Below, piece after piece: positions 1 through 48,576 of a stretch of DNA of 48,576 bases. A model generated the notes under the pieces. The model worked only from the letters and a program-made list of their open reading frames with translations. It was not told the origin of the DNA and ran no database searches. How positions within the stretch are numbered: the stretch's first letter is position 1; every line of letters starts with the position of its first letter. This stretch comes from Campylobacteraceae bacterium (GTDB taxonomy: Bacteria > Campylobacterota > Campylobacteria > Campylobacterales > Sulfurovaceae): the NCBI GenBank assembly GCA_027076905.1, contig JALTGP010000271.1, forward strand, positions 1 to 48,576, given 5' to 3'. The translations under genes and the position numbers were made by a program.

Positions 1-1077
1 AAAGGAGGGTTAGACATGACATTAGCACCTCTCTCTCAGCTGCTACATGGTGGTATTGCCTTCTATACCCCTATTAATACACTAGAGGACAACAATAGTA
101 TTAAAAGGGATAAGGTCTTCTATCTTTACCAAAGTTATGCCAAAGTGAAATCAAAACATTTGGGTTTTGGAGGAGAGGATAAAATTTACAAAGTCACCTT
201 TGCCATCCCAACAAAAAATCTAAAAATTGGTGTACCTGTAGAGTTTCAAGGGTTTCAAGTGGGGCATATTACAGATATTCGTAGTCACTATGCCTCAAAA
301 AAGAGAACCATAAAAAGTGAAGTCTATATCCTTATCCATCAAGATGCCTTCTCAAATACCAAGCTAAAAAAACTTGTAGAGAAGGGGTTAAAGGCACAAC
401 TTAGCACCTCTTTACCTGTTGTAGGGTCACAATATATTGAGCTTATATTTGATAAAAGCTATCATGCAAAAATAAAAAAAGAGGGTAAGTATGATGTGCT
501 ACCTACTGTAAATCATACCAAAAACTCTCCTGACATCATGGTACAAGTAAATAATCTTCTTGATAAACTAGAGAAACTTCCACTTGAAGACCTACTTATC
601 TCTCTTACCAACTTGGTTAATGAAAACAGAGAACCCATCAACAGACTTATCTCCAATATGGACAAAACGCTCTTGGGCGTAGACAAAACCATTTCAGGAC
701 TTGATAGAAGCGTTGATGATTTAAATGTTCTCACCTCCAAAGAGGAGTTTATTAACCTACCTAGAACATTAGAAAATCTTATCTATAATCTAGACAGCAC
801 TATTTCCAGTTTCAATATTACGGTTGACAATCTTAATAACTTTAGCTCCAACCAAGAGCTACACGCCCTACCCCAAAATTTAAACCAAGCCATTTTTGAG
901 TTAGAGAATACCCTACGAAACATACAGATACTCTCCCAAGAGTATGGAGGAGACTCAAAATTTGCAGACCAACTCTCCGTCACTCTCAAAGCGATATCAG
1001 AAGCCTCAAAATCATTTGATAAAACCAATAAAATGTTAGACAGAAATGCAAATGCACTTATTCTAGGAGATGAATAA
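1..1077 (+). CDS. MCE/MlaD-domain protein, PqiB-like (5' truncated by window edge)
   Basis: Frame is open to base 1 (KGGLD before the track's Met); MlaD-like segments (GVPVEFQGFQVGHITDI, GLKAQLSTSLPVVGSQYIEL) followed by a helical repeat region; next gene is a PqiC-like lipoprotein. Confidence 0.8.
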   Translation, partial: KGGLDMTLAPLSQLLHGGIAFYTPINTLEDNNSIKRDKVFYLYQSYAKVKSKHLGFGGEDKIYKVTFAIPTKNLKIGVPVEFQGFQVGHITDIRSHYASKKRTIKSEVYILIHQDAFSNTKLKKLVEKGLKAQLSTSLPVVGSQYIELIFDKSYHAKIKKEGKYDVLPTVNHTKNSPDIMVQVNNLLDKLEKLPLEDLLISLTNLVNENREPINRLISNMDKTLLGVDKTISGLDRSVDDLNVLTSKEEFINLPRTLENLIYNLDSTISSFNITVDNLNNFSSNQELHALPQNLNQAIFELENTLRNIQILSQEYGGDSKFADQLSVTLKAISEASKSFDKTNKMLDRNANALILGDE

Positions 1078-1637
1078 TGAAAAAAATACAGATACTACTT
1101 TTAAATATAGGAGTCATATTACTCCTCACCTCTTGTGGTTCAAAACAGCTCTATACCCTTGGAGACACCGCCCATATAAAGCCCTCAAATAGGACAACTC
1201 ATGAGGCAATTGCTGTGGAGAAGATAGAGCTACCTATCTATTTTATGGACTCCCCCATCTACAAAAAAAATACCCCCTATCACCTTGTAAAAGTTGATAA
1301 TGCCAACTGGATACAGTCTATGGATACCCATCTAACCAATGTGCTTATTGGCTATCTACAAAAATCTCTTAACACCGCGACCATCTATCCCTATCCATGG
1401 TCAAGTGTGGATAAAATTGACAAAAAAATCTCTCTGACCATTAGAAATTTTATCGCCTATAAACATCGTGTGAACCTAGATGCAAATTTTGCAATCTATG
1501 ATAAAAATCAGAAAAAAAGTTCAAACTATCTCTTTAGCACTAAAACTCAAATAGAAGATAACTCCGTGGAGGGAATGATAGAAGCGATGGATAAAGCTTA
1601 TTTTCAATTATTGAAGAGAATTAAATCACATATCTAA
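1077..1637 (+). CDS. PqiC/DUF330-like ABC-type transport auxiliary lipoprotein
   Basis: Lipobox LLLTSCGS; directly follows and overlaps the MCE gene stop; size and LYTL motif fit the family. Confidence 0.7.
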   Translation: MKKIQILLLNIGVILLLTSCGSKQLYTLGDTAHIKPSNRTTHEAIAVEKIELPIYFMDSPIYKKNTPYHLVKVDNANWIQSMDTHLTNVLIGYLQKSLNTATIYPYPWSSVDKIDKKISLTIRNFIAYKHRVNLDANFAIYDKNQKKSSNYLFSTKTQIEDNSVEGMIEAMDKAYFQLLKRIKSHI

Positions 1638-1680
1638 CTCTTGATTTAGTTGTTTTTTGTTATAATAAAATCTAGCACTT

Positions 1681-1705
1681 AAGCTATCCCTTGCGGGATA
1701 GCCTT
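1681..1705. repeat. Short intergenic palindrome (GCTATCCC-TTGC-GGGATAGC)
   Basis: Perfect 8-bp stem with 4-nt loop, no following T-run. Confidence 0.6.
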
Positions 1706-1725
1706 AATCCTAAAAAAGGTCTTAT

Positions 1726-2100
1726 ATGAGTTTAAAAAAGTTTTTTTTCATCCTGTTTACACTGTCCATAGCAGTTGCTATGTTTGTCTATTTTTATCCA
1801 AAAACAGACCATGATATTCATCAAAAAAATCCCAATAAACATTCACAAATACAACAAAAAGGAGGGGGGTTTTCTCTTAATCTTGAAAACCAACTCTCCA
1901 CCAGTAATGATTTCATCTTAATTGCATCACTCATCACCTCAATGTTATCATTTATAGGATTTATCCTCTCTAGCTACTACTCCATTAGAGAGCATTCCAG
2001 AGATGAAGAGCTATTTGATTTACAAAAAGAGAAAGAGAACTTAGAGATGGAGAAGATACGAGCCGAGATTCAAGCTCTGAGGAAAGCGAATAATGTGTAG
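1726..2100 (+). CDS. Hypothetical membrane protein, two TM segments plus C-terminal coiled coil
   Basis: ORF with hydrophobic segments FFFILFTLSIAVAMFVYFY and FILIASLITSMLSFIGFIL; charged C-terminus. Confidence 0.55.
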   Translation: MSLKKFFFILFTLSIAVAMFVYFYPKTDHDIHQKNPNKHSQIQQKGGGFSLNLENQLSTSNDFILIASLITSMLSFIGFILSSYYSIREHSRDEELFDLQKEKENLEMEKIRAEIQALRKANNV

Positions 2101-2122
2101 GTGCAATTTATTGCATCCTACA
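2096..2122. terminator. Candidate bidirectional terminator or REP-like palindrome between convergent genes
   Basis: TGTAGGTGCAAT-TT-ATTGCATCCTACA hairpin with one bulge, between the stop of ORF 1726 and the 3' end of polA. Confidence 0.5.
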
Positions 2123-2160
2123 ATCTAATATTTTTAAAATTAATTTTGGGTAGAGGTGGT

Positions 2161-4845
2161 TCACTTCAGCTCCCCCCAACTCTTCCCAATGCTTACAGAG
2201 CAGACTAAAGGAACATCCAATTTCATAATATTCTCCATAATATGCTTGAATCGTGGTGCTACCTCATCAACAATCTCATCTTTAACCTCAAAAATCAGCT
2301 CATCGTGTATCTGTAGAAGCATTGAAGCGTTAATCTCTTCCTCTTTGATATACTGCTCTATCTCCAACATAGAGAGCTTAATCAAATCAGATGCCGAGCC
2401 TTGAAAGAGTGTGTTTACTGATTCACGCATAAATGCTGATTTTTGTATTCCTGTGGCATTGGCATAGTCAAAAAAGCGTCTTCTCTCTAAAATGGTCTCA
2501 ACATATCCAATACTCTTTACATCCTCTTGAATTTTAAAAAGAAAGTTTTTAACAGTAGGAAAAGAGGCAAAGTAGTTGGTAATAATCGCTTTGGCTTCGG
2601 CACTTGTAATTCCCAATTCAACAGAGAGTTTTTTGGCTCCCATCCCATAAAGAAGACCAAAGTTTACCGATTTAGCAAAGTTTCGTTTCTCCTCTGCTTC
2701 CTCTTCTCCAAAGAGTTTTATGGCTGTTACCATATGAATATCAACACCACTATTAAACGCTTCTAAGAGTGCTTTATCTTTTGAGAAATGTGCCAATAGT
2801 CTAAGCTCTATCTGTGAGTAGTCTATACTAAGAAGTTTGTAGCCCTCTTTTGCCACAAATGCTTCACGCACACTTCGTCCCAATTTAGAGCGTACAGGAA
2901 TATTTTGTAGATTTGGGTCTTTTGAACTTAAGCGTCCTGTCGCTGTTCCTGTTTGAATAAATGAGGTATAGACTCTATTTTCATTATCCTGTTTTGCCAA
3001 TTTGAGTAGAGGCAAAGCATAGGTTGAGAGAATCTTCTGAACAGCTCGATACTCCAAAATTTTAGGAATAACCTCATGCTCCTCTTTTAAAGAGCTAAGC
3101 ACAGCTTCATTAGTACTGTAGCCTGTTTTCGTCTTTTTTCCTCCTTTGAGTCCCAAATGACCAAATAGAACATTGCCCAACTGCTGTGTTGATTTAATAT
3201 TAAACTCACTCTCACACAAAGCATAAATCTCTTTTGTTAATCCAATAATGGTAACAGTCAACATCTCTTTTAGCGACTCTAGCTTTTGAATATCCAGTTC
3301 TATCCCTCTTTGCTCCATGGCAATAAGTGTATTGACAAATGGGTACTCCACCTTTTTTGCCTCATCTTTGAGATGGGTTAACGAAGCCAACTCCATCGCC
3401 CTATCCAATGCACCATAAAGCATAAAGCTCATCCATGCATCCTCTCCTGCGTAAAAAGTGGCTGACGATATATCCACCGAAGCAAACGTTTCACCTTTTT
3501 TGACCATCTCTTTAAAGGGCTTCATCTCATAGTTAAAAAATTTTAATGCCAAACTGTCCAAGCCTACTTTGGTACCAGGGTTTATCAACCATGCCATAAG
3601 CATGGTATCAGCAAAAATATCTACCTCTTTTAAATGATGTTGAAAATAGAGCAGTGACAAATCAAATTTTAAATTTTGACCTATCACTTTGGCATTGAGT
3701 ATCTTCTCTATAGCATCTATCGCCTCCTCCATACTCACCTGCGATGTGACTCCCAAATAGGCGTGTGCAATGGGAACATAGTAGGCTTTTTTCTTATCAA
3801 AAGCAAAAGAGAAGCCTACCATTTTATCTTTTTTAGTATCCAGTCCCATGGTTTCAATATCAAAAGCTACCAATGTCTCTGAATTAATCTTATTAACCAC
3901 CTTAAAAAGCTTCTCTTTGCTATCGAGTGTAACCGCTTCAAAAGAGAGTTTATCCTCTTTATCTTCTATCTCCTCATCACCTACATCTACCCCAACCATC
4001 GCTTTTTTAAGTGCTTGTCGCATCTCAAATCTCTCAAAATCATCCATTAATGGGGTAAGATAGTTTTTATCTTCAAATCTAAAACTCTCCAAATCAAAAT
4101 CTTTAAACACCTCTTGGTTCATGGTCACCAACTCCCGTGACAAAAAAGCCTTCTCTTTACTCTCTAAGAGTAACTTCTGAATTCTAGGAGTTCCAGATTT
4201 TTCTATGTTCTCATAGATATGCTCTAGCGTAAAAAATGCATTAATCAACTTACTTGCCCCTACCTTTCCTATACCTTTGACCCCAGGGATATTATCAGAA
4301 GCATCTCCTAGGATGGCTTGAAAATTTATGAAGTCTTTAGGATAAACACCAAACTTCTCGAAACACTCTTGGGTGGTTATCTCTTTTCTTTTAATTGAGT
4401 CATACATCACCACTTTGCCATCCTCTATCATCTGATAAAGGTCTTTGTCATGCGAAACAATACGAACACGTAATCCCTGCTCTTTTCCATATTTTGCCAA
4501 AGTAGCAATAATATCATCAGCCTCAAACCCCTCTTTTGACAAACTTGCAAACCCCATCTCTGATATCCAATCTATTGCAATAGGAAGTTGTTTTATTAAA
4601 TCCTCAGGTGGAGCATCTCTATTTGCTTTGTAATCAGGATAAAGATCGTTACGAAAAGTTTTCCCTTTGCTATCAAGTGCAAAAACGATATAGTCGGTGT
4701 TGTGGTCACGTCGTAGACTATCTACCAAATTGATAAAACCTGTCAAAAGACCTGTAGGAAACCCATCTGAGTTTCGTAAAGGAGGAAGTGCAAAATAGGA
4801 GCGAAAAAAGAAGCCAAATGTGTCTATTATAGTAAGTGTTTTCAA
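2161..4845 (-). CDS. polA: DNA polymerase I (5'-3' exo, 3'-5' exo and polymerase domains)
   Basis: 894 aa; DSKGKTFR/EADDIIATLAK 5' nuclease, FDIETMGLD exo motif, DYSQIELRLLAHFS and QIHDELIFEV polymerase motifs. Confidence 0.97.
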   Translation of the reverse strand: MKTLTIIDTFGFFFRSYFALPPLRNSDGFPTGLLTGFINLVDSLRRDHNTDYIVFALDSKGKTFRNDLYPDYKANRDAPPEDLIKQLPIAIDWISEMGFASLSKEGFEADDIIATLAKYGKEQGLRVRIVSHDKDLYQMIEDGKVVMYDSIKRKEITTQECFEKFGVYPKDFINFQAILGDASDNIPGVKGIGKVGASKLINAFFTLEHIYENIEKSGTPRIQKLLLESKEKAFLSRELVTMNQEVFKDFDLESFRFEDKNYLTPLMDDFERFEMRQALKKAMVGVDVGDEEIEDKEDKLSFEAVTLDSKEKLFKVVNKINSETLVAFDIETMGLDTKKDKMVGFSFAFDKKKAYYVPIAHAYLGVTSQVSMEEAIDAIEKILNAKVIGQNLKFDLSLLYFQHHLKEVDIFADTMLMAWLINPGTKVGLDSLALKFFNYEMKPFKEMVKKGETFASVDISSATFYAGEDAWMSFMLYGALDRAMELASLTHLKDEAKKVEYPFVNTLIAMEQRGIELDIQKLESLKEMLTVTIIGLTKEIYALCESEFNIKSTQQLGNVLFGHLGLKGGKKTKTGYSTNEAVLSSLKEEHEVIPKILEYRAVQKILSTYALPLLKLAKQDNENRVYTSFIQTGTATGRLSSKDPNLQNIPVRSKLGRSVREAFVAKEGYKLLSIDYSQIELRLLAHFSKDKALLEAFNSGVDIHMVTAIKLFGEEEAEEKRNFAKSVNFGLLYGMGAKKLSVELGITSAEAKAIITNYFASFPTVKNFLFKIQEDVKSIGYVETILERRRFFDYANATGIQKSAFMRESVNTLFQGSASDLIKLSMLEIEQYIKEEEINASMLLQIHDELIFEVKDEIVDEVAPRFKHIMENIMKLDVPLVCSVSIGKSWGELK

Positions 4846-4982
4846 AAAGTACCTTCTGTTTTATATGGTGGAATATTACCCTATTCCACGTTATAGGTTA
4901 ATTTAGAGACAATTATAAACTTATTATTTGGTTTTTATAGTAAAATACTATTTTAAGTTTATATTTATACGAGGAGGGCATT

Positions 4983-5381
4983 TTGCCTTTTAAAACACAT
5001 GACCCTTATCTTAATACTGTAAAAAGAGAGATAAAAGACAAATATTATAAAGAGCGTAAACAGCATATGAGTAAAAATAAAGAGGGGATAAGAGAGTCAA
5101 AAAGCTTTTTATCACAAAAAGTTTATCTCAATGATTTTATAAATCTACCTGAGGGAATACTCAACCTACTGCTCTTTATCGCTTTTGTAGTTATCCCCTA
5201 TGTAGCAGGTATTGCATTTATATTTTTTCTTATTGCCAATGCAAACTTTGATACTTTTGATGATATTAATATTAATGACTATCTTATCTACTGGACAATA
5301 GGATATGAACTTTTGGCATCTATGCTTATAATATTAGTTATCTTTAGTGCCATAAAATTTAAAAAATTGAGACAACCCTGA
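4983..5381 (+). CDS. Hypothetical membrane protein (TTG start)
   Basis: ORF with GAGGAGG RBS upstream and two predicted TM helices. Confidence 0.5.
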   Translation: MPFKTHDPYLNTVKREIKDKYYKERKQHMSKNKEGIRESKSFLSQKVYLNDFINLPEGILNLLLFIAFVVIPYVAGIAFIFFLIANANFDTFDDININDYLIYWTIGYELLASMLIILVIFSAIKFKKLRQP

Positions 5382-5405
5382 AAATAAAAAACAATATTTT
5401 CCAAC

Positions 5406-5419
5406 TTGTTCTATATCAA
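5406..5419. promoter_or_regulatory. FNR/NNR-type box TTGTT-CTAT-ATCAA
   Basis: 9/10 match to TTGAT-N4-ATCAA, about 60 bp upstream of the first gene of the heme d1 cluster, which also encodes a Crp/Fnr regulator. Confidence 0.6.
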
Positions 5420-5479
5420 GGATAAAGAAAATAAAGCGTGTTATTATTCTTAACAAGTCAAAATAATTAAGGATAGTTA

Positions 5480-5851
5480 ATGCAAAAAATTGTTAAATTC
5501 TTATCAGTAGCCATACTACTAATGACAACCTATTCCCTAAATGCTTCTAGTGGAAAAAAAGTTTTTGAAACCTACTGTTGGGGATGTCACCATCAAACAG
5601 CTGTCGCATTTGGTCCTCCCTTTGAGGAGATAGCCTCAAAACGTAACCCTGATGAAATACGTGCAATGATTAGCAACCCTGCTTTGGTCTCTCAATCTTT
5701 TGGATACAGAAGAAATGCCATGCCTCCATTTCAACTCTCAGAAGAGAACCTAACTGCCATTACCAACTATATTTTATCCTATAAACCTTCCCTTAAATCT
5801 ATAGTAGATATAAATAGCACTTCAAAATCTAGTATAACAAAGGATAAATAA
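5480..5851 (+). CDS. Monoheme c-type cytochrome (NirC-like position)
   Basis: Signal peptide, CWGCH heme motif, AMPPF downstream Met. Confidence 0.8.
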   Translation: MQKIVKFLSVAILLMTTYSLNASSGKKVFETYCWGCHHQTAVAFGPPFEEIASKRNPDEIRAMISNPALVSQSFGYRRNAMPPFQLSEENLTAITNYILSYKPSLKSIVDINSTSKSSITKDK

Positions 5852-6975
5852 TGTTTCGACTCTCAAACCTTTTAAAGAGCGTTGTTGAGGACAGACCATC
5901 AAGGGTACTCAATGGAAGCATTGCCATTTGGAACTTTACCAATCGCTGTAATCTCTCATGTCTCCACTGCTACTCCAAAGCTGACCTAAACTCCATAGAT
6001 ACCCTAAAAACAGAGGATATTTTGGCTGTTTTACCAAAATTAAAAGCCAATGGAATTAAATTTCTTATCTTCTCAGGTGGAGAGCCACTGACACGAACCG
6101 ATATCTATGATATCGCCAATGAGTGTAAAAAAATTGGAATTATGACCTATCTCTCAACCAATGGTCTCTATGTACGAAAAAGCAATGCCCAGAAAATTCT
6201 AGATACCTTTAACTATATTGGGATTAGTATAGATGGTAGCCAAAAGGTACATGATAAATTTCGTGGACTTGAAGGCTCTTTTAAGGAGTCAATGAAAGCT
6301 ATTGACCTTTTAAATAGCTATGGCAAAACGAAAGTAGGTATTCGTTTTACAATTACAAAAGATACCTATGATGATTTGGAGTTTATATTTGATTTAGCAG
6401 AGAGACACAATATCCCGAAAATATATATCTCTCACTTAGTCTACTCAGGAAGAGGTCTTGATAATCTAGATATGGATTTAAGAAAAGAGCAACGCATAAA
6501 GGCAGTTAACTATATTTTAGATAAAGCCTTTGAGTATCATGAGACCAACCGAGATATCGAAGTGGTCACAGGAAATATGGAGATGGATGCGATACTCTTT
6601 TATGATAAGTTTATCACCAAATATCCACAATACGCCGATGAAATGAAAAAACGTCTTAAGGCATGGGGAGGAAATAGTGCAGGACGAAAACTGCTTAATA
6701 TCGACTCCGAAGGGAACGTAAAACCTGATCCATTCTTCCCAGCGTATATTGGAAATATCTTAAAAGAGGACTTTTCAGATATTTGGAGCAATAAACCGAT
6801 AGAATTACTCCAAAAATTGAGAGTTCATCCAAGAGAGCTTGAGGGTAAATGTAAAGATTGTAAATATCTAGAGATATGCAATGGGGGTTCACGAAGTAGA
6901 GCCTATGCAATTTTTGGTAATATGTGGGCAGAAGACCCATCATGTTACCTAGAAGATGTCACTATATATAGGTAA
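5851..6975 (+). CDS. nirJ: Radical SAM heme d1 biosynthesis protein NirJ
   Basis: WNFTNRCNLSCLHCYSKA (CxxxCxxC), FSGGEPL, C-terminal Cys cluster CKDCKYLEICNGG; adjacent to nirF. Confidence 0.85.
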   Translation: MFRLSNLLKSVVEDRPSRVLNGSIAIWNFTNRCNLSCLHCYSKADLNSIDTLKTEDILAVLPKLKANGIKFLIFSGGEPLTRTDIYDIANECKKIGIMTYLSTNGLYVRKSNAQKILDTFNYIGISIDGSQKVHDKFRGLEGSFKESMKAIDLLNSYGKTKVGIRFTITKDTYDDLEFIFDLAERHNIPKIYISHLVYSGRGLDNLDMDLRKEQRIKAVNYILDKAFEYHETNRDIEVVTGNMEMDAILFYDKFITKYPQYADEMKKRLKAWGGNSAGRKLLNIDSEGNVKPDPFFPAYIGNILKEDFSDIWSNKPIELLQKLRVHPRELEGKCKDCKYLEICNGGSRSRAYAIFGNMWAEDPSCYLEDVTIYR

Positions 6976-7009
6976 AAATAAATAAATATATAAATAAAAA
7001 GAGGAAACA

Positions 7010-8134
7010 ATGAAGAAAACTGTATTAAGTTTAATGACAACAATGGTTCTGTTTGCAGGAGTACCAAGTGATAGTGAAAAAATATTTGTCGTAGAGAGAG
7101 AGACCTCATCTGTTGCTATTATTCATCAGGGGCTAACCAAATCACATATGAGAAATATGCACAACATGAACCATGGAATTATTAAATTTGATGGTGATGA
7201 TGGATATCTTATTAGCCGTGATGGGTTTGTGGTACATTTTGACCCTAAAAGCGAAAAAGTTCTACATGAATATAAGACCTCAAAAAGTGCCATTGGATTT
7301 GTAATTGGTAAGAACTATGTGGCAGTGGCAAACTATGATGACAAGTCTGTAGATATCTTAACCCGTGATTTGAAACCCATTGATAAGATAAAAACAGGCT
7401 CTAAAAATGTGGGGATTAAAATCTATAAAGATATGATAATTTTTGCACAAATGGACGCTGACAAGGTGACTGTTTTAAAAAATAAAGCTGATAAAAAAGA
7501 GTTGCCAAAATTTAAAATTTTTAAAGAGTTTAAAGTAGGAAAAATGCCATTTGATGCAATGATAAAAGATAATACCTATATAGTAGGCTTCTTTTTATCT
7601 AAATCTTTTGGTGTTATTGACTTAGATAGCATGAAATTTTCTGAAATTAAAGTAACAGCAAAAGATAACAAACCCGTCTTAAAAGTCCCTCATTTTGGCT
7701 TTTGGTCACTTAGTGATGAGAGAACTTTTATCCCAGCGGTGGGAGACAATGCCGTCATGGTCTATGACAAAGATTTTAAATTTATTACAAATATTAAGAT
7801 GCAAGGTCTTCCTGTCTTTACCGCACTAAGCCCTGATAAAAAGTACCTAGCGGTTACCTTTTCAGGAAAAGATTTTCCAACTATTCAAATAGTAGATGCC
7901 CAAACATTAAAGATTATACAAACCTTTAAATTTAAGGGAAAAGTCCTTCATGTACGTTGGTCAAACATAGATGATTATCTCTATGTCTCTGTCAATGATG
8001 CCAACCAAGTCAATGTAATTAATACCAAAAAGTGGTTTTTGGAGCGTGAGATATTTCAGCTGAAAAGTCCATCAGGTATTTTTATCTATGAAGAAAAAAA
8101 CCAGAAGCAAAAAGTAGAAAAAAACAAAAAATAA
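7010..8134 (+). CDS. nirF: Cytochrome D1-domain protein NirF (heme d1 biosynthesis)
   Basis: Signal peptide, beta-propeller with FVVERETSSVAII start, position between nirJ and SUMT. Confidence 0.8.
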   Translation: MKKTVLSLMTTMVLFAGVPSDSEKIFVVERETSSVAIIHQGLTKSHMRNMHNMNHGIIKFDGDDGYLISRDGFVVHFDPKSEKVLHEYKTSKSAIGFVIGKNYVAVANYDDKSVDILTRDLKPIDKIKTGSKNVGIKIYKDMIIFAQMDADKVTVLKNKADKKELPKFKIFKEFKVGKMPFDAMIKDNTYIVGFFLSKSFGVIDLDSMKFSEIKVTAKDNKPVLKVPHFGFWSLSDERTFIPAVGDNAVMVYDKDFKFITNIKMQGLPVFTALSPDKKYLAVTFSGKDFPTIQIVDAQTLKIIQTFKFKGKVLHVRWSNIDDYLYVSVNDANQVNVINTKKWFLEREIFQLKSPSGIFIYEEKNQKQKVEKNKK

Positions 8135-8156
8135 AAACAGACAAAAGGAGAGAAAT

Positions 8157-8903
8157 ATGGTCTATTTGACAGGTGCAGGTCCAGGAGATATGGAGCTTTT
8201 AACTATTAAAGCACTACGTGTGGTAAGAGAAGCTGATGTAATTATCTATGACCGTTTAGCCAACCCCGACATATTAGAAGAGGCAAAAGATGGATGTGAG
8301 TTTGTCTATGTGGGAAAAGCAGACAAGCACCACAGTCTACCACAAGAGCAGATAAACGAAGTTATCTATCAAAATGCACTAAAACATGAGAATGTCGTCC
8401 GTTTAAAAGGGGGTGACCCCTTGGTTTTTGGACGTGGAGGAGAGGAGGGAATATATCTCTATAAGCGTGATATAAAGTTTGAATTTATCCCTGGAATCAC
8501 CTCTGCTATTGCCGTTCCCGAGTATGCAGGAATTCCTGTAACCCACCGAGGAATTACCGTCTCATTTCGTGTGGTAACAGGACATGAATCTTCAGGCAAA
8601 GACCACTCTCAAATCCCTTGGGAGAACTACAAAACCGATGATACTATTATCTTTTTGATGGGACTTCACCGACTTAATAAGATTGCAAATAAACTCATAG
8701 AGATAGGAAAACCAAAAGATTATCCTATTGCTGTTGTTAGCCGAGGAACAACCAAAGATGAGAAGACCGTAGTAGGTACACTAGAGAACATTTGGGAGAA
8801 GGCAAAAGAGCTACCAACCCCCGCACTTATTGTGGTAGGGAAAGTCGTTAACCTAAGAGAACAATTGAGCTGGTTTGAGCAGAAAATTAAAAAACAGAGT
8901 TAA
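8157..8903 (+). CDS. cobA: Uroporphyrinogen-III C-methyltransferase (CobA/NirE)
   Basis: VYLTGAGPGDMELLTIKAL, VRLKGGDPLVFGRGGEE, PGITSAIAVPEYAGIPVTHRG motifs. Confidence 0.95.
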   Translation: MVYLTGAGPGDMELLTIKALRVVREADVIIYDRLANPDILEEAKDGCEFVYVGKADKHHSLPQEQINEVIYQNALKHENVVRLKGGDPLVFGRGGEEGIYLYKRDIKFEFIPGITSAIAVPEYAGIPVTHRGITVSFRVVTGHESSGKDHSQIPWENYKTDDTIIFLMGLHRLNKIANKLIEIGKPKDYPIAVVSRGTTKDEKTVVGTLENIWEKAKELPTPALIVVGKVVNLREQLSWFEQKIKKQS

Positions 8904-8991
8904 TTGGCACTATATTTAAACTAAAGTGAGTACAATAGGTGAAAAGAACAATTTAATAACTTAAAATATTAAAGTTTAATAAGGTCAGTTT

Positions 8992-9711
8992 ATGGTTGAA
9001 ATTCGAGATATCCCTATGTTTTCAAATTTAAGTAAAATATTTCATAAAGAGTTGCGTAATAATATGTACATTAAAAGATATACGAAAAACAGTATTATTT
9101 TTTATGAAGGGGATGAGAGTGACTATCTATATATCTTACTTGAGGGCAAAGTTAGACTATATAAAACCTCCCCAAAAGGCTCAGAGATACAGATAAAACG
9201 AATGGAAGCACCCAACACTATTGGAGAGTATGCCTGTTTTGAAAAAAAACCCTTTCCCGCCTCTTGTGAATTTATAAGCGATGGAGTAATGGGACTTTTA
9301 CATTTTGATTATGTCTATAAATACCTCTCAGACCAAGAGTTCTCTTTGGGTCTTATCAAATCTTTAACCTCTAAAGTAATGCTCCTCTCTTCATTGGTAC
9401 ACAAGGAGACTATCCTCTCCTCAGAAGCCAAAGTGGCTGACTTGATGCTAGAAAATATGCTGATATTTAATCGTCTTAAAAACAATGAAATAGCCTCAAT
9501 ACTAAATCTAACTCCTGAGACATTCTCAAGAATACTCACAAAGTTTAAAAAAGAGTATATTATCCATCTGGAGGATAATGAACTAAAAATACTCAATGAA
9601 GAGGCACTCCATATTGTCATTGAGACCAACACCATTAAAGAGTGTTCCAGCTGTATTGATATCTTCAAAGCAAAATTGGAAATAGAAGCAAAACTAAATC
9701 AAAAAAAATAG
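8992..9711 (+). CDS. Crp/Fnr family transcriptional regulator
   Basis: cNMP-fold N-terminus (IIFYEGDESDYLYILLEGKVRLY) and HTH LTPETFSRILTKF with FNR-type E..SR. Confidence 0.9.
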   Translation: MVEIRDIPMFSNLSKIFHKELRNNMYIKRYTKNSIIFYEGDESDYLYILLEGKVRLYKTSPKGSEIQIKRMEAPNTIGEYACFEKKPFPASCEFISDGVMGLLHFDYVYKYLSDQEFSLGLIKSLTSKVMLLSSLVHKETILSSEAKVADLMLENMLIFNRLKNNEIASILNLTPETFSRILTKFKKEYIIHLEDNELKILNEEALHIVIETNTIKECSSCIDIFKAKLEIEAKLNQKK

Positions 9712-9744
9712 TAGTAAAAATAATAATATTAAAGAAAGAAAAAA

Positions 9745-10308
9745 ATGTCCTTTTTCCCTGCATATTTCAGTTTAAACAATAAAAAAATTCTTCTAGTAGG
9801 TGGTGGCTATATTGCCCTAGAGAAGCTAGAAAAACTGGTTGATTTCACCCATAATATCACCATAATTTCAAAAGAGTTTTCATCCGACTTCTCTGCTTTT
9901 GCAACCAAGCATAAAATAGGAATACAAAAACGTCCCTACAGCGTAGGAGATATTAATGGTTTTGATATTGTTATTGTGGCTACAGATACCGTCACTTTGC
10001 ACCAAGAGATTTTTCAAGAGAGTAGAGATAGCCGTATTTTGGTCAACTCAGTAGATGACACCGCCTATTGTGACTTTATCTTCCCCTCCTATGTCAAAAA
10101 TGGGGATTTAACCATCTCCATATCCACTAGTGGTGCTTCTCCTGCTCTAGCTAAACGTCTCCGTCTCTACATAGAAAAGCTTATCCCTTCAAATATCGGA
10201 GAGTTTTTAAAAGAGATGAAAGGATTACGCAAAACAATGCCAAAAGGTAAAGAGCGTATGCAGTTTTTTGAGAAAAAAACAGATGAGTTTATAGATAAAA
10301 ATCTATAG
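9745..10308 (+). CDS. Precorrin-2 dehydrogenase/sirohydrochlorin ferrochelatase (CysG N-terminal type)
   Basis: FFPAYFSLNNKKILLVGGGYIALEKLEKL, STSGASPALAKRLR motifs. Confidence 0.88.
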   Translation: MSFFPAYFSLNNKKILLVGGGYIALEKLEKLVDFTHNITIISKEFSSDFSAFATKHKIGIQKRPYSVGDINGFDIVIVATDTVTLHQEIFQESRDSRILVNSVDDTAYCDFIFPSYVKNGDLTISISTSGASPALAKRLRLYIEKLIPSNIGEFLKEMKGLRKTMPKGKERMQFFEKKTDEFIDKNL

Positions 10309-10324
10309 ACTCTTTGGAGTAGCA

Positions 10325-10882
10325 TTAAAATTTTATACTCTTAAAAAAATCTCTAACATACTCATAGCCTGAATAGAGCGTAAGGGCAACAGCCAACCAA
10401 AGAAGCTCATTGCCTCCTACCCAGTTCATAAGCAAAAATCCAATGGCAATCATCTGAACTACAGTTTTGACCTTCCCCATCCATGAGGCAGAGATATCTA
10501 TCCCCTCGGCTACAGCAGAGACACGAAGCCCTGTAATAAACAGCTCACGGGTGATAATTAAAAATACTGCCCAAGGAGAAGCAGAACCTATCATCATAAG
10601 ACCTAAAAATCCTGCTAGGGTTAACATCTTGTCAGCTAAGGGGTCAAGTATCTTTCCCATAGTCGTAATTTGATTAAAGGTACGGGCAATATAGCCATCA
10701 AAAAAATCCGTAGCAGAGGCTAAGACAAAAATAAAGGCTGCGGCGTAGTTAAGCCATGAGGGGTGAATTCCCTTAAAAATTTCAGCATCTTGATTGACCA
10801 AGAGCATAAACATTACAGGGGCTAAAAGTAGGCGGATAAACGCTAGGATATTGGGGATATTTACAATTTTGTTATTTTGCAT
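10325..10882 (-). CDS. pgsA: CDP-diacylglycerol--glycerol-3-phosphate 3-phosphatidyltransferase
   Basis: NIPNILAFIRLLLAPVMF and ASATDFFDGYIARTFNQITTMGKILDPLADK (CDP-alcohol phosphatidyltransferase motif). Start trimmed to Met at 10882; the longer track ORF to 10963 runs into the repeat. Confidence 0.92.
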   Translation of the reverse strand: MQNNKIVNIPNILAFIRLLLAPVMFMLLVNQDAEIFKGIHPSWLNYAAAFIFVLASATDFFDGYIARTFNQITTMGKILDPLADKMLTLAGFLGLMMIGSASPWAVFLIITRELFITGLRVSAVAEGIDISASWMGKVKTVVQMIAIGFLLMNWVGGNELLWLAVALTLYSGYEYVRDFFKSIKF

Positions 10883-10897
10883 AATAGATTTCCTCTC

Positions 10898-10992
10898 TAG
10901 GGTGTTGTCCCCGATAACACCGTCAAAATAATTTTTAGATGGTTTTATATATAAAATATCCATAACACAGTGTTGTCGGGGACAACACCCTA
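10898..10992. repeat. REPIN-like element: two inverted GTGTTGTC-NNN-GAYAACAC palindromes
   Basis: 10898-10920 TAGGGTGTTGTCCCCGATAACAC and 10970-10992 GTGTTGTCGGGGACAACACCCTA are reverse complements at 22/23 positions, each itself a hairpin. Confidence 0.75.
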
Positions 10993-11004
10993 CGGATTTG
11001 ATAT

Positions 11005-11784
11005 TTATCTAAAAGTCGTCCCACCATCAACCACAAGGGTCTGACCTGTAACCCATGAAGCCTCATCGGTACACAAAAAATAGACAGCACCTGCTATATC
11101 TTCAGGGCTTCCCATTCGGTTAACTGCTGAACGCTTAATTGTTTCTGCTTTGACCTCTTCATAATTTGTAAACGCTTTAAGTGCATCGGTATCAATTGGT
11201 CCACCACTTATAGCATTGACTCTAATTCCCATATCTCCGAGCTCCACAGCAGCGTAACGGCTCATCGCCTCCACGGCTGCCTTGTTCGTTCCATGACCTG
11301 CATAGTTGTCAATGTATATAAGATTTCCAGTAGAACTTAATGTGACAATTGAGCCACCACCTACTTTTTGCATACGAGTAGCTGACTCTTGAGAACCACG
11401 AACAAATGCACCAACGGTTGCAGTATATATATTTTGAAGCCCTCTGGCAGGACGAAGCTTCATAAACTTACCATAGCCACCCACCACAGGACGACCATAA
11501 ATCATCGCGTTACTTACAAAAAAGTCAATACGGTCAAAATCTTTATCTATTGCTAAAAAAAGTGGTTTAAACTCATCAAGTTCCAAAATATTAAGAGGAT
11601 ATGCCATGGCTTTAATACCATATCTACGCTCTAAATCAATGGCTATCTCATTGGCAATATCAACATTTGAGTTATAAGTAAATGCGATATTTACTCCTTG
11701 ACTAGCAAATTTTTCTGCAATCGCTTTACCTATCCCTTTTGTAGCACCTGTAATAACTAATGTTTTACCTCTGTTACTCGACAT
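11005..11784 (-). CDS. SDR-family oxidoreductase, FabL-like enoyl-ACP reductase
   Basis: TGATKGIGKAIA, Y-x6-K (YAGHGTNK), GGPIDTDALKAFTN and VDGG tail, resembling Bacillus FabL. Confidence 0.75.
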   Translation of the reverse strand: MSSNRGKTLVITGATKGIGKAIAEKFASQGVNIAFTYNSNVDIANEIAIDLERRYGIKAMAYPLNILELDEFKPLFLAIDKDFDRIDFFVSNAMIYGRPVVGGYGKFMKLRPARGLQNIYTATVGAFVRGSQESATRMQKVGGGSIVTLSSTGNLIYIDNYAGHGTNKAAVEAMSRYAAVELGDMGIRVNAISGGPIDTDALKAFTNYEEVKAETIKRSAVNRMGSPEDIAGAVYFLCTDEASWVTGQTLVVDGGTTFR

Positions 11785-12678
11785 CTACGCTCCTACTATA
11801 TTATAATTTTTCATAACGGATTCTATCTTTTTCATATTCTCTACAGACGGCTGAATCAACGGCAATCTATACTCCAATGTATCAATCAAACCTGCGATAT
11901 ACATTGCTGCTTTAATAGGTATGGGGTTACTCTCACAGAACATCACTTTATTAATAGGATAAAGTTTATCATTAATCTCTTTGGAGGCTTTAAAATCCCC
12001 TTTAAGTGCAAAATGTACCAACTGGGCTTTTAGGTCAGGTAATAAATTTGAGGTAACCGAGGTAATCCCTTTTCCCCCATTGGCTAAGATAGGGTAATCA
12101 ATCGCATCATCCCCTGAAAATAGATAGAGTTCAGGACATTTTGATAAAAGCTCAACGCTTCTTTCAATTGAACCTGTTGCCTCCTTAATTCCATAAATAT
12201 TAGGCACATCATCAAAGAGCCTACAGACCGTATCAGCTAAAATATCCACCCCCGTTCGTCCAGGTACATTGTAAAGCATAAAAGGAAGATCTACAGAAGA
12301 AGCAATCTCTTTATAATGTTGATAAAGACCCTCTTGGCTCGGTTTGTTATAGTATGGGCTTACTGAAAAAATAGCATCTACCCCAATTTTCTCTGCATGT
12401 TTTGCAATCTCTATGGCTTCATGAGTAGCATTACTTCCTGCTCCTGCAAGTACTTTAGTATTGCTTCCTTTACATACCTCTACAGCAATCTCAATACATC
12501 TCCTATGCTCATCATGTGTCAGTGTGGCACTCTCGCCCGTAGTTCCCACGGGACAGATGGCATCAATACCATTATTAATCTGTCGAGTGATTAGTTTTGC
12601 AAATGTTGCTTCATCAAGTGTTCCATTTTTAAATGGGGTAATCAGTGCGGTTGAGGCACCCGTAATTAAATTACTCAT
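11785..12678 (-). CDS. dapA: 4-hydroxy-tetrahydrodipicolinate synthase
   Basis: GASTALITPFKNG, PVGTTGESATLTHDEH, MLYNVPGRTG, GIKEATG motifs. Confidence 0.97.
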   Translation of the reverse strand: MSNLITGASTALITPFKNGTLDEATFAKLITRQINNGIDAICPVGTTGESATLTHDEHRRCIEIAVEVCKGSNTKVLAGAGSNATHEAIEIAKHAEKIGVDAIFSVSPYYNKPSQEGLYQHYKEIASSVDLPFMLYNVPGRTGVDILADTVCRLFDDVPNIYGIKEATGSIERSVELLSKCPELYLFSGDDAIDYPILANGGKGITSVTSNLLPDLKAQLVHFALKGDFKASKEINDKLYPINKVMFCESNPIPIKAAMYIAGLIDTLEYRLPLIQPSVENMKKIESVMKNYNIVGA

Positions 12679-13991
12679 TTGGTTTCCTGTTTACTCTTTC
12701 TGAGTATTAATGTTGTTGTAAGATCATGATTGAAATACTTCTTTGCTATCTCTGTGACCATTTTAGGTGTAATTTTAGCCAAATTCTCTTCATATTTTAG
12801 TAAAGGCTCTAAATTTCCTCTGACCAAATAAGATCCAAAAAGAGAATTGATACTAGCAGAGTTTTCAAGTGAGTAGATAAAATCTGCCTTGGTATTAATT
12901 TTAACTTTTTCTAGCTCCTCTTGGGTCACATCTCCACTTTTTAGCTTCTCTATCTCTTTGAGAATCTCTTTTTCTAAATCCTCAATTTTAACATCTGGGT
13001 TGGCTAACCCCATAAACATAAAAATCCCTTCATCGGTAAGCTCCATATTGTAACCATAGACAGAGTTTGCCATCTGCTTTTTATCAATAATCTCTTTGTG
13101 AAGACGAGAGCTTTTTCCTGAACTCAGAAGCTCTGAAATAGCAGAGAGTACCACTTGGTCTTTATGCTCAAAATTAGGAATAGGATAGGCTATGGCAATG
13201 GTATCAATTGTGTTATTTGCTTTCATAAGCTCTTTACGAATAGCTCCATCTCGTTTTGGCTCAACAGGATTACATTTTGGTACGGTAACTTTGTTCTCTA
13301 TCTTACCAAACTTCTCTTTGGCAATTTTAAACACTTCATTTTCATCAATATCACCTGAAACTACTAAAATAGCATTATTGGGCTGATAATATTTTGAGTG
13401 AAACTCTTTGATATCATCAATTGTCCATGTCTGAATATCATTCATAAACCCAATGGGTGTCCAGTGGTAAGGATGTGCCACATAATGGGTATTAAAAAGT
13501 CGAAATTGGAGATATCCAATAGGAGGATTATCTGTTCGTACCCGTCTCTCTTCTGCAACTACTTTACGCTCTACTTGAAACTCCTCATCTTTGAGATTTA
13601 AATTCTCCATCAACTCGGCAAAAAGCTCCACTGAGGTCTCTAAATTCTTAGAAGAAGATTTAATATAGTAGTGGGTATAGTCAAAACTGGTCGATGCGTT
13701 ATTGACAGCCCCTTTCGATTTTACTATTTTATCAAACTCTCCTGCTTCAAGGTTTTTGGTAGATTTAAAGTTCAAATGCTCTAACATATGAGCAATACCA
13801 CTCTTTCCCATCACCTCATTTCGGCTTCCTACTTTATAAAAGATATCCGTGGTAATGACATGAGAGCCATTTTTCATCGGTACTACGACAATTTCTAAAC
13901 CATTATCCAGTTTTTTACTATGGTATTGGGGTAATGAGTTTGCCATTAAAAGTCCTCCTGTTATTATCATTAATACTATTTTTTTTATCAT
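12675..13991 (-). CDS. M16 family zinc peptidase
   Basis: Inverted zinc motif HMLEHLNF; NAILVVSGDI; start trimmed to MIKKIVLMIITGG (signal peptide). Confidence 0.9.
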   Translation of the reverse strand: MIKKIVLMIITGGLLMANSLPQYHSKKLDNGLEIVVVPMKNGSHVITTDIFYKVGSRNEVMGKSGIAHMLEHLNFKSTKNLEAGEFDKIVKSKGAVNNASTSFDYTHYYIKSSSKNLETSVELFAELMENLNLKDEEFQVERKVVAEERRVRTDNPPIGYLQFRLFNTHYVAHPYHWTPIGFMNDIQTWTIDDIKEFHSKYYQPNNAILVVSGDIDENEVFKIAKEKFGKIENKVTVPKCNPVEPKRDGAIRKELMKANNTIDTIAIAYPIPNFEHKDQVVLSAISELLSSGKSSRLHKEIIDKKQMANSVYGYNMELTDEGIFMFMGLANPDVKIEDLEKEILKEIEKLKSGDVTQEELEKVKINTKADFIYSLENSASINSLFGSYLVRGNLEPLLKYEENLAKITPKMVTEIAKKYFNHDLTTTLILRKSKQETK

Positions 13992-13992
13992 A

Positions 13993-15588
13993 TTAAGACT
14001 CATGTGTCTCAATAAACGACTCATAATCACCCTCGAAATCAATAATAGAACCATCACTATCTATTTTAATAATACGATTGGCAAAAGCATCAATTAACTC
14101 TCTATCATGAGAGACACAGATGACCCCACCTTTGTAGTTGTGTAACGCTTCACCTAAGGCAATAATCGCTTCTAAATCTAAGTGGTTGTTAGGCTCATCA
14201 AGAACTAAGAAGTTCGCACTGTCCATCATCATTTTAGAGAGCATAACTCGATGCTTCTCTCCTCCTGAACATGCACCAACCTCTTTGCTCTGATCCTCAC
14301 CTGAAAAGAGCATACGCCCTAGACATTTTCGAATCTCATCAATGTGCCATTTTGGGTCATGACCTTGAATCCACTCATAGAGCTTTTCTCTTCCCACTAC
14401 CAAATCTGTAGCATTCTGAGGAAAATAAGTTGTTGTTACAGTCTGACCCCAATTAAATGAACCATTATCTGCTTTAATTTTTTCCATAATAATCTCTAAA
14501 AGGGTTGATTTCCCAACCCCATTTCCACCAATAATAGCAATTTTATCTGTCCCCTCCACTTTAAAAGAGATATCGGTAAAGACCTCCAAAGAATCGTAAG
14601 ATTTTCCAAGATTTTTAACCTCTAAAATCTCATTTCCTAAATCTCTGTGAGGTTTAAACATAATAGAAGGGTCACGACGTGAAGAGAGTTGAATCTCCGA
14701 TACATCCAATTTATCAAGCTGTTTTTGACGAGAGGTTGCCTGTTTTGCTTTAGAGGCATTGGCAGAGAAACGGGCAATAAACTTCTCTAACTCCTCTTTC
14801 TCTTTTGAGGCTTTAGCATGGTCTACCTGTGCCTGTTTGGCAATAAGGTTGGCAGCGATATACCAATCATCATAATTTCCTGTAAACTCACGAATATTGG
14901 CAAAATCAAGGTCTAAAATATGCGTAACTACATTATTTAAAAAGTGTCTATCGTGAGAGATAACCACCATCACCCCTTCGTGACGTTTCAACTCTCTCTC
15001 CAACCACGCAATGGTCTCAATATCAAGGGAGTTAGTAGGCTCATCGAGCAGAAGAATATCTGGCTTTAAAAAAAGAACCTGTGCCAGAAGAATCTTTACC
15101 TTATCTCCACCTGTCAGCGATGACATAAGATTGCCATGCGTATCAGAGGGAAACCCAAGTGCTTCAAGGAGTTTTTCTATTTTGACATCAGACTCATAGG
15201 TGGGGTCTTCATCGGCACATATCATCTCTAACTCTCCAAGACGGTCATTGACTTTATCATCTTCAAAGTCACCCGTCATATAGAGTTCTTCTTTCTCTTT
15301 TTGAGCATCATATAGTTTTTTGTTTCCATAGAGTACAGAATCACTCAACGTAAAATCTTCAAATGCATAATGGTTTTGACTCAAAACACCCATTTTTAGA
15401 CTCGGTTGAATCTGAACCACGCCATCTGTTTGCTCTAATTCACCTGCTAAAATCTTTAAAAATGTAGACTTTCCTGCCCCATTTGCTCCAATGAGACCAT
15501 AACGTTTTCCACCATCCAATGTGATGCTAATTTTATCAAAAAGTACTCTTTTTCCATATCTCTGTACGATATTTACTGTGCTTAACAT
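13993..15588 (-). CDS. ABC-F family ATPase (YbiT-like)
   Basis: Two ABC domains with Walker A (GANGAGKST, GGNGVGKST), signature and Walker B motifs, no TM. Confidence 0.92.
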   Translation of the reverse strand: MLSTVNIVQRYGKRVLFDKISITLDGGKRYGLIGANGAGKSTFLKILAGELEQTDGVVQIQPSLKMGVLSQNHYAFEDFTLSDSVLYGNKKLYDAQKEKEELYMTGDFEDDKVNDRLGELEMICADEDPTYESDVKIEKLLEALGFPSDTHGNLMSSLTGGDKVKILLAQVLFLKPDILLLDEPTNSLDIETIAWLERELKRHEGVMVVISHDRHFLNNVVTHILDLDFANIREFTGNYDDWYIAANLIAKQAQVDHAKASKEKEELEKFIARFSANASKAKQATSRQKQLDKLDVSEIQLSSRRDPSIMFKPHRDLGNEILEVKNLGKSYDSLEVFTDISFKVEGTDKIAIIGGNGVGKSTLLEIIMEKIKADNGSFNWGQTVTTTYFPQNATDLVVGREKLYEWIQGHDPKWHIDEIRKCLGRMLFSGEDQSKEVGACSGGEKHRVMLSKMMMDSANFLVLDEPNNHLDLEAIIALGEALHNYKGGVICVSHDRELIDAFANRIIKIDSDGSIIDFEGDYESFIETHES

Positions 15589-15787
15589 TTGCTCTTTACC
15601 TGCTTACTAAAATAATTTCGGCATTTTAACATAAGGTTGCTAAGTAATGGTACAGTTATCTTCTTAGTTCTTAATAAAAATTATATTTTAACATTTTATA
15701 TTAAAATATATTATAATTTAACACAACTTTTATCTTTTTAATGTTAAAATTAGTTATAAAAAATTAATCACAAGGGGGTATTACAGC

Positions 15788-16552
15788 ATGATTATAGATA
15801 AAATTATTGTCTCACAAGAGAGTTATTGTAGTAAGAATAGGTATGATATCATCTACTCAAATAAGAAGTATATAGAGAAGCTCTTTTCTCAAGGAGTCAC
15901 TCCTGATAATATCTCTGAATCCGCACTAAAAAGCTACTATGCTCATATCTATTTTCTTCAGGTAAAAAATGGAGGATTTTCTAAGCTTGATGAGAAAATT
16001 GGAACAAAAATCACCATACTCTACTATATAAAAGATGGATTAAAATCCATTGGAGCCACTAAAAATATCAATCTATTTGAGCAATATCTTGATGCCAAGG
16101 AGAAACAGGAGACCCAAAACTATAAAATATTTGATAAACTCTTTACCTATATTAATAATCAAGAAGACGTCTTACAACTCAATACCAATTGGCTCAAAGA
16201 GAACAAAAAGTTGGCAATTAGCAAAAAGCATCATCTCACTAATAGTTATAGGAGTAATTTAGAAATTTTTCAAGAGAATCAAAAAAAAATAAATGTCAAG
16301 ATACTAAAAAAACTCTGTAAAATAGCTAATGAGGAGTATCTTCGCATCACCTCATACGACCAAAATAATCTATATATGAACTCTTGTCACTTCAAAACCA
16401 TACACTCCTATTTTTATATGATAAAAGAGAAAGAGAGATATGTTATGTACAACAGTTTTACAAAAAAAGAGGTATCAAGTGTTCTGATAAAAGGAGAAGA
16501 TGCAGAGAAAAAAAGATTTTTCTCCACTTTATGGCATAAATTTATAGCTTAA
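15788..16552 (+). CDS. DUF4375/DMP19-like hypothetical protein
   Basis: ALKSYYAHIYFLQVKNGGFSKLDEKIG...GLKSIGA resembles the DMP19 family core (NGGF, IGA). Confidence 0.45.
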   Translation: MIIDKIIVSQESYCSKNRYDIIYSNKKYIEKLFSQGVTPDNISESALKSYYAHIYFLQVKNGGFSKLDEKIGTKITILYYIKDGLKSIGATKNINLFEQYLDAKEKQETQNYKIFDKLFTYINNQEDVLQLNTNWLKENKKLAISKKHHLTNSYRSNLEIFQENQKKINVKILKKLCKIANEEYLRITSYDQNNLYMNSCHFKTIHSYFYMIKEKERYVMYNSFTKKEVSSVLIKGEDAEKKRFFSTLWHKFIA

Positions 16553-16568
16553 AACAAGAAGGTAAAGA

Positions 16569-18455
16569 TTACCCTTCAATATAATTTTTAAGCTTACGCC
16601 CTACTCTTGGATGTTTTAGCTTTTTAATTGCAGAGGACTCTATCTGTCGCACACGCTCACGAGTGACAGACAACTCTTTTCCAATCTCTTCGAGCGTTCG
16701 ATCACTCTCATCAGTAAGAAGACCAAAACGCATGCGAATAACTGCTTTTTCTCGCTCGTTAAGTTGGTCAAGTACTTCATCAATTTGATTATTTAAATCA
16801 TCTCTGAGAACTGCCTCTGATGGACTCATTGTGGTTTTATCCTCGATAAAATCACCAAATCTTCCATCATCCTCATCCCCCACAGGGGTCTCTAAGCTTA
16901 CAGGCTCTTTGGTAATTTTAATAACATTTTTTACTTTGTCAACAGTTAAGCCTACTTCTCTAGCAATAGTATCTAAATCAGGCTCTTTTCCTGTTTCTTG
17001 AAGATTTTTACGAATAATTTTATTAATTCGATTAATTGTCTCAATCATATGAATAGGAATTCTAATGGTACGTGCTTGGTCAGCAATTGCCCGAGAGATA
17101 GCTTGGCGTATCCACCATGTGGCGTAAGTAGAGAACTTATACCCTTTTTGATACTCAAACTTATCAACTGCTTTCATCAGACCAATATTTCCCTCTTGGA
17201 TAAGGTCAAGAAATGGCAAACCACGGTTAGTATAACGCTTCGCAATAGAGACCACCAAACGCAAGTTAGATTTCGCCATTCGGGTTTTTGCTTTTTCACT
17301 CTTCTTTTTACCACGACGTATCTGATTTAAAATCTGAGCCAATTTTTCAGGGTCAAGGTCAAAACTGTCTTTACTCGCTTCTCTGGTCTCATAGAGTTTT
17401 TTAATCTCCACATAGGTACTTACCATGGTGGTTTCAGGTACAGAATCGGTAATATCCTCTTTGTCCATATCCAAGATATTACTCAATATCTTTTGGTGGT
17501 TATCTTTGAGAGAATCATTAAAAAGTGGCAGTTTATACTCCAATCTTTTTAACTCTTTATCAAACCCATCATCACTTTTTAGTGCAGTCTCCATCGCTTT
17601 AACCAACTCATTAATAAGCTTTGAAGTGGGTCCTAAATCTACCAATGCTAGTTTAAGTAGCTCCTTTTTAAATGCTACTTTCATATGCTCATGTAGAATT
17701 TTTTCTTTCTCAATCTCAGAAGAGTTAAGCAGTATATCCAACTCATCTTGAGACTTTAACCAATCTTTTTTTGATTTTTCAAGAGATTTAAAACTGTCAA
17801 CAACCTGCTTAACACGCTTATCAACAACTTTTTTAGGAGATTTGACCACTACCTTTTGACTGCTATTCTCTGCACTCCCCTTAACCTCTTCGGACTTATC
17901 ATCTTTTGTGTCCTCTTCGGTCTCTTTTTCATCTTCAAAGCTTTTAAAAAGCTCTTTTACCCTTCGCTCACGGTTTAGAAGTGGCCCTTTATAGTTCAAA
18001 ATATACTCAATAAGATAAGGAACAGAACAGATAGCATCCAAGATAATATCCTCTCCCCCCTCAATCTCTCGACTTAAAAAAATCTCCTCTTCTTTAGTTA
18101 AAAGTGGTATTTTTCCCATCTCACGAAGGTACATACGAACAGGACTGTCCGAGCGACTCCACTCTAAAAGCTCTTTTTCTTTGAGATAATCAAACTCCTC
18201 TCCATCCCCTTGAGCACCTTGTTTCCGTATCGCTTCTATTCTTTTTTTCTCTAATTCAAAAAGGTGTTTTGAGTATTCAGAGGAGGTTAGGAGGGCGATT
18301 TTATGTTTTTCTGATAGTTTTAAGATTTTTCTTGTCTGTACAAGTGTTGGTTGCTTTTCAAACTCTTTTGCAAGATTTTCATAGGTAACAACATCACCTC
18401 TTTTACATGATGTAAAAATTTCTTCTAAGTTTTTATTGATATCTTTAGTAGCCAA
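16569..18455 (-). CDS. rpoD: RNA polymerase primary sigma factor
   Basis: Region 2 ([60 protein letters not shown]) and region 4 HTH. Confidence 0.97.
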
Positions 18456-18567
18456 AAGGACGACTCCTTGTTAAGTTATGTTGTTGGGTGATTTCTAAGG
18501 GTGGATTATACCGAAAAATCTATTTTGTTTAGATTAATCTTTCTCAAAATAGATATTTTTTGAGATA

Positions 18568-19161
18568 TTATGTAACAATTATCTCTTCTTGATTTTTAAG
18601 TAACAGAAGCAACTCATTGGGTTGACGCAGTTTTAATGTTTTTTCATGTTCAAAATTAAAATAAAGTCCACGCAATGCTCGATTAATCATCTCATGAGCA
18701 ATAAGAATAACCATCTTCTCATCTTTGATCGCCTCTAACCAAAATTTAAGACGCTTAGTTACTATTTCATAAGACTCTCCATTCTCTATCTGATAGTTCC
18801 ATTTGTCTGCCTCTCTTGCATTAAACTCTGTTACGTATTTGGTTTGACAAAAGGATTTTAGTTGCCCTTCAAAAATACCATAATCAAACTCCTCTATACG
18901 TTTATCAAAAATAATCTTATCTCTGTCTATATCAAGCTCATCACAGATAATAAAAGCAGTATCTCTTGCTCGACCTAAAGGGGAGGCGTAAATCTTAACC
19001 TCATCAAAATTGATAATATTATTACCCAGTTTTATCGCATTGGCTTTAGCTTGTGATTCTCCTTTTAATGTTAGTGAAGAGTTTTTTTTTCCTTGATAAC
19101 GACCCTCCAAATTCCATACCGTCTCTCCATGTCGCACCAAGAATATTGTGGGGTAGATCAT
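18568..19161 (-). CDS. Histidine phosphatase (phosphoglycerate mutase-like) family protein
   Basis: FLVRHGETVWNLEGRYQG motif. Confidence 0.9.
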   Translation of the reverse strand: MIYPTIFLVRHGETVWNLEGRYQGKKNSSLTLKGESQAKANAIKLGNNIINFDEVKIYASPLGRARDTAFIICDELDIDRDKIIFDKRIEEFDYGIFEGQLKSFCQTKYVTEFNAREADKWNYQIENGESYEIVTKRLKFWLEAIKDEKMVILIAHEMINRALRGLYFNFEHEKTLKLRQPNELLLLLKNQEEIIVT

Positions 19162-19721
19162 CTATCTCTCTTCGTAAAATGACCCATGGCATACCACATC
19201 GCACCAATAATAGAAAAAAGAACCAAAAATGGTACCCAAGGGTAGGTTTTAAAATACTCAAATAGAGTCTTGATCGTCTCCCCTGCATAAAATGAACTAA
19301 GCATAATTATGGTGACAAAAAAAGGCGAAGCAAAAAGATTATAAAATCCAAACTTTTTAAAATTATAACGAGAGAGTGCCATCGAGATAGGAATCAAAGT
19401 CTTAATTCCATAGAGAAACTTCTGTATAAAAATAGCCAACACCCCATATTTTCGCAAAATAAGTGTGGAGAGTGCAATTTTTCGTTTATGCTTTTCAAAG
19501 TAGGGCTTAATATCCTCTTTGTGATATCTCCCCAAATAGAAGAGAAACATATCTCCCATATAGTTAAAAAATGAGGCGATGCCTAAAGAGATAAGAAGGT
19601 TCATCTCACCCATATAAGAAAGAACTCCTGCAGCTGCCACCACCACCAAAGAGCCACCAAATGAGAAAAATGCCAGAGCCACATAGCCCCAAGTGCTTAA
19701 GTTTGTTAATGTATCTTCCAA
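19158..19721 (-). CDS. DedA family membrane protein
   Basis: GGSLVVVAAAGVLSYMGEMN, LGRYHKEDI, FGFYNLFASPFFV; multiple TM. Confidence 0.8.
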   Translation of the reverse strand: MEDTLTNLSTWGYVALAFFSFGGSLVVVAAAGVLSYMGEMNLLISLGIASFFNYMGDMFLFYLGRYHKEDIKPYFEKHKRKIALSTLILRKYGVLAIFIQKFLYGIKTLIPISMALSRYNFKKFGFYNLFASPFFVTIIMLSSFYAGETIKTLFEYFKTYPWVPFLVLFSIIGAMWYAMGHFTKRDR

Positions 19722-20024
19722 AAATTTCCTTTTTTAATTCAATAATTTTAAAGGATTATAGTATTATTTCTTTAAAAATTAGGCTTTTTATTATAATTGA
19801 AATCATTGCCAATCTTAAACCTCTCCTCACTCTATGATTACTATATACAAAATATAACATCACTGATAATGTTAAGTACTGTTTTTTTATAACAATAATG
19901 TTTATAACAACCGATATTATGGGTACGTTCTATCTATAAATTATATTTTTTTACCCTATTTTCATTTTTATATTTGCTCTAAAATGATACACTTCGCAAC
20001 TCACTCACAATTTAAAGTACAAAC

Positions 20025-21125
20025 ATGAACTATTTAAAAGATTTAGAACAGATTATTAATATAAACTCGTTTACCAAAAACCAAAATGGCGTTAATATGG
20101 TCTCCAAACAGATGAGCATATGGCTAGAGGAACTAGGCTTTGACAACCACTGTCATGAGCGTTCTCATATCGGCAATCATCACCTCTATACCTCTCCTAA
20201 AACAGATGGTATAAAAATTTTACTTTTGGGTCATAACGACACTGTATTTCCCAAAGGAAAATTTGAAAACTATTCGGAGGACAGTGAGTGGATTTACGGT
20301 CCTGGGGTTTGTGATATGAAGGGTGGAAATATAGTAGCACTTCAAGCACTTCGTAATATCTACGCCAAAAATAACAAAATAGAGAATATAGATTTTTTAT
20401 TGGTATCTGACGAAGAGACAGGAAGTGACGATAGTAAACTTCTCTCCTCTTCTCTTGCCAAGGATTATGATGTATGTTTTGTTTTTGAAGCAGCAGGAGA
20501 GAACCTAGAGGTGGTTACAGGACGTAAAGGGGTTGGTACATTTACCATTGATATCGAGGGGAAAGCTTCTCATGCAGGAGTTCGATACACAGAAGGTATT
20601 AATGCTAATCTTGAAGCAGCTCATAAACTCACAGAACTCACAAAACTCACCAATTTGGAAATAGGAACAACGGTTAATGTTGGTAAGATAGAGGGTGGAA
20701 TTGGTGCTAATACCATCTCTCCTTCTGCCAAGCTTCTTTTAGAACTTCGTTACACACAAAATTCTGAAAGAGATAGGCTTTTGAAAGCATTAGAGGAGAT
20801 TACAAATAACTCTTATGTAAAAGAGACAAAAGCCACCCTTTCAGGGCTTATTCAGCGTGACGTGATGGAAGCAAATAAGGCACAATCAGAACTAATCAAA
20901 AAAATAGAAGCATTATCAAATACAAAAATTTTAACAGAACAGCGTGGTGGCGTGAGTGATGCCAATATCATCGCTTCAAAAGGGGTTACAACAATTGATG
21001 GATTTGGCCCTTTTGGAGATGGTGACCACACTGTAAAAGAGAGAGCCTTAAAAAGCTCTTTTATTCAACGAATAGACTTAATGACAACAATTTTAGAGCA
21101 TCATCAAACATTAAAGAAATTTTAA
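20025..21125 (+). CDS. M20 family metallopeptidase (carboxypeptidase G2/ArgE/DapE-like)
   Basis: LLLGHNDTVFP, GVCDMKGG, VSDEETGS, GKASHAGV, FGDGDHTVKE active-site motifs. Confidence 0.92.
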   Translation: MNYLKDLEQIININSFTKNQNGVNMVSKQMSIWLEELGFDNHCHERSHIGNHHLYTSPKTDGIKILLLGHNDTVFPKGKFENYSEDSEWIYGPGVCDMKGGNIVALQALRNIYAKNNKIENIDFLLVSDEETGSDDSKLLSSSLAKDYDVCFVFEAAGENLEVVTGRKGVGTFTIDIEGKASHAGVRYTEGINANLEAAHKLTELTKLTNLEIGTTVNVGKIEGGIGANTISPSAKLLLELRYTQNSERDRLLKALEEITNNSYVKETKATLSGLIQRDVMEANKAQSELIKKIEALSNTKILTEQRGGVSDANIIASKGVTTIDGFGPFGDGDHTVKERALKSSFIQRIDLMTTILEHHQTLKKF

Positions 21126-21145
21126 CTTACTAAGGAGAGAAGAGA

Positions 21146-22066
21146 ATGCCAAACAAGCGAACAATAGGAATGTGGCTCTATAAAAATGGTGGAGGATATG
21201 CCATTGGAGAAAAGATTATTTCAAAACTACAAGAGCGTAATATTGAGACTATTGATGATATAGATCTCCATAAAGCAATAGCTCAAAATAAAAATATTGT
21301 ACATAATGGTGTAAAACTAAACAAACTTGACCTCTTTTTCTCCTACAATGCAGGGGAGCAGACTGTCTATCAAACTTATCTCTATCAAGCACTTAACCGT
21401 ATTATTCCGATGATTAATTCATACGACTCTTTTCAACTAACAGAGGACAAATTTCAAACCTCATTTGTATTGAGAAATGCAGGAGTTAATACCTCTGATT
21501 ATAAACTTTTTCACCGTGATGATGCCTATCAAGGTCTTAAAAAAGTGCTTAAAAAATGGGGTGGAATGGTATACAAACCAACCAATGGTTGGGGAGGCTC
21601 GGGACTGACCAAAATAGAAGATAAAGAGAGCCTACAAGCATTAGTTCCAACACTTAACCAAAGCAATAGACGTGAAGTTTTTGTTGAAAGATTTATAACT
21701 TATGATAAAACCGATTTCAGAGTAGATGTTGTCGATGGTCACTTTGTAGGCTGTTATGGACGTAAAGCAGGTGGTAATGACTGGAGAACCAATGTTACCT
21801 CAGGGGGTTCGGTATTTATACGTGAACCAAATGATGATGTAATAGACATTGCTCTCAAAGCAGCAGCTGCGTGTGGTACTGATATTGCAGGAGTAGATAT
21901 TATTTTTGATCAAGAAAAAGAGAGATATGTGGTACTAGAAGTCAATGGAATTCCTGCTTTTGCCACACCATCACAAGAGAAGATGGGACTTGATTTTAAT
22001 GATAAAAAGATAGAGCTCATTGTAGATATGATAGACCGAAAAACAAAAAAACAGAAAAGTAATTAA
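21146..22066 (+). CDS. RimK-type ATP-grasp ligase (1)
   Basis: YKPTNGWGGSGL, RTNVTSGGSV, GVDIIFDQEKERYVVLEVNGIPAF. Confidence 0.85.
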   Translation: MPNKRTIGMWLYKNGGGYAIGEKIISKLQERNIETIDDIDLHKAIAQNKNIVHNGVKLNKLDLFFSYNAGEQTVYQTYLYQALNRIIPMINSYDSFQLTEDKFQTSFVLRNAGVNTSDYKLFHRDDAYQGLKKVLKKWGGMVYKPTNGWGGSGLTKIEDKESLQALVPTLNQSNRREVFVERFITYDKTDFRVDVVDGHFVGCYGRKAGGNDWRTNVTSGGSVFIREPNDDVIDIALKAAAACGTDIAGVDIIFDQEKERYVVLEVNGIPAFATPSQEKMGLDFNDKKIELIVDMIDRKTKKQKSN

Positions 22067-22120
22067 TAAAAAGATAATTAATAAAAAGATAATTAATTAA
22101 AAAAGTAATTAACAACAAAA
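22060..22120. repeat. Tandem about 15-bp repeat (TAATTAATAAAAAGA)x2 plus two diverged units
   Basis: 22060-22074 and 22075-22089 identical; 22090-22105 and 22106-22120 diverged copies. Confidence 0.75.
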
Positions 22121-22137
22121 TAACTAAGGAAGATATT

Positions 22138-23376
22138 ATGGGATTAAAAAACGAAGAACTACCAACACTTGGATTTTTATACATGGATTATGTATTAAGA
22201 TTTTTTGACTACTCAAACTTTAAAGGATGGCCAAATAAGATTGAAGAGGTGACATACCACTGGGGAAATGATAAAGATAGATTTATCGCTGAAGTTAAAA
22301 GAAAAAAGATTGATGTACTTATTGGAAATATTCCTGCAACAGCCTACGAGACTTTTAGAGAGATAGCAAGAGCGTTACCAAATGTAAGATTTGTACCCTC
22401 TTTGGATACACAGTTTTCCAATAAATCAAAAGAGAATGTAACCCGTTTTGCGTGGAAATATAATTTGCCAATTCCAAAAACATATATCTATTACCACAGA
22501 GATAATGCAGATAAGTTTCTCAAAAAAACAAAGTATCCAAAAATTGTCAAAAAATCTTATGGACCATCTAACTATGGTGGATACTTTGTACATAAAGTTG
22601 ACTCTTATCAAGAGGCAAAAGAGCTCTATGCCAGTAAAAAATATCACCCAATGTATTTCCAAGATTTTATTCCAATGGAAGCAGATATTCGTGTAATGCT
22701 TATTGGTCACAAACCTGTCTGTGCATTCTGGAGACGTGCACCTAAAGGGGAGTGGTTAACCAATACAAGCCAAGGTGGAGAGATGGACTACATGGACGTA
22801 CCTAAAAATGTTCTTGAACTCGCAGTACGCACCTCTAAAGCTGCCAAAGCTGAATACTGGGCATGTGATGTTGCTTATGGTAAAGATGGTAAAGTAAGAA
22901 TTTTAGAGTGTGCCACTGCATTTGCTGCATTCCCATACATCAGAGACTGGATTGGTCAGTACCTTATGTGGAATCTAAGTGAAGGAAGATTCAGAAAACC
23001 ACATATGCCAATGTTTAATTGGGAAGAGCTTGGTAAAATCTCTCCTAATTTACTTAGAACCATGAGACATATCACTTTTGGAAAATACTCAGCCTCTTAT
23101 GATGGTTCTTACTTTGGTAATAAGAAAAAATCATACGGTGAGGGAACAGTATATTTACATGACCTTGATGAGAGCTATCCTGTACTTGAAGTAGCAGAAA
23201 GAACCTCTGAAGAGTGGCCAAGTGAAAAATGGAATTATCAAGATAGATTTAAACTTAAAAGTATCAAATCAATGAAAGTTCCTGCCCTCAAAGAGGAGGA
23301 AGCACCTGAAGTTTCAGGAGACGAATCAGCTACTACTGAGGCTGATGAAGAGCTAAATACAGCCTCATCAAACTAA
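22138..23376 (+). CDS. RimK-type ATP-grasp-fold protein (2) with acidic C-terminal tail
   Basis: KKSYGPSNYGGYFVHKV, EWLTNTSQGGEM, WACDVAYGKDGKVRILECATAFAAF; tail KEEEAPEVSGDESATTEADEEL. Confidence 0.8.
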   Translation: MGLKNEELPTLGFLYMDYVLRFFDYSNFKGWPNKIEEVTYHWGNDKDRFIAEVKRKKIDVLIGNIPATAYETFREIARALPNVRFVPSLDTQFSNKSKENVTRFAWKYNLPIPKTYIYYHRDNADKFLKKTKYPKIVKKSYGPSNYGGYFVHKVDSYQEAKELYASKKYHPMYFQDFIPMEADIRVMLIGHKPVCAFWRRAPKGEWLTNTSQGGEMDYMDVPKNVLELAVRTSKAAKAEYWACDVAYGKDGKVRILECATAFAAFPYIRDWIGQYLMWNLSEGRFRKPHMPMFNWEELGKISPNLLRTMRHITFGKYSASYDGSYFGNKKKSYGEGTVYLHDLDESYPVLEVAERTSEEWPSEKWNYQDRFKLKSIKSMKVPALKEEEAPEVSGDESATTEADEELNTASSN

Positions 23377-23380
23377 ACTT

Positions 23381-23407
23381 TTAACCTCTTTTGAGGTTAA
23401 TTTTTGT
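23381..23407 (+). terminator. Intrinsic terminator
   Basis: TTAACCTC-TTTT-GAGGTTAA followed by TTTTTGTT. Confidence 0.75.
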
Positions 23408-23445
23408 TAAAATTCTCCTGAAATTATCATTAGGGGATTATTAAC

Positions 23446-26019
23446 ATGAAACAACAATATCGTTCATACCAAGAGAGTTCTGACTTTCTTATAGAGTGTA
23501 CCAAAAAATATCCAGATATTATCTCTGTTAGCACCATCGGAAAAAGTTGGGAAGACAGAGATATACTCTTAGCAACCATCTCTTTAAATGTAGCATTTGC
23601 GAACATCAAACCTGCTCTACTTTTTACAGGAACTGTTCATGCTCGTGAGTGGATTGGTAATGAATTGGGTATTGAATTTATTGACTATATTCTAAAGAAC
23701 TACAAAAACAATCCTCAAATTTTGACAACCCTAACCAATAACACATTATATTTGGTTCCCTGTCTAAATCCTGATGGATTTGAGTACAGCAGACAACACT
23801 TCTCATTTTGGAGAAAAAATAGACGGGATAATAGGGACGGAACATTTGGGGTTGACCTCAATCGTAACTTCTCCATAGGCTATCGCAAATCAACACAGAC
23901 CAACTCAAATGTTTATGGTGGTCCTGAGCCTTTTTCAGAACCTGAAACCCGAGCGATTAAAGAGTTTGTAGATACCCATACCAACATCACCATTGCTCTT
24001 GATTATCACTCACAAGGAAATGTATTTTTCCCTGCCCACAAGTTTAACCATGAGATGGAGCTAGAGGGAACTGACCTAAACTCACTTTGTGCAAATATGA
24101 ACTACTATATTAACAAAGTAACAGGAAGACGATATGGCATAAATAGAGGAAAACCACCCACAAAACTTATCTCAGGTTCAGGAAGAGAGTACTACTACTC
24201 AAAAGGTATCTTGCCTGTAGTTGTGGAGGTAGGGACGCGAAATATTCCTGATTATATGCAAAATATGTCAGAATCCATCAATGAGAATATCCCTGCACTA
24301 CTCTATGCCCTAAGTGAAGCGAAAAACTACAGTCACAATGCACCTAAAAGAGTAAAGAATTTTCATATCAACTCCTTCTCCTCTCATGAGTGTCACCTCG
24401 CATGGGAGTATGAAGATAACCGAGATATCTATTTTGAAATCTATAGAAACTTAAACAATAAAATGGCGTGTAACGACTCCTCTCTCATTGGTATCACCTG
24501 CAACAATGAGTTTAAAGATGAAAACCTAAAAAGTGGGACACGGTATCTATACTACATTCGAGCTATTGATAAACTCTCACTCACAAAATCCCCTTATGCA
24601 CCAAAAGTAAAACTAAAAACACTGCTTGAAGACAATGAGTTTGCAAAAACCATCTTTCCAAATAAATCAAAAATAGGCTATGTTGCAGAGAAAACACTCG
24701 AAGCCAACATCAGTCACTTTGGGAGAAACTCTCTAAAGGTTGGGGTCAGTAGTGGAAGAGGAATCTCTTATGGTGTTATGGAGTTTGACTTGACGGGAAT
24801 CCCAGAAAATGCAATTATTTTAGATGCTAAAATCTCTCTCTATCCACTCAACAGAGTCTCTGCCAAAATAGAAAAGTATGGAGAGTGGTCACTCTCTATT
24901 ATCAATCAAAAAACCATTGCTGATATCCAAGACTATCATCAAGTCCATGAGGCAAAACATGTAAAAACAGTAGGTAAAAGTGTCCCATCAGAACAGTTAA
25001 CGCAAGGGATTTGGAGTCATTGGGACTTCAACGAGTTTGAGAGAAAAACACTCCAAGAGGAGCTTTCCAAAAGAAAAGTGATTTTTAAACTTGAAGGGCC
25101 AAAAGAGCTTCCTATCGGAAGAGATTCTCAAATCATGGTATTTGACTTGGGTTATGGCAATCAAGGTGGAGGACTTCACTACCGTCCCTCTATTGATATC
25201 AAATACACCATTCCATCAGAACAAATCTCTATTGAACTCTCCAATGCCATCACCATCTCAGAAGAGATAGTAATCTCCAATAAACTCGCTTGTGGATTTG
25301 ATAAAAATAAAAACAAAGTCTACGCCTATATGTCCTTTGACCTCTCAGCACTCCCTGACAATCAAGAGACCGTCATCACAGAAGCATGGATTGAGATTCA
25401 CAACGCCTCAACCGTCAAAAAAGAGATTGATATTCGCTATGATGTGGAGTTTGTTGATTTTGATGAACTCTCCTACTCTGATATCAAAGAGAGAGAACGT
25501 ATAGAATACATCGGCTACGAAGTAAGCTCCCATGAACTAGGACGCAAAAAATGTCATAATTTCGCCTTTGACCACTACTCAAAACTTGCCCTTGAAGAGA
25601 TGCATGAGCAGGACAAAGAGGCGAAGTTTATTATCCGTCCCACCTCAGTTTTAAGCCGTGAACACCTTATCAACTGGGTACATGAGGGGGAAAACTCAGC
25701 CAAACTGGTCATCAACTACATTGTAAAAAGAAAACACCCACTACCAAATCCAGAAAATCTAAAAGCCCATGTGGACAAAGAAACTGTAAAAATTAGTTGG
25801 GACAGAATCAAAGATGATGCGTGTATAGGCTACTATGTTGTTAGAAACAGGTGGCACAAACCCAAAAACCCATTTGATGGAGTAAAACTCTACGCAGGAG
25901 CAGACAACTTCACCTATGATACCTTTGGTTCAACCACGCTTAGTAAGTTCTATACAGTATTTTCATATGATGATGTGCCTAACTATAGTGAGGGGGCGGT
26001 GATTGAGTATAAAGCATAA
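23446..26019 (+). CDS. M14 zinc carboxypeptidase with Fn3-like and DNRLRE-like C-terminal domains
   Basis: TVHAREWIGNE (HxxE), VDLNRNF, ALDYHSQGN, VVVEVGT; Fn3-like CHLAWEYEDNRDIYFEIYRN; DNRLRE-like SYGVMEFDLTGIPENAIILDAKISLY. Confidence 0.88.
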   Translation: MKQQYRSYQESSDFLIECTKKYPDIISVSTIGKSWEDRDILLATISLNVAFANIKPALLFTGTVHAREWIGNELGIEFIDYILKNYKNNPQILTTLTNNTLYLVPCLNPDGFEYSRQHFSFWRKNRRDNRDGTFGVDLNRNFSIGYRKSTQTNSNVYGGPEPFSEPETRAIKEFVDTHTNITIALDYHSQGNVFFPAHKFNHEMELEGTDLNSLCANMNYYINKVTGRRYGINRGKPPTKLISGSGREYYYSKGILPVVVEVGTRNIPDYMQNMSESINENIPALLYALSEAKNYSHNAPKRVKNFHINSFSSHECHLAWEYEDNRDIYFEIYRNLNNKMACNDSSLIGITCNNEFKDENLKSGTRYLYYIRAIDKLSLTKSPYAPKVKLKTLLEDNEFAKTIFPNKSKIGYVAEKTLEANISHFGRNSLKVGVSSGRGISYGVMEFDLTGIPENAIILDAKISLYPLNRVSAKIEKYGEWSLSIINQKTIADIQDYHQVHEAKHVKTVGKSVPSEQLTQGIWSHWDFNEFERKTLQEELSKRKVIFKLEGPKELPIGRDSQIMVFDLGYGNQGGGLHYRPSIDIKYTIPSEQISIELSNAITISEEIVISNKLACGFDKNKNKVYAYMSFDLSALPDNQETVITEAWIEIHNASTVKKEIDIRYDVEFVDFDELSYSDIKERERIEYIGYEVSSHELGRKKCHNFAFDHYSKLALEEMHEQDKEAKFIIRPTSVLSREHLINWVHEGENSAKLVINYIVKRKHPLPNPENLKAHVDKETVKISWDRIKDDACIGYYVVRNRWHKPKNPFDGVKLYAGADNFTYDTFGSTTLSKFYTVFSYDDVPNYSEGAVIEYKA

Positions 26020-26046
26020 AAACTAAAGTATTTTAAAGGAAATAAC

Positions 26047-27696
26047 ATGAAATACACCAAATTTAAAACCATACCTATAGAGAATCGAACATGGATAGAC
26101 AAAACCATAGACAAAGCACCCATTTGGTGTTCTGTCGATTTACGAGATGGGAATCAGTCATTGATAAAACCGATGAGCTTGGATAAAAAAGTAAAGTTTT
26201 TCAAGCTTTTGGTTGAGATGGGATTTAAAGAGATAGAGATAGGATTTCCCAGTGCAAGTGAAGTAGAGTTTGAGTTTACACGCTACTTGATAGAGAATAA
26301 TTTAATTCCAGATGATGTAACAATTCAAATTTTAACCCAAGCCAGAGAGCATTTGATAGCACGAAGTGCAGAAGCATTACGGGGAGCTAAAAATGTAATT
26401 GTTCACTTATATAATCCAACTTCAGCCATGCAACGCAAGATAGTTTATGAGAAAAGTCAAGAGGAGATTATCCAAATGGCACTTCAAGGAGTGAAGTGGA
26501 TAAAAGAGCAATTTGGTAATTTTGAAGGGGCAGTACGTTTAGAGTACTCTCCTGAGAGTTTTACCCAGACGGAGTTGGAATTTTCAGCCAAGATATGTAA
26601 TGCCGTGGTAGAGGAGTGGTACAGAGATAATCATAAAGAGGATAGAGTTATCTTAAATTTACCCTCCACTGTGGAGGCATCAACTCCCAATGTCTATGCT
26701 GACCAGATAGAGTGGATGGGTCGTAATATTGTGCAACGTGATAGAGTAGAGATAAGTGTTCATGCACATAATGACCGTGGCTGTGCCGTAGCATCAACTG
26801 AGTTGGCTTTGATGGCAGGAGCTGACAGGGTTGAGGGGACATTATTGGGCAATGGAGAGAGAACTGGAAATGTTGATATTGTCACAGTTGGATTAAATAT
26901 GTATACCCAAGGAGTTGACCCACAATTGGACTTTAGTGAGGTAGATAAAATTGTCAAAATTGTCGAAGATAGCAATGAGATAAAAACCCACGTTCGTCAC
27001 CCCTATGTAGGAGAGTTGGTCTATACGGCATTTTCAGGTTCACACCAAGATGCGATAAAAAAAGGTATGGCACAACAGAAAGAGAATGCGTTATGGTATG
27101 TTCCCTACTTACCAATCGACCCCAAAGATGTGGGGCGAAATTATGATGCGATTATCCGTATTAATTCCCAGTCAGGAAAAGGTGGTGTAGCCTATATTTT
27201 AAATAGCCAATATGGCTATGCTATCCCTAAGCGAATGGAACCACATATCGGGAAAATTATCCAATCCAAAAGTGATAAAATAGAGGGGATAATGAGTGAA
27301 ACAATGATAAAAAAGGAGTTTGAAAAGATATTTTTAAACCGAAAAGAGAGCATATCTATTGCCAATATCAAGATAGATATTGATGGGCATGAGGTACGCG
27401 TCGATGGGGATTTTAGTATTAGAGGAGAGACCCATCACCACTCCATCACCTCATCAGGCATTATCTCTGCTATCTCCAAAATATTTAAAGAGCATCAAAT
27501 AGAGTTTGAGGTTATCGAGTACTCCGAACACGCCAAAACCATCGGAGAGGATGCCAAAGCCCTTGCCTATTTTGGGATTCAAGTAGAGGGACAAGCCTAT
27601 TATGGTGTAGGAGAGGATATCAATATCTCTTACGCTTCAATGAATGCTTTGGTTTCAGCTCTCAATGTAGCAATCAACCCTCAAGCATCTCTTTAG
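26047..27696 (+). CDS. leuA: 2-isopropylmalate synthase
   Basis: APIWCSVDLRDGNQSLIKPM, SVHAHNDRGCAVASTELALMAGADRVEGTLLGNGERTGNVD. Confidence 0.95.
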   Translation: MKYTKFKTIPIENRTWIDKTIDKAPIWCSVDLRDGNQSLIKPMSLDKKVKFFKLLVEMGFKEIEIGFPSASEVEFEFTRYLIENNLIPDDVTIQILTQAREHLIARSAEALRGAKNVIVHLYNPTSAMQRKIVYEKSQEEIIQMALQGVKWIKEQFGNFEGAVRLEYSPESFTQTELEFSAKICNAVVEEWYRDNHKEDRVILNLPSTVEASTPNVYADQIEWMGRNIVQRDRVEISVHAHNDRGCAVASTELALMAGADRVEGTLLGNGERTGNVDIVTVGLNMYTQGVDPQLDFSEVDKIVKIVEDSNEIKTHVRHPYVGELVYTAFSGSHQDAIKKGMAQQKENALWYVPYLPIDPKDVGRNYDAIIRINSQSGKGGVAYILNSQYGYAIPKRMEPHIGKIIQSKSDKIEGIMSETMIKKEFEKIFLNRKESISIANIKIDIDGHEVRVDGDFSIRGETHHHSITSSGIISAISKIFKEHQIEFEVIEYSEHAKTIGEDAKALAYFGIQVEGQAYYGVGEDINISYASMNALVSALNVAINPQASL

Positions 27697-28309
27697 CTTT
27701 GGCAATACAGGAGTCTATCAAAGGGGTATCTGCCACCTCAAATCTACAGCCACGGGGAAGATGCTCCTTGGTAGCATGACCAATTAATACAGCCCTATAA
27801 CTCGCATCCCAACTAAAATTTTTAAAGAAACAGTTGATAGTAGAGGGCGAAGTAAAGATAATAATCGCATCTTTTTCTGGTTGTTCATATAGCAAATATC
27901 GTACACATGAGGTATGATAGATAATCTGCTCTTTTAATCCAATCCCACTCTTCTCCAAATAGCCTTTACTATCAAAAGAGACCTCTTTAGGTCGTAGATA
28001 GAGTAAGTTTTTATCACTAAAGAAGCTCTTGATATCCTCTGCTAGAGATTTACCATAGAATGATTTTGGATGATAGATAACCTCTCCTCCTAGCTCCTCT
28101 ATCTTCTTTTTAGTCGCTCCACCAATAGCAATAGAGGGGTAATCTCTCCATTTTTCATCAATCTTATTGGCAGTTACAACTGCTTGTTTTGACGTGAATA
28201 TAAGCGTATCAGACGATGAAAAATCTATGCTTGTAGCGACCGTCTTAAAAGATATCATAGGCAAGAGGTGTGTTCCCTCTTTTTTGAGAGGAGAGAGGAG
28301 ATATATCAT
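27674..28309 (-). CDS. hemD: Uroporphyrinogen-III synthase
   Basis: HemD-like fold motifs (LIFTSKQAVVTAN, IAIGGATKKKIEELG, IIFTSPSTINCFF, VLIGHATKEHL). Confidence 0.8.
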   Translation of the reverse strand: MIYLLSPLKKEGTHLLPMISFKTVATSIDFSSSDTLIFTSKQAVVTANKIDEKWRDYPSIAIGGATKKKIEELGGEVIYHPKSFYGKSLAEDIKSFFSDKNLLYLRPKEVSFDSKGYLEKSGIGLKEQIIYHTSCVRYLLYEQPEKDAIIIFTSPSTINCFFKNFSWDASYRAVLIGHATKEHLPRGCRFEVADTPLIDSCIAKAKEMLEG

Positions 28310-29223
28310 TGGCGTACTTGACCTAGTTTTTTGCCCTCTGATATGGCATTGTTTATCTCCTCATCATCATATGGATCATAGTGAGGGGTAATAACCCATC
28401 GTTTTTTCTCATCTAAAAGAGCTATTTTGTCCTCTATTTGGTCAGAGATACGATGAGCCTCTATCAGATACATATTGGGTTGGAGTACCAAATGAAACTC
28501 CACGAAGTTTATCGTCCCATCAGTTCGAGTTTTAAGCCAATGAAAGCCATTGACCTCGGGGTGCGAACCGATAAGTTCTCGTATCTCATCAACCGTCTCT
28601 TTCTCTAAAGCTCGGTCAAGCAAAATAGCAATCCCCTCCTCTATAATTTCATAAGCAGAGTAGATAATATAGATACCAATTCCAAAACCAAACAGTGCAT
28701 CAATCCACTCCCAACCTGTAGCATAGACAATACCTAGAGCCAAGAGAATCACCCCATTGCTCCAAAGGTCGGTTTGGTAGTGTAAAGCATCAGATTTAAT
28801 CACAAGATTATCGGTCTCTTTTGCCACTTTTAGTAGATACTGAACAAGCACAAAAGTCACTATTATAGAGATAAGCATAACGGTAATCGCAGGAGTAAGA
28901 AGCTCTGTTTTTGAGCCATGTATCGCTTTTTGTATCGCTTCATAGATGATGTAAAGTCCTGATATTGTGATAACTGTCCCCTCGATTACTGCTGCGATGG
29001 CTTGAACTTTCCCCTTTCCATACTGAAACTCCTCACTCGCTTTCTCTTCTGATTTTTTAATCGCAAAGAAGTTAAAAATGGAGATAAGAGTATCAAGTAA
29101 AGAGTCAATCGCCGATGCCAAAACAGCCACTGAGCCTGATGCAACCCCAATAAAAAACTTGATAAGCGTTAATATCGTTGCCACAATGGTAGCAACAATG
29201 GTAGCTCTTTTTTCTGATGACAT
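28306..29223 (-). CDS. Cation diffusion facilitator (FieF-like)
   Basis: SAIDSLLDTLIS (DxxxD) and SDALHYQTDLWSNG (HxxxD) metal sites; TM helices. Confidence 0.92.
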   Translation of the reverse strand: MSSEKRATIVATIVATILTLIKFFIGVASGSVAVLASAIDSLLDTLISIFNFFAIKKSEEKASEEFQYGKGKVQAIAAVIEGTVITISGLYIIYEAIQKAIHGSKTELLTPAITVMLISIIVTFVLVQYLLKVAKETDNLVIKSDALHYQTDLWSNGVILLALGIVYATGWEWIDALFGFGIGIYIIYSAYEIIEEGIAILLDRALEKETVDEIRELIGSHPEVNGFHWLKTRTDGTINFVEFHLVLQPNMYLIEAHRISDQIEDKIALLDEKKRWVITPHYDPYDDEEINNAISEGKKLGQVRQ

Positions 29224-29245
29224 AATTTTTCCTTTAAGATGTTAA

Positions 29246-30232
29246 CTATTTTTGGAAGTGTACCATCTTAAACTTATCTCCCATAATAGTAGGGGCAATC
29301 AATGTCTTAATCCTATCCGCCTCTCGCAGATAATTCGCCTGTGTCGTCTGTTTGGCAAACTGCTCCAAAATATCTATCAACCCAAATCGAATCAATGCCC
29401 TAGCCTGTGTCTCATACTGGTCAAGTTTAAACCCTGCCTCCTCAAACGCATCTATTACATGAGCAAAATTCACATCATAGGTAATATCTGCATTTTGATA
29501 TACATCGGAGAGTGTTAACTCTTCATCAAAAAGGGGGAAAGTCTCATGATTTTGATAAACCCTAATCGAAAAATCATTTCGCACAAACTTCTCACCATAA
29601 TCAAAGCTCACAAAATCACAATGCTCTATCCCTTTTGCCATATGCTTTGCAAACTCCTCATATCCAACAGCTACTTCACCTTTGACCTGTCTATGTTTAG
29701 AGGCAAATGTGGCTAAATCCTCATCTATCTCTCTCCACTCCACCACATGGTCAACAACAAAAGCCTCCTCTCCATCTTTGATAAGCTCACAAGGAAACGC
29801 ATCAAAAATCTCATTGGCAACTACAAAAGCATAATCCACATTCACCTTATCAATATCATTAAAATGCGTAATAGTAATATCAGAGCCAAATCGTTCCTCT
29901 ATATATTTAAGTTGTTCTTGCTGAACCTTTGGCTGACGCTCCACTATCCCAAACTTAAGTGTCTGCACAAGTGTCGGGTCAAGCGTATAGAGCCATTGAA
30001 TCATATCACAAAGTAGATACCCCTTATGTGCTCCTATCTCAATAAGCCACCCATCTCTTTTAAAACTATCCTTTTGCATAAGCTTATAAAAATGGTTGGC
30101 GATACTTGCCCCAAAAAATGAACTTGTACTTACTGCTGTATAGAAGTCTCCCTCTTTTCCTATTGCTTTGAAATTTTTGTAGTAGCCCTGCTCTGCGTAA
30201 AGCCAATTGTTCATGTATTTACTAAAATTCAC
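29246..30232 (-). CDS. SAM-dependent methyltransferase, MidA/NDUFAF7 family
   Basis: GYY... GDFYTAVSTSSFFGASIA, WLIEIGAHKGYL, VVANEIFDAFPCE. Confidence 0.85.
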   Translation of the reverse strand: MNFSKYMNNWLYAEQGYYKNFKAIGKEGDFYTAVSTSSFFGASIANHFYKLMQKDSFKRDGWLIEIGAHKGYLLCDMIQWLYTLDPTLVQTLKFGIVERQPKVQQEQLKYIEERFGSDITITHFNDIDKVNVDYAFVVANEIFDAFPCELIKDGEEAFVVDHVVEWREIDEDLATFASKHRQVKGEVAVGYEEFAKHMAKGIEHCDFVSFDYGEKFVRNDFSIRVYQNHETFPLFDEELTLSDVYQNADITYDVNFAHVIDAFEEAGFKLDQYETQARALIRFGLIDILEQFAKQTTQANYLREADRIKTLIAPTIMGDKFKMVHFQK

Positions 30233-30284
30233 TGTTTTCCTTTTTAATTAATTTTTAAATTTTATATATGAAGAACATCAACCT

Positions 30285-31517
30285 TTACCGAGCATCCGCA
30301 ACCCGAGTATATAAGCCCAATAGCTCAGTTTGTGCATCATATTTATAGATATCTTGGTCTATCTTGCGAACTTCCAAGGTATTGGTAATTATCTCTGTAT
30401 CATAAGAGGTTGCATCTCCTGCTTGTTCTAAATCTAAGGCTACAGCGTACATATTGGCGTAGTGGTTTGCGTCTTCCTCTGATAAAGCTATCTTTTTATC
30501 TATAATCTTTAGACGCTCTTTGATGAGCTTGAAACGATTTGCTATCTCTTTTCTCTTTTCATCTCTTTCTACTTGGGCGTTCATATAATCGATTTTAGAG
30601 AGTTGGATATCTTTTGTCATATTGATATTTAAGGGAATTGAAACTCTGAAACCATAGTTGAAATACTCACGATTTAGGCTTGAACCTGGTTGGGCAAACA
30701 TTGGATTTAAATCCTCATTGACATAGCGACCTGTTAGGGCTACTTCTGGGAGATATTTTGCCCATGTCATCTTTTTATATTGGTTTTTTTCCTCTATTCT
30801 TAGGCTATCACGCTTTAACTCTAGCTGATTATTAGTGTAACGTTGCTCATCTATCATAGCGAATGTTGGGGTTTTGATTTTGTAGGGGTCATCATTACTC
30901 AAAAGAGCAAACTTGTTTTCAAGCTCCGCGATACTTAAATCTATGTCTAGTTTGGCAGTAATATCTTTATTGTGTTTGAGCAGTGATTGATCATAGAGGG
31001 TTCGATTGGTTAATCCTGCATCATAGGACTCTTTTTGGATAAGCATATCTAGTTTATCATTTTTGATAAGTAAATCTATCTTTTGGAGTTGAAGTTGAGA
31101 TTTTTTTAAACGGTATAGAATATTTATTGCTTGTGAGATAAGCTCTCTTCTTTGTAGCTCTATGTCGATGCTGTTTGCTTGGTCTTGAAACTTGGCATAC
31201 TTTAACGCAGACCAAATTCCTCCCGATTTAAAAATAGGTTGGTCTACGGATATGAGGAACTGACCTGTACCTACCATAGAGCCAAATTGTGTGGAGTAGT
31301 TTTTAGAATACTGCAGATGAATGGGGTTTATCCAGGAATCCTCTAGTTTTTCAGCATTGACACTACTCTGCTCATGTTTATACTTTAACATAGCCTCTTG
31401 ATTTCCTGAGAGAATATCATGTAGTTCATCAGTAGCAAAAAGTACCGATGAACCAAAATAGACTACAAAAAGACTAGAGAGAAGCGATGGCTTTTTCAAA
31501 ACGTTTGAATCCCTCAT
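30285..31517 (-). CDS. TolC family outer membrane protein
   Basis: Signal peptide; QFLISVDQPIFKSGG, FRVSIPLNIN and coiled-coil periodicity. Start may be TTG at 31499. Confidence 0.75.
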   Translation of the reverse strand: MRDSNVLKKPSLLSSLFVVYFGSSVLFATDELHDILSGNQEAMLKYKHEQSSVNAEKLEDSWINPIHLQYSKNYSTQFGSMVGTGQFLISVDQPIFKSGGIWSALKYAKFQDQANSIDIELQRRELISQAINILYRLKKSQLQLQKIDLLIKNDKLDMLIQKESYDAGLTNRTLYDQSLLKHNKDITAKLDIDLSIAELENKFALLSNDDPYKIKTPTFAMIDEQRYTNNQLELKRDSLRIEEKNQYKKMTWAKYLPEVALTGRYVNEDLNPMFAQPGSSLNREYFNYGFRVSIPLNINMTKDIQLSKIDYMNAQVERDEKRKEIANRFKLIKERLKIIDKKIALSEEDANHYANMYAVALDLEQAGDATSYDTEIITNTLEVRKIDQDIYKYDAQTELLGLYTRVADAR

Positions 31518-32658
31518 CTATCTCCTCTTTGGTAATGGTCAAAGAGGGTAAAAATCGTACCGTATTTCGTCCTGCTGGAAGGACAATAAGCTTCTCGTTC
31601 ATGCTATTAGCTAAAATCGCTTTCATTGTATCGTTATCTTTTGCTCGAAGCCCTCGCATCAGACCAATTCCAACCTCTTTATCAAAAAGATTTGACTGTT
31701 TTTTAGCAATATCTTGAAGTTTATTGGTAAAGTAATCTATCGTATCTGATAAGTCTCCACTCTCATCGAGACCACTTAGTACCTCTAAAACGGCTAACCC
31801 TGATGTAGTACTCATATAGTTCCCACCAAAAGTACTTCCGTGGTCACCTGCGCTTAGAATATCTTTGTGCTTTGTTAGCACAGCACCAATAGGCATACCA
31901 CCACCTAACCCTTTGGCAAGAGTGACGATATCAGGCTCTATCTCATATACATTTGATGCCAACATCTTACCTGTACGATAGATTCCTGTCTGTACCTCAT
32001 CAACAATTAAAAGTACCCCTATCTCTTTTAGATGCATTGCTAGTTTTTGTATCTCATCTTTTGGAAATGGCTGAACACCCCCCTCCCCTTGAACAAGCTC
32101 AATAAGTACAGCTACTGTCTCATCATCTATGCTCTTATAGACACTCTCTATCTCATTTACATAAGAGAATCCATCAGGATATGGGGCAAAGTTTGGGGTA
32201 TGAAAACTGTCTTGACCTGTTGCTTTTACGGTGGTAATGGTTCGTCCATGAAAGGAGTGTTCTAAAGTGATAACTTTATATTTTTTCTTCTCAAATTTAG
32301 TCTCACCATATTTTCTAGCTATTTTAATCGCTCCCTCGTTTGCCTCTGCTCCTGAGTTTGCAAAAAATATCGCTCCATCATAGTTAGCAAGTTTACAAAT
32401 TTTTTCGGCAAGTTTGGCTTGTGGCTCAATTACTTGGAGATTTGAGATATGGATAATTTTCCCTGCCTGTTCACAAATAGCAGATACTAGTGTTGGGTTG
32501 GCGTGTCCTATTGAGTTTACACCTATACCTGATGCAAAATCTATATAGTCTGCCCCATCCTCATCAAAAACTGTTGAGCCTTTTGCCTCTACAAAATTGG
32601 TGTAGTTTCGTCCATAAGTCTGTAAAATATACTGTTTGTCTAACTCTTCTAAATTCAT
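31474..32658 (-). CDS. argD: Acetylornithine aminotransferase
   Basis: PLP class-III motifs: FANSGAEANEGAIKIARKY, EHSFHGRT, LIVDEVQTGIYRTGK, GSTFGGN. Confidence 0.93.
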   Translation of the reverse strand: MNLEELDKQYILQTYGRNYTNFVEAKGSTVFDEDGADYIDFASGIGVNSIGHANPTLVSAICEQAGKIIHISNLQVIEPQAKLAEKICKLANYDGAIFFANSGAEANEGAIKIARKYGETKFEKKKYKVITLEHSFHGRTITTVKATGQDSFHTPNFAPYPDGFSYVNEIESVYKSIDDETVAVLIELVQGEGGVQPFPKDEIQKLAMHLKEIGVLLIVDEVQTGIYRTGKMLASNVYEIEPDIVTLAKGLGGGMPIGAVLTKHKDILSAGDHGSTFGGNYMSTTSGLAVLEVLSGLDESGDLSDTIDYFTNKLQDIAKKQSNLFDKEVGIGLMRGLRAKDNDTMKAILANSMNEKLIVLPAGRNTVRFLPSLTITKEEIDEGFKRFEKAIASL

Positions 32659-32677
32659 TATTACTATTGTCCCTTAA

Positions 32678-33034
32678 TTATATACTGTTGTGTGTCTCAT
32701 CACTTCGATGCTCAAATGGAAGCTTTGCTCCACCCATCAAGTGAAAGTGCAAGTGGTGAATCTCTTGACCCCCATTATCTCCATTATTGGTGGTAAGCCT
32801 ATATCCACTTTTATCTACACCTATTAGGGTTGCCACCTCTTGTATAAAGGGGGTCATTTTGGTCATCATCTCTGCAGAGACATCTTGAAAGCAATCTACA
32901 TGGACTTTGGGAATAATCAAAATATGTACAGGTGCTTTAGGATACAAATCATGCAGGGCTATAAACGCATCATTTTCAAGTACATTATTACTAGGAATAT
33001 CTCCATCAACTATTTTACAAAAAATACACATCAC
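32678..33034 (-). CDS. HIT family (HINT-like) nucleotide hydrolase
   Basis: CIFCKIVDGDIPSNNVLEND; HLHFHLMGG. Confidence 0.95.
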   Translation of the reverse strand: MMCIFCKIVDGDIPSNNVLENDAFIALHDLYPKAPVHILIIPKVHVDCFQDVSAEMMTKMTPFIQEVATLIGVDKSGYRLTTNNGDNGGQEIHHLHFHLMGGAKLPFEHRSDETHNSI

Positions 33035-33140
33035 TTATCCTTTTTACTAAATTTTAGAGATTATAACACATTCAATCCCACTATTTAGTATATTTTAGAT
33101 AAAATCGCACAAATAATAAAATAATTGAACAGAGGTTATT

Positions 33141-34133
33141 TTGAAGCACCTAGAAGATAAAATCACACAAGCAACAACACTGGAATTATTGGAAAAAGTT
33201 CGAATAGAACTTTTTGGTAAAAAAGGTGCTATAGCATCGGAGTTTGCAAAACTCAAAGATGTTCCTGGACCTGAGAAAAAGGCCTTTGCAGAGGGTCTTA
33301 ATAAAAACAAAACTAAACTACAAAAATTTTATGATGAAAAGTATGAAATTTTAAAGAAAGAGGAGATAGAGAAGATTTTACAATCCGAAGCGATTGATGT
33401 CTCTCTTTATGGGAACTTGGAGAGCAAAGGGGCATTGCACCCTGTTATGGCAACCATGGATAAGATTATTGACTATTTTGTAGCCCTTAATTTTGCCATC
33501 GAAGATGGACCTAAAATAGAGGATGATTTCCATAATTTTGAAGCTCTAAATCTTCCTAAAAACCACCCTGCACGAGATATGCAAGATACCTTTTTCTGTG
33601 GAGATGGGGCAGTTCTACGAACACACACCTCACCTGTACAGATTAGAACGATGCTAAAACAAAAACCACCAATCCGCATGATTGCACCAGGGGCAGTTTT
33701 CAGAAAAGATTATGATATTACCCATACCCCTATGTTTCATCAAGTTGAGGGACTTGTCGTAGATGACAAAGGAGAGGTGAGCTTTGCCAATCTCAAATCC
33801 ATTATGTCGGACTTCTTGCATTATATGTTTGGTGAGGTAGAGATACGATTTAGACCAAGCTTCTTTCCCTTTACCGAACCCTCTGCTGAGGTTGATATCT
33901 CCTGTATCTTCTGTGAAGCCAAAGGCTGTCGTATCTGTTCTCATACAGGTTGGCTAGAGGTACTTGGTTGTGGTATTGTGGACTCAAATGTCTTTGAGGC
34001 TGTTGAGTATAAAAATATGAGTGGGTATGCCTTTGGACTTGGTGTTGAACGATTTGCCATGCTACTCCACAAAATCCCTGACCTTAGAATGTTGTTTGAG
34101 GGAGATAGAAGACTTTTGGAGCAATTTAGATGA
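33141..34133 (+). CDS. pheS: Phenylalanyl-tRNA synthetase alpha subunit
   Basis: [38 protein letters not shown]. Confidence 0.97.
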
Positions 34134-36463
34134 TAGTAACAAGAACATGGTTAAATACTTTTATTGATATGAGAAAAGTGAGCGATGATAAGCTCTACAA
34201 GACACTAAATGCTATTGGACTCGAAGTTGATAGCATTAAAACCTATACAATTCCTCCCAAAGTGGTGGTAGGAGAGCTTATATCTTGTGAAAAACACCCC
34301 AATGCTGACAAACTAAATATCTGTCAGATTGATATTGGTGGTGAGATAAAACAGATAGTGTGTGGTGCTTCAAACGTGGTACACGCCAAATATCTGGCAG
34401 TAGCTACCATTGGTGCAAAGCTTGGTGATGATTTTGAGATTAAACACGCAGAGCTTCGTGGTGTAAAGAGTGAAGGTATGGTCTGTTCTGCTTCTGAATT
34501 GGGACTTCCTGCACTTGGTGACGGTATCTTAATTCTTGATGAGACCATTGGAAAACTTAAACTAGGAGAGGAGTTAAACAACTACAAGAAACTAGCAGAC
34601 ACTGTTATAGAGATAGAGTTAACTGCCAATCGTGGTGACTGTTTGAGTATCTACGGGATAGCACGAGATTTATCAGCAGCACTTCAACTTTCATTTAAAG
34701 CTGTTGAATATGAGAGTCAAAACTTAGAAAAAATTGGACTGGCTCGTGTGGCTGAGCTAAAAACACCTTTACCAATTAAAGGCTCATTGAAGTATGTTAT
34801 GGCAGACATTGAACATATCTGTAAGTCCTTAATTATCTCTATTCGTCTAGCGTTTATAGGGGAACAAACTGTTACTATACTGGAGGATGTTACCAAATAT
34901 GTAACCCATACCACAGGTGTTATTTTACGTGCCTACAAAACACGGAATTTCCTGCTTAAAGAGGAAGATAAAATTAGCATTACCGCATCCACAAAAGATG
35001 CGATTACCACAATAAAAGCCAACGGTCAAGACTTCTCTATCTTAGGTGTGTCACAAAATGAGGATGCAAAAGCAGATGACAAAACAGTCAAAGTTCTCTT
35101 TGAAGCGAGTTATATTAATCCTGATATTTTGGTCAATGCTGTAGCAGAACAGTCGCTAAAAACCGACAAACTATATTATAATACATCACGAGGAAGTGAA
35201 CCCTGTTTGGATATAGGTATCACCTATCTTATCTCTCTACTAGAGCGTCACAGTGGGTGTAACTTCTTTGATGGTTCTCTTTCGGTAGAAGAGGAGATAG
35301 AGGATTACATTATTACTGTCAAAGATACAGAGGTTTCAGGAATTATTGGAAAAAAGATTGAAACGATAGAGATGGTAAAGATTCTCTCCTCGCTTGGGTT
35401 TGCCATCCAGAGTTCCTCTGAAGACTTGTTTGCGGTTACAGTACCTCCTTTTAGACACGATATCCTCAATATCCAAGATATTACCGAGGAGATTGTTCGT
35501 ATTATCGGTATTGATAATATTGAGTCCAAAGCACTTAGATTTACAGAAAAACAGCGTATTAATGAGACTACCATACGCTATCACGCGAGAAAAGCATTAC
35601 GTATACGTGCAACGGCAAATGGATTTGATGAGAGTATCTCTTATGCTTTTTCCGACAAAACCTTACTTCAGAAGTATAGATTTTCTTTGGTAAAAGAGGA
35701 GCTTGACATCATCAACCCTATTACTGAAGATTTCAATACCTTAAGAAGTACCATATTGGTCAATCTTCTTATCGCCTCAAAAAGAAACGTAAGCTACTCT
35801 CAAAAGGCCATAGCACTCTTTGAGATGGGAACAGTATTTGATACCAAGCGTCAAGAAAAAGAGATGTTTAGCCTCATCTTCTCAGGACAAAAAGAGGGAG
35901 AGAATATTTCCAATGCAGGAAAACCACAGCTGATTAATTTTGAGACTTTTACCAAAAAACTCTCAGCAATTATCGGAAACTTCCAACTAAGAAGCTGTAC
36001 TCAACATAATGCCCTTTTACATCCATATCAATCTGCTGATATTATTATTGATAATAAGGTGTGTGGCTTTATGAGTAAACTTCATCCAACCGTTGCTTCA
36101 GAGTTTGACCTAGCCGATACTTTCATTGCTGAAATCTCTTTTGATGCACTTATTCCTTCTCACATCAATGCCACAGCAATTTCAAACTTTCAAGGAGTCT
36201 ATAAAGATTTAAGTTTGGTTATCGATAAAAATATCCCTTATCATCAAATTGCCACAAGCATTGAGAGATTAGAGTTAAAACTACTCAAAAAATATTTTCC
36301 TGTAGATATCTATGAAGATGCCTCCTTAGAGAACAAAAAAAGTCTAACGGTACGTCTTTTTATTCAATCGCTAACAGGAACCCTAGAAGATAAAGATAGT
36401 GAAACCATAACCAGTACTATTATTGAAACACTCCAAGAGCAGTATGGAGCAACCCTTCGATGA
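34130..36463 (+). CDS. pheT: Phenylalanyl-tRNA synthetase beta subunit
   Basis: [10 protein letters not shown], tRNA-binding domain, [17 protein letters not shown]-terminal FDX-ACB; ATGA overlap with pheS. Confidence 0.96.
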
Positions 36464-37752
36464 GAAGTGTAACTATTTTACAAACAAAACAGAGTTTTTC
36501 TCTGCTTTGTGACACCATAGCTCCTGATAAATCCATCTCTCATAGATGTGCAATGTTCTCTCTTCTCTCCAATCAACCATCTCATATTAAAAACTTTCTT
36601 TTAGGAGAAGATACCCTATCATCCTTATCTATTGCAGAGCAACTTGGAGCTACTGTATCCAAAGAGGGAGCAGAAGTTACCATCACTCCTCCTGAAAAGT
36701 TAACAGAGCCAAATAATGTTCTTGATTGTGGCAATGCAGGGACAGGAATGCGTCTATATGCAGGACTATTGGCAGGAATAGAGGGCTCTTTTATCCTAAC
36801 AGGAGACAAGTATTTAAGAGGTAGACCCATGAAAAGGGTTACCAATCCATTACTAGATATAGGAGCAAAAATAGATGGTAGAGAGGAGGGAAACCTAGCC
36901 CCTCTAGCAATTCGTGGAGCAACACTTAAATCATTTAAATACCACTCGCCCATAGACTCAGCACAGGTCAAGTCAGCTCTAATACTTGCAGGACTACAAG
37001 CAGATAGCAAGAGCTACTACAAAGAGAGTTTACTTTCACGTGACCACACAGAGAGAATGCTTCGGGGTATGGGTGCTGATATCTCTATCAATGATGAGGG
37101 GTGGATTGAGATAAAACCCCTCAATGAACCTCTTAAGCCTCTTAATATTACTGTACCTGCTGACCCATCAAGTGGATTTTTCTTTGCAGTGGCTACCGCA
37201 ATAACAGCCAATAGTCAAACTACGATTAAAAATGTTACACTAAATCCTACCCGTATTGAGGCATATAAAATATTAAAAGAGATGGGAGCAGAGATTACAT
37301 TTATTGAAAAAGAGAATATCTATGAGCCTATTGGTGATATCTCAATTCGGTACAGTGGTAAACTAAAGGCAGTCAGCGTAGAGAAAAATATTGCATGGCT
37401 TATTGATGAACTCCCTGCCCTCTCCATTGCCATGAGCTGTGCTGAGGGGACTTCTATAGTCAAAAATGCCAAAGAGCTACGGGTCAAAGAGAGCGATAGA
37501 ATTGCTAGTGTGTTGGAGGGCTTACAGAGCTGTTCCATTAAAACAGTTGAGCATAATGATGGATATGAGATTATTGGTGGAGAGTTACAAAAAGCGACAG
37601 TGAACTCCTATGGAGACCATCGTATTGCGATGAGTTTTGCCATTGCAGGAGTAGTATCTGGTATGCATATTAATGATATCGATTGTATTGATACCTCTTT
37701 TCCAAACTTTTTTGATATACTCTCTAAAATTACAACCATAGAAAATAAATAG
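36460..37752 (+). CDS. aroA: 3-phosphoshikimate 1-carboxyvinyltransferase
   Basis: [32 protein letters not shown]. Confidence 0.97.
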
Positions 37753-37784
37753 ATAGATTAAAAAATTAATAAAAGAGAGACAAT

Positions 37785-38624
37785 ATGAAAATAAAACTGG
37801 CAGAAAGTTATGGGTTTTGTTACGGTGTAAAACGTGCGATTGATATTGCTGAAAAACATGAGAATAGTCTAACCTATGGACCACTTATTCACAATAAAGA
37901 TGAGATAAACCGTCTAAAAAATGGCTTCAACATAGGTCTAGCAGAAGGAATTCAAGATATTAAAGAGAACGATACCGTTGTTATACGAACCCATGGTATC
38001 CCAAAAGATGAACTAAAAGTTTTAAAAGCACAAGATAACAAGGTGATAGATGCCACCTGTCCTTATGTCACAAAACCCCAACAGATAGTAGAAGAGATGA
38101 GTTCATCTGGCTACTCTGTGGTGATATTTGGAGATAAAAATCACCCAGAGATAAAAGGGGTCTTCTCCTATGCAGAAGGAGAACAGGCCTTTATTGTATT
38201 GGATGAATCTGAACTCCAAGAACTCCCATTAAGAAACAGAGTGGCCGTAGTGGCACAAACAACAAGAAAACCTGAAGATTTTTTAAAAATTGTCAATGCC
38301 TTGATACTCAAACATAAAGAGGTACGTGTATTTAATACTATATGTAACGCCACTTTTGAGAATCAAGATGCAGCTTCTGATTTGGCAAAAGATGCGGATG
38401 TGATGATTGTTATTGGAGGGAAGCACTCCTCAAACACCAAACAGCTACACAGTATCTCCTCTCAGTTTTGTAATAACTCCTATCTTATAGAGAATGAATC
38501 AGAAATACGTTTAGAGTGGTTTGAGAATAAAAAGCTCTGTGGTATCTCAGCAGGAGCCTCCACTCCTGACTGGATTGTACAAAATGTTATTAAAAAAATC
38601 AAAGAAATTAAAATAGAAAACTAA
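37785..38624 (+). CDS. ispH: 4-hydroxy-3-methylbut-2-enyl diphosphate reductase
   Basis: YGFCYGVKRAIDIAE, DATCPYVTKPQ, GGKHSSNTKQL, SAGASTPDWI. Confidence 0.97.
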   Translation: MKIKLAESYGFCYGVKRAIDIAEKHENSLTYGPLIHNKDEINRLKNGFNIGLAEGIQDIKENDTVVIRTHGIPKDELKVLKAQDNKVIDATCPYVTKPQQIVEEMSSSGYSVVIFGDKNHPEIKGVFSYAEGEQAFIVLDESELQELPLRNRVAVVAQTTRKPEDFLKIVNALILKHKEVRVFNTICNATFENQDAASDLAKDADVMIVIGGKHSSNTKQLHSISSQFCNNSYLIENESEIRLEWFENKKLCGISAGASTPDWIVQNVIKKIKEIKIEN

Positions 38625-38672
38625 GAGTCCAAAATTATCATATATTTTTATTCCATATTAATCAAAATATAG

Positions 38673-38678
38673 TATAAT
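38673..38678 (+). promoter_or_regulatory. Candidate sigma70 -10 box for rpsA
   Basis: TATAAT in AT-rich context, 36 bp upstream of the rpsA ATG. Confidence 0.45.
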
Positions 38679-38713
38679 TAGCCCAAAATTAGGCTAGGCA
38701 AGGATTAGTAAGT

Positions 38714-40378
38714 ATGAAATTCGAAGATATCGAAATAGAAGATGTAGATTTTGGAGCGATGCTCGAGGAGTCGTTTAAAAAGTCAGATTCAAGTAGTGAT
38801 TTAGTTGATGGTGTTATCGTTAAGATAGATGAAGAAGAGAATCAAGTGGTCATTGATGTGGGTCGTAAAAATGAAGCGATTATGTCACTTGACCAAATCA
38901 GAGATGAAGATGGTTCACTTCTTTTTGAAAACGGTGAGAGCATCACTGTTGTTATTACAGGATTCAGAGGTGAGCGTCCAAGCGTATCTTATGAATTGGC
39001 AGAAAAAAGAGCTGCACTTGCAGAATTCATCGAAGAGTATGATGATGAAGAAGAGTACATTATCGAAGGTGAAATCACCAAGAAAAACAAAGGTGGATTT
39101 GTTGTAGATGTTGGTGGATTAGAGTTCTTTATGCCAAGAACACTCTCCTATATTTCTCACAAAATCAACCCTATTGGTAAGAAAGTTAAAGCACTTATAG
39201 TTAAAGTTGATAAAGAAAAAGGTAGTGTTGTTATTTCGAGAAAAGAGCTTATCGAAAGAGACAAAGCTGAAACACAAGAAATAGTTGATAAGTTACTAGA
39301 GAACAAAGCAGTTGTTCGTGGTGTTATCAAAAAAATTACTTCATATGGTATGTTTGTTGATGTTGGTGGTATGGATGGGCTTGTTCACTACTCTCAAATA
39401 TCTCACAAAGGACCAGTTAACCCATCTAAGTACTACAAAGAGGAAGATGAAGTTAATGTTATTGCAATTGATTACGATAAGAAAAAAAGACACCTTTCAC
39501 TCTCTATTAAAGAGGCAAGTATCGACCCATGGAAAGATATTGATAACACATTAAGAGCTGGTGATACTGTCAATGTAACAGTTTCAAATATCGAGCCTTA
39601 TGGTGTGTTTGTTGACCTTGGCGAGGATTTAGAAGCGTTTCTACACGTATCTGAAATTTCTTGGGATAAAAATGTTAAACACCCACAAGATTACATCGAG
39701 ATTGACCAAAAAATTGATGTTGAGATTATTGAAATTGATAAAATTCAAAGAAGACTTAGAGTTTCAAGAAAAACACTACTTCCAAAACCAATTGACCAGT
39801 TCGCATCAGCAAACAAAACAAATGATGTTATCACAGGTACTGTTTCATCTATTACTGATTTTGGTGCATTTGTTAAAATTGGTGCAGTTGAAGGTCTTCT
39901 TCACAACCAAGAGATATCTTGGGACAAGGGAATCAATGCTAAAGATGTCTTGAAAAAAGGTGATGAAGTTGAAGTTAAAATAATTAAAATTGACAGACAA
40001 AATGGTAAGGTTTCACTATCTAAAAAGGCACTAGAGCCATCTCCTGTAGCAGAGTTTGCAAAGAACCATAAAAATGGTGATATTGTTGAGGGTACAGTAA
40101 AAGATAAAAAAGATTTTGGTATCTTTATATCTATTGAAAATGGAGTAGATGCACTTCTTAGACTTGATGATTTAGGACCAATCAAAGAGGATGAAATTGA
40201 AAAAGGTCAAACAATCAGAGCCGTTATCTCTTTCTTAGATGCTGCGAATGATAGAATTAGAGTTTCAGTAAAAAGACTTGAGAGACAAGAAGAGAGAGAA
40301 GCACTTGACCAGCTTAATGCAGAGCAAGATGATAGCATGACTCTTGGTGATGTATTTAAAGACCAACTAAAAAAATAA
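38714..40378 (+). CDS. rpsA: 30S ribosomal protein S1
   Basis: Multiple S1 RNA-binding repeats (GTVSSITDFGAFVKIGAVEGLLH). Confidence 0.97.
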   Translation: MKFEDIEIEDVDFGAMLEESFKKSDSSSDLVDGVIVKIDEEENQVVIDVGRKNEAIMSLDQIRDEDGSLLFENGESITVVITGFRGERPSVSYELAEKRAALAEFIEEYDDEEEYIIEGEITKKNKGGFVVDVGGLEFFMPRTLSYISHKINPIGKKVKALIVKVDKEKGSVVISRKELIERDKAETQEIVDKLLENKAVVRGVIKKITSYGMFVDVGGMDGLVHYSQISHKGPVNPSKYYKEEDEVNVIAIDYDKKKRHLSLSIKEASIDPWKDIDNTLRAGDTVNVTVSNIEPYGVFVDLGEDLEAFLHVSEISWDKNVKHPQDYIEIDQKIDVEIIEIDKIQRRLRVSRKTLLPKPIDQFASANKTNDVITGTVSSITDFGAFVKIGAVEGLLHNQEISWDKGINAKDVLKKGDEVEVKIIKIDRQNGKVSLSKKALEPSPVAEFAKNHKNGDIVEGTVKDKKDFGIFISIENGVDALLRLDDLGPIKEDEIEKGQTIRAVISFLDAANDRIRVSVKRLERQEEREALDQLNAEQDDSMTLGDVFKDQLKK

Positions 40379-40393
40379 GGTTTAACACTTAAA

Positions 40394-41986
40394 ATGCCTA
40401 CTAAACTTACTATTGTAGTTTGCGACCATATCCACCATACTGGGTTGGATATACTCGCAAATGACCCCCAAATAAACCTAATAAATGCTGCAGATGAGCC
40501 TAAAAAGAGGCTCATCACAGAAATTATTCCCCAAGCTGATATTGCCATTACTCGTTCCTCTACTGATGTAGACCAATTTTTCTTAGATAACTGTCATGAT
40601 TTGAAAGCCATTGTTCGTGCTGGTGTGGGTGTTGACAATGTTGATATAGAGGGTTCAAGTAAAAAAGGTATTGTTGTTATGAATGTACCCACTGCAAATA
40701 CCATTGCAGCTGTTGAACTCACCATGACACACATGCTCTCTTGTGTACGTCAATTTCCTTATGCCCATAACAATCTAAAAGTAGACAGAGTCTGGAGACG
40801 ACAAGATTGGTATGGAACTGAGTTAAAAGATAAAAAACTTGGTATCATCGGTTTTGGAAATATTGGTTCACGTGTGGGAAAAAGAGCAAAAGCATTTGAG
40901 ATGAATGTTTTAGCCTATGACCCATACATCAGCCCTTGTAAAGCCACCGATTTGGATATAGGATATACCAATAATTTTGATGATATCCTAGATTGTGATA
41001 TTATTACCATTCATACCCCTAAGAATGGAGAGACTATTGGGATAATAGGTGACAATGAGATAGCAAAAATGAGAGATGGTGTGGTTTTAATCAACTGTGC
41101 AAGGGGTGGACTTTATGATGAAGATGCACTTCTCAAAGGTCTAACTTCTGGTAAAATCCATATGGCAGGAATTGATGTTTTTAATAAAGAACCTGCCATA
41201 GATCATCCTCTTTTAGATTTAAATAACGTAACTGTAACCCCTCACCTTGGTGCAAATACAAAAGAGTCTCAAAAAAATATTGCCATACAAGCAGCAGAAA
41301 ATGCCATTGAAGCAGCCAAAGGCATCTCTTTTCCAAATGCCTTAAATCTTCCAATTAAAGAGAGTGAACTACCTAATTTTTTAAGACCATATCTTGAGCT
41401 TATACAAAAAATGGGTCATATGTCAGCACAAGCAACAAAATCTCCTGTTAGAAGTATAAAAATCATTACAGAGGGTAATGTCTCTGAACATATCAATTCA
41501 TTGACTACCTTTGCTACGGTAGGTATTCTCTCTGAATCCCTTGAGGACTCTGTAAACTACGTTAATGCTGAATTTGTAGCCAAAGAGCGTGATATTAAAA
41601 TTGTTAAAGAGAAACAGATAAATAACTCTGGACTTGAGAATAAAATCACTGTAAAACTCACTACATTAGATGGTACATTTACTGTTTCAGGTACTGTATT
41701 GGGTGAAACCTCTGCACGAATCATAGAGATAGATGGTCATATGCTTGACCTTATACCAAAAGGAACAATGATTCTATTTAGAAATACAGATATTCCTGGT
41801 GTTATTGGAGATGTAGGACATATCATTGCCAGTAATAATCTGAATATTGCTGACTTTAGACTCGGTAGAGATAAACATGCCCAAGCACTGGCAGTTGTAA
41901 AAGTGGATGGAGTTGTTAGTAAGAAGCTAATTGAAGAGCTTTCATCTCTTGAAAGCTGTCTTTCCGTCTCATTTGTGACAATTTAA
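40394..41986 (+). CDS. serA: D-3-phosphoglycerate dehydrogenase
   Basis: RAGVGVDNVDIE, LGIIGFGNIGSRVGKRAKAF, C-terminal ACT domain. Confidence 0.96.
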   Translation: MPTKLTIVVCDHIHHTGLDILANDPQINLINAADEPKKRLITEIIPQADIAITRSSTDVDQFFLDNCHDLKAIVRAGVGVDNVDIEGSSKKGIVVMNVPTANTIAAVELTMTHMLSCVRQFPYAHNNLKVDRVWRRQDWYGTELKDKKLGIIGFGNIGSRVGKRAKAFEMNVLAYDPYISPCKATDLDIGYTNNFDDILDCDIITIHTPKNGETIGIIGDNEIAKMRDGVVLINCARGGLYDEDALLKGLTSGKIHMAGIDVFNKEPAIDHPLLDLNNVTVTPHLGANTKESQKNIAIQAAENAIEAAKGISFPNALNLPIKESELPNFLRPYLELIQKMGHMSAQATKSPVRSIKIITEGNVSEHINSLTTFATVGILSESLEDSVNYVNAEFVAKERDIKIVKEKQINNSGLENKITVKLTTLDGTFTVSGTVLGETSARIIEIDGHMLDLIPKGTMILFRNTDIPGVIGDVGHIIASNNLNIADFRLGRDKHAQALAVVKVDGVVSKKLIEELSSLESCLSVSFVTI

Positions 41987-42006
41987 GTAATTTCTTCTTA
42001 AATCAG

Positions 42007-42052
42007 CATCAAAAATACCCATAAAATTTATATTTTATAACTATTTTTGATG
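42007..42052 (+). terminator. Nested AT-rich stem-loop, candidate serA terminator
   Basis: CATCAAAAATA/TATTTTTGATG 11-bp stem enclosing ATAAAAT/ATTTTAT 7-bp stem, followed by T-rich sequence. Confidence 0.45.
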
Positions 42053-42134
42053 ACTTCTTTTATTTTTATTCAAAAAACTTATAATTCAAATATAATGATA
42101 ATATATCAGGTTATGTAGATATAATAACTGATAC

Positions 42135-42171
42135 ATAATCTATATTTATATTTATAACAAATATAGATTAT
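42135..42171. promoter_or_regulatory. 13-bp perfect inverted repeat upstream of efflux operon (candidate operator)
   Basis: ATAATCTATATTT - 11 nt - AAATATAGATTAT, 38 bp before the TolC start codon. Confidence 0.45.
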
Positions 42172-42209
42172 AAGTATATGAATTTTTTGATTATAAGGGG
42201 AAGAGTATA

Positions 42210-43853
42210 ATGATAAAAAAGTATTTATTGTTTCTGTTTTTACCTTTAGCACTTATTTCAGATAGTACTAAAGGGATAATATCAGATGAAGAGTGGCTAG
42301 GAGTAGGGAAAACAACAGAATCACCAATCCAAACACTCAATACGAATAGAAGTAAAAGGGCTAGACTATCTGAAGATAGCTCCATTCAAGCATTGCCAAA
42401 AGCATCGGACATCAACATTGAATCTGATAGTGAGTGGCAAGAGATTAAAACTCAACTTCAAAAACCTACTATTGTGAGTAGTGATACCATTACCTGTGAA
42501 AACACTGAGGAGAAAGGTATAGAGGGATTACCTCTCTCTCAAGCACTTGAGATTATGAAAAATAACAACTTGGAAATTAAAATTTCCAAATTTAACGAAC
42601 AGATGAAACTGTTTGAGAATAAAATTGCTAATGGCTATAGATATGGACAAGCGGATATCACCTTTCAAGCAGCTCGTTCCAATGATGCAGGAAGTGTTTT
42701 TGGATTCAAACTAAAAAGTAGAGAAGCCACCTTTGGTGATTTTGGAGCAGAGGAGTTTATGAATAATATGGGGGCTGCTCAAAATGGAGATATGGCAGCA
42801 GCAGGACGTATGTATACTGACCCACCTGATAAACTTAACTATCCAGATACAAGAAATCACTTTCAAACAACACTAAACTATCTTATTCCTATCTATACAG
42901 GTGGAAAACTAGACCAATATGACCAAATCACTAAAGCGATGCATCGCATGAGTAAACTTGATACATCAAAAATTTTTACCGAGAAAAACTTTCAAGTTGT
43001 AAAAACTTTTTTTGATATCTCTTTGGTAGATGAGTATATATCAAATCTTAGTAATATTATTAGTAATATTGATAGACTTCAAGAGATAGTATCGGCAATG
43101 AAAGAAGAGGGATATGCTAAAAATCTTGATGAATTAGAGGTAGCTGCTAGGAAATCAGAAGCGGTAAGTATGCTAAATCAAGCCTCCTATAACAAACATC
43201 TAGCCTACCACTATCTCTCTTTTTTACTAAATCGAGATGTTAAATCCATTAGTATAAAATCAGAAAAAGCCCCCATGCCAAAGGTTAATGAGGAGACAAT
43301 TTATAACAATAATATTGATATTAGAAAAGCCCAATTAGGACTGGATATCACTAAAATGGCAATTAAGCTACAAGAGGCAAACTATCTACCACAAATTGGT
43401 GCAATGGCAGAGTATGGTTCAGCGGATAACAATCCCTTTAACAACTTTGTAGATAAAGATTTCTATACCATAGGTCTACAGGCTCAATGGAATCTATATA
43501 ATGGAGGGATGGATAAAAACAACATAGAGAAATCGAAAGTCGAAAATATGAAAGTTCAAGAGCAGGTCAATCTTGCAAAACAGGGAATTCGACTTCAAGT
43601 TAGAAAACTGATAACAGAGATAAAAAGTAAAGATGCTCAAATAGAGAGTTTGGAGACACAGCTTCTTTTTGCTACTAAAGTCTATGAGACATACCAAGAG
43701 CGTTACAAAGAGGGACTATCCTCAATCTCAGACGTACTTATAAAACAGTCAAAAGAGTTAGAGATATTGCTAAAACTACTCACGGAAAAGAATAGTAGAA
43801 ATACAAAAGTATTTGAACTTGACAGTATCATAGATAAAGGAGATAAAGTATGA
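42210..43853 (+). CDS. TolC family outer membrane efflux protein with N-terminal extension
   Basis: Signal peptide; LSQALEIMKNNNLEIKI and LNYLIPIYTGGKLDQYDQITKA, repeated in WNLYNGGMDKNNIEKSK. Confidence 0.85.
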   Translation: MIKKYLLFLFLPLALISDSTKGIISDEEWLGVGKTTESPIQTLNTNRSKRARLSEDSSIQALPKASDINIESDSEWQEIKTQLQKPTIVSSDTITCENTEEKGIEGLPLSQALEIMKNNNLEIKISKFNEQMKLFENKIANGYRYGQADITFQAARSNDAGSVFGFKLKSREATFGDFGAEEFMNNMGAAQNGDMAAAGRMYTDPPDKLNYPDTRNHFQTTLNYLIPIYTGGKLDQYDQITKAMHRMSKLDTSKIFTEKNFQVVKTFFDISLVDEYISNLSNIISNIDRLQEIVSAMKEEGYAKNLDELEVAARKSEAVSMLNQASYNKHLAYHYLSFLLNRDVKSISIKSEKAPMPKVNEETIYNNNIDIRKAQLGLDITKMAIKLQEANYLPQIGAMAEYGSADNNPFNNFVDKDFYTIGLQAQWNLYNGGMDKNNIEKSKVENMKVQEQVNLAKQGIRLQVRKLITEIKSKDAQIESLETQLLFATKVYETYQERYKEGLSSISDVLIKQSKELEILLKLLTEKNSRNTKVFELDSIIDKGDKV

Positions 43854-44668
43854 ATAGAAATATAAAAAAGGGTATACAAAAAATAGGAATTGGTCTATTT
43901 TTAGCCTCTACATTGGGAAATGCCTTAGAGCTTGAACTTGCAGGTTCTATTGTCTCAGATAATCAAAAGATGATTACGAGTAGATATATGGGAATTGTTA
44001 AAGAGATGAGAGTAGCTGAGGGAGACATCGTTAAAAAAGGAGAACTTCTTTATCGAATTGACTCAAAAGAGATTGATTCAAAAAAAGAGCAAGTTGATTT
44101 GGGTATCTCTCAAGCTGAACTTGCTCTTCAGATGAACCGAAATCAAAAGAACAATGTACTTACCAATCTTGGTCGATTTCAAAGGCTCTATAGAAAAGGA
44201 ATGGTTTCAAAATATGAGCTAGAGAATCTCGAACTCGCTGCTGATAACATGGATGATATGGTCTCAATTGCAGAGAAGCAAGTGCAACAAGCCAAAGCGA
44301 TGAAAAAAGAGGTAATGAACCAATATAATTACCTCAAACTAAAAGCACCCAATGATGGTGTTATTATTATGAAAAAACTAAATGTGGGAGAGATGGCAAT
44401 TCCAGGTATGCCAGGTGTTGTTCTTACTGATTTGAGTAAACTTAGTATTATTGTTGAGATATCAGAGAGCAACTTAAGATACATAGAGTTGGGTAAAAAG
44501 GTAGCCATTCAAGTTCCCTCTATTAACTTTAAATCTATAGGAAAAATCTACTCAATTATTCCCAACTCAAACCCTATGACCCATAAGTTTAAAATGAAAG
44601 TTAAATTTAAGAAAAAAGGCAAATCTATCTACCCAGGTATGTATGCTAAAGTCTATATAAAAGGTTAA
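43850..44668 (+). CDS. RND efflux periplasmic adaptor subunit (HlyD/MFP family)
   Basis: Biotinyl/lipoyl-like halves (GIVKEMRVAEGDIVKKGELLYRID; LKAPNDGVIIMKKLNVGEMA); operon position. Confidence 0.9.
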   Translation: MNRNIKKGIQKIGIGLFLASTLGNALELELAGSIVSDNQKMITSRYMGIVKEMRVAEGDIVKKGELLYRIDSKEIDSKKEQVDLGISQAELALQMNRNQKNNVLTNLGRFQRLYRKGMVSKYELENLELAADNMDDMVSIAEKQVQQAKAMKKEVMNQYNYLKLKAPNDGVIIMKKLNVGEMAIPGMPGVVLTDLSKLSIIVEISESNLRYIELGKKVAIQVPSINFKSIGKIYSIIPNSNPMTHKFKMKVKFKKKGKSIYPGMYAKVYIKG

Positions 44669-44670
44669 CC

Positions 44671-46284
44671 ATGCCACAAAATAAACCGTATGAGATAAAA
44701 GATATTGCAGGAAAACTTGCCTTAGGCTTTCTAAGAAATCCCCTTACGGCAATATTAGGGATTGTTCTTATTGCTATTGGTTGGATTGCATTAGAGACCA
44801 TGCCTCGTGAAGAAGACCCACAAATTGCCATCTCAGGAGGGAGTATTATCGTCCCTATGCCAGGAGTTACGCCCAGTGAAATAGAGAATGTTATAGTCAA
44901 ACCACTAGAAAAAAAACTTCGTGAAGTTCAAGGTATTGAGCATATTTATGGAATGTCAATTGAGAATGTTGGGATTGTTAATGTGATGTATTATATCGGA
45001 GAGAATAGAGAGGATTCTAACCTAAAGCTCTATGATAAAGTGATGCAAAATATGGATAAACTTCCAAAAGGAACCATGCAACCCATTATTAAGCCGTTTG
45101 ATATTGATATTGATGTTCCTATTATGACCGTGGCTCTCTATCAGAAACCAAACTCAAAACTTAACCCTTATGATTTTTTAGAAGAGGTTCAAGCCCTTCA
45201 ACATAAAGTTAATGCCATTGAAAATATTGCGAAAACAACACTTCAAGGGGAGCATATTCAGCAGTTTAATGTTGAAGTTGACATGGGAAAACTCTCTGCC
45301 TACCATCTCTCTATGGGTCAGTTGATGCAAGCGATTCAATCACTAGCCGTCTCTGTACCCAATGTTAAAGGAAAAAGCAGTGATGGAAAACTAGTTCTGT
45401 TTGGTATTACCAATGCGATTGAGAGTATTTCAGATGTTCAAAATGTTATTGTGGCACAATATATGGGTTCCCCTATCTATCTGAGAGATGTAGCAAGAGT
45501 TGAGATTGGTATTGATAAACAAAATTTTAGAGATGTGACACTTATTCATAGGAAAGAGAATAACATAAGCAATCCGTTTTTCAAACAAGATACTCCACAA
45601 ATTACACTTAGTATTGCAAAACTAGCAGGAACTAATGCTGTTTTTGTATCTCAAGATGTCGAAAAAATGCTAGAAGAGTATCATCATAAGTTTGAAGAAC
45701 TAGGAGTAGGATACCTTGTGACAAGAAATTATGGAGACAGAGCCAATGAGGCAGTTAATGAACTAATGCATCACCTTGTGATTACAATTATTATTATTGC
45801 CATTATGTTAGTCTTTACACTTGGTTGGAGAGAGTCTATTATTGTCACTTTTTCCGTTCCTGCTATTTTGGCAATTACCCTCTTTATCGCCTATATCAGT
45901 GGTCAAACAATGAATAGGATTACACTATTTGCCTTCCTATTATCCTTGGGCTTACTAGTCGATGCCGCCATTATTGTTATTGAAAATATTCACCGACACC
46001 TACATGAAGAGAGTGCCAAAGATAAAGAGATGGGTGCCTTACTCGTTGAGGCAACAGATGAAGTTGGAGGACCTACCAACGTTGCAACACTTGCTATTAT
46101 TATGACTATGGTTCCAATGGCATTTGTTGGGGGAATGATGGGTTCATTTATGAAACCTATCCCCTACAATGTCCCTGTGGCTCTCTTTGCATCACTTGTC
46201 GTTGCCTATATATTTACACCTTACCTAAGTCTAAAACTACTTAAAAAACCTGAACATGATAAAGGAGACAAATATGGACAATAA
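44671..46284 (+). CDS. RND efflux permease, N-terminal half
   Basis: TM1, porter domain, TM2-6 with LGLLVDAAIIVIENIHRHL; ends after TM6. Confidence 0.88.
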   Translation: MPQNKPYEIKDIAGKLALGFLRNPLTAILGIVLIAIGWIALETMPREEDPQIAISGGSIIVPMPGVTPSEIENVIVKPLEKKLREVQGIEHIYGMSIENVGIVNVMYYIGENREDSNLKLYDKVMQNMDKLPKGTMQPIIKPFDIDIDVPIMTVALYQKPNSKLNPYDFLEEVQALQHKVNAIENIAKTTLQGEHIQQFNVEVDMGKLSAYHLSMGQLMQAIQSLAVSVPNVKGKSSDGKLVLFGITNAIESISDVQNVIVAQYMGSPIYLRDVARVEIGIDKQNFRDVTLIHRKENNISNPFFKQDTPQITLSIAKLAGTNAVFVSQDVEKMLEEYHHKFEELGVGYLVTRNYGDRANEAVNELMHHLVITIIIIAIMLVFTLGWRESIIVTFSVPAILAITLFIAYISGQTMNRITLFAFLLSLGLLVDAAIIVIENIHRHLHEESAKDKEMGALLVEATDEVGGPTNVATLAIIMTMVPMAFVGGMMGSFMKPIPYNVPVALFASLVVAYIFTPYLSLKLLKKPEHDKGDKYGQ

Positions 46285-47986
46285 CCACAAAGCAGGTCTC
46301 TTTGAGAGATTTATCTATTTTGCATTAAGCTCTAAGATTATTAAATTTCTTATTATTATATCAACAGCTATTGCCTTTTTTGCGACATTAACAATGTTAA
46401 CCAATGAGCTTGTTTTGGCAAGAATGCTACCAGGAAAAAGTGCCAATACATACTCAATCTATATAGACACTCCCACGGGTAGTTCAATGTATCAGACCAA
46501 AAAAGTGACCTCCTGTGTCCTAGATATCTTAAGAAAAGAGAATGAAATTCTCAATATGGAAGCTTTTTATGGACAAGGAATTCCTCTTGATTATGCAGGA
46601 CTGGTCAAAGGTTCCAGTATGAAACAGACAGAAAATGTTGCTGAAATATCCGTTAATCTCACAGACAAGCATAATAGGGAAGAGCCATCATTTTTGATGA
46701 CCCAACGGCTTCGCCCTATCATTGACAAAACTTGTTCTAGTGTGATTCCTGGAACCTCTATTAAACTTGTAGAGCAACCCTCAGGTCCGCCTACACTCGC
46801 CTCTATTGTACTTGAAGTACATGGGGACAACATTCAGCAAAATCGAAAACTCTCTATTGAAGTGGCTAAAATTCTCTCTGAAACAGAAGGGCTAGTAGAC
46901 ATAGATATTATGGTAGATGAAGTTTTTGAGAAGTTTAACCTCGTTCCAGATGCTGAAAAAATAGCAAGAAGTGGATTGGGAATGAAACAAGTGAATAATA
47001 TCCTCTATTTGGCTTTTGAAGGGATGGTAATTGCCACTAAAAACTCTGAATACCACTCAAGCCAAATACCAATTTTTTTAGTACTTAGCAAAGAAACCAG
47101 TCAATTTCACTCCAGTTCTATTGATTCATTAAAGGCTAAACTATCATCACTAAATTTGATGAATATGAAAGGGATGATGGTACCTTTATCAGAAGTTGTT
47201 CATATTAAAAAAGTGAAATCAATACCAATGATTATGCACAAAGACCTTAATCGTATGATTAATGTTATCGCTGAAACCGATATGGTATCCCAACTCTATC
47301 CACTACTAGAAGCCCGTAAAACCATGTTGGAGTATTTTTCTACACAGTACAATATTGAAAAAGCTGGGTTTAGTACCTATATGTTTGACCTCTACTTGAC
47401 GGATAAACGAACAGGTGAAAAATTTTTACTCCGATGGGATGGAGAGATGAAAGTTTCACTTGATACATTTAGAGACCTCGGAGCGGCCTTTATTTCTGCA
47501 CTTATTCTTATCTTTTTCCTATTGGTTATTTATTATAAAAGCTTTGCACTCAGTGGTATTATTTTAGTTGGTTCATTCCTCTCACTTATTGGGGTTATTC
47601 TTGGTCACTGGGTTATGGATATGTTTACCCCTCAAACATTCTTCCTCACAGCCACCTCCTTAATTGGATTTATCGCACTGATGGGCATTAGTTCCAGAAA
47701 CTCTCTGCTTCTAATTGATTTCGCGATGGGGCTTATTAACAATGAAGGTGTTGAGAAAACCAGAGCCATTGCGATGGCTGCGGCAACTCGTGCAAAACCG
47801 ATTATGCTTACCGCCGTTGCAATTATTTTAGGTTCTGCCCTACTCGCAGGTGACCCAATATTTGGAGGTCTAGGAGTTGCCCTTATATCAGGTACTGTTG
47901 CAGCCGTTTTTGTATCACTTATCTTTGTTCCTGTTCTTATGGACAATACAAGTGCCATGAACAAAAAAGAGAAAGAGGAGTTTTAA
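46274..47986 (+). CDS. RND efflux permease, C-terminal half
   Basis: Starts at the TM7 equivalent; GISSRNSLLLIDFA TM10-like motif. ATG 46274 preferred over 46256 because AAAGGAG lies at 46261-46267. Confidence 0.85.
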   Translation: MDNNHKAGLFERFIYFALSSKIIKFLIIISTAIAFFATLTMLTNELVLARMLPGKSANTYSIYIDTPTGSSMYQTKKVTSCVLDILRKENEILNMEAFYGQGIPLDYAGLVKGSSMKQTENVAEISVNLTDKHNREEPSFLMTQRLRPIIDKTCSSVIPGTSIKLVEQPSGPPTLASIVLEVHGDNIQQNRKLSIEVAKILSETEGLVDIDIMVDEVFEKFNLVPDAEKIARSGLGMKQVNNILYLAFEGMVIATKNSEYHSSQIPIFLVLSKETSQFHSSSIDSLKAKLSSLNLMNMKGMMVPLSEVVHIKKVKSIPMIMHKDLNRMINVIAETDMVSQLYPLLEARKTMLEYFSTQYNIEKAGFSTYMFDLYLTDKRTGEKFLLRWDGEMKVSLDTFRDLGAAFISALILIFFLLVIYYKSFALSGIILVGSFLSLIGVILGHWVMDMFTPQTFFLTATSLIGFIALMGISSRNSLLLIDFAMGLINNEGVEKTRAIAMAAATRAKPIMLTAVAIILGSALLAGDPIFGGLGVALISGTVAAVFVSLIFVPVLMDNTSAMNKKEKEEF

Positions 47987-47998
47987 CTCCTCTTTTTT
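47972..47998 (+). terminator. Intrinsic terminator of the efflux operon
   Basis: AAAGAGGAGTT-TT-AACTCCTCTTT followed by TTT; overlaps the stop codon. Confidence 0.8.
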
Positions 47999-48090
47999 AT
48001 CAATATTTTAAGGATATTACAAGTGGTTATCAATAGAAAATATGCTACAATACCATAAGATTATATAATAATATACATAAGGCGACATTA

Positions 48091-48576
48091 ATGATAGAGG
48101 ATATTTCAACTACTTATAAATTAGCAGCATCATACACGATTGGTTCTTATATCTTACCAGGAGAGCCAATTGACAAAATTCAAGATATAGTTGAGAGTAA
48201 AATTCAACTCTCAATTATACCATGCGATGAGATATTAGCCAGAGTAAAGTCAGGAGAGTTCGAAATGGGTCTTATCGAATCACCTCTGGAGGATGAAAAG
48301 CTCATATTTAAAGAGTGGATGACTGATGAGCTGGTTGTCTGCTCTAAAAAACCTCTTCCCAATACTTTTGGCAAAGAGGAAATATCTACCTGCAAACTCA
48401 TTTGCCGTCCAAAAGGGACACTCACCAGAGCCTTTGTTACCAACTTTCTAAAAAAATTCAACCTCTCTTATCAAAGTTTTAACTCTCTTGTCGAGATAGG
48501 AAATCCAACAGCCATGATACAGAGTATCAAATGGTCAAAACCAAATACTGTGAACCCGACAATTGCTATTGTTTCA
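48091..48576 (+). CDS. LysR substrate-binding-domain protein lacking an N-terminal HTH (3' truncated by window)
   Basis: KLAASYTIGSYILPGEPIDKIQDIV...ILARVKSGEFEMGLIESPLEDEKLIFKEWMTDELVVCSKKPL reads as the LysR effector domain; in-frame TAG at 48034-48036 with no start between. Confidence 0.7.
   Translation, partial: MIEDISTTYKLAASYTIGSYILPGEPIDKIQDIVESKIQLSIIPCDEILARVKSGEFEMGLIESPLEDEKLIFKEWMTDELVVCSKKPLPNTFGKEEISTCKLICRPKGTLTRAFVTNFLKKFNLSYQSFNSLVEIGNPTAMIQSIKWSKPNTVNPTIAIVS

Follow-up and report, generated by a model that had tools for sequence, protein, structure and literature searches.

Four consecutive genes of a Campylobacteraceae bacterium come and go as a unit in marine bacteria. 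With moderate confidence, we read them as one indivisible, horizontally mobile cassette by which acidic residues, L-glutamate most likely, are reversibly attached to an acceptor in the cytoplasm. The set consists of an enzyme that is predicted to link amino acids, probably glutamate, to the acceptor, a related partner that in most species has a tail of DNA-binding type, and two cytoplasmic enzymes that would remove such residues. It looks like a tagging or polymer system, reversible and undescribed, and we found no description of it in the largely open-access literature searched.

The genes lie on the + strand of the whole stretch of DNA that was analysed (the window, 48,576 nucleotides). The four open reading frames that a first-pass annotation had placed at 20025-26019 were confirmed there. 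The features are as follows.

20025..21125, + strand: M20 metallopeptidase, CPG2-like, 366 aa (Pfam Peptidase_M20 and M20_dimer)
21146..22066, + strand: GR1, RimK-type ATP-grasp, 306 aa (Pfam RimK, 70 bits)
22138..23376, + strand: GR2, RimK-type ATP-grasp, 412 aa (Pfam RimK, 52 bits)
22906..22914, + strand: GR2 metal-site triplet E257-C258-A259, which replaces the Glu-x-Asn of RimK-type ligases (alignment)
23381..23400, no strand assigned: terminator-like hairpin between GR2 and M14, 8 pairs and a T tract (consensus scan)
23446..26019, + strand: M14 carboxypeptidase, leaderless, 857 aa (Pfam Peptidase_M14, 189 bits)
24184..24186, + strand: M14 Arg247 codon, at S1' specificity position 255 of carboxypeptidases A/B (alignment)

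The function of the hairpin is putative. (The consensus scan found 10 terminator-like sites in the region, versus 4.0 expected from shuffles.)

Co-inheritance and mobility of the four genes

All four genes were present in 14 of 150 Campylobacterales genomes, and holders of a subset were almost absent. (G105 kept only M20 and GR1, and G061 had M20 alone.) Sister species also differed by the block as a whole. Within genus g2, G003 and G131 had all four and G058 lacked them; within genus g15, G013 and G036 had all four and G029 and G031 lacked them. Genus g11 had the cassette in G009 and G129, and its other members were without it, except for a GR2 remnant in G037. An empty site was evident in G029, where only about 120 bp separates the sequences that flank the cassette at locus L131 (up to 5638 and from 11761) and exactly the four genes are absent. 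The same four genes are also together in a different phylum, in Photobacterium sp. DA100. Co-inheritance across Campylobacterota, which the first-pass annotation had offered as a check on its reading, is borne out by the 14 complete genomes and the sister-species pattern. Together with the recurrence in another phylum, these data argue that the genes are not chance neighbours. It is true that M20 and M14 are common families and that one genome has M20 alone, as might be seen if scavenging housekeeping peptidases merely sat beside unrelated ligases. However, the clean empty site, the co-occurrence, and the cross-phylum recurrence already contradict that explanation, which we find barely credible.

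The gap between GR1 and GR2 was mostly 0 to 35 bp (50 loci). Pairwise distance correlations of the four genes ranged from a modest 0.45 (GR1-M14) to 0.85; no housekeeping genes served as a control, and we give these values little weight. Among the sampled loci, the cassette was inserted beside many unrelated housekeeping genes, and no constant extra partner gene was found in its neighbourhoods, so it appears self-sufficient. Many of the holders that have names belong to marine and vent lineages. In the Photobacterium copy, GR1, GR2, and M14 overlap by 4 bases and M20 is divergent. That locus is on a plasmid.

Predicted activities of the four proteins

GR1 matches Pfam RimK at 70.2 bits, against a gathering score of 21. 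K102, K144, R192, N216, D251, E265, and N267 are invariant in all 50 homologues, and the metal site (E265-V-N267) has its Glu and Asn in every one. We predict GR1 to be an active amide-forming ligase of the glutamyl type. Its best NCBIfam matches were MptN (137.9 bits, cut-off 350) and rimK_fam (125.8, cut-off 143.4). It scored far lower against the S6 ligase equivalog NF007764 (52.9, cut-off 331) and cyanophycin synthetase TIGR02068 (41.9, cut-off 850), and the score for NAGGN synthetase TIGR03103 was 38.3 (cut-off 569). Alignment of the ligases to a characterised pathway would have spoken against a new system, but glutathione, LysX, cyanophycin, MptN, RimK S6 ligase, and NAGGN models all scored well below cut-off. 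The PDB relatives of GR1 are ArgX, RimK, and LysX, with ArgX closest by sequence.

GR2 also matches Pfam RimK (51.8 bits, gathering score 21) and is the most conserved of the four proteins (79 sequences). In all 79, E257 and D244 are kept and alanine (A259) occupies the position of the metal-binding Asn, so that GR2 has Glu-x-Ala instead of the Glu-x-Asn metal site of RimK-type ligases. Therefore, the first-pass description of two RimK-type ATP-grasps is right as to family, but the two are not equivalent, because GR2 is without the conserved Asn. AlphaFold gave a weak model of GR2 (pLDDT 63), from which we therefore took no more than the class of fold and the C-terminal domain, which is well folded. 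ArgX is its closest fold neighbour, and MdnB/C are also similar. GR2 is a paralogous ATP-grasp that probably acts as a substrate-holding or regulatory partner, and it would tether or regulate GR1.

Nearly all GR2 homologues end in a C-terminal helix-hairpin-helix (HhH) domain. In most it is RuvA/RecD2-like (down to E=2e-7), and in others it is clearly of the ComEA type (PF12836, E=4e-27; TIGR00426 above cut-off). These tails point to a partner that is tethered to nucleic acid or otherwise scaffolded. GR2 of the window is atypical in that it is shortened at the C terminus and has lost the HhH domain, with no HhH remnant downstream. The tail is also missing at loci L065 and L080. It is dispensable.

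Both peptidases retain their zinc and catalytic residues, in agreement with the first-pass annotation. In M14, H65, E68, H188, E261, R126/R127, and N139-R140 are invariant, and they account for the zinc motif (HxxE...H), the catalytic Glu, and the Arg127/Arg145-type residues. There is no obvious equivalent of Tyr248, and the position is variable. The protein is of the CPA/CPT type, with a HAREW motif and a CPA-like fold. In a model of the protein (pLDDT 82), the catalytic domain aligns to CPA, CPB, and CPO with a TM of about 0.8. An Arg at S1' position 255 of M14 enzymes confers a preference for acidic C-terminal residues. Arg247 aligns to the first Asp of GGSDDW in CPB (CPB Asp255) and is invariant in 32 of 32 diverse homologues, and because of it we predict that M14 acts on acidic C-terminal residues. 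Such a preference is found in the M14 enzyme carboxypeptidase O (CPO) (PMC6214572), whose fold is one of the closest. The absence of a leader was upheld, with no signal peptide evident by eye in the window copy or in homologues, which begin MK(Q/N/K)QY.SY. Beta-sandwich modules make up the C-terminal region: DNRLRE-like ones (DNRLRE_dom, 41.9 bits against a cut-off of 34) and, as a putative assignment from the all-beta pattern of the model, FN3-like ones.

The best PDB match of M20 is glutamate carboxypeptidase G2, CPG2 (1cg2, E=1e-28). The equivalents of CPG2 H112, D141, E175, E176, E200, and H385 are conserved in 35 of 35 sequences, as are those of the carboxylate-binding N275, R288, and R324, whereas K208 is replaced by Glu. 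The score against glutamate carboxypeptidase PRK06133 was 203.3 bits (cut-off 349). N275, R288, and R324 are widely conserved across M20 enzymes, and therefore acid specificity of M20 rests mainly on similarity to its nearest relative. M20 is predicted to be a C-terminal glutamate/acidic carboxypeptidase or (iso)dipeptidase.

A proposed mechanism and its alternatives

In the proposed mechanism, GR1 would convert an acceptor carboxylate to an acyl-phosphate and then couple it to Glu, or to an acidic residue like it, through the amino group of that residue. GR2, with its altered metal site, would hold the substrate or regulate the reaction. Because HhH modules are joined to GR2 in most species, nucleic acid, or a protein bound to it, is probably where the reaction occurs or what controls it. 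M14 would strip alpha-linked acidic residues one at a time from the C terminus, and M20 would take off the last or a differently linked residue or split a released dipeptide. We infer that the residue is glutamate, in which direction each reaction runs, and that GR1 and GR2 are partners. The cassette itself encodes no acceptor; candidates are a protein, a nucleic-acid-bound protein, or a self-primed polymer. A writer/eraser system had been suggested in the first-pass annotation. That suggestion is supported in part, by the Arg of acid-preferring type at S1' in M14 and by the closeness of M20 to CPG2; the altered metal site of GR2 and the HhH tails of its homologues had escaped the first pass. 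A more specific version, in which GR1 and a DNA-anchored pseudo-ligase partner write poly-glutamyl tails on DNA- or RNA-bound proteins and the two zinc carboxypeptidases erase them, is in our judgement rather unlikely. Eukaryotes are well known to glutamylate tubulin reversibly, whereas for bacteria there are few descriptions of such a modification (RimK/RimB). If the mechanism is true, this picture would be widened by a compact four-gene cassette of writer, apparently altered partner with DNA-binding-type domains, and two erasers, which is small and expressible.

A serious rival, to which we give a real but minority chance, is that GR1, together with GR2, builds an acidic peptide or polymer that is self-primed, such as poly-alpha-glutamate or a cyanophycin-like storage compound or osmolyte, which M14 trims and of which M20 splits the last (iso)dipeptide. 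RimK enzymes do produce free poly-alpha-L-glutamate (PMC11957791). M14, leaderless as it is, nonetheless has beta-sandwich modules of a polymer-binding type, and GR1 is similar, below cut-off, to models of cyanophycin synthetase and N-acetylglutaminylglutamine synthetase. The marine and vent holders and the self-sufficiency of the cassette are also consistent with a polymer. However, the HhH domains of GR2 are hard to place in a pathway for storage or osmolytes, its metal site is altered, and a Mur-ligase-type second domain is absent. If a peptide polymer is the product after all, it would be made by two ATP-grasps rather than by a cyanophycin-type synthetase.

The neighbours of some copies suggest a translation component as the dedicated target, either ribosomal S6 (as for RimK) or EF-P. 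rpsF-ssb-rpsR is near the cassette at L023, L024, and L031, and ssb-rpsR at L028; efp immediately precedes M20-GR1-GR2 at L023, L028, and L031 and likewise GR2 in many Sulfurimonas. However, S6 C-terminal tails compared across 16-17 genomes do not track the cassette (they are identical in G036, which has it, and G029, which does not), and S6 was rejected as the dedicated target. EF-P has no acidic C-terminal tail, and the cassette sits beside many unrelated housekeeping genes, so we regard a translation target as improbable. A DNA-linked conflict or stress system, in which GR2 uses its HhH domain to sense DNA and then activates GR1 until the peptidases reset it, would suit a mobile, patchy, and self-contained cassette with two kinds of HhH tail, but we find it quite improbable. 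Neighbours in the sampled loci are mostly housekeeping genes, there is no toxic effector domain, and PADLOC was empty save for one weak CARF-model match to M20. No GR2 was found on viral contigs and no close viral homologue was found; phage matches were partial, about 25-31% identical, and mostly to cyanophage S6-ligase-like proteins. A defence role was rejected on the PADLOC and viral-contig results. Finally, GR2 is weakly similar to the MvdC/MvdD and SAV_5884 maturases and resembles MdnB/C in fold, as graspetide-type RiPP biosynthesis with product-processing peptidases would predict. But the maturase scores are far below cut-offs, the gaps between the ligases are short, and no constant precursor or transporter was found among neighbours of at least 80 aa. 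The last two findings speak against RiPP biosynthesis, and its likelihood is very slight.

Relation to known systems

The preferred reading, reversible attachment of acidic residues to an acceptor, has a precedent in Pseudomonas, in which RimK adds glutamates to RpsF and RimB removes them (PMC11957791). The logic of a RimK-fold writer and a protease eraser is the same. However, the RimABK eraser is a retropepsin and not a pair of zinc carboxypeptidases, there is one ligase instead of two of which one is altered, and the target is S6, whose tail does not track the cassette (GR1 reached 52.9 of the 331 bits required by the S6 ligase model). The eukaryotic pair of tubulin glutamylases (TTLL) and cytosolic carboxypeptidases (CCP) likewise combines an ATP-grasp writer with a cytoplasmic M14 eraser of acidic preference, but here M14 is of the CPA/CPT type, the ligase is RimK-type, and there is no tubulin.

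The LysX/ArgX-LysW-LysK pathway shares a RimK-fold ligase and an M20 hydrolase with the cassette, and ArgX is nearest to GR1 by sequence and to GR2 by fold. However, it has no counterpart of M14. Scores were 98.7 and 75.2 bits for the LysX model TIGR02144 (cut-off 275.6) and 45.2 for the [LysW]-lysine hydrolase model (cut-off 363). The first-pass annotation saw no LysW-like carrier nearby, and a search of all 14 cassette genomes agreed (0 of 14, with the control detected in 4). Cyanophycin synthetase, cyanophycinase, and isoaspartyl dipeptidase also pair ATP-grasp synthesis with stepwise hydrolysis, but the cassette lacks a Mur-ligase domain, falls far short of the model cut-off, and has no cyanophycinase among its four genes. 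NAGGN partners (asparagine-synthetase-like and M42 proteins) were not found among the four genes or constant neighbours.

The synapsin C domain has an ATP-grasp fold close to that of GR2 and in alignment likewise is without the Glu-x-Asn metal motif, but synapsin is a eukaryotic vesicle protein without peptidase partners. CPG2, the nearest solved relative of the cassette M20, acts alone as a folate hydrolase. CPO, the M14 enzyme whose acidic preference Arg247 predicts here, is an animal enzyme associated with the ER and lipid droplets. In the cassette, CPG2-like and M14 types are together in one bacterial unit, without export signals.

Organization and distribution of the cassette

The first-pass annotation had described four consecutive + strand genes for an M20 peptidase, two RimK-type ATP-grasp proteins (GR1 and GR2), and an M14 peptidase. 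All were in place as described, and Pfam returned the same family for each of the four.

Genes of the cassette in the window, with families from Pfam
20025-21125, + strand, M20 peptidase
21146-22066, + strand, GR1, RimK-type ATP-grasp
22138-23376, + strand, GR2, RimK-type ATP-grasp
23446-26019, + strand, M14 peptidase

A divergent gene for a UptA-like membrane protein is upstream and leuA is immediately downstream. GC content is nearly equal in the cluster (37.1%) and the window (36.5%). A terminator-like hairpin lies between GR2 and M14 (23381-23400, on both strands), and M14 may have its own promoter in this gap. Elsewhere in the window, a DMP19-like protein is encoded at 15788-16552, flanked by genes for an ABC-F-type ATPase and a sigma factor.

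To address co-inheritance, a check proposed in the annotation, we surveyed 150 genomes of the phylum; all those listed belong to the window's order, Campylobacterales. The complete set was present in 14. Individually, M20 was found in 17 genomes (including one distant match at 35%), GR1 in 15, GR2 in 15 (counting a broken remnant in genome G037), and M14 in 14. The exceptions were G061, with M20 only, and G105, with M20 and GR1 only. The G105 gene content suggests that GR1 and M20 can function without GR2 and M14. In this 1.4-Mb genome, the two genes (locus L136, 1567-3923) are followed by a 95-aa ORF. The G037 remnant (G037:C1:157167-157475) has about 105 residues with two stops, and the other three genes are absent, apparently a loss in progress.

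Cassette holders and nonholders were intermingled within at least three genera. In the sister species G036 and G029, the cassette flanks were 84-88% in alignment, and in the cassette-free sister they were about 120 bp apart, with exactly the four genes missing. We also found the cassette on a 2.1-Mb replicon of Photobacterium sp. DA100, a gammaproteobacterium, at 51-62% identity to the window. There, M20 is divergent from GR1-GR2-M14, which have start/stop overlaps of 4 bases. Among 80 loci from public genomes, there were four arrangements: M20>GR1>GR2>M14, as in the window; <M20 GR1>GR2>M14; GR2>M20>GR1>M14; and, in Sulfurimonas-like genomes, a split form in which GR2 follows efp, generally with dnaE next, while M20>GR1>M14 are located elsewhere (as in G009). 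M14 was nonadjacent in some of these loci, and no constant fifth gene accompanied the cassette. Therefore, from its co-occurrence, its absence as a block from a sister species, the lack of a constant fifth gene, and the Photobacterium copy, the cassette is self-contained and mobile.

Features of the ligases and peptidases

The annotation had set its proposal against assignment of the ligases to a characterised pathway. For GR1, the nearest models (MptN and the RimK family) were both under cut-off, and the nearest solved structures were ArgX, RimK, and LysX. Its ATP-grasp landmarks (K102, K144, R192, N216, D251, E265, and N267) were unchanged in 50/50 sequences. A RimK/ArgX-like motif, WRTN..SGG, suggests a glutamate-type amino-acid substrate. 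A third RimK-like ATP-grasp is encoded elsewhere in the window's genome (G000:C22:23245-23544, 353-aa frame).

GR2 was the most conserved of the four proteins, with K96, K98, K138, R185, N209, D244, and E257 invariant in 79 sequences. However, its Glu-x-Asn metal site has Ala in place of Asn in 79/79. Synapsin, one of its structural neighbours, likewise lacks this Asn in alignment. Because of this altered site, GR2 may be a partner or pseudo-ligase, although it could still be an active ligase.

Most GR2 homologues have a C-terminal helical domain that the window copy lacks. In most loci it is a RuvA/RecD2-like (HhH)2 helix-hairpin-helix tail, well folded in the predicted model, with matches all below family cut-offs (RecD2, E=2e-7; RuvA, E=1.4e-5; HHH_5, E=8e-6). 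In others (L134, L140, L141, and L142), a clear ComEA-type HhH is fused to the ATP-grasp (HHH_3, E=4e-27; TIGR00426, 60-62 bits against a cut-off of 53.1). Two papers describe DNA binding by ComEA-type HhH proteins, one of which also binds a protein (PMC3879209, PMC2601033). Fusion to two kinds of HhH suggests that nucleic-acid (or scaffold) binding is important. This is despite loss of the tail in L065, L080, and the window, where a short acidic C terminus stands in place of the HhH found in nearly all homologues.

The M14 catalytic domain resembles carboxypeptidase A (CPA), with a model TM of ~0.8 against CPA, CPB, and CPO, and its catalytic residues are all invariant among homologues. It had been called leaderless, and no signal peptide was evident. 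The catalytic domain is followed by a region that is all beta and includes FN3-like modules and a match to DNRLRE. The invariant Arg247 aligns with CPB Asp255, the S1' specificity position. An Asp at this position, as in CPB, confers specificity for basic residues, and an Arg, as in CPO, for acidic ones. CPO favours C-terminal Glu/Asp (PMC6214572).

The nearest solved relative of M20 is CPG2, a glutamate carboxypeptidase. The M20 zinc ligands, catalytic Glu, and carboxylate-binding residues were conserved in 35/35, and CPG2 K208 is replaced by Glu. Glutamate-type specificity is only suggested, since several of the conserved residues are general in M20.

Predicted function and candidate acceptors

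The simplest reading is that the cassette is a predicted reversible acidic-residue ligation system. GR1 would be the writer, attaching acidic residues, GR2 would be a holder, targeting factor, or regulator, and M14 and M20 would be erasers. The main rival is that the cassette makes a self-primed acidic peptide or polymer, because RimK enzymes produce free poly-alpha-glutamate (PMC11957791). Tagging and polymer synthesis would diverge in the product that accumulates once the erasers are gone.

All four enzymes fall in known superfamilies. In the literature searched, which largely excludes subscription journals, we found no described match for the gene combination, the HhH-joined altered ligase, or the behaviour of the cassette.

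LysW, noted earlier as missing nearby, was absent from 14/14 cassette holders, and no constant RiPP precursor was seen among neighbouring ORFs of 80 aa or more. Because rpsF and efp are next to the cassette in some loci, we weighed S6 and EF-P as acceptors. S6 was rejected as a dedicated acceptor because, in the closest pair of genomes, the cassette holder and the nonholder have the same S6 tail. The efp gene is upstream of M20-GR1-GR2 in L023, L028, and L031, and in Sulfurimonas-like genomes GR2 alone directly follows it (L139, 6336-8418; others include L042 and L050).
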